From contig OU015490.1 of assembly GCA_907164885.2 (NCBI GenBank), positions 13,273,466-13,337,465 on the forward strand: a stretch of DNA of 64,000 nucleotides, read 5' to 3'. Positions 1-64,000 of the stretch are shown one piece after another; within the stretch, counting starts at the first letter, position 1; the number at the start of each line of letters is the position of its first letter. The translations under genes were made by a program, and so were the position numbers. This DNA comes from Dolomedes plantarius (lineage: Eukaryota > Arthropoda > Arachnida > Araneae > Dolomedidae). The notes below the pieces were generated by a model. It saw only the letters and a program-made list of their open reading frames with translations, did not search any database and had not been told where the DNA came from.

Positions 1-960
1 GGGTTTGGCATGCTGCCAAAATTATAACTCGCGACGACGGACGGTTTTAGTGTCTAAAATTTTGCTTTCCGGAGGACCGTTATGGAACAACGTAATCCTA
101 CTTTAAAACTGGAGAAATGAAATGAAATAGATTGTTACAGTTCCTTTCACGGCTTTATTTCTGTACTCGTATAGCACATATAAGATTAAAAAAATATTTA
201 TTAAAATTAGCCTTAAGGCACGAATTAGAATAAATTTTTTGCTTAAAGGGGGGATTAAAACCGTACCTTTCAAATTACCCATCGTTTAACTGTTCCATAA
301 ATTTGAAACAAGTAAACTCATAAAGTACAAGGAAACATCATAAAACAGGCTTGAGAATAGGAGATTTACTAAAGTACATTTAATTACGTCATGAAAGTTT
401 ACATTAAAAATTAATGTCTTGGGTATACAACTGACCTAATGTATGTAATAAAGATTACAATGAATGAAAGACATTTTAAAACTACTTACTATGACAGTTA
501 TTCAAGACAATCTAAAATGCTACATAAAAATTAAAACTGCTTTCAGATACGTGCAAAATGCATCCCTAAAAATTAAAATAAAACATAATTAACTAATCTA
601 AGATACAAAACTGATAACCTAACAAAAGATTAAAGCTGACGTTGACACATTTTGACTATTTGTTAAATGTTTCCAGATATTAGATTTACTTATATTAATT
701 TTGAAAAATAATTTAATCGTGATTAAATAACAGCATTAACCCCTAATTCTCGCTCCCGTCAAAATTACGGGGTGAGGTTTTGCCTTCTATTTCTCGTGCC
801 CATGATATTTCCGGGCTGGAGTGTTTAAAAGTAACGCACCAAAAAAATTAAAATACTCCATTTCATTTATCCTGAAAAAATTTTATTTCTTATTTTACAT
901 ACCAAATGGCAGCACCAGATTATTTATAATGGGATTGAGGATGGTGTTATATTAGAGTTC

Positions 961-1018
<58 letters not shown>

Positions 1019-2425
1019 CTGTTAAACCAAAGAATATTTTTTATCTATTCTAATTTTGAATTTTTTCCATTCATCCTCGCTTCCAGATGTAATAATCCCT
1101 CCACACTGAACAATTTAAAGAAGCATAAAACACTTTACCTTTTTATCGTATTTTAGTACAATACATCGTTATTTACAATTGTAAGAATAATGACAGCGTG
1201 AAGTGAATTACAGGAATTAAAGAATAATTAAAAACAGGATGAAATTTTTTCAATCTACCTTTCCAATTTCCATTTTAAGTTCACCTGTAATTAGCTTTTT
1301 TTCAAAGAATGTTTACGAATAAAAACATCTTGATTGCATGATTTAACTTCAATTTCAAATTTAAATAACGGGAGTCTTTGTAGCGGAGTACTCACGGCCT
1401 GTGGGTTTTACATACCTCTAATTCCTATTTATACTTAACAATGAATCCTTAATTAAAATTTAGCAAAATTTTTATTTTGTTCACATTTTTTAAGACCTTA
1501 AAGTATTCAAAAATTTCAAGTTTCTCGTATTACAAGTTAGAGATTTTTTTTTAAAAATGGGGACGCACTTAAATAATTTTATAAAGGGCCAGAGCATAAT
1601 TTTATTCGAAAGATTTTTGTATCGTATAAAAATTTAAGAGAAATTTCTTTGGTTGACAGTATTTAGCGTTACTTGTATTAAGTATTGCTATCCTGTGAAA
1701 AATAGTAATCAGACATGCCTGTAGTAAAGGGTATGTGATGCGTTGAAAATTAAAAGAAGTGTTATTAAAGTAAAAGCATAAAAAATATTATAAAAAATTA
1801 AACATTATTAACCCTAAACTTAATCGGCATCTACAGCTTAAGTACTATTCTGAATGACCTCGAACACCTATGCGCATCTTGGGATTCGAACAGTTAAATG
1901 TATTTTAAAGAAAGATCCCCTCTAGAATAGGAAAGCTCGTGATATCTCAATTAACATCATAACTATTCATACTTTAAGAGTTTGAAACATAACTTACTGT
2001 CTTGCTGATTCAGTTCTTTCAAATGCATTTGTGAAGAGTTATTTCATCCTCTAGTTTGGTATTCAAACCCATGAAAAAAGTATTTCTTTCACTCTTTTGA
2101 ACCCCAGATTATAGTAAATAATAAACAATTACAATTCCTTTTAAACTAAAAGATTGAGACCATAAAATACAGTCTGCAAGGACTTAAGGGTTAAACCATT
2201 AATAATATAACAATTGCATAAATATTAAGTTAATCATATTTACATTTATTATTATGCCTATTTTGCAAGCAAACCGAATTTGTTATGGAAGTAGTAGACA
2301 TTTCGACTGACGTTTTTCCCACTTTTATGTATATTTGAATCAAAAATTGTGTTTGCTTGAATATTCCAGTGAATAGTTGAATCACTGTTTGCATAATAAA
2401 AATGATAATAATAGGTATATATATA
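1..2425. other. AT-rich spacer without recognisable gene
   Basis: No open frame of credible coding character is present on either strand, and no tRNA or TE terminus could be recognised. It contains one (TA)n tract, listed separately. It ends at the TA that flanks the first Tc1-like element. Confidence 0.5.
964..1015. repeat. (TA)n microsatellite
   Basis: Uninterrupted AT alternation of about 52 bases. Unlike most other (TA)n tracts in the window, I could not recognise a TE end at either edge. Confidence 0.95.
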
Positions 2426-3641
2426 CACTCACGAGCCAAAACATTATGACCACCTGTCAAAAACGAGTTGGCCCACCTTTGGCGCGCAACACAGCTTCAA
2501 CCCGCCTTGGCATGGATGCCACAAGTCCTTGGTAGATGGCCGGAAACAGATTGTACCAGATGTTTAAGCAACGGTCACGCAAATCCGAGATATTGCGAAT
2601 TGGTGGTCTTTGAACTCTGAGCTTCCGTCCCATGACATCCAAAATATGTTCTATCGGATTGAGATCCGGTGAGTTAGGCGGCCAGGACATTAACTGGAAT
2701 TCAGCATCATGTTCCTGGAACCACTCCAACACAATTTTAGCCTTGTGACACGGGGAGTTGTCCTGTTGGAACATTCCATTTCCAGCTGGAAAAACAGAGG
2801 CCATGTAAAGGTGCAACTGGTCCGCAATGATGTTCAGATACCCTGTAGCATTCATGGTCTGCTCTACCACAACCACGGGTCCCAGAGACGCCCAAGAGAA
2901 CGTCCCCCAAAGCATAATACCGCCACCACCGGCCTGTGTATGACCTACTGTACATTGACGGAGCAACAGTTCGTCTGGAAGACGGCGTATCCTGACATCG
3001 CCATCGGCGTGATGAATGACAAACCGTGATTTATCTGACCAGGCAACTTTCTCCCACTGATCCATGGACCAGTCGCGATGTTCCCGGGAACAGCGCAGGC
3101 GCAGTTGGCGATGACGCTTGGTCAGCAAAGGCACACGAGTGGGACGTTTGCTGCGTAGCCCCATATCCAACAGTGTCCGCTGAACAGTGCGCTGCGATAC
3201 TATTCTACTTGGCCCTGCATTGTATTGGGCTGTCAACTGAGCCACTGTCTTGCTCCGGTTTTGCTTCACCCTGCGAGACAGTCTCCGACGACCTTTTTCT
3301 TTGATAGCGTGTGGACGTCCAACACCATGTCGTCTACTGCTGTTTTCACCGTCATTCATCCACTTTGCATAAGTACTAACAACTGTAGGTCGGGAACAAC
3401 CCATGAGTCGTGCAGTTTCGGAAATACTTGTTCCGAGCCTTCGATCCATTACAATCTGCCCTCCATCAAAGTCGCTTAGATCCACAGCCTTTCCCATAAC
3501 GCACAGAAGTAAGTGAAAGAATGATTCTTCAGACTCTCCAACAGCAGTTAAATACCACTTCCACCTGATCACGTGCCTTCCACGTCATCCAGGCAAATTC
3601 ATTGCAAAATGTAGGGGTGGTCATAATGTTTTGGCTCTTGA

Positions 3642-3644
<3 letters not shown>
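2426..3644 (-). mobile_element. Complete Tc1-like DNA transposon, DD36E type
   Basis: The ends are inverted copies of each other over 29 bases with one mismatch. The left end reads CACTCACGAGCCAAAACA and the right end, reversed, CACTCAAGAGCCAAAACA. Both ends abut a TA, the expected target duplication of the superfamily, at 2424-2425 and 3645-3646. Total length is 1219 bp, usual for a Tc1 element. One uninterrupted transposase frame lies inside on the minus strand. The right flank is a pure (TA)n tract, so the element sits at the edge of a microsatellite. With matched TIRs, the TA duplication and an intact frame, this is the best candidate for an active element here. Confidence 0.93.
2457..3497 (-). 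CDS. Tc1-like DDE transposase (DD36E), apparently intact
   Basis: This is a cut-and-paste transposase. It should bind its TIRs through an N-terminal paired helix-turn-helix and cut and join DNA through a DDE RNase H-fold core in the nucleus. I start at the ATG giving MGKAVDLSDFDGG (346 aa); the frame stays open 25 codons further upstream, but that extension is not family-like. The HTH region (about residues 15-75) includes SISETARLMGCSRPTVVSTY and a basic stretch. The catalytic residues are D in WSDKSRF, D in QQDNSPCH and E in SPDLNPIEH. I count 36 residues between the last two, which matches the published DD36E (Incomer) group better than classic DD34E. No stop or frameshift interrupts it. 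No intron is visible. Confidence 0.9.
   Translation of the reverse strand: MGKAVDLSDFDGGQIVMDRRLGTSISETARLMGCSRPTVVSTYAKWMNDGENSSRRHGVGRPHAIKEKGRRRLSRRVKQNRSKTVAQLTAQYNAGPSRIVSQRTVQRTLLDMGLRSKRPTRVPLLTKRHRQLRLRCSREHRDWSMDQWEKVAWSDKSRFVIHHADGDVRIRRLPDELLLRQCTVGHTQAGGGGIMLWGTFSWASLGPVVVVEQTMNATGYLNIIADQLHLYMASVFPAGNGMFQQDNSPCHKAKIVLEWFQEHDAEFQLMSWPPNSPDLNPIEHILDVMGRKLRVQRPPIRNISDLRDRCLNIWYNLFPAIYQGLVASMPRRVEAVLRAKGGPTRF

Positions 3645-3696
<52 letters not shown>
3645..3696. repeat. (TA)n tract joining two Tc1-like elements
   Basis: About 52 bases of pure TA alternation lie exactly between the right end of the first Tc1-like element and the left end of the second. Each element therefore uses a TA of this tract as its target duplication. 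Confidence 0.95.
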
Positions 3697-3699
<3 letters not shown>

Positions 3700-5046
3700 T
3701 ACTGGCCAGAATGGATGACTCACCACAAAAAACTGTGATGTTTATGAATGCACAAGAATAATTGCATTTAACTAAGTATTTATTTTATGGGAATTATTAA
3801 TTTTAGTTATATAAGCACAGTATACATACATAATTGAGAAAGGGTTCAATATTTGGTGTGGAAACCTTTTTTTTCCAATACAGCTTGGATACGATCAGGC
3901 ATGGAAATACATAATTTTTCGCAATAGTCTGGTGTAATTTCTGTAATCCACACTTGTTTTATAGTTTCTCTAAAGTCCGAAACTGAAGTGGGGTTGAGCT
4001 CAGCAACTTTGCGCTTTATATTACCCAACAGTTCTCGATTGGGTTTAGATCCGGGGAATTTCCGGTCCACAGCCCAAGGATCTGAAACCCCTGCTTTGCA
4101 ATCCATGTCTTAACAGCTTTAGTCTGGTGGCAAGGTGCTCCATCATGTTGGAAGTGTGTGCACTGGTTGATATTCATAAACGGTGGTAACTTCTCTTTTA
4201 GCACATTGAGATAAACAGTTCCATTAATTGATGTGTCTTCAGACATGAACCACAATCCACATCTTCCTTTGGCACAAATGGCTCCCCAGACCATGAATTT
4301 TGCAGCATGCTTCACGGTGGGAATAATGTAGCGTTGACACTCTCTTTTATTGGGAGGCCGTCGTATGTTTCTACAAAATGCATAAAACTGCGATACTTGA
4401 GTCTCGTCTGAAAACATCACATGTTTTCATTGCTCCACAGTCCAATCCTGATACTTTTTACAAAATGTCAGTCGGTCAGCAATGTTTTTGGGAGATAATT
4501 TAGGCTTCTTAGCAGGCTTGTAGGACTTTAAATTGGCATTGAATAGCCTCCTGCGGATTGTCCTTTGGCTAGGAATATTAACATCTTTTGGTAAACCAGC
4601 TTGGATTGCTTTCGCTGATTTTCTGGGTAACTTCTTCGCTGCCAAAATTATGGACTCATCCATGCGCTTGCTTGTGCTCTTGGGACGACCTTTTGGCTTT
4701 GAATATCCATAATTTCCGGTTGTTTTGAAATTACTTATAGACCTGGAAACTGTCTTTTGTGCCAATTGTAATCTGGCAGCAATTTCCCGAGTACTATTAC
4801 CTTCTTCGCTCAGAATCTTTATTTGTGCATGCATTTCGCGTGAAATTCTTTTACCAGGCATTTTTATATTATTTCACCCTTCTGCAAAAATTTGTACGTC
4901 AACACACGGCGAGCACAACTAATGAACTAACGTAATGCCAAGCAAGAACACCTGCACATTGGCAGACAGACAAAACCAACATCTGGCGCCAATACGTCAC
5001 TATGAATGGGAAAAAACAAATGAGTCATCCATTCTGGCCAGTACTG
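3697..5046 (-). mobile_element. Tc1-like DNA transposon, DD35E type, full length but disabled
   Basis: Perfect terminal inverted repeats of about 26-27 bases begin CAGTACTGGCCAGAATGG at the left end and are mirrored at 5020-5046. TA dinucleotides flank both ends. The length of 1350 bp is normal for the family. The single transposase gene, on the minus strand, carries one nonsense change and one frameshift, so this copy should be non-autonomous while keeping usable ends. Confidence 0.92.
3846..4861 (-). pseudogene. Tc1-like transposase (DD35E), broken by one stop and one frameshift
   Basis: Reading leftward from 4861, the N-terminal part begins MPGKRISREMHAQIKI and holds the paired HTH (STREIAARLQLAQKTVSRSI) and a GRPKST linker. 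An in-frame TGA at 4427-4429 follows WTVEQ, where relatives carry Trp, so TGG to TGA is likely. The same frame resumes with FSDETQVSQF (first catalytic D), then QHDGAPCH (second D) and NSPDLNPIEN (E); I count 35 residues between the last two. Just after that motif, near 4020-4045, the frame shifts by one base and the C-terminal 86 residues, ending KKGFHTKY, continue in another frame. No other lesion was seen, so the inactivation looks recent. The reading frames need no intron. Confidence 0.9.
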
Positions 5047-5082
5047 TATATGAGTATGTATATATGTGTGTGTGTGTGTATT
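5047..5082. repeat. Imperfect TA/TG microsatellite
   Basis: Mixed TATG and (TG)n run directly abutting the right end of the DD35E element, again beginning with the TA target dinucleotide. Confidence 0.8.
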
Positions 5083-5265
5083 ATGCCAAAAAATTATTTC
5101 TCATTTCCTAAACTAATTAAACACAAACTGTTACTTAGTTTGACTGATAAATTTCTAATTTTACCAAACCCTTTTAAACTTTCTGTAATTTTTATATTTA
5201 CCCTCAACCGAGCTCCCAGCTAAAAGTTAACCATGACAAATTAGCCTCTTAGCAGTTTAAGTTTA

Positions 5266-5270
<5 letters not shown>

Positions 5271-5344
<74 letters not shown>
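5271..5344. repeat. (TA)n microsatellite
   Basis: About 74 bases of TA alternation ending exactly where the TG of a probable LTR begins. Confidence 0.95.
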
Positions 5345-5348
<4 letters not shown>

Positions 5349-6031
5349 ATGATAATAACAATAATAACGGTTGTAGCCGGGCACATAACTTGACCGTTGA
5401 AATCATCAGTTTTGCAGTCGTAGCTAAGGCAAATGGAAACTGTGGCGGGGCGAAGCAATGGCCGGGATCTTCAAACATTTTGTATCCATAACGTGCAATC
5501 GAAGTCACGAGTGGCGAGGTAAAATGAGAGGCCAATAAACACCTCGGAACACATCAGGAAAAAGGCAGTTGGTTCATACAAAGTCTTTATTTTCCGAAAC
5601 TGTTTCGTAGAACATCAACTAGATTTACTCGAACTCATTGCGCGACGCTGACCGGGACGGGGACGCGGCCCCGCCCGTACAAATTTGCCAGGAGCGAAAA
5701 CTACATGTTTTCTGGCTGTGAGCAAACACCCAAAAGCTACGGAATTATTGAGAAAAGCGCGGATTTTTTAGGCGGGCTGAACTGTAATTCGTTAAAAACT
5801 GACACGTGATTAAGTCGCGTCATATGAGGCGATGGTCTCGCGATGTTCCACGCCGTTCGCGTTATATAACTCTTATATAAGCTTTGGTCACACGTGCCTT
5901 AGGGGAAAAACTAATAAATTATTTCGGTTTGGATTTAGGTCGCGATTCAAAGGTTAAGGGGACGGTATTCCGTTGCGTTAGGATGAAAACTTTGGAACGG
6001 GCGTGATAAATAATAAAAAGGGTTTTAAATT

Positions 6032-6038
<7 letters not shown>
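5345..6038 (-). mobile_element. Probable solo LTR inserted in a (TA)n tract
   Basis: The block starts TGTAATGATA and ends ATTTATTTCA, the TG...CA boundary of LTRs, and pure (TA)n lies on both sides. It is far more GC-rich than its surroundings, with GGACGGGGACGCGGCC inside. On the minus strand it has a TATA-like ATATAAGAG (TTATATAAGCTT region near 5873-5882) and, further on, an AATAAA polyadenylation-like motif near 5586-5591. That order fits an LTR transcribed leftward. There is no coding region. A non-LTR origin, such as an expressed noncoding sequence, is not excluded, and no second copy is in the window to confirm the edges. Confidence 0.5.

Positions 6039-6105
<67 letters not shown>
6039..6105. 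repeat. (TA)n microsatellite
   Basis: About 67 bases of TA alternation between the probable solo LTR and a truncated Tc1-like transposase fragment. Confidence 0.95.
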
Positions 6106-6108
<3 letters not shown>

Positions 6109-6389
6109 GAACTTTGGAACTCCTGAGTAATTTCAATCAACGAGGACTTGCGATTTTGTTTCATTACCCTTTTCAGAGTTCTACAGCTGAGTTCACTAAT
6201 TTTTTTCGGCCTGCCACTTTGTTTTTCTACAGTTTCACTGCCTCGACGTTTCCACTACCCAATCACATAACTCACACTGGATTTTGGCTTTTCTAGAATG
6301 TCCGAAATTTCGCGAAATGATTTCCCACAAAGGTGGCATCCCACTATAATACCATGCTCAAAGTCACTAAGCTCCTTTGACTTACTCAT
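6106..6389 (-). pseudogene. N-terminal fragment of a Tc1-like transposase
   Basis: Translating the minus strand from the ATG at 6387-6389 gives MSKSKELSDFEHGIIVGCHL followed by CGKSFREISDILEKPKSSVS, a typical first helix-turn-helix of Tc1 transposases. Next come a stop (TAG where relatives carry a basic residue before WKRRG), a GRPKKISE linker and KRVMKQNRKSSLIEITQEF of the second HTH. The sequence ends abruptly at the (TA)n tract at 6105, so the catalytic domain is absent. To the right, 6390-6505 looks like the untranslated 5' end of the same element, reaching another (TA)n at about 6506. It is a relic with no expected activity. Confidence 0.8.
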
Positions 6390-6505
6390 TGTCTCACAAA
6401 CGCATAAATATGACTTGACAAACCACTACCAACACTTTTATAGCTTTCGGTTACGCTTCAAATTAAGTCACCTGCCAGATCCATTTCTTTAGGGTGATCC
6501 GATTT

Positions 6506-6529
6506 TATATATATATATATATATATATA
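6506..6529. repeat. Short (TA)n tract
   Basis: About 24 bases of TA alternation between the Tc1-like fragment and the CAGTGGTACC end of a pogo/Tigger-type element. Confidence 0.9.
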
Positions 6530-6861
6530 CAGTGGTACCTCGACTTACGAGTTTTTCGAGTTACAAGCATTCTCTCGGCAGATTTTTTGCTTCGAGTTAC
6601 GAGCAAATATTCGGGTTACGAGCAAGCTTCAGATACCCCACCGCTAGTTTGCGCAGCGAACGCCATGCTACGTGCTCTTCAAATGAGAACACGAGAAGTA
6701 TATAATATTTACAATCTATATGTACAAATATTATACAATTGTATACATATTATTCTCAAGACTACTATCCAGTCTTAAACCGAGAGATTAACACTCAACA
6801 ATTATCACCCGGGGAAGCTTACTCTGTCCACACTTGAGTAGCCCTCCGAAACTGAACAGAG

Positions 6862-7055
6862 CCAGGGGATGGCCGAATGGCTAGGGCACTGGTATTCGAT
6901 TCAGATCCTGTGGGTTCGAGTTCCACAGTTGGCATGTACGTTTGTAGCCGTTCGGAATCGGCTTTAAACTGTAGGTTCTGGTCTAATTAGCCCTCTTGTA
7001 GCAAAAAATTTACCGTGGCGCTTCAAATCAAACCAAACCAAACTGAAACCAATAG
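6862..7055 (+). mobile_element. tRNA-derived SINE, family A, copy 1
   Basis: The 5' part resembles a tRNA: GATGGCCGAATGGCTAGGGC as A box and GGTTCGAGTTCC as B box, spaced as in a pol III internal promoter. It is followed by a tRNA-unrelated body (GGCATGTACGTTTGTAGCC, then GGCTTTAAACTGTAGG) and a CAAACCAAACCAAAC tail. The same body recurs at 48200, 60833 and 62214, which supports a SINE family rather than a tRNA gene. Target duplications were not resolved. Confidence 0.82.
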
Positions 7056-7327
7056 CGTCCAACCTCTCTCGCAGGGAGATAGCTTCAATTCATAAATTCC
7101 TTCCTCCACACTAGAACTCCCCATGGGGTCCAGGGGATGGAATAACCTTGGTTCTAGGATCACAAGCCCTCCCCCTTCTACGGATTCTGAGAAAGAGGAA
7201 TCCGGACATTACAGCCACATTGAACGACGCAACAATCGCCCAGTTTCCCTGTCTCATTAGTTCGCTTGAAGAGGCTAGCTCGTAATAAAAGCATGAGTTT
7301 TGTGCTTGCAGTTATTTTGAAAAAACT

Positions 7328-8064
7328 TAAGGTATCCGACTACGTTCGGAGACCATTTTTTGAAAAACTGTACTTGCGAAAATTTCTATCTTATTTTTCG
7401 AAGAAATATAACACCAAAACTCAAAAATGATGAAAAAACAGACATTAATTATGCATTTTTCTCAAAATTGAGGAAATTGGGTTGAAATTTAGCAAATTTT
7501 TACAAAACGGCTCTGGCGCTAAAAAAAAAAATATGCATATAACATTTACTTTTTTTTGTCAAATGTACGTAAGTACCTTCTAAGTGTAATGACCTACAAA
7601 CTAATAGATATCTCAAAATCTAAAAAAATACAGGTCATTGTATGCAATTACATGTAAAATTTCAGTAATTTTCCATCAGATTTTTTATAAATGCAACTGT
7701 AAATCAACAAACAATATACCTAGAACCAAATCTGTAGTCCATTACATTCTTAGTATTATGGAAAGCATACCTGAAAAATTTCATAGACATATCATGATTA
7801 GATTTTGAGTTATCACAAGAGGCGTTTACATTTTTGATGGAAAATAAGTTCTTCAGAAAACACGATTAAAGTTTTCAACTTGTATTGAAATGCATAGCTG
7901 CTGCCGATCTTTAAATCACTCTCATTTCGTTTCTAATGATCGTATCGATAAAATGAAAGCAAATTTAAAAAAATAAATTTACAATCTTTAAAAAAAAAGA
8001 GAAATAAACACAATTTCGGAATTTTCGGCAAAATCGATGTTTTAAACATAGTCGGATACCTTAA
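7328..8064 (+). mobile_element. TTAA-flanked MITE, family 1, copy 1
   Basis: The ends are TTAAGGTATCCGACTA and its exact inverse TAGTCGGATACCTTAA, so 16-base TIRs include the TTAA. The 737-bp interior has no open frame. Two more copies (58346-59035, inverted; 59786-60539, same orientation) share the ends and long interior stretches such as TTTTGAGTTATCA and the GCTGCTG region. TTAA target choice is characteristic of piggyBac elements, but the terminal bases are not the usual CCC, so the superfamily is inferred. Confidence 0.88.
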
Positions 8065-8075
8065 CTTTTTCAACC

Positions 8076-8170
8076 ATGGGTCCGAAGGCAGTCAGTTGAA
8101 GGACAGTGCTGAGAAGAAGAAGCGGATGATGTGTCTTGAGTTGAAGAAAGAAATTATCAAAAACGTGACC
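8076..8170 (+). pseudogene. Degenerate N-terminus of a pogo/Tigger transposase
   Basis: The ATG at 8076 reads MGPKAVS, then after a one-base shift KDSAEKKKRMMCLELKKEII, the characteristic start of Tigger-family transposases before their CENP-B-like helix-turn-helix. The following HTH is lost to further frame changes from about 8150. The family normally has an N-terminal HTH/CENP-B DNA-binding domain and a DDE core; only the first 30 or so residues can be recognised here. A MITE inserted at a TTAA 11 bases upstream of the ATG. Confidence 0.7.
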
Positions 8171-8320
8171 AAGGTGTTCGTTAGGGCGGAGCGTAAAAAA
8201 AAAGTTTTCGATTTTGTTTTTGCCCTAGTGCGGAAAAGCTGGGTACTGGTGGGTAGGTCACGTATGCAAAGTTTTGAGAAAAACAAAAAATATCTTCCGT
8301 CTCCATTTCGGTCGTGATTT

Positions 8321-8824
8321 TTAGCAGATTTTTACCATACAGTTAAAAATGTGTATTTCCATTGTTTTGTATGCAACTCGTCATTTTGTTCTTAAATAAA
8401 ATACAGAGGTAATTCGAAACTTAATACAGAGAGCCAGCTTCTGACACACTGCGTGCAGAAAGGTAAAGAAATATTTTGGCTTGAAAACATTGTCTACAAC
8501 AACTTTAGAAACGAAGCTTTTAAACTTTTAAAACCTTTTGAAAGACTCACGGAAATTGTTCGACATTCCTTCCTGTAAGTGTGTTTCTTTTAACAAATGC
8601 TCTTGCCCAAAGCATAAAAGGATCCTTGAAATGGAAAGAACTTTTCTTATAGACAAACGGGCACTTGGGTAAATGTCCATAGGCGCAGTTGACTTAAAAG
8701 AAACTGAAAGCTGAGGAAACGAGCCAATAGGAAGCAGAAAGAGACAGAAGCAATAAGTCTTAAAATAAACGTTTCGCCATGTGTTACTCCATCTAGGCTC
8801 ATATTTCCTAATCCAGATTCTGAC
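8321..8824. other. Spacer without recognised feature
   Basis: No TE end, tRNA or coding sequence recognised. The minus-strand open frame at 8528-8836 shows no family features. Confidence 0.4.
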
Positions 8825-9235
8825 GTGGATCCACATAACTCCGATAGTGACTCATATTACTTGAAGCCTTCCCTATCCACATCCAGGATGACTCAATCTG
8901 AAGGGAAAAAGACGTTACGATCAAGCGGATACCCAGCAATAGCTATAGCTTGTGACAGAACCGGAGTTTCAGATCGGGCTGGAGCCATCATTGGAAGCGC
9001 TGTTGTGGATGATTTGGGAATGATTACCGAAACAGACACTTTAAATGTAATTGATAAATATAAAAAAGCAAAGAGCGGGAAAAGTTCGGAAAGAATATCA
9101 TCAAGGAAATGAAACACAGCTGGAACCACTGAAGGGACTTGAAGACGCTCCCATAATAAAGGATCCAAAAAATTTGCGATGTGGATGGGTGAATGTCGTA
9201 ATAGACAAATTGACTCAGAGTTGGGAACAGCATTT
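8825..9235 (+). pseudogene. Unidentified coding relic, frameshifted
   Basis: An open frame of 95 residues begins MDPHNSDSDSYYLKPSLS and includes the block GVSDRAGAIIGSAVVDDLGM, which looks like an ordered, helical protein sequence rather than random translation. After about 9060 the sense appears to move to the next frame (VRKEYHQGNETQLEPLKGL and onward, to WVNVVIDKLTQSW) until it is cut by a foldback repeat at about 9239. I do not recognise the family with confidence. It may be a TE-borne accessory gene or a fragment of a host gene. There is no clear promoter or splice site. Confidence 0.35.
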
Positions 9236-9238
9236 CAA

Positions 9239-9677
9239 ATATAAGGTGTTCCAAAATTCGACCGACAAATTCAGAGGGGTGATAGTAGGATTCAAGACGA
9301 GTAATAATCACATAGGAATCTATGACCGGAAACGCAAACCTGGTCAGCTAGAGGTTATAAACAAAGATGCAAAAATGAAAAGCCAAGTCAAGATTTCCGC
9401 ATCTTTGTTTATCCTCTAGATGACCAAGTTTACGTTTCTGGTCATACATTCATATGTGATTCTGTTTTGTTTTTGTGTTTTCTACCTCCTCCAGAAAAAT
9501 GCGATATTTCGGACCATCTAGTAGGGTTGCTAAGAGTTACGGTCCGATTAAGTAAACAGTGTCCTACAGCGTCAGGATTGCGTTTCCGGTTATGCATTCC
9601 TATGTGATTATTGCTCGTCTTGATGCCTACTATCACCCCTCTCAATTTGTCTGTCGAATTTTGGAACACCCTGTATA
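9239..9677. repeat. Foldback element with about 100-base inverted arms
   Basis: The left arm (AAGGTGTTCCAAAATTCGAC onward) is repeated in reverse at about 9570-9677, ending GGAACACCCTGTATAT. The arms stay similar through TAATAATCACATAGGAAT and GGAAACGC. A third, inverted partial copy lies at about 9419-9460. A smaller palindrome, TAAACAAAGATGC...GCATCTTTGTTTA, lies at about 9358-9412. No open frame is inside. The ACAGGGTGTTCC end is reminiscent of several arthropod DNA transposon ends, but I cannot assign it. Confidence 0.75.
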
Positions 9678-10107
9678 TCTTTCTGATACAGAAATAGTCA
9701 TATTTATGGATAAAAGCAACTGCACTTTTATTTTTATGCTATGGTTAATATAAATATCAAAAAAATTTAAGAGGACTCGGATTAAAATAAATCTTTTGAA
9801 ACTAAATGTTTTCTCTAACATCGGGAAGCTTCCTGTGAGAAGTCTTTCATCAGATAAATTATGTTAACATGAAAGCTATTTCTGGGTCAGTAATAAATAA
9901 AAAATAGTGTATAAATTATTTAGTGCAAATACTTTTTATACACTAAAATAATTTTATTAGCACCTAAAAGGAATACGTTTGAAATCAGTACATATGAATA
10001 AATTTTTCATAATGACATCAGTGAGTATTATTCATCTTTCCTCTAAGCAAGGTATAAAGATTCATCATAAACATGACTCTTTCAGGTATTCTAGTTTGGA
10101 ATTTCTA
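9678..10107. other. AT-rich spacer
   Basis: Nothing recognised on either strand. Confidence 0.4.
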
Positions 10108-10705
10108 TTAACCCTTTAGCGGGCGCGCCCGTGTATAAAGTGCACCATTTTCGTAATTTTGAATGGTTTGTTTTTCCAAGTACGGTTTGAATGTTCTAAG
10201 CAATTTCTATTTATAGCTAAAACCTTTCTAATACAGGTCTGATTCTCTGACCCTTGTATTCCTTTCGATTCATTGTTGGTCGTGATTTAACCGTGGTAAA
10301 CCTTCGAATATACTGAATTTCAAAACGTCAAAATTATGAGTTGATGTAGCAAATCAAATGTGCAGCTATTACACCGTATCCCGCCTATCATGAAGATGGA
10401 CAATCTCACTGTTTTTTAGGTTTTTGGACATAATAGGAATCGATTCGCAAGTTGTCCTTAGATGCATTAAACCGGACAGTTTTGAAATAAGGCGATTGTA
10501 TCTTCATTCTTTGGCCTTTAATTATTAATATATCTCAATATTATCAACATTTTATATTTTGTCATAAAACGCAGAATTGATGTTTTCAATTTGAAAAAAG
10601 AAAGTTTATTACAAAAGGAATAATCAAGGTTGAAAGAGGCGTTGCCCTTTATGCAAAGCGCGCCTGCTGGTGTTCCAAAAATTGGCGCGCCTGCTGAAGG
10701 GTTAA
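10108..10705. mobile_element. piggyBac-type MITE (CCCTTTAGCGGGCGCGCC), copy 1
   Basis: TTAA at both ends, then CCCTTTAGCGGGCGCGCC on the left and the inverse of CCCTTCAGCAGGCGCGCC on the right. Terminal CCC after TTAA is the standard piggyBac signature. The 598-bp interior is non-coding and AT-rich apart from the GC-rich tips. A second copy in the opposite orientation lies at 35996-36590 and shares long interior blocks (for example AATATTATCAACATTTTATA as read here), which confirms both edges. Confidence 0.9.
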
Positions 10706-12534
10706 TGAGTTGCAATGATATTATAGAACTAAATTCAAACCTTGCACGTCTAGACTTTGAAACCAATGACCTGGCCCCTAAACTATCCTTGCGATGTGAG
10801 GAAATTTCATATATTAGGAATTTCATTCTTCAGTAACGTAGGTGTAAAAGATTTTCCGTTCTTTTCATGTATAGTATGTGCGTATTTTATAAACGGATAT
10901 TTTCCTGTTAGAACTACTGCATGGAAAGAATATACATCCAGATGTATAAATTTCATGTAGAGTTGGAAGTACAGAATAATACCGCTTATATAAGTACACA
11001 TATTTAGACTTTTATGTTTTTTCGATAGCATGGAGTAATAGAAATTTACCAAAGAAGACTGAAATGAAAAATACATTTTATCATAATCGAGAAAATAAAT
11101 CGTCAATTCTCCGCATTTGACAGACATTCTTGTGTTTCGAGATTTTAAATAACATTACTCAAAGAACAATGCAGATTTATAATATTTGAAAGATATTACT
11201 ACAACAAACAATGCCAAAGATTTGTCTTTCCCAAATATATTTGATACTGAAGAATTTAAAGAAAATTCTTCTCTGCACATATTTTAGGCTTTGGAATTAG
11301 ATTCCTTCTCTTCAAAAATCTGCCACCCAGATTTATTGGTTTTGTTTACTCTTCCTAATCTTTTTTAATCATATATGAATTTTTGTTTTTTTTAGTTGGA
11401 TGTACCCCATATATTTTTCAGTATGAGAATGTTCTTGTGACTTATTCATTCTGAATTAAATAGACGATGTCAATTTGTACTTTGAATCATTTCGAGTATG
11501 TTCTCTGGATACATTTTGAACGCATTTTCCTTTTGTATTTGAGTTGGATGAACTGAATTTTCGAATTTTTTTTAATTGAAAGTTTATCTAGACGCTGCAT
11601 TTAGAAATCATTCAGAAAACATTCTGTCTTTCAGTTTACGGTCACTGTAAGTTTTAACTATAGTTTCGTTTTAAGTAAATATGGCAATTTACGTTATATT
11701 CCCCTTTTTCCTTAAACCTTCAACAGCTATTGTTTTTTAATTTTACTAAGTATACAAAATATTTCCATTGCACCTGTCCCTGATTCATTTTTCATCTTAA
11801 ACTAGTTTTTTTAAGTAAAGACTAGTTGTTACCCGTCAAAACACGACTGCTAACTAGTAAATAAATGTACAAATACACAAATTATACTCAACACATCATT
11901 TCCAAATCCTGAAAATAATAATGATGCGCAGAAACAAATTAGTGTGTTTAAGCTCCTCGTGCTTAGTAAGTATCAAAAGTCAGATTTAAAAATGTCACTG
12001 AGCATGCGAAGAAAGCAATTTTTTCAATTATAAATTATCGCTAATTAAAAAGCGCAAAATAAACAATTTCTATCAGGTTTAATCTTATATTTCACAAACA
12101 TAGTTATCATAAAAATAAAAATGGCAGAGACAGATCTAGAAAGACTTCTCGGAATAAACGTGTTTACCATAAAAAATGTTACTGAGCATGCGCAGAAACA
12201 GTGAGTTTCTAAAGACAGATTTAAACATGCCACTGACCTTGCGCAGAAATCAAATTTTTAATTGTAAATTATCGCTATTTGATAGAAATTGCTCTTACAA
12301 AAACCAAATTTGGAAAATCTACAGATTACAATCTTTCGTTTAAGACCAAAATGAAGTAAATGGATGCAGTAGTTTTCTATCACGGACTGCCCAAAAAGTC
12401 GGCTTAGCAACTTAAATATATAGATTTCATTTTTTAATTTAATTTTAACTGTTTTATTTTCATTTACCTTTCTCTAAAAGTATGGAGCTGTTCATACGAT
12501 ATCCGTCAGTGATACGATATCCGCATTGAAAATT
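10706..12534. other. AT-rich spacer
   Basis: Open frames here are short and lack family features. A weak local duplication, AAAAATGTCACTGAGCATGCG near 11990 and again near 12172 and 12224, suggests a decayed tandem repeat of about 180 and 50 bases. No gene supported. Confidence 0.4.
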
Positions 12535-12615
12535 TTTTAAAGGGGGCACACTACCTTTGACTGCACTGAAATGACCGTAAACATGATCAAATTCGAGCTA
12601 CTGAAACTCCAATAA

Positions 12616-12619
<4 letters not shown>

Positions 12620-12652
<33 letters not shown>
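12620..12652. repeat. (TA)n microsatellite
   Basis: About 33 bases of AT alternation bordering a GC-richer block to the right. Confidence 0.9.
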
Positions 12653-12656
<4 letters not shown>

Positions 12657-13198
12657 CAAAACATAAATGAGAGGAGGCACGGGGGTGGGGGATTTAAATT
12701 AGTAAGAAAGTAACAATCTTTTTACAAAGCTAGCGTATTTTTCTGAAGGGAATTTCCCTTTTCAGGCGAGTCTGGTCGAAAGCGCGAGCGATCCATCGAC
12801 GTACGGGTTTTTGGCGCGAAGCAAAAGCGAAAAGTCAGCAGAAGAGATTTCCAAATGCCGAATGGGAGGGATCTGCACATGCGCTAGACGGCAGGAGCTC
12901 GGAGAAAGTTAAGTTTTGGCGGTAGATTGCATGGGAATTTCGTTGAGAGCGGAAGCTTGCGGCAGTCGTGCCTGGTAGGTCGAGAAAATGGCGGAGCGAA
13001 TTGCTTAATCTGGAGCATTGGTAAAATTATGCAGTTCAATAAATAAGAAGTTTATAGGAGTTTGGACTACTTCCTTGACGGCCTACCTCTCGCCCAATTA
13101 ATTAACGTATGTATTGACTGCATAAAATCAATGTGAACATGCGAGTAAAACAAGCTCCATGTCAGTTAAACCATGTTTTCATAAATCAATTTCCACCA

Positions 13199-13200
<2 letters not shown>
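12653..13200. other. GC-richer block bounded by two (TA)n tracts, possibly TE-derived
   Basis: The base composition changes sharply between 12770 and 13110, with CGAAAGCGCGAGCGATCC and similar runs. CAATAAATAAG near 13038 is followed by GTTTGGACTACTTCC, which resembles the polyadenylation side of an LTR. The right edge reads CCACCACTG before (TA)n, which in reverse (CAGTGGTGG) looks like a Tc1-type tip. I cannot decide between these, and no second copy is present. Confidence 0.3.

Positions 13201-13201
<1 letters not shown>

Positions 13202-13264
<63 letters not shown>
13202..13264. repeat. (TA)n microsatellite
   Basis: About 63 bases of TA alternation. Confidence 0.95.
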
Positions 13265-13268
<4 letters not shown>

Positions 13269-13673
13269 TCGTAATAAATGTATAAGTTAACTTAGGTAAT
13301 TATGTCCTATAAAACAGTATCCTTTGTAAGTCTGCTTTTGTGAATCCATTTGCTCCAAGGTTGCAATGTTTGTGACGTCAGTCTTCTTCTGGTCTCCTTC
13401 ACTTTTCTTTCACTTTGTCTGGTGCCGAGTTTGGTGTTCTATGATAAAGCCATTGATTATTCACTTCTTCTGTTTCTTATGGATTGTACGGTGTCTAAGT
13501 ATGTTTATTGCTCAGATCATACTTATTAGAAACAATCCATTCGATTTTAGACAGTATTAGCACCGCTGTTCAAAAGATGCTGTCAACAACCTATTTTTCA
13601 CTTATCTTTCCATGTTTTTGGTTCCTGGCTGTAGTGGTTTACGGCTTATACTGGTTTTTCACTTACAACTTTG

Positions 13674-13679
<6 letters not shown>
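13265..13679. other. Spacer without recognised feature
   Basis: T-rich on the plus strand. The 64-residue open frame at 13366-13560 has no family features. Confidence 0.4.

Positions 13680-13732
<53 letters not shown>
13680..13732. repeat. (TA)n tract, left flank of the LTR retrotransposon
   Basis: About 53 bases of TA alternation ending where the LTR's TGTAACAT begins. The tract resumes directly after the other LTR at 21751, so the retrotransposon split one microsatellite. Confidence 0.95.
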
Positions 13733-13736
<4 letters not shown>

Positions 13737-14184
13737 ACATGTGGATACCCAAGGGGAGAGAAGACTGGCATCCAGCATGTCACAAGGGATGAAGAGTAGT
13801 CGTGGCTCGAAGAATAGACAACTCTGCAAGTTACGGCATCACAAAGCTTTATTAGGAGGAGAATACGTCTCCCCAAGACAGTTACAAAATCCGAAAAGCG
13901 CACATGTATGTTGATCAGACGGCTTATATAAACTTTGTCATGTGATCATGATAGCGATTAGGGATTTACTGTTGTCGATAAGTCACATGTGGTTTTATGT
14001 AATCTGCGCAGAGCCTATATGAAATCTTGGGTGACGCCACGCAATTTTGGAAAAGGAAGCCATTTAATATTTTCCACTAGAGGCCTTTTAGGACTTAGAT
14101 TTGAAAACGAAAGTTAGCTCGTACGCCCAAGGGAATTTAGAATAATGTTAGATTTTAAAATGGTATGTGGTTTTTAATGTTATA
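13733..14184 (-). repeat. 3' LTR of the gypsy element
   Basis: Starts TGTAACATGTGG and ends TTTAATGTTATA; the termini form a short inverted repeat (TGTAACAT / ATGTTATA). Differences from the partner LTR that I can see are at GGGATG/GAGATG, TTTACTG/TTTGCTG, ATGTTAG/ATGATAG and TATGTGG/TATGGGG. Confidence 0.93.
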
Positions 14185-14203
14185 GAATATCCCCCCCGTC
14201 CGA
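14185..14203 (-). other. Polypurine tract of the gypsy element
   Basis: Immediately inside the 3' LTR the minus strand reads CGGACGGGGGGGATATTC, a purine-rich run in the position where plus-strand DNA synthesis is primed in LTR elements. Confidence 0.75.
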
Positions 14204-16248
14204 GAAGATCCTGACCAACAATGCCTGCATTGGAGGACAGACTCACCCGGCCTGGTGAGGAAAATGGGCGTCGACCACAAATTTGGAAAGTTTGAAAAGG
14301 AACATATGTTTTAAGTTAATTTAGTATGATGATCACATGACAAGACATTGCACATTTCAATATTGAATACACAAAAATACACTAATGATTTACTAATTCA
14401 TGAACACAATAAAAGCAAAAAAAATTATAGTAATTAATGATCAGCTATAGAAAATTGTAAATTATGTAAATTTCTTCTTATATTGTTGCTGTGAAAAAAA
14501 AATTAAATATAAAAATGTATTTATCTTCAACTGAAAACAATGTTGAGCAGGGCTGCAGTCCCCACACAACACAATCTCAGAAAAAAAAATCAATTAACAT
14601 AACCAAAAATTTGTAAACTACCAAAAATTTTCACTGGAAACATACATTTAATACAATATCTACCATCATCTCGATTTGAATAATACAAAATAACAAAACA
14701 TAGTAATAAAAATATTAAAACAAACAAAAATTAAGTAACTGAAGTTGACTTTGATAACAAGTTGAAAAATTCAAAAATTCTTCCTCAACGTTCACTACTA
14801 TGGAGTGAGTCCAAAAAAATTTTTTTTATTTATTTCTCTTGTAATGAATTATCTGTGCAACATTTTAGTCCTTTCACAGTCATTAGTATGTTGAGGAAAA
14901 TACACCAATTAAAAAATCACAGTCTTTGTGTTGCTGTTTCTTATTTCTGCTTCACCAACGTAGAATGCATAAAACATAACATTATTTTGGCTTGTTTACA
15001 TATCAAGAAAAATAGTTCTTCAGTTATATAATAAAAATCACAGTTTATAATAAAAATCACACTTTCAATGAAAATCACAAGTTTTAATAAAATCACATTT
15101 CTAATATATAAATTGTATATAAAAATTACAGAACATATATTTGTTAATCAAATAACTCAATCTTGTACGAGTTCTCAGTATATCAATTCTTATTCATTAT
15201 CTAGTTTTCATATCTTTATTTATCTCATCATTTTTTTTCTTAATATCCCTTATCTCCTTTATTTCAATATTACTTATTATAAAAAAAAATCTCTTTTTAA
15301 TATCCTTTATATTTCTTATTATTCTCATTTCATCATTTCTTATATTCATTTTTTTTTCGACAATATTTATTCATTCCAAAATTCTATTCAATATTCATTA
15401 GTTATACTTATTCATATTTTTCTAACTTTATTTATTTATTCTCAATACTTTTCACTTTATTTTCAAATTATTTATTTACTATTCATTTGTGTACACTTAT
15501 TTTAATTCTACGTGGATATCCAATTTTTTGTGTTGAAGGAACCTTGTTTTTATGTGTGTCACCCAAACTCTTAGTTTCAAATTCTTTAATTCTACCTCTA
15601 AGCAGTGAGGGGTTGTGTTTATATTTGTGTAACAAGTGGGTTTTCTTTCTCCCTATTGTTCTCTGACTAATAAGGAGGAAGAGTCTTTTAGCCGTACAGT
15701 GGACTAACCGTGAATCTCCGACAGAATATGACTGCATTGAAAAACAGCATCTTGCATAGTACAAAGATGGAGAAAAAGGAAAATGTGCAGTTGTCATACC
15801 TGTGGGAGTATAATATACAGAAATGGGAGGACAAAAGGAGTGGCCATCCCAGCCCTGTTTTAGTCATTACTGAAGCATATGGTCTTCAGCACTTTAAGTG
15901 ACTGAGTTGATGAATTAAAAACAAATAGCAAAAAAATTAAATAAGATCTTAAACAGTTGGGACGACATCCAACGCGCTTGTAGAGGTGGGTGATAGGAAA
16001 GTGTTTTTCAAGAAATAGAAAATTTACTGAAAGGTTAAAGAAGTAGAGTTGTCATAGTCGGTGTTTAAATTGAGATCCAAAAAAATTCACATATAATAGT
16101 ATTCTTAAGAAGAAAGTTTAAGTTAGACAGTTTTTTTTTATATCTTTAGTAGGACAACACATAATTAATTATATCAATTTAAAAAAATATAATGATGTTA
16201 AGCATCACATAGAAAAGAAAGAAAAAAAAATGGATCTAATGTTTGTCA
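14204..16248 (-). other. Non-coding 3' region of the gypsy element
   Basis: About 2 kb between the integrase stop and the polypurine tract, very AT-rich (15060-15480 is mostly T-rich on the plus strand). It has no open frame with env or other viral features. The plus-strand open frame at 15068-15505 is low-complexity and rejected. Confidence 0.6.
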
Positions 16249-19200
16249 TTATTCGTGGTGTAGTTTTAAGTTCTCTGGTGCATTATAATATCTTAATCTG
16301 CAAGCATGGACAATTTCAGAATCTCGTTTAGTGTGAAAATTTGGTTTATCAATTTCATAATTAACTTTTGACATTTGTTTTAGAATAGTGTAAGGTCCAG
16401 AATAGGGTGAGCTTAATTTTCTTGTATTAGGGTAGTTAAATTCTTCGAATAACACTAAATCTCCAACATTAAATTTAGATTCTACAAAACGTGCATCATA
16501 TTTTACTTTATTCCTATTATGGTAATTAATTGTCCTTTCTTTGGCTAATTTTCTCGCCTCATCCACCTGAGGATAAAAATCTTGTTTTTTAACATGAGGT
16601 TCATAAGGTAATATTCCAAAAAGTAGGTAAGCTGGGGTCATTTGGGTAACTGAATGAACGTATTATTGTATTCATTAATTACTTCCTTTAATAGGGTTGT
16701 CCAAGAAGTTTTACTTGTTGAGTTAATTACTTTGCACCTTAATCTAGTAATTATTGTTTGATTTACCCTCTCTACCTTCCCATACGTTTGTGGATGATGA
16801 CTCGATGTAAGTAATTGTTGCACATTATTATGCTCTAAAAATCTTCTAAACTTTGAACATGTAAAAGCTGCATTTCTGTCTGTTAGCAATTTTTTTGGTG
16901 TTTGAATTTGGAATATTTGTTTTAAGCAATTTGTATAAGTTTCAGTAGTTACGCTTTTTGATGGAAAAGCCCAAATATAACTCGTTGCATGGTCAATTAT
17001 CAAATGTAAATATTTCTTTGTGGAATTATAGTAATTAAATCCGCCTACTGTGTCTAAACTTAAGCACTCAGAGGGTTGGTCTGTCGGAGGTACTTCTTGC
17101 AGCAATCAAAACCTTTTCTGTCTTTTCTTTTTGTTTAATTGACAAGTATGGCAATGTTTAACATAGTTACTAATGTCCTCATTGATTTTGGGCCAATAAT
17201 ATCGGGGTGTAAGTAATTGCATTGTTTTATTTATTCCAGGGTGTCCATAGTCATCGTGGATTCTTTTTAAAATTTCTAACCTCAATGAAAATGGTACTAC
17301 AATTTTTAAAAATCCTTTCTTTCTCACATAGATTACATCATTTAGTTTTTTATATTTAAGTCCCTGCACATTGTCTTTATTTTGAAAATCTACAATCTTT
17401 TGTAATTCGATTAAATGATCTATTTGTTGATTAGGTTCTGAAATAGGATTTCTGGATAGCATGTCGGCCTCAATGTTCGCAGTTCCTTTCTGGTATTTTA
17501 TTTCATAGTGAAACATACTTAATTTTAATGACCAACGAAAAAGTCTTCCTCTAACATTTTTAATGTTCCTCAACCAGACCAAGGCTGCATGGTCAGTGTG
17601 AATTGTAAATTTCCTACCATGGAGGTAGTGGTAAAACCGATCAAGACTATCAACTATAGCGAGACATTCAAGTTCTGTGATTGAGTAATTTACTTCATAA
17701 GGTTTCAAAACACGTGAATGATAAGCTATGGGATGTAGCACCCCATCTTCACCTGGCTGTTTTAAAACAGCTCCAACCTGATGTTTACTAGCATCCACAA
17801 ATAAATGACAGTCTTTGTTTACATCATACAATTGCAATATTGGCTTACAAATCAATAAATTCTTAAGATCCTCAAAAGCTTCTTGGCACTTGTCTGAGCA
17901 TCCCCATTTTACTCCCTTTTTCAATAATGTATTTAATGGATGTCTTACTTTTGCATATTTTGGAAGAAACTTATTATACACATTTATTGTGCCCAAGAAT
18001 CTTTGGAGTTCTTTTACATTAGTTGGTGGTTTCAAACACTTTATCTTTTCAATGTTAATGTTGTCTTGGGGCAATTTTCCCATTTGTTACATTATATCCA
18101 AGAAAATTAATTTGTTGCTGCAGAAAAGTACATTTAGCTAATTTTAACTTGATATTCTCTTTTTTGAAAATGTTAAACAGTATATCTAAATGTTCAAGGT
18201 GTTGTTCTTTGGAGTCTGAAAAAATTATAATATCATCGAAATAGTGGCATGCAAAGTTAACTTTATATTTATCTAAAATTCTCCTGATAGTCTTATTGAA
18301 TATTGCAGGGGCGTTCTTTAAGCCAAATGGAAGTCTTAGCCACTCGTATAAGCCAAAAGTAGTGGCAAATGCCAATTTCTCAGTATCTTTTGGGTGGACG
18401 GGTGCATGCCAATACCCTGAGGTAAGGTCTAAAGTTGAAAAGTAATTAGCTCTGCTTAATTTATCTAGAATATCATCAATTCTGGGTAAGGGTTCTGCAT
18501 CTGTCTTAGTAATTAAATTTAGTTTTCTGAAATCAATACAAAGTCTAGTTTTTCCTTCATTTCGCTTTCTTGCCAAAGTCACAGGACTTGAGTATGAACT
18601 ATGTGATTCTTTTATGATTCCTGCTTCTAACAAATTTTTAATTTGGGTCCTGATCTCTTTTTCCTCAATTGGCGAAGTCCTGTATGCTCTTAGACTCACT
18701 GGCAAATCAGAATTGAGGATTATTCTTTGGGGTTCCATCCTTATTTTGCCTATGTCATATTTGTTAGTTGAAAACAGTCTATTATTTTTGTGCAATAAAT
18801 TCTTTAATTCCCTATCAACATCTAAAATTTTGATTTGATCATTAATGTCAACATTTTCATAATTTGGGGTATTTTCTGCTTTTATTTCACCAGAGTGTTC
18901 ATTAAAATTGTCATTTACATCATAATCAATACAGAAAATATCATTTTCTTTCTGCGAGTTCTCTTCATAAGGGTTAAACATATCAGAAACTTCAATTTCA
19001 TGAACATTACTATTATTATACACATGCTTATTATCACATTTATTTTGTAGGTGTAATGAAATTTTACTTATATCACAAATATTAAACATCTTCAAAGAAA
19101 TTCTATTTTGATACACACAAAATTGGTTACAGTCAATTACTAATTTAAACTCTTTACACTCAGGAAGTCCCAGAATAAGATAAGGCAAGTCATTGTCCAA

Positions 19201-19479
19201 AACATATGCAGAAATGTTTCTAATTATTTTCCCTATTCTCAAAGTTAATACACATTTAGTTGTAATTAAGATTTCACCTTCAGCTTGCCTGACCTTAATT
19301 GGAGAGCTTGAATAACATTTCAGTTGACACTGCTTGACCAGTTTTTGTGACATCAGACTAATAGTCGAAGCAGTGTCAATCACACAATTTAAAAAATTCT
19401 GTTTCTCATTTTCATATAGTCTTTTTGTTTTGTCAACCCCATTATTTCTGATAATGTTCCCCCTCAATGACAGTAATTG
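16249..19479 (-). pseudogene. pol: Ty3/gypsy pol (protease-RT-RNase H-integrase), disrupted
   Basis: Read leftward, the segment after the gag stop (18055-19479) has a protease motif IDTAST, with Ala where DTG/DSG is usual, and a reverse transcriptase with LCIDFRKLN, LDLTSGYWH, LPFGLKNAP and the active-site box YFDD. A one-base shift near 18060-18085 leads to 17106-18083, with the RNase H motifs LFVDAS, ELECLA and TDHAALVW and the integrase zinc finger (HDDYGH ... HCHTC). An in-frame TGA at 17106-17108 then interrupts the frame. The integrase core follows at 16638-17105 with LSLDTV, LLTDRN and GKVERV as its D, D, E. A last frameshift near 16640-16660 leads to the C-terminal segment 16249-16641. 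The gene runs in the same frame as gag across TGA 19480-19482. Confidence 0.93.
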
Positions 19480-19482
19480 TCA
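19471..19482 (-). promoter_or_regulatory. Gag-pol stop in a readthrough-type context (TGA CAA TTA)
   Basis: Gag ends ...RDQAPE at a TGA, and pol continues in the same frame with CAA TTA CTG and no ATG. Stop-CAR-YYA is the well-known leaky context described for tobacco mosaic virus, where it is UAG CAA UUA. What I see is the sequence and the shared frame; that it works as programmed readthrough here is inference. Confidence 0.55.
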
Positions 19483-20530
19483 TTCTGGCGCCTGATCTCT
19501 TTCAAATTCAGGTTCCTCATAATGATGTTTATTGTCTGACACCGACATCTTATCAAATCTCTCATTAATAGAGCAAGTTTGTTCCCAATGGTAAGCATTA
19601 CTTATGCCAAAGTTAGAACATTTTCGACAGGGTCTAGGTGGTAAGTCTGCATATTGTTGGTGGTGATTAATTTGGTTATTTGGATTGGGTGCAAAATTTC
19701 TATTCAACTTGTGATCTCTGGGTTGCCATTGTCTGAATTGTTGCTGCTGACTATAATTAGGTCTAAACTGAGTTTGTTGATTATTATTAGGTCTAAATTG
19801 AGGCTGGGAAGAGTAATTTTGTCTAAATTGATGAGGTGGGTTATAATTAATCCTAACTTGAGGTTGGTTGTAGTAATTTTGTCTAAATTGGGGTCTATTT
19901 TCAAATCTAGTGTTAAAAAAGTTATCCCGATCCCCTTGATTAGCTTTGTTTCCTTCATTATTTATTTTGATTAGCTTATTAGCCAACACTATCCATTCTG
20001 TTGTTGTTTGAGGAGGATTTGCAGCTATGGTCATTCTCATTTGAGCATCTAGGCCTTGTGTTAGGCCCTCTAGTATTAACTTCTGTGATAACCCCAATCT
20101 CTATCCTACATCAATTTTTTTATGAAAATATTTGGTTAAGTCATCATTATATTCAAATTTCAAATTGGAAAATTCAGAGAATTCCACGCTATCTGCCTCA
20201 AAGAATAATTCTTGCAGTGTCTTTTAATTCTGTCCAATCTTGAATGTCTAGACAAGAGTTTATGAAAATCGTTAGAGCTTTCCCTTTGACAAATTTTGAA
20301 ATACATCTTATTTTTTGTTCATCTGGAACATTTGCTTGGGAAAATTTCTGCTCAATATAGGCAAGCCATTTTTGTAGTTTCATTCCCCCCTCTGGGTCAA
20401 AAGGAATAAAATCCCTGAATTCTCTCTGTAAATTTTCAAGTTGAAAATGGTCCTTGCATTCTGTCCCTTCATTTTTATTATCTGCTTTTGTCCCTCCCTG
20501 AATTTCTGTTTTTATATTTGTTTCTTCCAT
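19480..20530 (-). pseudogene. gag: Ty3/gypsy gag, disrupted
   Basis: The first 110 residues (20198-20530) begin MEETNIKTEIQGG and include WLAYIEQKFSQANVPDEQKI, a retrotransposon capsid-like segment. Near 20215-20220 the frame shifts by one base and continues LQELFFEADSVEF until a TAG at 20101-20103. The same frame then stays open to 19480, giving GLSQKLILEGLTQGLDAQMR, a Gln/Asn-rich nucleocapsid stretch, and a cysteine-histidine motif CRKC...HWEQTC (C-X2-C-X9-H-X4-C), longer than the usual C-X2-C-X4-H-X4-C knuckle. It should encode the structural proteins of the virus-like particle. Frame and stop lesions make this copy unlikely to produce Gag. Confidence 0.88.
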
Positions 20531-21298
20531 TTTATAAGTTTAACAAAATATCACAATTATATATTTCAATTAAAAACAGGAATATAATACCATACAATCA
20601 CATTAAAAAAAATATTTCCTGTACTGTTTTTATATGTTTTCCTCCATTACTAAAATTATCAAAATATTTCAAATTAATACGTCAAACAGGAATATCATAC
20701 TTTCTATAGCATAGAAATCACAGTTTACAAAACAATTTTAAAAAGTTTATGATGGGAGACATACAACCTGGTCATGTGATGCTTGTCTCGTTGAAGATTC
20801 CAAAATCCTTTTGAACAGAGTAAAAAAAAAACACAACACTCTTAAAATCTCCACAGAGCAGCGCTGGGCTTGCACTCAGGGATCAAAATGAAAACTTGAC
20901 TTACACCGAAAAAGAAGATTGTGTTATATTTTAATTTATTTCCGACTAAATTTTCACCCACACCGATGAATTTTAAATGGTGGGGATTACGCACTTTTTA
21001 CATGATAACACTGGCGAAGAATTTAAATGGTGATCACACGGAGCAATGGGGAACACAATCACTAGGAAGATTCACCTGAACGCGCACAATCTTCGATGGC
21101 ACACACATACTACGACGGAATGACGGGGAAAGAGGAGACCTCGACCTTGACACATAAAGCCCACAGCGTGAGATAACTTTTCTCCTTTGACCGCAAACAG
21201 CAACCGTAAAACTTATGGGCTGGAAATCCACTGTGGGATTTCCCGTGCAGCAAAACTTGCATCACTGTTACAAGTCTGTACATCCTTGACGACTAATC
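20531..21298 (-). other. 5' leader of the gypsy element
   Basis: Lies between the 5' LTR and gag. The bases next to the LTR read GATTAGTCGTCAAGGATG in sense orientation, lacking the TGG expected for a simple tRNA 3'-end primer site. The primer is therefore unresolved; an internal tRNA or self-priming type is possible. Confidence 0.6.
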
Positions 21299-21745
21299 TG
21301 TAACATGTGGATACCCAAGGGGAGAGAAGACTGGCATCCAGCATGTCACAAGAGATGAAGAGTAGTCGTGGCTCGAAGAATAGACAACTCTGCAAGTTAC
21401 GGCATCACAAAGCTTTATTAGGAGGAGAATACGTCTCCCCAAGACAGTTACAAAATCCGAAAAGCGCACATGTATGTTGATCAGACGGCTTATATAAACT
21501 TTGTCATGTGATCATGATAGCGATTAGGGATTTGCTGTTGTCGATAAGTCACATGTGGTTTTATGTAATCTGCGCAGAGCCTATATGAAATCTTGGGTGA
21601 CGCCACGCAATTTTGGAAAAGGAAGCCATTTAATATTTTCCACTAGAGGCCTTTTAGGACTTAGATTTGAAAACGAAAGTTAGCTCGTACGCCCAAGGGA
21701 ATTTAGAATAATGATAGATTTTAAAATGGTATGGGGTTTTTAATG

Positions 21746-21750
<5 letters not shown>
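21299..21750 (-). repeat. 5' LTR of the gypsy element
   Basis: Same length (452 bp) and boundaries as the other LTR. In sense orientation it carries the promoter side of the element. It runs directly into (TA)n at 21751. Confidence 0.93.

Positions 21751-21815
<65 letters not shown>
21751..21815. repeat. (TA)n tract, right flank of the LTR retrotransposon
   Basis: About 65 bases of TA alternation continuing the tract seen at 13680-13732. Confidence 0.95.
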
Positions 21816-21818
<3 letters not shown>

Positions 21819-22195
21819 GTTACGTGTTAGGAGCCAATTTGGCGTGTTATCGGCAGCGCGCGATGTTCAGGAGATCTCGGGAATTAAAAACCATGATTTA
21901 AGCACGCTTAAAATACAAATCTGATAAAAATTTTGTGTGTCTAGCACGCATAGTTTGGGAGTAACAGTGCGCGTAATCCAAAAATTTACATATTTGAGAA
22001 AACTGAAGTTAAAGTTGGAATAAACATGGCCATGGCAACAGAGTGCGCTTTACATAAACTCTCATAACTCGAGAAATAATGCGAATGTTATATGCGGTTT
22101 TTTGCATATTGTTCTTAAATGTCCCAACAATCAGAATATAGCAAAAACCAAAAATCCATTTTTTTTGAAGTTTTAAAGGGGGTGTGCCCCCTTAA
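21816..22195. other. Possible decayed MITE, right end only
   Basis: The block is less AT-rich than its surroundings and ends GGGGGTGTGCCCCCTTAA, a small inverted repeat ending in TTAA. A similar tip, TTAAAGGGGGCACAC, occurs alone at about 12535. The left end could not be found, possibly because (TA)n and the LTR element replaced it. Confidence 0.35.
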
Positions 22196-23282
22196 CCAAT
22201 TATAAAGTTCAGCAACTCCATGTCTAATTTTGCTACGTACTCTGACTGGTTACTATTTTTTCGATACGAAAAGACACTAACGCTGGCCGATGTGATGGGA
22301 ATAGACCTTATTTGAATGAAGTGCAAACAGAATAATTAAGCCTTCTTTAAATTTTACTGTCTTTTCGAAACTTTTTCCAAATATATTGGATCATTTAAGT
22401 TAATTTTCATCTCCCTTTGGTTTATTTATTTTTAATCAAAATTCATTTGCTTTGTCTCTTATAAGATTTTATCAATGTCTTTGTACGGTAAATTATGAAG
22501 TGGCTATAAAAAAGCTATTTGCGTAAACTTTATACATGCAATAAAATTTATTATATATTCACTAAATGGTTAAAAATGCAACTTAAATCATCACATAAAT
22601 ATAAAAAAACAGTAACAGAGTTAACGTAAGTTGCCATAAATAGTTCCATCCCTCAGGAATGAACTAATTACGAGTCACCGATATTTTGAACTTCATCCGA
22701 ACATGTTATTCCCTAATGCGATTTGGTTTACTTCTGATCTGTACCTCAATCTTATTAATCTCCCTTTTTCAAGTGAAGACGGCAGAGTGTAATCATATCT
22801 CCAGAAGTAATTACATTTCATCTTTATCTTTTAATGCCGTGGATGCATACCGAGGACATTTACATAACACTGGCACATTTTGGTTTGTTGCATCAAATGA
22901 TCTCATTTTTATTTACGAAATAAGCATGAATTTAGAGCTAAAAGTTGGTTGGTAGCAGCCATGTTAGATTCGTTCAGTGTTGTATAATGGGGAATTTTTT
23001 CCAGTGACTGTCGAGAAAGACTCAAAAACTTTTTTTTTTCTAAAATAGTACTCCGCAACAGAGAAAGAAATTTTTTTACTCTGTTGTCTTAATCATTTTA
23101 GGAATTTCGTTTTCTATAGGAATTTATGTGCATACAAAACATGGTATACCACATTATTTCCCCGAATAATTCAAATTTTAAAATATTATTTGCGTTTCTT
23201 TTAAAGACTAAAAAATAAACGGGGTACATGAAACGGGGGTAACACGGTTAAAAAATTTCTCTGTTAGCGAATATAACTGAAA
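22196..23282. other. AT-rich spacer
   Basis: No gene recognised. The open frame at 22686-22955 has a hydrophobic start but begins at TTG and has no support. Confidence 0.4.
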
Positions 23283-23670
23283 AGAAAAGAAAATAAACTT
23301 TAACTCCAATTCGATAACCGTTGGAACAATTAAAAAGAAAAAACAAACTTTAATTCAAAGTCGACAACCACTGCAGAATTAAAAAGAAAAAACAAACTTT
23401 AATTCCAATTCAATAACCATTTGAATAATTTAAAAGAAAGAAACTTTGATTCCAAGTCGACAACCGTTGGAACAATTAAAAAGAAAAAAAACAAACTTTA
23501 ACTAAGTCGACAACCGTTGGAACAATTAGAAAAAAAAACGAACTTTAATTGTAATTCGACAACAGTTGGAACAATTAAAAAGAAAGAAATTTTAATTCCA
23601 AGTCGACAACCGTTCGAACAATTAAAAGGGAAAAAAACAAACTTTAGTTCCAAGTCGAAAACAAGTAGGA
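23283..23670. repeat. Minisatellite, about 8 units of roughly 50 bases
   Basis: Units carry GTCGACAACCGTTGGAACAA, then AAAAAGAAAAAACAAACTTT. Unit length varies by a few bases through A-run length, and the first and last units are the most diverged. Confidence 0.93.
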
Positions 23671-23709
23671 AAATTTCCCCCATTTGTTAACTTTGATTTG
23701 ACTGAATCT

Positions 23710-24060
23710 GTTGTTGTAGCTGATGCCCCTTGACCGACATGTAGCATCAGGTCAAGTCCCGAAGGCTATGGGCGATGAAGGTGCGGCTCCGGTTGTTAAT
23801 AGCACCGCAAGGGTCGGAGTCCGACTTGGCTAAATGACCGGTCCCGTAATTTTGAACCGAGCCAAGTGACGAGACCGGAACACTTGACCCCGCACCTCCA
23901 GAGGTAAATTTAAGAACATGGAGGACATTGTAGCCACGCCCTATTTTACGTGCCCCAGCCACCATTAGTGAACACGGCGGTAGATTTGCAGCGACGAGCC
24001 TCGAACCAGGGACGTTCAGATCACTGGCCCGCTGCTCTTGCCAACCGGGCTACCGCGCCC
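23710..24060 (-). mobile_element. tRNA-derived SINE, family C, with 13-bp target duplications
   Basis: On the minus strand the element starts GGGCGCGGTAGCCCGGTTGG (tRNA-like, A box), with the B box GGTTCGAGGCTC about 60 bases on. A GC-rich body follows, ending GCATCAGCTACAACAAC. The flanks carry the perfect 13-base direct repeat TTTGACTGAATCT at 23697-23709 and 24061-24073. Length is 351 bp. The pol III boxes, tail and target duplication together make this a secure SINE call. Confidence 0.92.
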
Positions 24061-24073
24061 TTTGACTGAATCT

Positions 24074-24730
24074 AATATGGTTATTACCCAGCAACCTTAA
24101 TAGTTCCATACAATAAATTTAAATAGTTCAATATTTATATTTTGCTAATCAAAAGAAAGATAATGTTGGCATATCCGATAATTCAGAAATAATCTCACAT
24201 TTTGGGGGTGTGATGTAGACCTAAATATACTGACCAATGCGTTCAGCAGAATCAGTCTCTTATATTGTTGTATTATGTAAAAAATAGTTAATCTAAATAT
24301 CCTACTTAAGTCATTATTTTCCGTAATATATTTAAATGTGATGCCTATTTGTTTAAGAAGGTAACTCGGGGACTGAAAAGAAATCGTGTGTAATATTTAT
24401 AAAAATGAAACTCTGATGTGTTTTGTCTAAAATTTAATGCTTTAATAAGGAAACATCATATTTATTTGGATAAAGCACCCTTTAAATGAGAAGAATCTAA
24501 ATTAAACAATTTTCGTTGAGAACCGAGAATAGAGTGTTTCGTACTTGTAGGTATTTTTCTGAATTGTAGACTTTGATTCGGTAAACCTAATAAGTGAGTT
24601 TTTTTTTAATTTTACAAACTTTCGAAGTCTGAATATCATGTTTGAAAGCTCAGGGAAATGATGGGTGATCAGCTTGATTTACTGCCATTCGTTGTAAGTG
24701 TATTAAGGAATTCTGATTTATTCGATTCTT
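24074..24730. other. AT-rich spacer
   Basis: Nothing recognised. Confidence 0.4.
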
Positions 24731-25413
24731 TTAAGGGGGCAAGGGACCTTCAATCTTAAATTCCTAAATTATCAATTTTTAATTCTATGAACTATATGAG
24801 TATAATTTGTATCCTTTTTTGCTACATTAAAGACCCTTAGAATTCAAAGTAATGAATTTTTTGGCAGAATAACGCCTGTTTTTCAAAAAATTTTCAAAAA
24901 TGCTGATTTTTCAAAACGCTCCGTGTGCATGCCAAATCATTTAAAAACTTTAAATTTTTTAATATAAGTTTACTGTATGCATATAAACATAATCGTGCAT
25001 TGATTTTCTTTTTGTATGAAACTAATGCCATGAATAATTATTATTTTTTTAATCTGTCTGTTATTTTTTATATTTTTGCATCTTTTTACTTTATTTCATT
25101 GTCTATAAAGGTGAAAAATATTTGTGGTTTCAAGGAATTTTGCACAGTTTTGTGGCAAACACTTCAGTTAACAATCCTGAGAAATTTGGAAGAAATTAGA
25201 AAAAAATGAATGCGCGTAGAGCATTTTGGAAAATTCTAGCATTTTTGCAGATTTTGTTTTGGAAAACTGGTCTTAGTGTTGCACAAAATACTTATTTGTA
25301 AATTTTAAGTGTCTTCAATGCAGTGGAAAAAATATTAAGTATTCTCATTTTGTAAATAGAGTAAAATATTGTAAACTTAATAAAACTAAGTTGAAGGTCC
25401 CTTGTGCACTTAA
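24731..25413. mobile_element. TTAA-flanked MITE, family 2, copy 1
   Basis: The left end TTAAGGGGGCAAGGGACC continues TTCAA; the right end, reversed, reads TTAAGTGCACAAGGGACC plus TTCAA (20 of 23 positions match). The 683-bp interior is non-coding. A second copy at 53232-54605 shares interior blocks such as AGGATTCTTAGAATT-like stretches and TTTTTCAAAA, but is split by later insertions. Confidence 0.85.
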
Positions 25414-25734
25414 AAGAGTCTTGTAACCATTAATATAAAAGCATTGCTCTAATTGGGAAATAATTATGTCCGCAAACATGCAACATTGCATATTTAAATG
25501 TGCAGCCACTAGCAGTGGTTGTAACTTTAAAATTTTCAAAAAAACACTTTTAATGCAGAAATGTTTACAATATTAATCTAAATTATGTACTTTTCAAATT
25601 TTAACACCTGTGACAATTTTTCACATATTTTTTATAGAATCGTTGCAAATTGAACCCCAATATTCGTTTATAAATACCCTTATATAAGTATTACTAACTA
25701 AAAGCATTCGAATTAAATTATAATGGTACTCCAT

Positions 25735-26105
25735 GTAATAATTATGACGTAATGGAAAATGAAAGAAAAGAGAAATTTAGGCTAAATAAGTTTAATTAAT
25801 ACAGAGAAAGATTGTTCATTAATAACTTAGATATTTCTTCAGACGGAAAAGCATATTTCAGAAAAATAAACCTACTACCTCAGAAGTTTACGTACTAATG
25901 TAAAAAATAAAAAAATACTCTATGTAGTACTGTATAACGTAATAGAAAAGGAAAAAAAGAATTTTAGGCTAGATAATTTTAATGAATAAAGAGATAGGTT
26001 GTCCGTTAATGATATAGATATTTCTCCCCACGAAATTGCATATTTCTGAAAAAAAAACATACTACCTGAGAAGTTTATGTATCACTGTAAAAAATAAAGA
26101 ACACT
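25735..26105. repeat. Tandem duplication, two units of about 190 bases
   Basis: TGACGTAATGGAAAATGAAA...CTACCTCAGAAGTTTACGTA is followed by a diverged second copy, AACGTAATAGAAAAGGAAAA...CTACCTGAGAAGTTTATGTA. Both end in TGTAAAAAATAAA. No coding potential is seen. Confidence 0.85.
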
Positions 26106-27095
26106 TTATTTCTTATTTTTAATTTTTTTTACTCCTATCAAAGATTTTTTTCCTTTAAATAAAAACTGAAATAAAATATTCTTAGAGAATTAATCATGCA
26201 AATCTCCTGTAAAATAGTTTCTCTTCTCTTCAATTTTTAATATCGAAGATACATTCTCTTTCAAGTCAAGGATACTTTTTAGTTCGCTCAGCATTTTTAT
26301 AAATCTCAATATACGGAACTTTCTGTTAAAAATTCATAATGCAAACATTTCAAAGCAGAATAAAGATTAAAACGGATAGAACCTTTCCTAATTGCGTTTA
26401 GTTTACTCTTGTAACTTTTTTCAGAAACAGTTTTTTCTCCTAAAAAAATATTCATGATATGCATTTTTAACGCACAAATGAAGGAAAAAAGGAGATAAAA
26501 CTTACTGCTCTTGTCGTCAGAAGATAAAGATCGCAAAACTTGACTAGGCAAATTGAAATCTTGAATCATAAATACCGAAAGCACTCTAAAAAATAGAACA
26601 CAGAAAAAGTTAAGAAATCGGGTTATTTCAATAACAGGACAAGTGAAACATAAGTCTATTACCAGATAAAATTTCTGAGTTTTTTTCGAAAATTGAGCTT
26701 CGCTTTAGATATGTGCATAAGAATACGTTTATTTTTTTTAAAGTAGCTGAACATTGAGTTCATTTCTTATTATATTATTTCATTGTAAAGAAAAACATTT
26801 CAGTCATTGTTGAATATTAGTCTTATTGTTATAGCTCTTAATCGAGTTGTTACATCTTATTTTTTGGCCCATAACTACACACTTTAACGGTTACGGACTT
26901 TAGTTACGGATATGTGTCTTCAAATAGGTAAAGTGGTGCCGAAAGCTCATTATTTACTTTGATCTCTCCTAAGGAGACGACACCGAACAACCATAGAGTG
27001 ATTTATTTTGGTTGTTTGGTGTTCATTTGAATTGTTTGTGGAATTTATTCGTCAGCGTGGGCCATATTAAATATCATACAGAAGATATAGCTGGA
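26106..27095. other. AT-rich spacer
   Basis: The minus-strand 92-residue open frame at 26306-26584 has no recognisable domain. Nothing else seen. Confidence 0.4.
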
Positions 27096-27337
27096 TTCTT
27101 CCTGGTTGTTACACAGGAGACAAAGAGGGTCGGGAGCCAAGTAAATTCTGTAGAGGTGCTTGCGAAGGCAATCATGGCCAGAAAAAAAGTCGTAGCATTG
27201 CCACAGAGTGGACTAGAGGTAAATCTGTGGCAATGCTAAGGCCTTTTTCTGGCCATGATTGCCTTCGCAAGCACCTCCACAGAATTAACTTGGCTCCCGA
27301 CCCTTTTTGTCTCTTGTGTAACAACCAGGAAGAAATG
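27096..27337. repeat. Inverted duplication of a non-LTR retrotransposon 3' segment
   Basis: A left arm (TTCTTCCTGGTTGTTACACA onward) is the reverse complement, with few mismatches, of the right arm ending AACAACCAGGAAGAA. The innermost pair is TAGCATTGCCACAGA at 27193 and TCTGTGGCAATGCTA at 27224, leaving a 16-base spacer. Each arm is about 110 bases, so the region can fold into a long hairpin. Confidence 0.9.
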
Positions 27338-27521
27338 GACATGCTTCACCTTGCTTCTTGCCCTGCTCTACCTTCCGTTTCTTTATGGGAGCGCTATTGG
27401 ATTGCCAGACATGAGTTGATGGATTAACGGATGTCATTTTTCTATCTTGTTCTTGTAATTTTGTCTTTTTGATATCTGTTGTCCTCTAATACTTGCCATT
27501 GGAAATAAAAAAAATTAAAAA
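27224..27521 (+). pseudogene. 5'-truncated non-LTR retrotransposon, C-terminal end of the RT protein
   Basis: The frame ending at 27427 reads HLHRINLAPDPFCLLCNNQE, then MDMLHLASCPAL and a terminal stop. The C-X2-C-X9-H-X3-C pattern followed by PAL is the zinc-binding tail seen at the C-terminus of many non-LTR (I/Jockey/R1-type) reverse transcriptases. A short 3' UTR and an A-rich end (AATAAAAAAAATTAAAAAA) follow. Everything upstream of the last 60 or so residues is absent, as in 5'-truncated insertions, and is replaced by the inverted copy. Clade is not determined. Confidence 0.75.
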
Positions 27522-28257
27522 ATATAGCGACCTCGAAGGAAAGTAAACCACATCCAACCACAGTAAATAACCATGCTTGAAGAATGTTACATGTAATGTC
27601 TCTCGAACTAACGTTCGTTTTCAAATTTTTTCAGAGAAGTTTGGAGAAGGAAACAACAGTTTTTCACTTTATACATTTTCCAGTTTGAAAAGAAATAAAC
27701 CTGTCATCTATGGAACTACCCTTAAAAATTTGCAATACAGTATTGCATCAAGTTTAGGTATAATTAAAAAAATCAAAGTTAAAATCCAAAATTATTGCAA
27801 AATTTGCTTCTTATCCTTGTTTTTTTAGATCGTTTCTTGTTCACAAAGGTCTGTGTGCTTAGAGTTTGGTTTGATAGGAAATATCTAGATGTAGGATAAC
27901 GTGCAGTTCATCTCCAATATAGAAATTCACTCCAGTACCCATGTTTTTCTAGTAAATAACATTTCTTCAGACCTCCCTATGAGATGGTCTCATATTTTCA
28001 TTACACCCAAGTGAGATGTAAGGGAAAAATAGATTAATTATACATCTAAAGAAAAACTTAGATTTAACGTCATTATGTTTTCCCATTCTCTCTCCTTTCT
28101 CTCTCGACCTTTTTTTGTCGTCAAAACAGCTTTGGGGTCTCAACGTCAAGCTCTCGCATCTCAACCCCAAAGCAGTCTAGCATCTTTTGCAGCTCAAAAT
28201 TTGAATATTCATTAGATTCATTCTAATGACTTTTAGTTTTATTTTTACATTAATTTA
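27522..28257. other. Spacer without recognised feature
   Basis: Includes short open frames without family features. Confidence 0.4.
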
Positions 28258-29435
28258 GAAGGGTCAGTCAATAAGTTAGTCGCAAACCTCCGTAAAAATC
28301 TTGGTAAAAGAGATATTTCGTTGAAACTTTGTGGCAACACAGAGCATCAGGTGCTGCGGAAGGTGCAGTAGCAGCTTCGATGTGGCAGTTTTTGTTCACT
28401 TGCTAATCAGTCGTGAATAGGCTTCGGCAGCTGCCAGTGACGTCCATATTTGAAGTGTGTGTATTAAACCGCTTTCTGTGGGAAAAAGGTTGTGACTGCA
28501 CTAATATTTATCGACAGTTGCACGGAGTGTATGGTGATAGCGCAATATCGTGCCAAGCTATCGCCAGGTGGTATCTCTCATCGAGAATGGCCGTACAGAT
28601 ATCAAGGATAAGTTTCTTCAACTTCGAAGACAGATGGGAACGTTACACGCGTAAACGACATCCTTCAAAACAGACTTATCACAGTAGACGAGATATTCTC
28701 GTTTATTGATTGACCAACACAAAGCGCAACGATTTGAAAGTGCTCTAGCATTTATGGAACGTTATCAACTGGAAAGATATGCTTTAGGAGACTATATCGG
28801 GACCGGTGACGAGTTTGGGTTCATCATTTCGCACCTGAAATGAAACGCATCTTTCTCCAAAGAAATACCGAGCAGTTTCATCCGCGGGGAAGGTGATGCT
28901 GGCGCTGTTTTTCAATAGAGAAAGTGTAGTGCATACCGAATTATTGGCGAAGGGTGCCATAATTGATGCAGCGTCTTATTGTGAAACCCTGAAGTGGTTG
29001 CGAAAGCCCTTAAATATTGACGACCAGGTAAACTTTCAAAACACATTCTGCTCTTGCATGGCAATGCGAGACAGCATGCGGCTACCCTAACGAGGGACCT
29101 TTTAAAAAAGTTTAAGTGGGAAGTGTGGAACCTTGCGCCACGTTACTCCCACGTCTTCGGTCCCATGAAACAAGAACTTGCAACGCGACGATATTACTCG
29201 GATAAGGTGGTAAAAGTTGCAACCCAGCAATGATTATCTCACATTGGACGGCAATTCTCCGCAGATGGCATGGAAAAACTGGTGCTCCGCCTCAACAAAT
29301 GTTAAAATAAAGGAGGTCATTACGTCGGAAAATAGATTATGTATTATACTTTTATGTTAATAAAACTTTGTTCTATAATTTCAACCCGGTATTGTTTTTT
29401 CCAACGAGTGCAACTAACTTTTTGACTAGCCCTTG
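28258..29435 (+). mobile_element. mariner-like element, decayed
   Basis: The left end GAAGGGTCAGTCAATAAGTT and the inverse of the right end (CAAGGGCTAGTCAAAAAGTT) match over most of about 28 bases, with TA on both sides (28256-28257, 29436-29437). The length of 1178 bp is close to complete for a mariner element. It contains a multiply mutated transposase in the plus orientation. Confidence 0.87.
28410..29310 (+). pseudogene. mariner transposase, many stops and frameshifts
   Basis: Recognisable segments in changing frames include IYRQLHGVYGDSAISCQAIA near 28508-28570, which belongs to the N-terminal helix-turn-helix. Others are ENGRTDIKD near 28593, ending the linker, and ALLHGNARQHAATLTRDLLK near 29050-29110, the second catalytic motif with Gly where HDN is expected. 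FKWEVWNLAPRYS near 29115 corresponds to the usual HPPYSPDLAP block. The second catalytic Asp is lost and the frame is broken in at least four places, so this is an old, dead copy. Family normal length is about 345 residues. Confidence 0.8.
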
Positions 29436-29856
29436 TATATTGTCATATATACTATTTATATGATTTTTGTCATCATATTTCATTATGATTTATTCATTAT
29501 GATTTATTCATTCAATTCTATCATAGTTTATGAATGTTACAATCTGAATGTCAAACATGTTTAAAAATCATCAATCTAAAACTAGAGAAATCTGATTTCA
29601 TAAAGCAAACAGCCCATAATGGAGGTAAAATATGCATTTTCTTCAACTGAACAAGAATGTCTGTATAAAAATATGAAGAGGAAAAAGAATTATTTTCCTA
29701 AGCCTCAGAATTCAAGAGAATTATCTTAAGAGTTTCCGTTGTGAAAGGTAGCCTTCGAATTTTAAACTTTTTTCGAACTCGTGTGGAGTATTTTTTTTCT
29801 CCTGCGCTCTCTATCTAAGCTGTCTTTATATGTTTTTTTACTTTCTTTCAACATAT
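29436..29856. other. AT-rich spacer
   Basis: Nothing recognised between the mariner element and the LTR. Confidence 0.4.
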
Positions 29857-30204
29857 TGTCACGTAGACGGATCGAGGGATTAACACAGAGTGCACAATTT
29901 AGATAAAAGACACTTTTATTCACAGCGAGTTAACATGCACCCAACTGGAACATAACTAATTTCCCATCAACTTGAGGGAAGCCCTTTTATACACTAAAGA
30001 ACTTTCTAGAATTATTTAAATTAAGAGAATTAACATATTTGGTACTTTCCCAAAGCTTCGAGAAAGCGAACATAAATTAACTAAAAAGAACAGGAAATAC
30101 TTTCGACAGTCCGTCAAGAGGTTCGTTGACGACCTTCTGAATTGTAGCCCAGTGCTTTAGTCGTTCGGCCACGCCGTTGCTCGAGAACGATGGTAAGTAT
30201 GACA
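29857..30204 (-). repeat. 3' LTR of the second gypsy element
   Basis: Plus-strand boundaries TGTCACGTAGACGG and AGTATGACA give a TG...CA block of 348 bp next to a purine-rich tract on its inner side. CACTTTTATTCAC near 29909 matches an inverted AATAAA-type signal. No second LTR is present to confirm the edges. Confidence 0.72.
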
Positions 30205-30222
30205 TTATCCCACCTTTAAAAG
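30205..30222 (-). other. Polypurine tract of the second gypsy element
   Basis: The minus strand reads TTTAAAGGTGGGATAA directly before the LTR. Confidence 0.65.
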
Positions 30223-30377
30223 AACAGCGTCTCCCTGTTAGATGACTTCATATTTTTGTTTCTGGAACGCGTTACTGGACCCGAATATTCCTCTTTCTGG
30301 TTAGCATCATCATGCTTATTATCAGCTTTCCCTGGTTCCTCCTGAAGAGTAGTTGGATCTTCCTGTAAGGCTGTTTC

Positions 30378-32660
30378 TTACGCATTCGGATCATAGTAGG
30401 GTTTCATGCGTAACACATGCACCACATCTCGTGTATTTCGTCTTTTTGACATAGGATCAAAATCTTGAACTTCATAGGTAACGTCGAATAGCTGCCTTAA
30501 TACTTGATATGGACCGAAATACCTTTTGAGGAGCTTTTCTGATAGGCCTACTTTACGCACGGGGGTAAAAATCCATACGAGGGTTCCAGGCAAATTTTAC
30601 TATTCGGTGCTTTGCGTCATAGATCCGCAATCTTTTTCTTGAGCTTCCAGTGTCCGTACTCGAGCTAGCTGCCTTGATTCTTCTGCTTGGGTGATTACTC
30701 GATCGAGGCAACCCGACACTGTTCCATCAGGGCTATACGGGAATATAGTATCAGTGTTGTTTTGGCTTCTCGACCATACACTAAGCAGAAAGGTGCGAAT
30801 CCAGTGGTATCTTGTCGAGAGATATTGTAAGCAAACGTGACAAATGGTAGTATTGTGTCCCAGTTTTTCTGTTCTATGTCCACATACATAGACAACATAT
30901 CGGCTAAAGTTTTGTTAAGTCACTCAGTCAGACAATTTGTTTGTGGATGGTATGAGGTCGTCATTCGGAGGACAACATTGCAGGTTCTGTTAATTTCGGA
31001 AATTACCTTCGACTGGAAGACTTGTCCTCTATCGGTGATGATATTCCGTGGCGCCCCATGCTTCAAAATGATTTCTTTGACAATGAATTTTGCAACTTCG
31101 GGTGCTTCAGAGGTTGGCAGAGATTTTTTTATGGCTGAACGAGTCAAATAATCGGTACATACGATGATCCATTTGTTACCAGCCTTAGATTTTGGAAATC
31201 TTCCTAATAAATCCCTACCCACCCGCTGGAAAGGTACCTCTGCGGGAGGTATAGGAATAAGACGACCAGGCGGTTTTTGAGGAACGGATTTTCTTCGTTG
31301 ACATTCTTTACAGTGCATTACATAGCGGCGTACGCTTCGATAAAGCCTAGACCAATAAAATCTCTTGCGTATTCTATCATACGTCTTCACAAATCCCAAG
31401 TGGCCGGCAGTTGGTTCGACATGCAAATGTCGAAGAATACCCAGCCGCAAATGCTTAGGAATAACTGGTAACCATCTCTTTCCCGAAGGATCAAAATTTT
31501 TCTTGCACAGGATCCCGTCGATTATCTCGAGGTCTACTTTGCCAGACTTTTGTGGCTTCGTGGAAAACTCGGACTCAAAGTATTCAGAAAGCACAGAATC
31601 CTTACGTTGCTCACGTGCTAAATTAATGCCGGGACCAATGGCACTGATATCTACTGAAGTGGCATGGTCATCAATGGGGTTTCTGGAAAGGCTATCGGCA
31701 TCATTGTGTCTTTTTCCACTTTTGTATATCATAGAAATATCGTATTCTTGGAGTCTTAGAGCCCATCTTGCCAATTTCCCAGAAGGATCTTTTAAATTAG
31801 CTAACCAACACAACGCGTGATGGTCTGTCACAATTGTGAATGGTTTTCCAAACAAATAAGGGCGGAACTTCATAATGGCCCATACGACTGCAAGGCACTC
31901 TCTTTCGGTTGTTGAATAATTTCGTTCGGCTTTTGACAGTGTTCTAGATGCATAGGCTATGACTTTTTCCTCGTTCTGTTGCTGTTGGACCAACACAGCA
32001 CCAATACCATATCCACTAGCGTCAGTGTGTAATTCAGTGGGAGCTGTTTCATCAAATAAACCTAATATTGGTTCAGAAATGAGCGCTGACTTTAAGTCGT
32101 TGAAAGCTTCTTCCTGTGTAGAGGTCCACATAAATTTGGAATCACTTTTTAGCAAAATCTGGAGAGACTAGGCTCGATAGCAGAAGCCTTTGATAAAGCG
32201 TCTGTAGTAGGAGCACAGTCCGAGAAAGCTTCTGACGTCATGGACGCTCTTTGGGGCAGGAAAATCTTGAACTGCTCTTATTTTATCCGGTTCGGGTTTT
32301 ACGCCTTCACCGGATACTAGATGGCCCAAGATCTTGATTTCCCTTGCACCAAACAGACATTTCTTAGGATTCAGATTAGGCCAGCTTCATAAATGCATTT
32401 AAGGACACAGGTGAGCCTTTTAAGGTGGTCCGAAAAAGTTTGAGAGAATACCACAATATCGTCTAAATAACACAAGCACATTTGCCACTTAAGGTGACGC
32501 AGTAAATTGTCCATTGTTCTCTCAAAAGTTGCTGGAGCATTACAAAGTCCAAACGGCATGACCTGAACTCATTTAAGCCTTCACTGGTGACAAATGCCGT
32601 TTTTTCCCGATCTGCTTTGTCTACCTCTATTTGCCAATATCCCGAATAGATATCCATGGA
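30378..32660 (-). pseudogene. pol: Ty3/gypsy pol fragment (RT C-half, RNase H, integrase)
   Basis: Read leftward, RT begins DIYSGYWQIEVDKADREKTA. After a frameshift it gives MPFGLCNAPATFE and the box CYLDDIVVF. A further shift near 32370 precedes LNPKKCLFGAREIKILGHLV. A TAG near 32165 precedes the 411-residue frame 30920-32155, which carries RNase H (ELHTDASGYG, ERECLAVV, VTDHHALCW), the integrase zinc finger (AGHLGF ... HCKECQ) and catalytic VGRDLLG, ITDRGQ and YHPQTNCLTE. TGA at 30920-30922 follows (CGA to TGA is likely). The frame continues at 30695-30898 with NWDTILPFVTFAYN, then shifts before the C-terminal GPYQVLRQL segment at 30378-30593. At least five lesions make it inactive. Confidence 0.9.
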
Positions 32661-32690
32661 AGAGAAAATCTTCGCTCCTTAAGACTGACG

Positions 32691-33060
32691 GAGAAGCAGG
32701 AGTAATTTTAGAGTACGAGCGACACGTAATGCAGAGAGAGACAGCTGCAGGACTTAGAGTGATAGCCAAATTAGTAGTGGCAGATAGAATAGAAGGAGAT
32801 GATGATGAGACCTCACAATTAGATAAGAAGGAATCAACTTCATAATTCCTGCGTCTGAATAAAAGAAGGAAATAGCCTGTTTCATGATCTCAATCCCGAA
32901 AGAGCAGACAGCCCAGATAATCAACTCCCGGCGAGCAGAACTCCAGTGAATGAAGCCGAATGGACAATTGAATGAAAGGATAGCCCCACTCACTCCCCAG
33001 GGACCGATCGACTGACCCCATAATAGCTCGAGGACCACCCGATGACAGACCGTATTTTGA
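32691..33060. other. Unidentified less AT-rich segment beyond the truncation
   Basis: The plus strand has an open stretch to 32845 (EYERHVMQRETAAGLRVIAK), acidic toward its end, but no start or family is recognised. The composition differs from the AT-rich sequence further right, suggesting a piece of another element. A loosely similar GC-richer patch lies at 36990-37190. Confidence 0.3.
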
Positions 33061-35839
33061 TCTAGTATGCAGATTTGGAAGGTATCACCCCAGACCCACC
33101 GATGTTAGCAGAGTGTGATGTTAAAAGATTCATCGGCGAAGGTATTGTGCAGTCTTTTATTGATCCCTAATGAATGTGTATGTATCGTGCCTCTCATCCT
33201 AAGGTCAATTTTGCTATGAGTAAAATATATGATGCTGAATTAAATGAATATACTTAAAATGATTCTAGGGTACCTCACATCTTAAATAAATAATCGATAG
33301 GAATATAATATATGCATGATTGATGTATGCATAACAGTAATTATTAAGTAAATACTAGAAGTTGCAATTATGAATTATATATGTATGTGTGAACTTTCAA
33401 TAAATTCATCTATTATTAAGCAATCAGATAATCTGGGATTTCTACAAACACAACGCATGATACTAAATGTTTTCTTTTTGGTTGGTCAAACAGATAGTAA
33501 TGAGTTAATTAATAGTTTGGCAATACACTCCAAATGAACTACCGTGACCAATATGATATGCGATCACAAATAATACACAAACTATTATAGTTGGTCACAT
33601 GACCTAAATTTTATATGTATTTAATATTTGGTCCAAGAATATTTCTCCTTCTATATTTTATATGTCGTCATATAAAAGCTAGGACAGACAGAGAAATTTT
33701 AAAAGCAATGTATATTATTCTATCTCTTTTCTCTACTTTTTGTTTCATGGACTTAACCGATTTGGCAAGCTAGCAGCTCAATTAAACATTAGTCAACCTC
33801 AAAAAGATATTTTTCTGTTTCGTCCCTTTTTTACAAACCTGTCTCAAAAAAGAAAAAAAAAATCATTAAAGAGCCTTCTAGAAACGCACCATCACTTGAA
33901 AATTACTCTTTTCTTCAATTGATTTTGTAATTTCTCTAACAATATTTAAAACAAATAACTTGTAAATTAAGTTTCTAGAGTAGAATAAATAAAATATTGA
34001 AGTTTAGTATTTTTTCTACAAGTAAACAATTATTATATTTATGAATGATAATTTTTCCAAATAAACAGACCGAAATGAATAAACTAATTCTTTTTTTTTA
34101 ATTTTCCGCCTTCAAGCACAAACCAAAAAAATAATTTCTGCAATTACCGAAAAATCTTTTGTGTCGAAAACAAATCGAATTGCTACCATTTAAAAAACAC
34201 ATAAATTCCTATTTCTTTTTTACATAATTAAAAAATAAGTTTTTATACCCTTTAGTAATATAATAAAGTACGATATATTTTTTATGCGGCCTTAATTTGG
34301 AAGAAATGGAAAATATGCAAAATACTTTTATCGTAATTTTCAGCTTAGACAATTTTTTTTCTCCGGTTCCTATTTTTTCACTCAGATATTAGAGTTACAA
34401 GTGAGAACTATTTGTGGGAATTTACTGATTGAATGGAATTTCTAGAGACAATGCATTTCATTCGAGAAATAGTGTTATTCAGGAAATAATATCTGCGACT
34501 TTGTAGTAACATATTTTTATGAGGTTGAAATATTTTATTTTGTAAAATACAGTTTGTTCTCTGTTGCATCAAAAATTAGTCCTACGATTCCTGAGTTAGA
34601 GTAATGACTGAAAACTAAAAATGACTGGGTGACTGATAAAGTTCAAGGCATTTAGTCGTACGGTCGTTTTAATTTGGGGTCCTTTGATTACTAATTCTTT
34701 TCTACTATGTTCGATCACGACTTGAAATAACTCATTCTGGCGTCAGTGATTCAGTGAACACTCAATGAAACTCTTGAACTGAATCTATTCTATTTAATTG
34801 AATCATTGACTACTCTAAGAGCTATATACAAATTTACAATTCATAAATACAATGTCATAAATTTCTTCCGACAAAAGAGTAAAATTCATACCTCGTGACA
34901 TACGTTTTAGTATGATGCAGACCGAGATACGGTCACAAATAATACCTGACACTTCTTTTTACGAGCCAATTAGAAAATTGCATAAATAATTTTGTAATAT
35001 GACACAATAAATTAAAAGTTGCTTATGCCATTCGGTAAATCGTCGGTAAATGACGTCATATAAGACAAAATTAACATATTTCATCTAGCAAAGAAGAGAC
35101 GTTAAATGCATCGTGTTGTTGCCACAAAAATTAAACAAATTATCAATAAACAATATTTAACAAAATTACTATAAAGTTTGACACTAAAAAAAGGACAAAT
35201 TCATCTTATGAAAAACCCTCAAGGTTAAAATCCCCCATAATATGCAAAATAAATATTTAATTATAATTTCGGAAGCATACCGCCGGTTTCTACTTTAAGA
35301 TACATTATTTTTTTTCTCTGGGCATTGCAAGTCTCATGAAGAAAGCGGCAGCTGAATACCTTCAAAATTAGAATTAAGTGTTTATTTGTTCTGTTATTGT
35401 CATAAAAGTACTGACAATTTAGGGAATTTTAATGGTTTAAAAGTAAGTAACTGATTGGACATTATGAAATGAAATGGCGAGTTCTAGTTTAAGAAACAAC
35501 GTTTCTTAAACTTATGGCAAATAAGTGGTTAGTACAGAATTCAAAATATTAAATAGGGGCTTAATTATTTTTAAATTAAAACACGAATAACTATATGTTA
35601 GAGGGATATAAGAAGCAGATTCATAAACATAGCCGCCATTACTATTACCAAATTATTTTAGTAAACTGAGGAAAAGATTACATTTTATTTTCTTCCACTT
35701 CCTCTTTACACAGAGAGTCCGTCATTAAATACAAGGCCGGAGAAAACTTTGTTTCTTACGCATCTATAAAGTAAATTATCTTATGCAGAGGGTAGGGCTA
35801 AGAACTTTTCTCAAATATCCTTCTATCAGATGTGATAGA
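33061..35839. other. AT-rich spacer
   Basis: No gene, RNA or TE end recognised on either strand. Confidence 0.4.
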
Positions 35840-36905
35840 CCAAGCTTTTTCTCGAAGCCCGTTCCACCGAAGGTGTATCAAAAACTGTCACTTGTACTAT
35901 TTGCGGTTGTAGATAACAGCCCTTTTACTCGAAGCCTCATTCATTGAGAGAGGTATCAAACACTCTTTCACTCGAAGCATCTTCTGCCGAAGTTGTTAAC
36001 CCTTCAGCGGGCGCGCCAATTTTTGGAACACGCAGGCGCGTGTTGCATAAAGTGCAACGTCTCTTTCAACCTTGATTATTCCTTTCATAATAAACTTTCT
36101 TTTTTCAAATTGAAAATAATAATTTTGCGTTTTATGATAACATATAAAATGTTGATAATATTGAGATGTATTTATAATTAAAGGCCAAAGAATGCAGATA
36201 CAATCGCCTTATTTCAAAACTGTCTGGTTTAATGCATCTAAGGATAACTTGCGAATTGATTCCTATTATGTCCAAAATTCTAAAAAACAATGAGATTGTC
36301 CATCTTCTTTATATGCGGAATACAGAGTAATAGCTGCACATTTTATCTACTACATCAACTCATAATTTTGTCGTATTGCAATCCAGTATAATCGCTGGTG
36401 TACCACTGTTAAATCACGACTAACATTGAATGGAAAGGAATACACGGGTAAGAATATCAGATCTGCATTAGAAAGGGTGTATATATAAATAGAAACTGCT
36501 TAAAACATTCAAACCTTACTTGTAAATACAAACCATTCAAAATTACGAAAATGTGGCACTTTGTACACGGGCGCGTCGCTGAAGGGTTAATAAATCCTCT
36601 TTCACTCAAAGTATTTACTATAGCATGTGGCAGTAAAACTCTTTCACTCGAGGCATCTCCCATCGAAAGTGATGGCAAAAGATGCTATACTCGAAGCATC
36701 TTCCGTTGTAGTAAGAAGATTACTTTCTTTCGAAGAATCTGACATCGGAGATGGCAGTAAAAAGACCTTCAGTGAAAGCGTTACCATGAAAGGTAGTAGC
36801 AAAAGATCTTTCAGTTAGATCTTTCTGCCAGATCTTTTAATTGTACTATCTTTTCCTGGAAGTATGTGTCAATGTTACCATCTTTTCATGGAAGTAGCAG
36901 CAAAG
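35840..36905. repeat. Diverged minisatellite, roughly 45-base unit, interrupted by a MITE
   Basis: Repeated cores read CTTTCACTCGAAGCATCTTC, then NGNNGAAGTNGTNGCAAAA, at about 35845, 35920, 35965, 36600, 36645, 36690, 36730 and 36770. More diverged units extend to about 36905 (ATCTTTTCATGGAAGTAGCAG). The piggyBac-type MITE at 35996-36590 sits inside the array at a TTAA. Confidence 0.82.
35996..36590. mobile_element. piggyBac-type MITE, copy 2 (opposite orientation to copy 1)
   Basis: TTAACCCTTCAGCGGGCGCG at the left and the inverse of TTAACCCTTCAGCGACGCGC at the right. The 595-bp interior aligns in reverse with the 10108-10705 copy over most of its length. The flanking array shows the empty site was a TTAA within a repeat unit. 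Confidence 0.9.
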
Positions 36906-37740
36906 ACTTTAACTTGTTGCACGTTTCACTGAATAAATAATCCAACAGAGATAGATAAAAATAATACGAATAAAGACAAGAAACAAACAGAAATCAAGCA
37001 CTCTGGGCATCCACGCACCAACGGCAAGATTCTGTATAAGTGCCGGAACTGAACCATAAAACAACAGAGGTAACCGACAGGTCTCGTCATCAGGGAGCCT
37101 GACCATATCAGTTACCTCAAGGGGAACTTTCTGAATAGGATGCAGGTAAGCCCAAAAAATATCCCAAGGCCCCGAGTCCCCCAAGGAAGTAATAAGTCAA
37201 AAAGAAAATGAAAAGACAAACACAATTTTATTTATTTTTTTCATTATGGGGATATGAAGCTTCTGCGCTATCCTCTATTGAAAATGTTTTCTTTGCAGGA
37301 TATGTTTTATGTTAAAGTGATTTAGCAGTCTATGCTTGAATTTTAATTTTTGTTTATTTCTATTGTTTATATTTTACGTTTCACTGAAGTTATAGAACTT
37401 AAAGCATCTCAATATAAGTCATAAGGGTTGCAACCTTGTTATTTTCCGTGTTACTCTCGTGGGAGTATTGTATATTGGTACCGTGTTACTCTATTGGGAG
37501 GAAGTAAATGTCATTAGACTTTTCAAAGCTCATCCCTGAGAGGATAGAATTTTTTTCCTTCTATTTATCCTTCGCATACATGTTAAGTTCTACAATTCTT
37601 CGTCAAGCATTCTTCTTTCTCTTCCCATAACTGGGTCAGTTACAGATTTCGGATCAGATTAACCTGTACATTCATTGCACTAGTTTTTCTTTACCAGATT
37701 ACTGAGTCTTTTACAGTTTGTAATGTCATCCCATTGCGTC
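36906..37740. other. Spacer without recognised gene
   Basis: Includes a GC-richer patch at 36990-37190 whose minus strand is open for 91 codons (GDSGPWDIFWAYLHPIQKVP) but is not recognised. Confidence 0.35.
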
Positions 37741-37749
37741 ATATATATA

Positions 37750-37827
<78 letters not shown>
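37741..37827. repeat. (TA)n microsatellite
   Basis: About 87 bases of TA alternation, bounded on both sides by the short direct repeat TTGCGTCATATATA (about 37734 and 37827). The tract therefore appears inside a duplicated GCGTCATA. Confidence 0.93.
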
Positions 37828-37829
<2 letters not shown>

Positions 37830-40120
37830 CGTCATATATACATTAGATTTGGACCTTCAGAACTCACAAGCCGCAAATTTGCTTTATTCCCCATGTGGGG
37901 ACTTTCTGTAGTCTTTTCATACGTGGCCTTTGTATATTTTCTTGCAACTGCCTTCGTCGCTGTTTATATTTTCTGTACGACCCCGTCATTTTTACAACCC
38001 CCTATAATTATACATACAACTGTCCGACTTAATGTTAGTCCCAGCGTCGCCATTAATACACATTCCCTTTAATTAGGCAATTCAATTAAAAGTTTGTCAT
38101 ATGCTTTAGTTCATTATATTTTAAGTACCCCGAGTGTGCTCTACGCGAATTATATCAAGGGAAATATTCTGAATTATTTCTCTTTTTCTTCCAACTTTCT
38201 CTACTTCTGGTGCTAATATTTTCTGTTTAAAATTCAGTTCATTATCATCAGTGGAGATTAGTCTATCGCAAAATAAGTGCTTTCAAAATTCATTTACGTA
38301 TAATGATCCGAAATATTTGATTATTAAGCATAGAAAATAAGTCCAATGGAGGTAATTAAAGTGTATATAGGGTGTTGAAAGCTATTAAATAAGCTGACAA
38401 AATTGTTTAGTTTAATATTTGAGTAAAATAATAGTAGATAAATATCCCATAACATTTTTCTATAGTCAAATTTTTAATGAATTATTGTTTTTTTCTAAGT
38501 TGTGTACTTAAACTATATTCGCATTACTGATAAGTCTAGTAATTAATTATGAAATATTGCATTATTTATTTAGTGATAATCGTGAAAGATTAGCTCATTG
38601 CTATTGTATAGACATTTCCCTCCATTCCTCTCACCGTAGATGAAGACCAAACACTGTTTCCACGGCTTAATCTGCAGCATGGAAATGATGCACTCATTGA
38701 TAATATTTTCTACGAGAAACATATTACGTTGCATTCTAAGAGAAATGCTCATTCAACAATAACAAGTGATCCAATGTTTAGTTGAGTTCTACACTTTAAC
38801 ACTTTCATTATTTCTGTCAATTTTTACATAAATACTATCAGTTAACATATAGAATGGTACTGAAGATGCAATATATAAAAAACTTTCGTTGGAGTAATTA
38901 AATGTAATTCAAATTGTTATCCAGCAATGTATTTTATAATGAAATTTTTTTTAAGTTCGTGCATATGGAATCATACATCTTTATCATAGAGATCATCATT
39001 ATATTTCTAAATGACATTACTAAATGACATTATAATTCTCAAGTAAGACTATCATTGTCAATTCATATATTTGAGTTATATATAATTTGTAATTCTCTGA
39101 AAATATTTATTTTGTACTAATAGTGCATTTACAACTTTAAATTAAAATGACCTCAGAACGAATATTTTATGAGCAAATTCTAATTGTCTATTTTTTTATT
39201 AAGTAAACATTATAAAATTTAATAGTTATATATTATAAAATTTAGTAATTTAATAATTTATAGAATTTAATAAATTTAATCAAGAAATTAAATATTTCTA
39301 AATTAAATTATAAATTTCAACTAAGAAAATATTTTTTCGCTACAATTTTGTTTTAATTTCCGATTTTCTCGGAAAATATCTAATCATACATTTTAAGAAT
39401 TACATCTGACACACATTTGAAATATTGATATAATGGTAAATTTTATTATATGAATGCCTATGATATCTTCATTATAGTATGAATACCTATGGTATCTTCA
39501 TTTTTAAGGAACCAACACCTTTGTATGGTAATATTTTTTTGAAAAATGCAGTTCATTTATGAATAAATATTATGTAACTTCATTTATAAATTGCTGTAAA
39601 GAAAGTTTTTTTTTTAATCTCTAAAATGGTACTTTGATGTAAAATTTACATTCAATACAGTATTTTATTGTTTCATTACATTACTGATTTAAGATCATTA
39701 CATTTCTACTTCCCTAAAGCATGTTACGTAATTTAAACCAATTAGTAATGCATCATTTTTGCAAGAAGTATTTTTCAGCATCATATTTCGCGCAACTCAT
39801 TAAAGAAAAATATAAATTAAAAAGAATATATACCAAAACAAACCATTTTTAATTCATTGTATAAATGTGCTACTATAATGGAAACCATTATAAAATTGTA
39901 ATTTTATTCGGTTTCAATAAGTGGGTATCTCCCTTAATCGGATACCTTAAAGTAATTTGGGGAAATTTGAATCCTAGTGTATGAAATTGGGGAAAAATAT
40001 TAATTGAAAAACATCTGTAAGGCTTCAGTAAAGGGTCAAATGTGAAAGGGAAAATTTTTTGGGAGGAAGTATGGTAAAGTGAACGTCATTTGTAGGTACA
40101 AAATTATGCTTTTACCCATT
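37828..40120. other. AT-rich spacer with an orphan MITE-like tip
   Basis: No gene recognised. TCGGATACCTTAA near 39939-39953 matches the right tip of MITE family 1, but no left tip or interior could be aligned, so it may be a decayed copy or chance. Confidence 0.4.
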
Positions 40121-41412
40121 TAAGACTGGCGTTACGAAAACGCAACATTAATTTCTGTATTTTTTAAAGGTATGTTCAAAATTTTGTACGTCTGAAGTAA
40201 CATTTTTATTTTATTCTCTATACTTCAATTGATCATAATAATTTTTTTGTTTCCTCATTTTCCCACTTTTAGCACTTGCAAAAAATTGTTTTTTTCTGGT
40301 GTTTTGAAAGGGAAAAAAATGACTATTTTAAAATAATAACCTTAGATAGTAGCACATGTTAAATTTCCGATTTGATGCTTGTTCCGAGTTTACTAGAGAC
40401 TAAAGAACAAAATGGCTTCAACAGATAAATTATAATTTTTGTTTTTATGTATCTAAATTCATATTTTTAAAAATGTTGCGAAAACGCAACATCAGTCCAA
40501 AGTGTATTACTTATTTCCAATGTGTTTTATTAGTGCTGCCTAGTTTTTCATGCAGTAAATTGGTATTGTTTGCATTTCGGATATGTTTGTTTGTAGAAAA
40601 AAGCGATTTTTGACATTGGAAGAGACATTGGAGTATTTTCATGGGCTAGATGATGATATTTCAGAATCGTCCTCAACAGAAGCTAATGAGGAACCATAAT
40701 TCGTCATTATCCCTCCAGATCCAGATGTTTTGACGGATGAAGTAGCTATTGATGATAATATTTTATGTGAAAATGTCGAATCACCTAAAGACATTGCATG
40801 TGAAATCGACATTTTTTTTTAATAAATGTAAAAGTAAGCAATATAGTAAGAAAAAGGAGCATATTGTATGGGAAAAATGGAGACTCTACATGGATGCAAT
40901 GAATTCTAAAATAAGTTTATTAGAGTTTAAGAGATCTATATCTTTGAGAGAGCCATATCTTTGATAAAAAGGCTTGAAGAAATGCAGATGAATTCTGTTT
41001 TACCTAAAATTTTACATATTGGAAGACCATCTTCAATTCAAAATATAATTCTCAACAAAACTCGGAAAAACCATATGGGCCATATTATTACTAAAAATAG
41101 TGAAAATAAACAAAAAAATGTAAACACTGCAAAAGTCAAACAATTTCTGTATGAAATAAGTGTAATGTACCTCTTGATGCTAAATGTTTCAAAGATTTTT
41201 AAAAAATTTATAATTTTAAATTTTTATATTTTTAAAATTTTTATACCGCTTTGGACTGATGTTGCGAAAACGCAACATTTTGTAACTCTCGTAAAAATAA
41301 ATTTAATTTTATGGAAACAACTTTTTTGTGTAATCAATGTTCTAAGAAGTGTTAAAAAACTGTTTGGTGCATTTCCAATAAAGGAAACATGGAGCGGTCC
41401 TAAATGGGTTAA
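40121..41412 (+). mobile_element. Internally deleted piggyBac element
   Basis: The left tip TTTACCCATTTAAGACTGG and the inverse of the right tip TTAACCCATTTAGGACCGC match after TTAA (left TTAA decayed to TTTA), with the CCC start typical of piggyBac. Inside are the N-terminus and the C-terminal cysteine-rich end of a piggyBac transposase with the catalytic middle missing. A palindrome, ATGTTGCGAAAACGCAACAT, occurs near 40473 and 41258, with a close variant near 40134, resembling subterminal binding repeats. Confidence 0.8.
40583..41210 (+). pseudogene. piggyBac transposase remnant: N-terminus and cysteine-rich C-terminus
   Basis: From the ATG at 40583 the frame reads MFVCRKKRFLTLEETLEYF, an acidic Ser-rich stretch and, after a TAA at 40697-40699, FVIIPPDPDVLTDEVAIDDN then DIACEIDIFF. 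This order matches the N-terminal region of piggyBac transposases. After a jump in frame, the end of the remnant includes KILHIGRPSSI and NHMGHIITKN. In the next frame, CKHCKSQT...NKCNVPLDAKCFKDF is the C-terminal cysteine-rich domain that binds the ends. The roughly 350-residue DDD core is absent. The protein cannot be active, but the element shows that a piggyBac lineage once colonised this genome. Confidence 0.72.
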
Positions 41413-42639
41413 AATCAAAATTCATAGTTATATAATGCTTTCTTCTTAATGTAAGATAATTATAATTTTATAGGATTTTATATATTACTCCTGTTATCAG
41501 AAGATGCACGATTCTGTTAAAAAATAAATAATACTAAAATTAGTTATATTAATAAATTTCTTATTTAAGAAAAAAAATTAAAAATAATTAAATAACAACT
41601 TATTGAAACATATCCCTGTATATAAATCATAAACTAAATTTATGCGTATGCTATGATGTGTAATTATGTATCTCCCTACTGATAATTACCTCCGCTATAG
41701 TTCGCATCAATATCCCTATGGGTATTTGACAATCAGTTTCCAGTCATCAGCGTCCATTTTCCAGGATATTAACACACAATCATCTAATTATGCATCTCCA
41801 TGATGAATCCCCTTTTATCCTTTTTTACAGGTTATATAATTTTAAAAGCTCACACCTTTTTATTATGTTAAGGTCACAGCCAGTAATATGTATATTGTTA
41901 AACGATCATACTTGGAGCCTTTGACCAGGGTATCACAGAAATAATCGGCGTTACAACATTAATTTAATTTAAACATGGGTTAAAATTTTCAAAATCAGAC
42001 TCAGTGATTTTATATTTGTTTACTAGTTAAAAAAAATTCATATTAGAAGATTGAGGATAAAATTTGACAAAACGAAAAACGAAATAATCAAAGTAAGCCA
42101 ATGCATTCTCTTACATTCAAGATGCTGAAACTAATATGGTTTCCTTTATTATTTTATAAATGCTTTGCGACTATTCATATTTATAATTTCACTAATAATT
42201 TCACCAATAAAATTCAGCTGTGTCTTCAATACCAATGTGTAGTACCAATGTGTAGTAAACCGTTCAGTCTTTCCCGGTATATTGTTGGATGATTGAAGTT
42301 TTTGGTTTCATTTCAGACACCCTTTCTACCTTTGTTTCTTGAATTTTGTAAATACACAGAAGAAAATTTGGATATGGTCTTAAAGTCAAAATTATGTAAA
42401 CATCTTCCCTTTTTTAAAACAATATAGCGTTTTATAGTAAATTTCATGAAGTTTTCTTCATTTCTTCATATTTCTTCCCTTTTCCTAACAGTTTCATGCT
42501 TCCATTTCCTTCAAGTAGTTTTTAATAAATAAAATATAAAACCTACAGCGTTGGACAAGAGCCAAATGACGCTCTTTGATCCATCTCTCTGTTAAGGCAT
42601 TCCTTTCGGCTTTAAATCAGTCGAAGTTTCGAAACAAAT
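41413..42639. other. AT-rich spacer
   Basis: Nothing recognised. Confidence 0.4.
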
Positions 42640-43500
42640 TTATGTTCCTATTTATCGTTTTAAGCCAGAATTCTCCACTTTAGCATCCCGGCAATAAGAA
42701 AATTTCGTCTTTCATTGAATACCCTTCTAAGAACCCATAAAAAGCCCGAAACCTACGTTCAAGGTTACAAGGTACGCTAAAGGTGTATATATATATTCAG
42801 TTGGTAATACACATCAGGGCTTTCTCAAAACATTTGTCATCTTCAGACAGGCTTAAATTTGTACCACCAAGTGTGATAGACAATGGTTCTTTCCGAACTA
42901 GGTTTTGTGATTGCCCTCTGTCAGTTATATGTAAATTTTTAGAGAAGTTCCGAATTTGAAATCACTTTCTCTGCTATGTATCCATTGGCTATGCCTTGCT
43001 AAGGAGCATATAAGAAGGTTGCGCCCTAGATCCAAGCCTACCAAGAACGCTGGAGGTGAATATATTCGTATCTGTAACCTTCCAGCAGGGTATGCTCTAT
43101 ACATGTAGTCATCTTCAAGAACTCTAAATTTTGTACTAGAATTTATGATAAACGATAGTTCTTCCCGAGTTATTTCGCTGTACTTTGTCATTCACCAGTA
43201 AAAAATTACAGAAATTCCTCATCTGAAGTCCCCTTTCTGTCCAGCGAACTCATCGGCCATTCCTGGTTAAGGCCCGGTGCACACGAGCGATCCGGTGTCG
43301 TTGCGGTCCGGTGAGTCGGTTAGTTTAACTCTATGTACTGCCTGATCGCAACTGCGGTGCCGCAACGACATCGGAACGCTCGTGTGCACCGAGCCTAAGG
43401 AGTTCATATCCCGAGTGAAACAGTGTCCAAGTCTGCCGAGAAGTGTACACATATTTTCAAGTAGTGGCACCTCAAACTTAATCAGTTCTTGTTTGCTGCA
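42640..43500. repeat. Diverged tandem repeat, about 270-base unit, 2-3 copies
   Basis: GTCATCTTCAGACAGGCTTAAATTTGTAC at 42834 (first 20 bases shown by position) corresponds to GTCATCTTCAAGAACTCTAA at 43108. Likewise AGTTCCGAATTTGAAATCAC at 42945 corresponds to AATTCCTCATCTGAAGTCCC at 43211. Spacing is about 265-272 bases. The minus-strand open frame 42925-43191 lies in one unit and is not conserved in the others. Confidence 0.75.
43268..43400. mobile_element. Small foldback insertion with 5-bp direct repeats
   Basis: Arms CCCGGTGCACACGAGCGATC and the inverse of the right arm (CTCGGTGCACACGAGCGTTC) pair over about 35 bases with three mismatches. TAAGG flanks both sides (43268-43272, 43396-43400). 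The neighbouring repeat unit has the uninterrupted sequence GCTAAGGAGCATAT, so the empty site is visible. The tips resemble those of the palindromic element at 63694 (GTGCACACG versus CTGCACACG). Confidence 0.8.
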
Positions 43501-43588
43501 CATTTTTGTATGTACTTCATACGATCGTATTAGTTGTTTTATATCATTATAAAAAACAATAATATTATTTATTTTAAGTTATTAATTA

Positions 43589-44398
43589 GCTCATCCAGAA
43601 AGTAAGTACCATTTGAGTATTAAAAAAGATTAGCAATTTGTTTCCATTTGTATTTTATTACATAAAAATATACACACCTTAATACTTTTCGACATATTCA
43701 CCATGCGAATTAAGGCAGGTGTCATATCTTGGCACTAATTGAAACATACACGCTTCTTAAAATTCGGCTGCTAGCTATCTGAACCAATTCTGGACGTTTA
43801 TCTTGATCTCATTATCACTTGCAAAGTGCTGACCGGCAAGAAATTTCTTCAGATGAGAAAACAAATGGAAGTCGGTTGGAGCTAGGTCCGGACTATAAGG
43901 AGGATGACAGAATTGTTCCCAGCGAAATGAATCAACCAGCGTCGTCATTACACATACGGTATGCGGTCGCGCTTTATCATGGACGAGCACAGTACCAGAA
44001 GTCAGTAGTCCAAGCTTTTTGTTCTGTATTGCGCGCCGTAACTTCTTCAATGTCTCACAGTAAGCTGTTGTGCTTCGTTCCATCTAGTCCCCTAACAAAA
44101 TTCCTTGCCAGTCCAAAAAAACGGTGCACATGATTTTTCTGGGTGAGACGATAAATTTCAGAAGGTCGAACATTTCTCGCATTCAAAAACTTGATAACGG
44201 CTCTTATTTCACAGCTGGCGGGCCGATCGATTGTTTTAAACATGATTATCAAACAATGACATCAAACGTTAACGTAATCAAACTAAATGGCTAGGCTAAT
44301 TCGTTCTCGAGTTGAAGAATGTAACTACGCATGCGCGACCTTCTTGCTGACAGATGCGCGGGAGATATGCGCAAACGGTACTTACTTTCTGGATGAGC
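43589..44398 (-). mobile_element. Internally deleted mariner-like element
   Basis: The left tip GCTCATCCAGAAAGTAAGTA and the inverse right tip are identical over about 24 bases, with TA on both sides (43587-43588, 44399-44400). Length is 810 bp against about 1.3 kb for complete elements. N- and C-terminal transposase segments are joined across a deletion. Confidence 0.9.
43775..44252 (-). pseudogene. mariner transposase (DD34D), internal deletion and frameshift
   Basis: Read leftward, the N-terminus includes TIDRPASCEIRAVIKFLNAR and VRPSEIYRL, a mariner HTH. At about 44100-44060 the sequence jumps to the C-terminal third in another frame: LGLLTSGTVLVHDKARPHT with the second catalytic Asp, HPPYSPDLAPTDFHLF with the third Asp (34 residues between them), and LAGQHFASDNEIKINVQNWF. 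The first catalytic Asp and most of the linker are deleted. It cannot encode an active enzyme, but the intact tips could be mobilised by a full-length relative. Confidence 0.87.
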
Positions 44399-44400
44399 TA

Positions 44401-44766
44401 AGTATTTATTTTATTTTAAGTTGTAAATGTTTAAGATAAAATCGGCTGAATTTGTAGGTTTTGCTACGCAGCGCTGTCTTCAGATTGACATTGGCTTGTA
44501 CACGAAAGTGGGGGATGCCGTAATCATTTCGAATTTTATTTCTGACTCGACCATCATTCTAAAAAACAAAAACCTCGTTAAGTTACAGTCCATGATGTCA
44601 AGGTCATAAAGAGGAGACTTCTACACTTTTATTCAATAAAAGTGGGTTCTATAATGGTTTCTAAGAGGTCAGTAAAGATTTTATAAGAATTGAACTAGAT
44701 GTAAATAGTCATCATACGCTAAAATGGCGTAAGAAACTTAATTACGTGCGCGAGTATCGGTCATGT
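44401..44766. other. Spacer without recognised feature
   Basis: Nothing recognised. Confidence 0.4.
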
Positions 44767-45190
44767 TTGTACAGAGTGTCTCCTTCGAGACGGTTGGAGA
44801 GTCAATTTTCACTACTGTCGGTCATCAGTGTTTTGTTTTGTACAGAGTAACTCTCTTAATAGAATTTGAGTGCTTTAGTATCAGGAGTCCCTATTCGGTT
44901 TGGACAAAGTGATTCACCGGAGAGAGATCAAGAACCAGTTTGCATCGCTGCCTTTTTTTTTTGTACAGAGTGACTCAATGAAGAGGATCAGGGACCCAGT
45001 TTGTAATAGTAATAATCCTCGCAAATCTGTTTGTACAAAATGTGTCACTGGAGAGAGTTTTGAAAGCTATTTTCCACCGCTCTCTTGTCTGAATAGAGGG
45101 ATTTACTGGATTCGGGAGCCAATTTGATCAAGTATCGGTAATCATTGTCCTGTTTTGTACAGAGTAACAAATTGGAGAAGGAGCAAGAGT
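44767..45190. repeat. Minisatellite, about 65-base unit, 6-7 diverged copies
   Basis: The core TTTTGTACAGAGTGACTC, followed by NNTGGAGAGGAT and CAGTTTG, recurs at about 44767, 44838, 44899, 44962, 45030 and 45156. A very diverged unit lies near 45090. Non-coding. Confidence 0.85.
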
Positions 45191-45699
45191 GAATTTGGTT
45201 TTATATTAAGTTGGAGAACCGAAAAAGGGTTATGATTTGATACTCAGAAGAAATTTTGAGTATAGACGAGCAAGCTAAAATGTTGTTTAAGGGTCTTATT
45301 GGATAATGGAAGGTGCCGAGTTTCTGTATATTAGATAGATAGGCCTGTATTACATTAATTTGTTGACGATTGTTCGCGAAAACATTTCAACTTTAAAATA
45401 TTGATGGTTTAGGAGTACTCAATTAATTTTAATCAAACTGTTCAAAACAACTTCCAGATTGACAATCATTTAAAATATCAATAACGGTATCTTTTTAGAC
45501 TGAATATAAAAGCTTTACAAATGTCATAAAACCACAGATGTAACACTTCGCTATGAACATTAGATTCAGTTGTCCCATTGTAGAATTCCCAAATGCAGAG
45601 ACAATCGCATGTAATGCCACAGGTAGCATAACGAAAGGTGATAACTGCAGGTTCGAAATATATTATTGACCTATAAGAAAATTGAGTATTTTGTTAGGT
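45191..45699. other. AT-rich spacer
   Basis: Nothing recognised. Confidence 0.4.
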
Positions 45700-46355
45700 T
45701 TAGACTGCATTGTTTTCGTTCTCCATAAACAGATTCTAACTACCCACCAAATTGTCTCTCGTTTTCTGTATTTCTTTGTGTTTCTCATATAGAAATCTGC
45801 AGCTTGTCCTGCGTTCAGCGATATGATTTGGAAGAAGACGATGCACATTGCGTTTTTTCGCTTTCTTAAGATTTAAATCAACGTTTATCATTTTGTTTAC
45901 AGTGGATACCGAGCATTTTAATGATTTTGCAACTGTCCTTTGACTAGGGGGATTTTCTTTTAACATTAAACAACGTACCTTTGCAATAGTCGAAGATGTC
46001 CGTTTTTTCCTTGGATACTTGTTTGGAATTTTTGTTCCACTTGAGGCTCCAATTTGACTTTTTTTCCTTTCTTGTTGACGATACTACCTATCGACGCTTT
46101 AGATATCACAAAACCATGACTCTGACATCGTTTTTGGATAACGGAGTATGCATATTTCTCTTCGGAAAGAGCATAAATGTAGCCTTCGAACCACTGCTTT
46201 GTTAAAAACGCCATTTAGAATAAAAACAAAACTTTCAAGCCTCAGACGATAATTTTGACTTTTAAAAACATAGTACAACTGCAATTATTTCTTTTGCAGC
46301 AAACGATTTTTTTATTTCCGCTTACCAAAATCGTCTAAAAAATTTGCGAACAGCC

Positions 46356-46359
<4 letters not shown>
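45700..46359 (-). mobile_element. 5' half of a DD41D Tc1/mariner-type element
   Basis: The right end GCGAACAGCCTCTG abuts a TA and a (TA)n tract, and the same tip (GTGAACAGCCTCTG) closes the related fragment at 51100. The N-terminal half of a transposase is read leftward from 46214. The catalytic half is absent or unrecognisably diverged, so the left boundary is approximate. Confidence 0.75.
45736..46214 (-). pseudogene. N-terminal half of a DD41D-type transposase
   Basis: From the ATG at 46214 the frame gives MAFLTKQWFEGYIYALSEEK, then SHGFVISKASIGSIVNKKG, a first helix-turn-helix. After a one-base shift near 45966 it gives LKENPPSQRTVAKSLKCSVS, a second helix-turn-helix, and LLPNHIAERRTSCRFLYEKH. 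That last block also occurs in the 50307-51100 fragment, which has the catalytic half, so the two halves belong to one family. The sequence beyond 45740 no longer aligns. An inactive relic. Confidence 0.75.

Positions 46360-46395
<36 letters not shown>
46360..46395. repeat. (TA)n tract at a DD41D element tip
   Basis: About 36 bases of TA alternation starting at the TA that flanks the element. Confidence 0.93.
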
Positions 46396-46399
<4 letters not shown>

Positions 46400-46584
46400 C
46401 ATTAATTGCATACATTGACTATTGTATTTAATTTGTATGTACTCTGTAGCGAAGCACGGGTATTCAGCTCGTCTATCATAAAGCTAGTAATTGTATTAGA
46501 TAAATGCTAGTGGTTCCGTTGCTCGAAATCGAACAAATTTTATATCATATTCGGAATAGCAAAAACTCTTTAACTTATTTATAT

Positions 46585-46706
46585 GAATTATTGGAAGCAG
46601 CTTCACCCCGATATTGGAGATTCATATCTTGAACTGCTGAACTTGGATATTATCTGAAGCAGCTTTACCTCGATACGGAGATTCATTTTCTTGAACTGCT
46701 GAACAT
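46585..46706. repeat. Tandem duplication of about 60 bases
   Basis: GAAGCAGCTTCACCCCGATA...CTTGAACTGCTGAACTTGGATAT is followed by GAAGCAGCTTTACCTCGATA...CTTGAACTGCTGAACATGGATAT. It lies at the start of the hAT coding remnant. Confidence 0.88.
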
Positions 46707-47625
46707 GGATATCTCGATATGGGTAGCTGATCCTTTTGCTGTGAATGCTGTTGTCTATGAGTGCTTTAAAAAAACCACTCTTACATCTGCAGAGCGACAT
46801 AGTAGCCAACGTAACATTTGGTAAAACAAAACACCTTTTTTGGATTAAAGGTACAATATTAAAAAAGGTTCTACAGCTTTGCGGTGAAGCAGAATTGTTT
46901 TTCATGGCATTTCCTACTTCTTATTCGGTAGAGCCAGGTTTCAGTCGGGTGAATCATTAACTCAACCGAACAAGGAATCGCCTAGTCATCAACTCTGAAC
47001 CTTCAAAAAATCGAATTTTAATATTTTGCATTTTTAGAATATTTGAACATTTCTGAATCCTTTAAAACAACCCACTATAAAATATCCCAACAAGAACAAT
47101 AAAAGCTATGACATGAAAGAAGGAGTTCCAATGGAAACATTACCAGTGTGGGAACTTTAGAGCCTTTTTCTCGTAATGATCATTTTCATGCTTGCGCGCA
47201 CTGTATAATGAAAACTACAGCTGATATTGCTTTCATATTTTCAGGAAAGCTGTATAATGATGCTACCAAAAATATGCATCTAATTTCTGTTACTATGAAT
47301 TTATAGCATTTGACTTGTAATTTTAATGGGCTTTTTCAGTTTCTGATGTCTCACAGTAATAGACCCGGATAAAAAAACCGCTTATTTCTGCCATTACGCA
47401 CAAGGTTCACACTTATGAAGAACTACTTACAGTATAAATTTTTATGTAATGGAATTTTGTATAAGTTATAAAAAATATATATAAAGCATGTTGCAGTTAC
47501 AAATAAAAACCCATTACTTACAAATAACCTTTAGCTCTAGTTACTTATAAATAACCTTTCTCCCCGGAGACAAAGGAAACATGGTCTGGAGGGAGCCACG
47601 GTTGGAAAATGGTTGAGAAACTCTG
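46600..47625 (+). mobile_element. 3' part of a hAT element (ZBED-like)
   Basis: A decayed hAT C-terminal coding remnant is followed by about 600 bases of non-coding sequence and the tip GGTTGGAAAATGGTTGAGAA, then ACTCTG at 47625. In reverse this reads CAGAGTTTCTCAACC, a terminus widely seen in hAT elements. The 5' part is missing. Confidence 0.62.
46690..47010 (+). pseudogene. hAT transposase C-terminal (dimerisation) remnant
   Basis: Pieces in shifting frames: WVADPFAVN near 46705, corresponding to the usual W-DPF block; then, after a frame change, FGKTKHLFWIK and AELFFMAFPTSYSVEPGFSR with a stop after VNH. A further NRLVINSEPS follows in the same frame. The FPTSY-VE-GFS motif is the hallmark of the hAT dimerisation domain of ZBED5/SCAND3-like proteins. 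Only about 100 residues of a normally 600-residue protein remain, with two or more frame breaks. Confidence 0.75.
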
Positions 47626-48199
47626 TCTGAAAGTACAATCTGCATTGACAGACTAAGTCTTAACTAGACACCCGTAACTCCCTCACTGTTCAAAAATGAA
47701 GAAGAATTTAAGTTAATTACGGTATTGTTGCTCTGAAGGGAATATTTGTTTTTAAATCACCTGTTTATAGAAAAAATGAAGCTAATGGGGTTAGTGATAA
47801 TTCTAGAGATTAGTTCTTAGGAGGCAAGAATTAATTACTCCTCAAAAAGTAATCTGTCAAAGCCCAGTAAAGAAATTATACTTTTGGCTAATTCACCCTC
47901 TTTCGAAAATACTGGAACATTTTACTTTCTTTTTCCAGGCTTACAGTCCCATGACGGAGATATTATCAATATCACTGAAAAATCAAACTATTTGTCACTG
48001 AAAACCGAACATTCCTATTTCAGTTAACAGATTGCAGCAATGACACATTTGAACTGAGTTTATTTCCAAATCAATAAATCCAAAAGGAAGCTTTGAGATT
48101 TATTGTTGTTTGAAATGTTATAAGTAGATAGCATTTTTCACACTTATATTTATGATATCTCAGACAGCTATGACAAAAAAATAAATGAAAAATTAACAA
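47626..48199. other. Spacer without recognised feature
   Basis: Nothing recognised beyond the hAT tip. Confidence 0.4.
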
Positions 48200-48388
48200 A
48201 ACAAACTGCCTGACGATTTCTTTGAGTCGGCCTGTACCCAAACAGCTTTTGGTATCATATGGCGACTATTCAAGTTCCGTGATTGGCATATATGTTTATA
48301 GCTGTTTAAAATTGGCTTTAAATTGTAGGTTTCAACTTGTCCTGTAGTTGCATAAGATGGTCTTAGCACTCCAAAACCAGCCAACCGA
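48200..48388 (+). mobile_element. tRNA-derived SINE, family A, copy 4 (diverged)
   Basis: TCAAGTTCCGTGATTGGCAT, then ATGTTTATAGC, GGCTTTAAATTGTAGG and a CCAAAACCAGCCAACC tail follow the same order as copy 1 at 6862. The A-box end has decayed. Confidence 0.72.
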
Positions 48389-49955
48389 AAATATTATTGA
48401 GATCTCTGTAAGGCCTTTTCCTAAAATGACACTGGCAGCCGTTAAATTTAACCAACACATTTATTTGGTCTTCTTGGCTAAATAAGGCAACTGTACACTG
48501 TACAAAATAATATTAAAATTGCAAAAACACTAGGGTTCGAGATCTTATGATGAGTTAGCTGGACTCTCCGTTCTGGCGACGCACGCGTCCGTTTCAGGGA
48601 TCTCCTATTCAAGCTCATCTATCATCTCGGTAAATAACGGACAACTCACTGCCCGCTGCTATGCCCGTTGAGTATATCTCGTATTCTCGACTTCTGGGGA
48701 GGCTGTAGGTTACGCTCCTTTCGTTACATCTTGCCGCTTCCATGTGTCTCGTTGGCTCCGGCCAGTCTGCACCAGGCTTTGTCATCGAGACCGCATTGTC
48801 ATCTAGGGGGGACTTTTCAAAAGGATACTACTTCCAAGAAGTAATCAGAAGAATCTCTGCGCCTAGTCTATTGTGGCACTAAACGATAAGGTCACCTTTC
48901 GCACTGATGAAACTGTTTACTTTACAAAGGAGTGTCCGCTACCTTGGAATTTCCACTCCACGTGAGGAATGTCAAAGTCATTACATCTCTAAACCAAATT
49001 TGTGAAATCTATCATCAATATTTTTCCAAAATCATAGAAATCAAGTTAGAGGTGTTACTAATGGGAAATTTAACATAGTTATTGAATAATAAACTGATCT
49101 ATATGATAAAGATTCTGAAAAAAAACAATGTAGATTTTGACACTAAAATGTTTGCTTTTAGCGCAGTTATATTCATCGTTTACTCGCTATTAGTTTCCTT
49201 AATTCATTTAAAAAAATTTCTTAATAAATCGAATTTCGGAGAAAACAAGTACAGAGCAACGCTTTTAATCACACGTTTACATCTCCGTTAAAATGATGAA
49301 AATGGAAAGAAAGGGCCGGAACAAAATTTTATTTCTTTGTTTGGTCACTTTTCATCATATTCTTTTCGGTTTTCCTTTTAAACTTTTGTTTGAGGTATTG
49401 GAAGGGAAAATTCAATTACATTTTTCTTTTGTACTTAAATTTCAAATAGTTCGGGTGAGAATAGAAAATTTCTCCCTCTCTCCTACAACTAAAGATAAGA
49501 TATTATATGACAAATGTTGATTTGATTCTTCTACTTTCACGTTTTTCTTAGTTTTTCTCTCTTTTTCCGAAGACTGGGCTACGAAGCGTTGGAATGGTTT
49601 TGTTTTGAAGTAGATTTTTTTTATGGGCACTTATAAAAGGTTCTAGAGTAAAAATTTATATCCCCATAAACGGAAATAACTGTTTTTATGTATTTAATTT
49701 TTTAAGAAGCAAGAAGTTTTAAAAAGTTCATTTAAAGAATGAAGTAGTATATTTTATATCCATAATGTGTAATTCAGTTGCATAATTTATAAAAGGATAT
49801 TATAAAGCTTTATAAAGCTTAAAATACTGTTAAATAGCAGTCGACGTATATTTTAAATTTCACTGTAAAAAGTGTAGCAGGAAAAAGGCTTTTTTTTGCA
49901 TTTAATAATGAACAAAAATACTTTATTATACTCGTACTTTAAATCGATATGTATC
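48389..49955. other. Spacer; contains a GC-richer block at about 48530-48950
   Basis: The block (CTGGCGACGCACGCGTCCG and neighbours) contrasts with its surroundings. AACACATTTATTTGG near 48452 could be an inverted polyadenylation signal, so an old LTR read leftward is possible. No edges can be defined. Confidence 0.3.
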
Positions 49956-49968
49956 CATCAAAATTAGG

Positions 49969-50293
49969 GCTCGAGGTAGCCCTTCGGCTTTTAGTGCTGA
50001 GGGTGCTTGGATCGAATTCCTACAAGTGCTGTGAAATACCTCCATGTTTAGGTCGGATATGAGCACGTTAAATACGTATACCTGTAAGTCCCTCTATGAA
50101 GTCAGAGAGGTAGGGAGAGAGTACGATCTGTCCAGGGGGTGCTCGATCAAAATTACGGTGGCACCTGGCTAAATCAATCTCCGACTCTCGTGGTGCCATT
50201 ATAAACTAAAGCCTCCCTTCTCAGACCTCTAGACTGTATGGACCTAGTGTGGAACAAATTCCGGCTAGGGGGCATTAGGAAAAACAACAACTA
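49969..50293 (+). mobile_element. tRNA-derived SINE, family B, copy 1, with 13-bp target duplications
   Basis: It starts GCTCGAGGTAGCCCTTCGGC (tRNA-like) with a decayed B box near GGATCGAATTCC. The body includes GGTGCTCGATCAAAATTACG and GGTGGCACCTGG and ends AAAAACAACAACTA. Perfect direct repeats CATCAAAATTAGG flank it at 49956-49968 and 50294-50306. The same body recurs in two pieces at 61897 and 62516. It lies immediately 5' of the DD41D coding remnant, so it may have inserted into that element. Confidence 0.9.
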
Positions 50294-50306
50294 CATCAAA
50301 ATTAGG

Positions 50307-50985
50307 TCACTTCAAAGGCGTTTCCCGTTTCTTCCAAATCATATCGCTGAACGCAGGACACGCTGCAGATTTCTATATGAGAAACACTTATCCAAAGAAA
50401 AATGGAAAACAGTTGTCACAATAGATGAATCATGGGTGTATTTAAATGATTGCAACCAAAAAAGAGCCATTTATTATCATAAAAGGGGAGAAAAAAATTT
50501 ATGTACATGGTTCAAAGAATCGAAAGAAAGTTTTTCTAAGGGATTCATGATTGTTGCTGGTTTTTCTTATAATGGAAAGATAAAAATAAAGAGAGTGGAA
50601 AAAATGTCAAGATTAACTCCAAATACTATCAGGAACATATTTTATCGCCAGTTTTTCTGAATGAAATACCATTGCTTTACCCACAGTGCCATCAATCTGT
50701 CCATCAGGACAAAGCTAGCAGTCACACATCAAAATCCACTGTAAATTTCCTCAAAGAAATGGAACAAAAAACTGGTATCAAGGCCATACCCTTCACTGAT
50801 ATCCCTACTAAATCTCCTGATGTATCACCTATGGATTTTTGTGCTTTCGGACTTTTAAAATCTGCATTATCCGAACGTCATCCCAAAACCCTTACAGGAC
50901 TCTGGAAAGCTGTTCAGGAGGAATGGGATAGAATACCTCTTCTGACACTTCAAAAGGCATTATTATCCTTGAAATTGCGGTGTTG
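50307..50985 (+). pseudogene. DD41D-type transposase, catalytic half with one frameshift
   Basis: The frame starts within the protein: LPNHIAERRTRCRFLYEKHL, then VVTIDESWVYLND with the first catalytic Asp, CNQKRAIYYHKRGEKN and FMIVAGFSYNGKIKIKRVEK. A one-base shift near 50655 leads to VHQDKASSHTSKSTVNFL, with the second Asp, and SPDVSPMDFCAFGLLKSAL, with the third. I count 41 residues between the second and third Asp, the spacing of the DD41D (rosa-like) group. It ends at 50985 with a normal stop. A single lesion in the catalytic half suggests moderate age. Confidence 0.83.
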
Positions 50986-51096
50986 AAAGATAGTTCAGAA
51001 TAAGGGATGTCAATTAGAACATTTAAAACACAAGAATTTTATGTAATTTAGTTTTGTGAATACAATATACATCGTCTAATAAATGTGTGAACAGCC

Positions 51097-51100
<4 letters not shown>
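50307..51100 (+). mobile_element. 3' half of a DD41D Tc1/mariner-type element
   Basis: The transposase catalytic half is followed by a 3' end GTGAACAGCCTCTG that abuts TA and a (TA)n tract, matching the tip of the 45700-46359 fragment. The 5' half is not present. The left part begins at the SINE target duplication. Confidence 0.8.

Positions 51101-51130
<30 letters not shown>
51101..51130. repeat. (TA)n tract at a DD41D element tip
   Basis: About 30 bases of TA alternation beginning at the flanking TA. Confidence 0.92.
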
Positions 51131-51133
<3 letters not shown>

Positions 51134-53231
51134 AATACAAATGTCAATGTATTCAAGTAATTTGTATGTTTAATATCCATAAAACATACTATTTTGAATT
51201 AAATTCTTTAAAAACTTCCATCTCAATTAGTCTAGTGGTTAAATTTTATATTTTACGGTATTTCAATATTTTTTTGTCAATTTATTTCGTTGTTATGCAT
51301 GGGGACAAAATTAATTTAAAGTATCACAAAAAGAAAGAAACCACGTGATCAGCATTTAATAAATTACATTCTAAAAATTAACCTTTAAAAATTCCCCAAA
51401 AATCAGAAAATGGAGATAAAGATTCGAAAAAGATTTCAATTTAAAGATTTTTTTCGTGATATAAATTTTATAACCCTCAGATTATGGTTTTAAATGCAAA
51501 CTTAAAGAAAAGTTACAAAAACAGCTTAAAAATTTAACTTAAAAAAATCTAAGAAGAATTTTCCAAACTTCTTAGTGTACCCCTACATTATAAGAAGAAT
51601 CACCATGCAAAATTTCAGCTCTTTAGGTCTGTGTGCTATCTGTCAGTCAGTCAGTCACTGAACTGTTATATATATATAGATATTTATTGCTCATATAGAA
51701 ATCATTCAATTGGAAACACTTTTAAACCAGGAGGGTAATATAAAATTCAAAATCAATGCAGAAAGGTGTTTTGAATTTGCCAATACCAAAAACCATCCAG
51801 AAAAATAAAATAAAAAGTAAAGCACTAAAGTAGTGACAGAAAATGACTAATAAAAGTTGATCTTGCTGAAATAAGCTTACCCTATTTTCTGAATCTTACT
51901 GGAATAATGTAGTCAATTTTCTAATCTTAGCAGACAAGACAATCCTTCGAAAAAAAGGCATGATTAATTTTAAAAAACGAATTCAAATTACTTTCAAATT
52001 TTACATTTTTTAAAATTAAAAAGTTATACTAATTAATATTTAATTCTTTTCGGATAATTGCAAAAGACGCGTCTTATGTTTATTAGAAAACTATATGTGA
52101 GAAACCAATAAAATAATACTTACATAAGAACTTCAAATCGAGTTTACAAATTTGTGTTAGAAAGTTTTTTGTAGTAATCTCCAACTATAAAGCGTTATGA
52201 ATTTTCTAAGTAATTGAAGTTTTGAATAAAGACATTCTTTAAGTTAACAGAAAAGAACGCCCTTAGACACTTAAAAGAAAACTCAATTTTCAAAAAATTC
52301 AAATTATCTGGTTAGTATTTTTAGAAATGCAGCTTGGTGAAATAGCTAGGATAATAAATTCTTCTATTTTAAAATCCTAAATAAACTGCCGCTGAAAGTG
52401 TAGTTTTTTAGTTACCTATGAATTTAGGATGTTTGCTTTCCGTTCATCACATCCAAAGTAAATTGAATCTAACGCATTTTATAAAAGTCCATAATATACA
52501 TACTGACTAGTATTTGCTTATGAAATTTTGCTCTGAATAATCCGGGGGAAAAAATCAAATTTTTCTTCCAGTACTTTCAAATTTTTCTCTCAAAAAATAC
52601 CTCTACAGAGAAGAGTCTCGAGAGATGTGCTCCAGGGTTGTAAACTGAATTTTTGGAATTTAAATTGCTTTTAAGAAATTTTCATTTTAGCACTTTCTCT
52701 CTGGCATTTCAATTTAGCACAAAGACATTTTACTTACAAAAACAATTTTTTTTGTTCAATTAAACAAAATAAGTGAAGTTTTAAAGATAGTAATTGTTCT
52801 GAAATATATCTAATAAGCAGATATATATAGGTTTCATTGTAATTAATCAAAAGTAATGATGAAACAACCAACCTTTTATTTTACTTTTCTCTGTTTAAAT
52901 TTTGTTGTTGCCATCTTTTACCAGATCTTCTAGGTTTGGTCTATTTTAACAACGTTAATATTTTTATGAAGTCTATTTGCTTTGAGGGTTTTTAACCAGT
53001 AATTCGGACATTAAACTACTTTTAAGATTTTTGATTCATGATAAATATATGATGGATAATCTCTTTTCAAAATATTAATGTCCTCTAAAAGATATCTTAA
53101 CTTTAAAACCAATTTCTACTCGATTCAGAGATATTTTCTTGCGTAAATCGGAATATTACGATTGATCATCCTACAGTAAAATACAAATATGAAACTAGTA
53201 ATTAAATTATAAATGTGAATATATTTCCTTT
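51131..53231. other. AT-rich spacer
   Basis: No gene, RNA or TE end recognised on either strand. Confidence 0.4.
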
Positions 53232-54604
53232 TATAGGGACAAGGGACCTTTAACCCCGATTTTTTATAATTTCTAGTTTTTTACTCTATATATAGAATGA
53301 GAATAGTTAACATTTTTTACTGCATTGAAGATCCTTAGAATTAAAATAAGGATTTCATGGAAGAAATTTGCTTTTTTTCAAAATAATAACTCTTAAAAAT
53401 GCTGGATTTTTCAAAATGCACCACGTACATTCCATATCATTTAACACTAGAAAGACGGCTGTCGTCATTTTGACGGTTTCGGACATACTACCGAGCGCTA
53501 TATCTGTATTTATGTCCTCAGGCTTCTGAAATTTCATGACCTTTTCTAATTTTTCCCGAAATATGCACGTACATTTACAAAATTATATTCGATTGTAAAG
53601 AGGGGGAGAAAATGTGTTGTATACCTACAAAGACTGAAAGCCGTCAATTTGACGGCAATATAGAAAACAGGCAGAAATCTTTACAATAATACCGGAAAAT
53701 TTTAGTTACTTTTCGTCTCTTCCCCCTTTTGCAAATAACAGAAATATTGGTTCTTTGGAAATATTGGTGTTGAAAAATAAGCACTGCACAAACCATGCAT
53801 ATATATCTACGGATAAACCATACCAGGTTGTCAGCTCGGCATACCTGCATAAAAATATATCTAAATATATACTAATTTATTATATATTGGTATGAAATAG
53901 TTCAAAATTTAAAGTATATAACCATTTTTTTAAATAAATATTTCAAATTCTTGATTTTATTTTTAATTGTCAAGAGGATGGATTCAGTCTTTTGAGTAAG
54001 AAAAAAAATCCTGCATATCTAGTGTTAAAAGCCTTACATTTTCGATTTAAATTTACCATATATCGTCAACCTAATTTACAAACTCCGCAACACCAAAAAT
54101 TACGATTTGTGGATTTGCATGCTATTACATTGGTGTATGGTCCATGTACAACTCTGTCAAATCTCATAAATCAAAAAGTTTACTTCATCCAAAAAAAAAG
54201 TGAAAACCAACACATATACGTAACTGCTTGACTTAACTGATTTTAACCTTAGAATTCCACTTTAATTATGAATATCTTTAATTACATAACAGTATGGCCA
54301 GTATAATATCTCAAAACACGGTAACATATATTTTTAAGAATAAACGATAATAATTTATCTTTTCACTGTCGAATAAATCAGTCTTTTTGTTCATCCTCTA
54401 AAAAGTCGGAAATGTAAAATACGTGGTTTGTTAATTCGGACAACGATATATATAAATATAATTGTGTATTGATTTTTTTTATTTGTAGGAATCTGAAGCC
54501 ATGGTTTCTTTTTTATTTAATCTGAATGTTATTTTTTATGTTTCTGTATGTTTTTTCTTTATTTCATGGTCCATAAATTTGAAAACTATTTGTGGTTTCA
54601 AAGA
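53232..54604. mobile_element. TTAA MITE family 2, copy 2, split by later insertions and truncated
   Basis: The left end TATAGGGACAAGGGACCTTT (TTAA decayed to TATA) and the next 190 bases align with 24731-24930. The alignment is broken at a TTAA by the 53441-54028 element, and it resumes near 54440 (TTGTGTATTGATTTTTTTTA onward) up to TTGTGGTTTCAAAGAA. There a palindromic element half begins, so the right TIR is lost. Confidence 0.75.
53441..54028. mobile_element. TTAA-flanked piggyBac-like MITE, third family
   Basis: TTAACACTAGAAAGACGGC on the left and the inverse of CTAGTGTTAA on the right, inserted inside MITE family 2. TTAA plus CTAGAAAGA resembles piggyBac tips. Inside, GCCGTCAATTTGACGGC is a 17-base palindrome and GTCATTTTGACGG repeats near the left tip. 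There is no open frame of note. Confidence 0.8.
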
Positions 54605-54767
54605 ACACGGCGCAACTGGTTACAAACCCGGTCGACCGGGTTTGTAACCAGTTGCGCCGTGTGCGTGGCTCCATTCAATTACATGGGTTACGACTCAACA
54701 CGGACTGGTTTGTGATTCGAGTCAGTTATCAGTTTCTTTTGAGTTGCTCCGTGTGCAGACGGCCTAA
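54605..54767. mobile_element. Palindromic element, copy 1 (centre plus right arm)
   Basis: A 58-bp palindrome (ACACGGCGCAACTGG ... CCAGTTGCGCCGTGT; centre GGTCGACC) is followed by the right arm ending GCAGACGGCCTAA. The left arm is missing beyond the inner 29 bases. It abuts the truncated MITE family 2 copy. Confidence 0.85.
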
Positions 54768-56486
54768 GACTTTAAATAACCCCACACAAAGAAGTCACCT
54801 GCATGTAGATTGTCCTGCATGAAGATTGTCTGAGGAAGGAATTGCCTTTGGTGAAGTTTTGGAATGACAGAACTAGTCAGAATATGGAGATACTTTTGCG
54901 TAGTAACAGTACAGATATGTGCTCCTGCTCGATTAATGTTCTCAAAAAAGAATGGTCCGATTATGAAGTCTGCTGTGAAGACACAACCAACAATAATATG
55001 AAAAATTAGGAATATTATAAATCTTTATAAGGTATTGATTTTTGACCTTATCTGAACAATATGAATCATTTTAATATTTTTAGGTCTTTGTTAAACATAT
55101 TCTCAATATATCTGCTAATACTGAATCATAGTTTAAAAGGCAGAATATTTGAATAGATTTGGCACTCTACTCAAACGTACAACTAAAGATGGTATGAGAA
55201 AATATCACCATAGCAACCTGAAATTCAGCAAGATTCCTAAGGTCACAGCAGTTATGGAATCTAAATGAAAATTACCTCTTGAGACCCTTTTTCTACATGA
55301 AGGTATTAGTCAATATTCAGTGCTCCAAAATAAAACAAATGATTCACTGAACGTCTAGAGACAAGAGGTATGCCAGAAAATAGGGATCGTAGATATTATC
55401 AAAAATGTTTCGAATTTGTATATACAGTACGTTGGGGAGATGAAACGTAAGAAAAATCCAGCAGAAGAACGTTCCAGTGACTATTATAACGTAAAAAATA
55501 ATTTGTTTAAAGATTGGCTCAACATTTTGAAATGTAAATTGACAAGGTGATGATACTATTCATTCACAAATCTCAAAGAACTTCATAGGGAATTTATTAC
55601 CAATTGAACCTTACACTTTTATGTATAAAATCTCTAAAACTCATTTAACAACTTATATTTTTATAAGCAGTTAAATTTTTGTATTGTATGAGTACTTCAT
55701 CGTATTCATTGTTGATAACTTAACAATTCAAAGACTTTCCTCAACATCTTCAAACGTAATCTGTTTCAATATTCCTTTGATGTTTATACTTTCACTTCAT
55801 ATTTATAATTTAAATGAATCATTTTTAAGAAAATGCAGCTAAATTTTTGTATGTATTTTACTAAAGAGAAGAAAACGTTCTTTTTTGTTTTCTTTCTTTA
55901 CGAGGTGAAAGAAGTTTAAAAATCAAACATGTTCTATTGCGAACGCCACATTCTGGAAAATTAATCAAATTAAGTTTTTTTCACCTTTGGCTTAAAACAA
56001 AGTAAAAGCTTTTCGAATATTAATCTAAAATTTTTGGATTTTTTTTTTTTTTTGTGTGTGTATACAAAAATACTTTGTAAGGTATTTTATTGTTATTTTT
56101 TGTATTTTTCCAGTTTTCTTTCCGTTGTATATATAAAACAGAAGTCAATTGGAGTTTTTTGCCCTCAATTAGCTAAAAATTTTCATTTCAGATTTATTCA
56201 ATAAACGTTTACATTTTCGGAACATGAAGTAATGAAGTTACTTTTAGCCTCTGGTAGAATAGAAGAGGACAGTGCTTTCGAAACATCAATTGAAAATTTT
56301 AATGTTGACTTTGTGTTCTTTTTATGTACGTAAAAAATTATTAAGATAGTAAATTATTATTTCTGTTTCTAGCAAGTTTTTTTAGAATTAACTCTCCATC
56401 CCTTCCTTTTAGCACTATATTCTGGTAAAACCTTGGGAACTCCTTACTCAGAAGAGAAGATTTCTCGCTAAAACTGACCGCAACTC
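54768..56486. other. AT-rich spacer
   Basis: Nothing recognised. Confidence 0.4.
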
Positions 56487-56753
56487 TAAGCCCGTCTGCA
56501 CACGGAGCAACTCAAAAGAAACTGATAACTGACTCAAATCACAAACCAGTCCGTGATGAGTCGTAACCTATGTAATTGAATGGAGCCACGCACACGGAGC
56601 AACTGGTTACAAACCCGTCGGACGGGTTTGTAACCAGTTGCGCCGTGTGCGTGGCTCCATTCAATTACATAGGTTACGACTCATCACGGACTGGTTTGTG
56701 ATTTGAGTCAGTTATCAGTTTCTTTTGAGTTGCTCCGTGTGAAGACGGCCTAA
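56487..56753. mobile_element. Palindromic element, copy 2, 267 bp
   Basis: Two 133-base arms around a single central G (56620) are reverse complements except for about four sites. The tips are TAAGCCCGTCTGCACACGG and, on the right, CGTGTGAAGACGGCCTAA. No coding sequence is present. Confidence 0.93.
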
Positions 56754-56793
56754 TACAACCAACCAGAAAAACGGTACGATACGCTCCTATAGG

Positions 56794-57461
56794 TAGGGAT
56801 ACGTAAATTTCGCATAACAACTATGGAAATTTCGCAGGTAAGTATCAAAATTCTTAGTTAAAAGCTAACATTGTAATAGTCTCCACATTATTTTCCTTAA
56901 ATATTTGCCTTCTGTCATTAATTACTATGTGGTACATACTAAAATATCTCAGCATCTACTCTGTAAACGGAATTATAGAGGCACTGTATAGCTGCCTTGC
57001 AGTGTTAAGGTAGCAGAATTTCGTTGCAATTAAAATCTGTATAACATCAACAGGAGTCTCTTGGTTGACTATTTAAGTAACTGAAATACCCTTGACTTTG
57101 GCACTCAAGAGTCAAGAGACGTGCTTAAATCTACTAAATTGCCCCATAAAACTTTATGGTTGATTTTTTTCAGTTAGATTTTTAGGTTTGACTCCGGTAC
57201 GGACAAACTGTCCGAGTGAAATTCGGAGCAAATCCGAAGGAGAGTAAGATTTCTCAGTTATAGACCTCTGATGGTCTTAGTTAAGCAATTATATTAATAA
57301 ATTATTACTATTATTACCTAATTTCGCTTAAAAAGCCATTTATTGCCGAGTTTTCACCGAAAAGTAGTAAAAAAAAACTATTTTCGCATTTATTCGCTCA
57401 TATCGCCAAATTTCGCATTTATTCGCATCTATTTCGTAAATACGAAAATTACGTATCCATA
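56794..57461. mobile_element. hAT-like MITE with 8-bp target duplication
   Basis: The left tip TAGGGATACGTAAATTTCGC and the inverse right tip TATGGATACGTAATTTTCGT match closely. Flanking octamers CCTATAGG (56786-56793) and ATTATAGG (57462-57469) agree at six of eight positions. The subterminal region repeats ATTCGCATTTATTCGC motifs. There is no open frame. The 8-bp duplication suggests hAT. Confidence 0.65.
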
Positions 57462-58345
57462 ATTATAGGGTATGAAGCAAATCCAATCGTACTACCAATT
57501 AGAAGCTGGGAATCAAGAAAGAGTTTATCAGCTCTATCTGCAAAGTTATTCAATTGGAAGAAACGAAGAATTCGATGGAACCAAAGCCGAAACAATAATC
57601 AGTGATAGTCTACATCAGAGAAATAAGTGGAGAATAAAGATGAATTCAGGTAGTTTAAGCGACATGTATACAGTTATTATGCACTTCTACCCTAACTTTG
57701 GGTATGTATATCTTGAAGTGGCACTCTAAATAATTTCATTCAAACACAGTTCTTACATAACAACAATGCTTATTTAAATATTTGCACCTATAGATTTTGC
57801 TTTTCAACATAGAGCATACGTACTACTAGTACGAGATATATATATAGCATTCATGCAAGGGAAATACAATTCAATATATTCACTTGTATAACTACTCCTT
57901 CAAGAAAAATACAATTTGCAATACTCACAGATACTTTGAAAGTCAACCAGCAGCGCTGTCACGTAAACTTTGGGCCTAACAAGAACTCGCGTAGGTTTGA
58001 AGCAACCTAGCTATGCCTCCAGCAGCTGCTCGCAAAACTCAACAATTATTAAACAAGAATCTAAGCCTAGCTCCAGCGCGATACTTCGTTTCGTCAGCTC
58101 TACTCCTCCTTTCACTTCCTCTCTCTTCCTTTCGTTTCGTCGACACTTCCTCAACACTTCGTTTCTTTAATCTAGCTGCTTGGTATTTATACCAACCGCG
58201 TATGCCACAATTAGCATCTCTTAAGCGGCTTCTTTAAATTTATGCACCTAAAAGTTCGATTATTGTGAATCGAATCTTATGTAAACCTTACACATGTACA
58301 AAGAAGTATGTTTTTTGTTGGGGGGGATTTCAAAATAAGCTAATT
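57462..58345. other. Spacer without recognised gene
   Basis: It contains an 85-codon ATG-initiated frame (57472-57729) and two overlapping frames near 58000, none with a recognisable family. The less AT-rich, C-rich patch 58010-58190 could be a fragment of something older. Confidence 0.35.
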
Positions 58346-59035
58346 TTAAGGTATCCGACAACATTTAAAATGTCGATATTGATGAAAATTTCGATTTTTT
58401 TAAAATTCCTGTTTCTTAAAGAATGTAAATTTTTATATCTAAATCTCCTTTTAGTTTTTCTACGGGCATTAGAAATGAAATTAGAGTTATTTTAAGATGA
58501 GCGGCAGTAGTAAATTTCAATGCAAGTGAAAACTTATTTTTCATTAAGAATCTGTGATAACTAGAAATATAATCATGATGTGTCTATGAAATATTTCAGT
58601 TATGTTTTCCAAAATAGTAAGAATGTAATGAACAACAGATTAGGCTCTAGTAATATTAATTATGGTTTTATAGCTGTGTTATAAAAATTCTCATGAGAAA
58701 TGACTGAAATTTTACATGCAATTGCATGTAATGACCTGCAACTTTTATAGATTTCAAGATATCGATCAATTCATTACACTCTTGAGGGTTTTGTCTGCAT
58801 ATGATATAAAGAAATTAATGTTTAATGCATCATTTTTGGGGTACAGCTAGAGCCGTTTGAATAAAAATTTGCTAAATTTCTATAAAACTCTTCAACATTG
58901 TAAAACGCTGTATAGTTATAGGCTACTTTCCCATCATTTACCTATTTTAGTGCTATATTCCCACAAAAAAGAGCACAGAAAGTATCGCAAGTAAACTTTT
59001 TTTTAAATGGTCCCGAACATAGTCCGATACCTTAA
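58346..59035 (-). mobile_element. TTAA-flanked MITE, family 1, copy 2 (inverted)
   Basis: The ends are TTAAGGTATCCGACAAC and the inverse of TTAAGGTATCGGACTATG. The 690-bp interior aligns in reverse with 7328-8064, for example ATGTCTATGAAATATTTCAG read against its complement there. Confidence 0.88.
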
Positions 59036-59785
59036 ATGATGGTAATGTTCATTGTTTTTTAATGAAATAGTAGCAATTATTTTTTTACTTAATATTGCTT
59101 GGGTGTTACATTTTTTTTCAATTTCAGAATGGTGCCTTCATTAAGATAGCTCAGTACTTACGCCTTTCCCAATGCTTTTAGATCTAACTTGCTTAATAAA
59201 TATTAAAAACGTGCTATTCATTCTCCCAAAATTGCTAGAAATTCCTCGCGATGAAATCTTGTCTGATGTTTCGGTTACACATTAAATGAGTCTCAGAAGA
59301 GAAAAATTATCAAACTTGAATTTTATAACGTCTTAATAGCAGCTAAATTCAATATTCATTTTGTATGCTATCAATTCTTCTAAGTATGTTCCTTATCTAA
59401 AATGGATAAAAAAATATATCTAAATGTAGTATTTGTAGAAGAGCACTCCTAATAATACCATGCCAAATTCTTTTCCGATCTAACATTTTTTAGCATCGAT
59501 ATTGAATAATTTACAATAATAATATGTTTTTAAAACTTTATCAGTATTGGTTGTCAAATTATCTTTTAAACTATTCAACCCAATTTGCAAATAAATCACG
59601 ACATAGTTTTGGAAGTTAAATAATTTCCCTTTTTGCACATTAAGCATTCTTACTGTTAAAGACACTTTTAGAGAATCGGGAAATGTCAAACGAGATCAGA
59701 TTTGGATCCTATAGCTAGCTTTTCTTGAAATTCTTGGCAATCTAACATAGTATTTAATACTGTTTATAGATTTTTTTATATGTTT
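59036..59785. other. AT-rich spacer between inverted MITE copies
   Basis: Nothing recognised. Confidence 0.4.
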
Positions 59786-60539
59786 TTAAGGTACCCGACT
59801 GTTCAGAGCTATTTTTTTCTTTCAAAAACTTTACTTGCGAATATTTGTGTCCATTATTTTCAAGAAATATAGCACCAAAATAAGAAAATTTTGAAAACAT
59901 TGGGCATAACTATGGAACCTTTTATAAAACTAAGGGTATTTGGTCAATATTTTTTACATAAACAAATTTTTACATAAACAAGCTCTAAAAAACGAGCTAT
60001 CTAGCCTTAAAAAACGAAATTAGGCATATAGTATTAATTGCTTTTTATCATATGAACGTAAGGCCAAGGTGATTTTATTGAACTATTATCTTAAATCTAA
60101 TTAAAAATGCAGGTAATTATAAGCAGTTACATGTAACATATTAGTCATTTCTCATGAGATTTTTTTTATAAAAGCAGGTATAATTCAACAATTAATATAG
60201 CTAGAGCCTAATTTGTAGTTCATTACATTCTAAGAATTATTAAAAACTTACCTGAAAATCTTTATAGACTTATCATAATTATATTTTGAGTTATCATATC
60301 AGTCGTATACATTGTTAAAGAAAAATAAGTTCATCAGAAAACACAATTAAAGTTCTCACTCGTATCGAAATTGACAGCTGCTGCTCATATTTAAATCATT
60401 CTCATTTCATTTCTAATATTTTTAGATAAAAAATAAAAGCATACTCAGAAACAAACATTCACATTCTTTAAGAAACAGGAATAAAAAATAATCAGAATTG
60501 TCATCTGAATCGACTTTTAATCGTAGTCGGATGCCTTAA
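59786..60539 (+). mobile_element. TTAA-flanked MITE, family 1, copy 3
   Basis: The ends are TTAAGGTACCCGACTG and the inverse of TTAAGGCATCCGACTACG. The 754-bp interior has the same orientation as copy 1, including TTTTGAGTTATCA and AGAAAACACAATTAAAGTT. With copy 2 it forms an inverted pair about 750 bp apart. Confidence 0.88.
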
Positions 60540-60665
60540 TATAACAAAGTTATAAGTATGTCTCAAGATATTGAAATTGGAAAAGAGTTCTATAAAAAAA
60601 TCCGAGTAGAATTATTTTACCTTCTAACATTTTTTTAATTTTGATTTCCATCTCGGCAGCTACGG

Positions 60666-61207
60666 AAATATATTTTATAACAATTGATTTTGATTGTAGA
60701 ATTTACTTTACATTTTTAAAAGATTAGAGTTAATTTTGTTTATCTCAAATTTACTAAATTTCCAAAAGAATAAGAGATCGAATTGGAATTTTAATTCTAC
60801 TTTTAATTTCAACTGAAATCCAAATGTATCTAAAGAGGATAGCCGAATGACTAAGTTACTGGCATTCATGATCTGTGAATTTGAGTACCACATAGCACAT
60901 GAATGTTGAGAGCTACTTGAAATCTGAATCAAACTATAGGTCCCAGCCTAATCAGCTCGCCTGTAGTATAAGATAATCCTAATTCTCAACCAACTAAACT
61001 TATATTAGATAAAAATTAACACTTTAAAAACATAAATTTTTGAGAAAATCTGATATGAAAATTAACACTTTGAGACTACAGACTTTAGATGATTTTTGAG
61101 ATGAAAATTAACTCATTGAAAACATATATTTTGAGAAAATCACACATGAAAATGAACACACAAAATTAACATTTATCTTAAATGAAAATTAACATTTTGA
61201 GAAAATA
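60666..61207. repeat. Duplicated SINE-bearing unit, copy 1
   Basis: TTTTATAACAATTGATTTTG onward, then a family A SINE (60833-61003), then four or five short repeats of ATTTTGAGAAAATC and GATGAAAATTAACA. A shorter copy with the same order lies at 62044-62503. Confidence 0.85.
60833..61003 (+). mobile_element. tRNA-derived SINE, family A, copy 2
   Basis: GGATAGCCGAATGACTAAGT (A-box region), GTGAATTTGAGTACCAC (decayed B box), then CAAACTATAGGTCCCAGCCT and AACCAACTAAAC, in the order of copy 1 at 6862. Confidence 0.75.
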
Positions 61208-61611
61208 CTTGACGAAAAATACCTATAAATGAATTTTTCCTCGAAATAATCTGAACATAATAATAATAGCAAGTATTTCTCAAAATGCGGCATTTAAAAA
61301 AATTACATACTGTTAAGAATACTGTACAGTTTTCAAATGTTATTTCTCTCATAATTTAATAAACAACTTAGCCTCGCTAGAAACCGAAATGCTTAACACC
61401 TACTCAGGTAAATGATCCCTCATTAAATTATGATCCCCTCTTTCATCCATAGAGAAAAGGGGAAGAGGGGGCTAATTTACTATAGAAAAAAGTTTGGTTT
61501 TTTCGGGCATCACACTAATGATGTCTTAGTCACACTCTTTCAATCTTTTCATACCTAATACGAAAAGAATTCATGCTGGACTTTGGTTAATCCTTGCTGG
61601 AGTTAGAAATT
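61208..61611. other. AT-rich spacer
   Basis: Nothing recognised. Confidence 0.4.
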
Positions 61612-61722
61612 TACACAAAGTGGTAATTTCATCTCTGATTTCCTCTAAATCTATGTTATGTTCATCTCAGGTTTTCTCTAAAATCTATGTTCTCAATTTT
61701 CATCTAATATAAGTTTAAATAA
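61612..61722 (-). repeat. Inverted fragment of the duplicated unit's short-repeat tail
   Basis: Read on the minus strand it gives TTATATTAGATGAAAATTGA, GAACATAGATTTTAGAG and AAATCAGAGATGAAATTACC, the same motifs as the tails of the units at 60666 and 62044. Confidence 0.75.
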
Positions 61723-61896
61723 TATTTCGGGTGGAAATCTTAACTCTTGCTCAACCAATCCATGCTGTAATCCTTTTTATCATCATTATTATTATTTTTA
61801 TCATACCGATTGTTGAGACAACTCCTATGAACTGATGAGAATATTTAGACATAGGTTAAATTCTTTTATTTCCTGTAGTTAAATAATTCCCGGGCC

Positions 61897-62043
61897 CGAG
61901 GTAGCCCTATGGTAGCACGTTGGACTTCGGACTAATGGTGCCCCTTTTGAATCCTAACAAACGCCATTTAATTCCTACTTGTCTAGACATAATATGGGCA
62001 AATTAAATGCTTAGACCAGAAAGCGCTTCTATGATGTCAGATA
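61897..62043 (+). mobile_element. tRNA-derived SINE, family B, copy 2, 5' part
   Basis: CCCGAGGTAGCCCTATGGTA and the following tRNA-like region align with 49969 onward, ending near TCTATGATGTCAGA. The element is split here by the unit at 62044-62503. Confidence 0.75.
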
Positions 62044-62503
62044 TAGAAATAGATTTTATAGCAATTGATTTTGATAGTAGAATTTATTTTTTCACTTTTA
62101 AACGATTAGATTCTATTCTGTTTATCACAAATTTACTAAATTTGCAAAAGAATAAGAGATGGAATTAGAATTTTAATTCTACTTTAAATTGCAACTGAAA
62201 TCCAAATGTGTCTAAAGATGATGGCCGAATGGCTAAATTACTGGCATTTAGATTCATGATCTGTGAATTTGAGTACCACATAGCATATGGATGTTGAGAG
62301 CCACTTGAACCAAACTATAAGTCCCAGCCTAATCAACTCTCCTTCAGTATAAGATGATCATATTACTCATCCAACTAAACTTATATTAGATTTGATAAAA
62401 TAGTAACTCTTTGAAAACATAGATTTTAGAGAAAATCAGAGATGAAAATGAACACATAAAATTAACATTTATCTTAGATGAAAATTAACATTTTGAGAAA
62501 ATA
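62044..62503. repeat. Duplicated SINE-bearing unit, copy 2, inside a SINE B
   Basis: Same order as 60666-61207 but shorter in the tail. It separates the 5' and 3' parts of a family B SINE, which implies it moved into that SINE. Confidence 0.82.
62214..62380 (+). mobile_element. tRNA-derived SINE, family A, copy 3
   Basis: AGATGATGGCCGAATGGCTA (A box close to consensus), GTGAATTTGAGTACCAC, CAAACTATAAGTCCCAGCCT and a CATCCAACTAAAC end. Confidence 0.78.
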
Positions 62504-62515
62504 CCACCTTTATAT

Positions 62516-62640
62516 ATGCCACCTTTGGGGGGGGGAGGGTGCTCGATCAAATTTGTGGTGGCACCTGGCCAAGTCGGCCAAGTCCCACCTGATGCCACTG
62601 TAAACCAGAGACCTATTCCTCTGCCCGCTGCCATTTTTAT
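62516..62640 (+). mobile_element. tRNA-derived SINE, family B, copy 2, 3' part
   Basis: GGGTGCTCGATCAAATTTGT, GGTGGCACCTGGCCAAG and GCCACTGTAAACCAGAG align with the 3' body of the copy at 49969-50293. Confidence 0.78.
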
Positions 62641-62671
62641 ACCTATTATAATGTTGCACTGGCAAAGCCAC

Positions 62672-62702
<31 letters not shown>
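62672..62702. repeat. (AAT)n microsatellite
   Basis: About ten ATA/AAT units just downstream of the SINE body, possibly grown from its tail. Confidence 0.92.
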
Positions 62703-62703
<1 letters not shown>

Positions 62704-62923
62704 TCTCAGAAATAGTTGATTAAATTGATTTATTCTCCCCTCCATCCCCCTGACAGAGAAACTGCTAAGGAGTTTGATTTCCAACCGCAATAAAGTATGC
62801 TTTGTGCGTATGCCTCACAAGTAGCGTCTTGGTCTCACGCTTTCAAAATGTTGTAATTACTATCCGGTAAAACTCCTGATTGTCACCTCAGTCCCTCTCT
62901 ATGCAAATGTCTTAAATTTTATT

Positions 62924-62933
62924 CTATATATAT

Positions 62934-62978
<45 letters not shown>
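62924..62978. repeat. (TA)n microsatellite with one interruption
   Basis: ATATATATATTCTATATATA and onward, then CATAATGTATATATA leading into the tip of a mariner-type fragment at 62995. Confidence 0.92.
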
Positions 62979-62983
<5 letters not shown>

Positions 62984-62994
62984 ATGTATATATA

Positions 62995-63455
62995 CAGGGT
63001 GGTTATAATTAAAGTTCCACTTTGAAATGGTCATAAAAGGAAGACTACTGGACCAAATGTTATCAAACTTCGTAATAGTTTAAAGGAGATCATGGGAATT
63101 TCTTTTCCACCAAAAAAAAAGTTCAAAAACTCACCAGCAGGGAAGAAATGGCGCTGTATAAGTCATGAAGCGAAATAAGTCATGAAGACATCGGTTTAAA
63201 ATATGTTTAATCTTTTCTGAGACGTGTTACAAAGCATGTTCGATGTGGCGCTCACCATTTTCCGAAAGCAAGTTAAATCGTATTACTGCATTCTCAACAG
63301 TAGCTCTTAGCATATCAGGAGGAATGTTACGGACATGTCGGAGTATCGCATCTTTCAATTCCACCAAATTCTTTAGATTATTATCATAAACAGTGCTGTT
63401 GATATAACCCCATAGCCAGAAGTCACAGGGGCCGAATTCAGACTTCAAAATTCAC
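62995..63455 (-). mobile_element. 3' end of a mariner/IS630-type element
   Basis: The tip CAGGGTGGTTATAATTAAAG follows a TA and a (TA)n tract. The C-terminal end of a transposase is read toward this tip on the minus strand. The other end and most of the coding region are missing. Confidence 0.72.
63227..63448 (-). pseudogene. C-terminal fragment of a mariner/IS630-type transposase
   Basis: The frame reads SEFGPCDFWLWGYINSTVYD, then LKDAILRHVRNIPPDMLRAT and ENGERHIEHAL before a normal stop. CDFWLWG contains the third catalytic Asp of the DDD/DDE core in this group, and the HIEH ending is typical. About 70 C-terminal residues remain; the fragment is cut near 63450. No lesion is seen within what remains. 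Confidence 0.78.
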
Positions 63456-63693
63456 TAATTAGCGATCTGTAAGAAAACGATTTCCAGAATGCGCACACTT
63501 TAAATGGTAATTTTTTTAGGTCAATGTTTCTTAAGGTTATACAACATGACAAAAATCAAACTGTGTAAAATACCTCTCTAAGTAGGGATTAATATCTCTT
63601 GTTATCCATAAAGGTAAGTTATGACAAATGAATTACATTATTCTGAGTAGTGTTAGCCCCAAGGCCTTAGCAACAGCAACAACAACAACATTA
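63456..63693. other. Spacer ending in a CAACAA-rich run
   Basis: CAACAGCAACAACAACAACA at about 63671 resembles the tails of the SINE families, but no SINE body is upstream. Confidence 0.4.
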
Positions 63694-63966
63694 TTCTTAG
63701 GCCGTCTGCACACGGAGCAACTCAAAAGAAACTGATAACTGACTCCAGTCACAAACCAGTCCGTGATGAGTCGTAACCTATGTAATCGAATGGAGCCACG
63801 CACACGGCGCAACTGGTTACAAACTCGTCGGACGAGTTTGTAACCAGTTGCGCCGTGTGCGTGGCTCCATTCGATTACATAGGTTACGACTCATCACGGA
63901 CTGGTTTGTGACTGGAGTCAGTTATCAGTTTCTTTTGAGTTGCTCCGTGTGCAGACGGCCTAAGAA
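63694..63966. mobile_element. Palindromic element, copy 3: perfect 273-bp palindrome
   Basis: Two 136-base arms (63694-63829 and 63831-63966) are exact reverse complements around one central G, by base-by-base reading. The tips read TTAGGCCGTCTGCACACGG and its inverse. There is no open frame. It is the same family as 56487-56753 and 54605-54767. Confidence 0.95.
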
Positions 63967-64000
63967 ATGTATAACACCACAGTACTGAAAGGAAAAACGT

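Follow-up and report, generated by a model that had tools for sequence, protein, structure and literature searches.

The arms of a palindromic transposon family of the spider Dolomedes plantarius are homogenised over their interior (arm positions ~20-126) in two-armed copies; differences confined to one arm have been inherited at the centre and in the outermost 19 bp. As an explanation of the whole pattern, we consider it quite probable that the elements are palindromic, non-autonomous MITEs of the PHIS type, which would have originated by inverted duplication, would move as duplex DNA, and would be homogenised from arm to arm in their interior. Self-correction between arms is already known; what the spider family clearly shows is where such homogenisation stops.

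Palindromic copies in the window and in the genome

The window, i.e. the whole analysed stretch of 64,000 nucleotides, contains three copies, two of which, B and C, are palindromes of 261 bp each. Copy C (63700-63960, strand not assigned) is perfect, with arms at 63700-63829 and 63831-63960 and the central base at 63830; it is preceded by TTA (63697-63699, + strand) and followed by TAA (63961-63963, + strand), which differ in their middle base. The inverted arms found at this locus span 63694-63829 and 63831-63966 (136 nt, 100 % complementarity, 1-nt spacer), and copy C folds into a single hairpin of -185.7 kcal/mol, compared with a mean of -35.8 for shuffled sequences, none of which was equally good (0/200). 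Copy B (56490-56750, strand not assigned) consists of arms at 56490-56619 and 56621-56750 around the central base 56620, carries the tips GCCC (left) and GGCC (right), and lies between TAA at 56487-56489 and TAA at 56751-56753 (both + strand); here, the inverted arms cover 56489-56619 and 56621-56751 (131 nt, 98 % complementary). Copy A (54605-54764, + strand) is a truncated palindrome, in which a left-arm stub of 29 nt (54605-54633) and a full right arm (54634-54764) meet at the centre GGTC|GACC, followed by TAA at 54765-54767. The tip sequence of the family is GGCCGTCTGCACACGG, and the arm holds one inner repeat of a 15-nt tip motif and no array. Scans of the whole window against Rfam and for tRNAs gave no match, nor did scans of viral contigs with two pieces of the element, a set from which near genomes are perhaps absent.

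Arm positions were numbered from the GGCC tip, and left and right arms were aligned separately. In agreement with the preliminary description, four sites distinguish copies B and C, each of them changed on both arms, namely arm positions 47, 49, 88, and 126 (63746/63914, 63748/63912, 63787/63873, and 63825/63835 in copy C). Copy B also has three one-arm differences, at position 2 (left tip GCCC instead of GGCC), position 9 (right arm TCTTC instead of TCTGC), and position 109 (left arm CGGAGC instead of CGGCGC). Such one-arm changes had been announced as late additions; they do exist, but the tip change is not a late one private to B, as 40 of its 43 carriers have it on one arm only.

The genome of the same species (2.78 Gb, 390 contigs) was searched with each copy as query, yielding 1628 (A), 905 (B), and 1535 (C) first-look candidates, of which the best 40 per query were scored. 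With 39 copies taken per query, the sample including the window copies comprised 120, and 113 of these had two alignable arms; as it consists of the copies that matched one of the three queries best, the sample is non-random. Shifted centres or missing arms excluded L038, L055, L090, L105, L115, L123, and copy A from the counts on 113 copies. By their markers, the copies fall into three groups: A (47G, 67T), B (47A, often 75C), and C (49G, 126T). GGCC tips predominate, and subfamily B has one GCCC tip. The palindromes end at the same base among copies with unrelated flanks.

Agreement of the arms depends on position

For variants present in at least three of the 113 copies, 240 copy-instances were counted at positions 20-126 (11 variants), and 221 of these had the variant on both arms; the corresponding figures were only 10 of 86 for positions 1-19 (three variants) and 28 of 78 for the centre, positions 127-130 (two variants). 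The difference between interior and outer positions (Fisher 2e-44) is descriptive, since the instances are related by descent and are not independent events. For instance, interior markers had both-arm/one-arm counts of 37/2 (47A), 34/2 (47G), 39/0 (49G), 30/3 (67T), 26/2 (75C), and 41/2 (126T), compared with 3/40 (2C), 0/3 (2A), and 7/33 (17G) at the tip and 14/23 for 129G at the centre. Single-copy variants, which come nearer to independent events than shared ones, were found on both arms 19 times and on one arm 25 times at positions 20-117, and 0 and 21 times, respectively, outside them (p = 1e-4, with limits chosen post hoc, as the region limits along the arm were set after a first look at the data). 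No unmirrored site at positions 20-126 was present in 77 of the 113 copies.

Arm distances, computed for 78 of the first 80 copies, follow the same gradient. At positions 20-117, the mean distance was 0.38 within and 2.77 between copies, from which F = 0.86 is derived; the corresponding values were 0.28, 0.75, and 0.62 at positions 118-130, and 0.92, 0.81, and -0.15 at positions 1-19. Thus, the arms of one copy are more alike than arms of different copies at 20-126, but not at 1-19.

That the arms of one element should cluster together, as had been predicted, holds true for this interior: in a tree of positions 20-126, 178 of 226 arms had no foreign arm closer than their own partner, compared with 10/113 when the partners were shuffled once. 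A division into a left-arm and a right-arm class was rejected, as arms from different copies are equally distant whether they come from the same end or from opposite ends. Oriented by the tip marker, the within-copy, same-end, and opposite-end distances were 0.61, 2.48, and 2.48 in B (36 copies), 0.82, 1.27, and 1.26 in A (22 copies), and 0.43, 0.57, and 0.57 in C (14 copies). The mirrored interior variants together with the absence of left and right arm classes therefore mean that the arms are homogenised.

Mirrored changes at position 83

A sample less biased than the best-match set was obtained by scanning the genome with a pattern that requires a base other than G at position 83, although mirrored copies that have another change close by, such as L040, escape this pattern. 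The scan gave 128 matches; among the 100 listed were 13 mirrored pairs and 74 singles. One of these pairs had already been sampled (L044), and the other 12 were retrieved anew together with 28 singles. Upon realignment, 11 of the 12 pairs were mirrored, the exception being L163, which has a third arm site. The mirrored bases were A, T, and C, in seven combinations of base and background; therefore, mirroring arose several times at this position. Among the 28 singles, eight had a change on one arm with the other arm covering the site, and in 18, the partner site was absent because that arm was cut short or deleted there. Of the singles, L143 joins arms of two subfamilies, and L167 is a locus with three arm sites.

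In this sample, the arms agreed in 26/27 copies at position 47, 27/27 at 49, 23/24 at 67, 23/24 at 75, and 16/17 at 126, and position 17 differed between arms in 7/27. At rarer sites of 18 two-armed copies, 15 interior changes were mirrored and 26 lay on one arm, compared with one and 10, respectively, at outer sites. Homogenisation is thus recurrent but incomplete, with many interior one-arm changes persisting beside the mirrored ones.

An event at the locus of copy C itself, as its mirrored 88C might have indicated, was rejected. The same state is found on both arms of L129 (and on one arm of L127 and L128), so that 88C of copy C proves nothing about timing; furthermore, L124, L126, and L132, relatives of 620 bp, mostly have C at position 88.

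A non-palindromic relative

This relative is an ordinary MITE, found at five loci (92-96 % alike), with an AT-rich middle, ordinary short tips GGCCGTCCGCACACGG, and TWA beside seven of ten ends as read by eye. The five copies were met by chance through the patterns at positions 83 and 88, and do not represent a survey. Its right-hand 130 bp correspond to the palindrome arm, and all five copies have the ancestral base at positions 47, 49, 67, 75, and 126. The palindrome is probably an inverted duplication of the right end of the 620-bp MITE, which later split into A, B, and C. A second, separate origin of subfamily A is possible, because its centre differs from that of B and C.

Mechanism and alternatives

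We propose that the family consists of palindromic foldback MITEs, non-autonomous DNA transposons of a PIF/Harbinger-like (PHIS) kind, which would have arisen by inverted duplication of the 620-bp MITE end and would be moved as intact duplexes by cut-and-paste, with the transposase supplied in trans. Within a two-armed element, be it an integrated copy or the source, a mutation on one arm would either spread to the other arm or be corrected from it; such copying would make new subfamilies differ by mirrored substitutions. Candidate routes are template switching at a replication-fork hairpin, recombinational gene conversion, and repair of mismatches within a hairpin that has been extruded. Conversion tracts would seldom reach the end of homology, where synthesis would need to return to its original template within a few bases, and this would produce the edge effect at the tips. 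Gene conversion between arms, one of the two processes initially suggested, fits the family data. Relative to the GCCC marker tip, eight of 28 oriented B copies have a flipped central base, which fits inter-strand template switching as described in PMC8604942, although a one-base change cannot prove an inversion. Only tentatively, and with somewhat less than even confidence, would we suggest that homogenisation acts continuously in integrated palindromes, well above the rate of point mutation, so that a new interior mutation would be either lost or mirrored, and that neither the centre nor the terminal 19 bp of the tips are subject to it.

Among the alternatives, the subfamilies might be independent palindromes formed from variant-bearing 620-bp MITEs, the mirrored differences being older than the palindrome. 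A 620-bp relative does exist, and the deviating centre would allow a separate A; however, the five copies of the relative all carry the ancestral bases, B and C have the same centre, 19 mirrored variants are each restricted to one of 113 copies, and the seven combinations at position 83 would need many origins with the same centre. We regard this explanation as unlikely.

The other and bolder process suggested in the preliminary description was that each new copy is made from one arm by hairpin or snap-back synthesis, identical at birth and diverging later. The many copies free of unmirrored interior sites and the single hairpin formed by the DNA of copy C would be expected from it, but copying one arm would erase the one-arm tip and centre differences that many insertions have inherited. 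These states are common to separate loci (40/43 carriers at position 2, 33/40 at 17, and 23/37 at 129), and their occurrence in many insertions with unrelated flanks argues that the element inserted as the duplex it was, without being regenerated from a single arm. On account of these inherited asymmetric tips and centres, one-arm copying with every transposition was rejected, and we deem an account of the family by it very unlikely.

Palindromes are hard targets for sequencing and polishing, and an assembly or polishing artefact could in principle make arms identical. Given that copies with unrelated flanks share the same end base, and that one-arm differences were kept at tips, centres, and some interior sites, such an artefact appears highly improbable as the cause. 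Selection for pairing, in a functional hairpin RNA or for transposase binding and through independent compensating mutations, is scarcely credible despite the extremely stable structure, as the matched part exceeds 90 bp in dispersed copies and the tips, which a transposase would be expected to need most, are the unmatched part.

Comparison with known systems

Arm homogenisation has precedents, contrary to the initial claim that no described family behaves in this way. In Galileo of Drosophila (PMC3573991), TIRs within one copy are 98-100 % identical, compared with 79.5 % on average when all copies are considered, and chimeric copies occur; Galileo differs from the spider palindromes in belonging to the P superfamily, generating 7-bp duplications, and possessing long TIRs with internal tandem repeats. 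Coding palindromes of nematomorph mitochondria (PMC6649704) are perfect inverted repeats of up to 284 bp, whose arms are in concerted evolution, and two individuals differ by a pair of mirrored substitutions; these are mitochondrial gene loci, whereas the spider family is a dispersed transposon. Homogenisation by template switching, in which one arm templates the other and spacer inversions occur, is described in PMC8604942 and PMC8794818 for short repeats in yeast genes and RNA genes. A literature search, with most subscription papers outside its scope, named no palindromic transposon family of this type among the entries listed. Drosophila Foldback and the palindromes of the human Y chromosome are further systems for comparison. 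For the zebrafish Angel elements, amplification through hairpins has reportedly been proposed.

Copying between arms is usually studied at a few large loci, such as sex chromosomes or organelles, or in short repeats. The spider family instead offers many replicate palindromes of ~260 bp together with a non-palindromic relative that provides polarity, so that position dependence can be measured directly, and its sharpness is the main remaining interest. Furthermore, multiplication of foldback elements by hairpin copying of one arm becomes testable, and fails in this palindrome family. If homogenisation is indeed continuous, hundreds of dispersed, near-identical palindromes with a known ancestor would constitute a natural assay, mapping per base the limit of arm copying near the end of homology.

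Target sites and transposon class

TWA trinucleotides were found on both sides of 75 of 80 copies, with equal middle bases in 46/75 and unequal ones in 29/75 (TTA next to one end, TAA next to the opposite end). The two clearest empty sites show 3-bp duplications, for L020 (TAA) and L117 (TTA); the repeats at the empty sites of L082 and L107 are ambiguous, as these are too diverged. The 3-bp duplications ruled out a TA duplication as the origin of the flanks of copy C, and contradict the 2-bp TA duplication of a Stowaway or Tc1-mariner MITE. A Foldback or Galileo type was likewise discarded, as the duplication is of 3 bp instead of 7 bp and the arm has no tandem-repeat array. In L099, the empty site reads TTA and the left flank of the copy TAA; in L074, the left flank is likewise altered, the empty site having TATTTA and the copy GACTAA. 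A simple target duplication fails to explain the unequal middle bases; a further process acts on one side, perhaps carry-over of bases from the donor site.

By their termini and flanks, the palindromes look like PIF/Harbinger-like (PHIS) MITEs moving by ordinary cut-and-paste. Within the PHIS superfamily (PMC4482050), NuwaII is the closest match, sharing the 3-bp TWA/TNA duplication, the terminal GG, and perhaps a tendency towards C|TNA|G targets; NuwaII TIRs are given as 13-46 bp, compared with palindrome arms of 130 bp, and the unequal middle base in 29/75 flank pairs sets the spider elements apart from it. The 3-bp TTA/TAA duplications are also shared with mPing and Tourist MITEs; mPing accepts several middle bases equally well, and non-matching TTA/TAA pairs are repaired less precisely after excision (PMC4561436).

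In spider copies with one marked tip, this tip was preceded by CTAA in 38 of 41. Among the 39 copies that lack a single marked tip, the trinucleotide was preceded by C or followed by G at 42 of 78 ends. The mPing element of rice, for its part, is non-palindromic.

Flanks of the palindrome copies

In copies of the 261-bp palindrome, a PIF/Harbinger-like foldback MITE, that carry a single marked tip (GCCC instead of GGCC), the tetranucleotide CTAA directly precedes that tip in 38 of 41 cases, the sample comprising most of the genomic loci L046-L084, copy B of the window (56490-56750), and L016, L025, L043 and L044. Unlike this flank, the empty site of L074, a repeat copy without the insertion, lacks CTAA. 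The bases adjoining the element seem to be carried along with it. Among the 80 copies whose flanks were examined, the middle base of the flanking trinucleotide (TTA or TAA) was unequal between left and right in 29 of the 75 that have TWA on either side.

Truncated, related and rearranged copies

Four one-armed copies (window 54605, L090, L105 and L115) are cut short at positions 103, 102, 97 and 102 of the arm, respectively, counted from the GGCC tip; here the motif found at the tip, GCACACGGAGCAACT, recurs inside the arm as GCACACGGCGCAACT. Among copies retrieved genome-wide for any base but G at arm position 83, stubs start at arm positions 99, 113 (three), 117 and 118.

At five further loci (L174-L178), the palindrome arm forms the right end of a 620-bp non-palindromic MITE, which is likely the parent form of the palindrome. 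The window itself harbors a related MITE at 43271-43394, with tips GGCCCGGTGCACACGAGCG, 37-nt arms, a 53-nt spacer and TAA at both flanks.

In L143, and likewise in L145, one arm bears the markers of one subfamily and the other arm those of another, a pattern that recombination between two copies would leave. L123 has a direct duplication of ~25 bp adjoining the palindrome centre.

A separate inverted repeat at 27096-27334 (91-nt arms, 96% complementary, 57-nt spacer) gave no match to the palindrome query. The window also contains two 300-nt stretches in direct repeat that share 99% identity (13730-14029 and 21296-21595), as well as frames for Tc1-like transposase and for the reverse transcriptase, RNase H and integrase of retrotransposons (2457-4873, 17106-19479 and 30920-32167).
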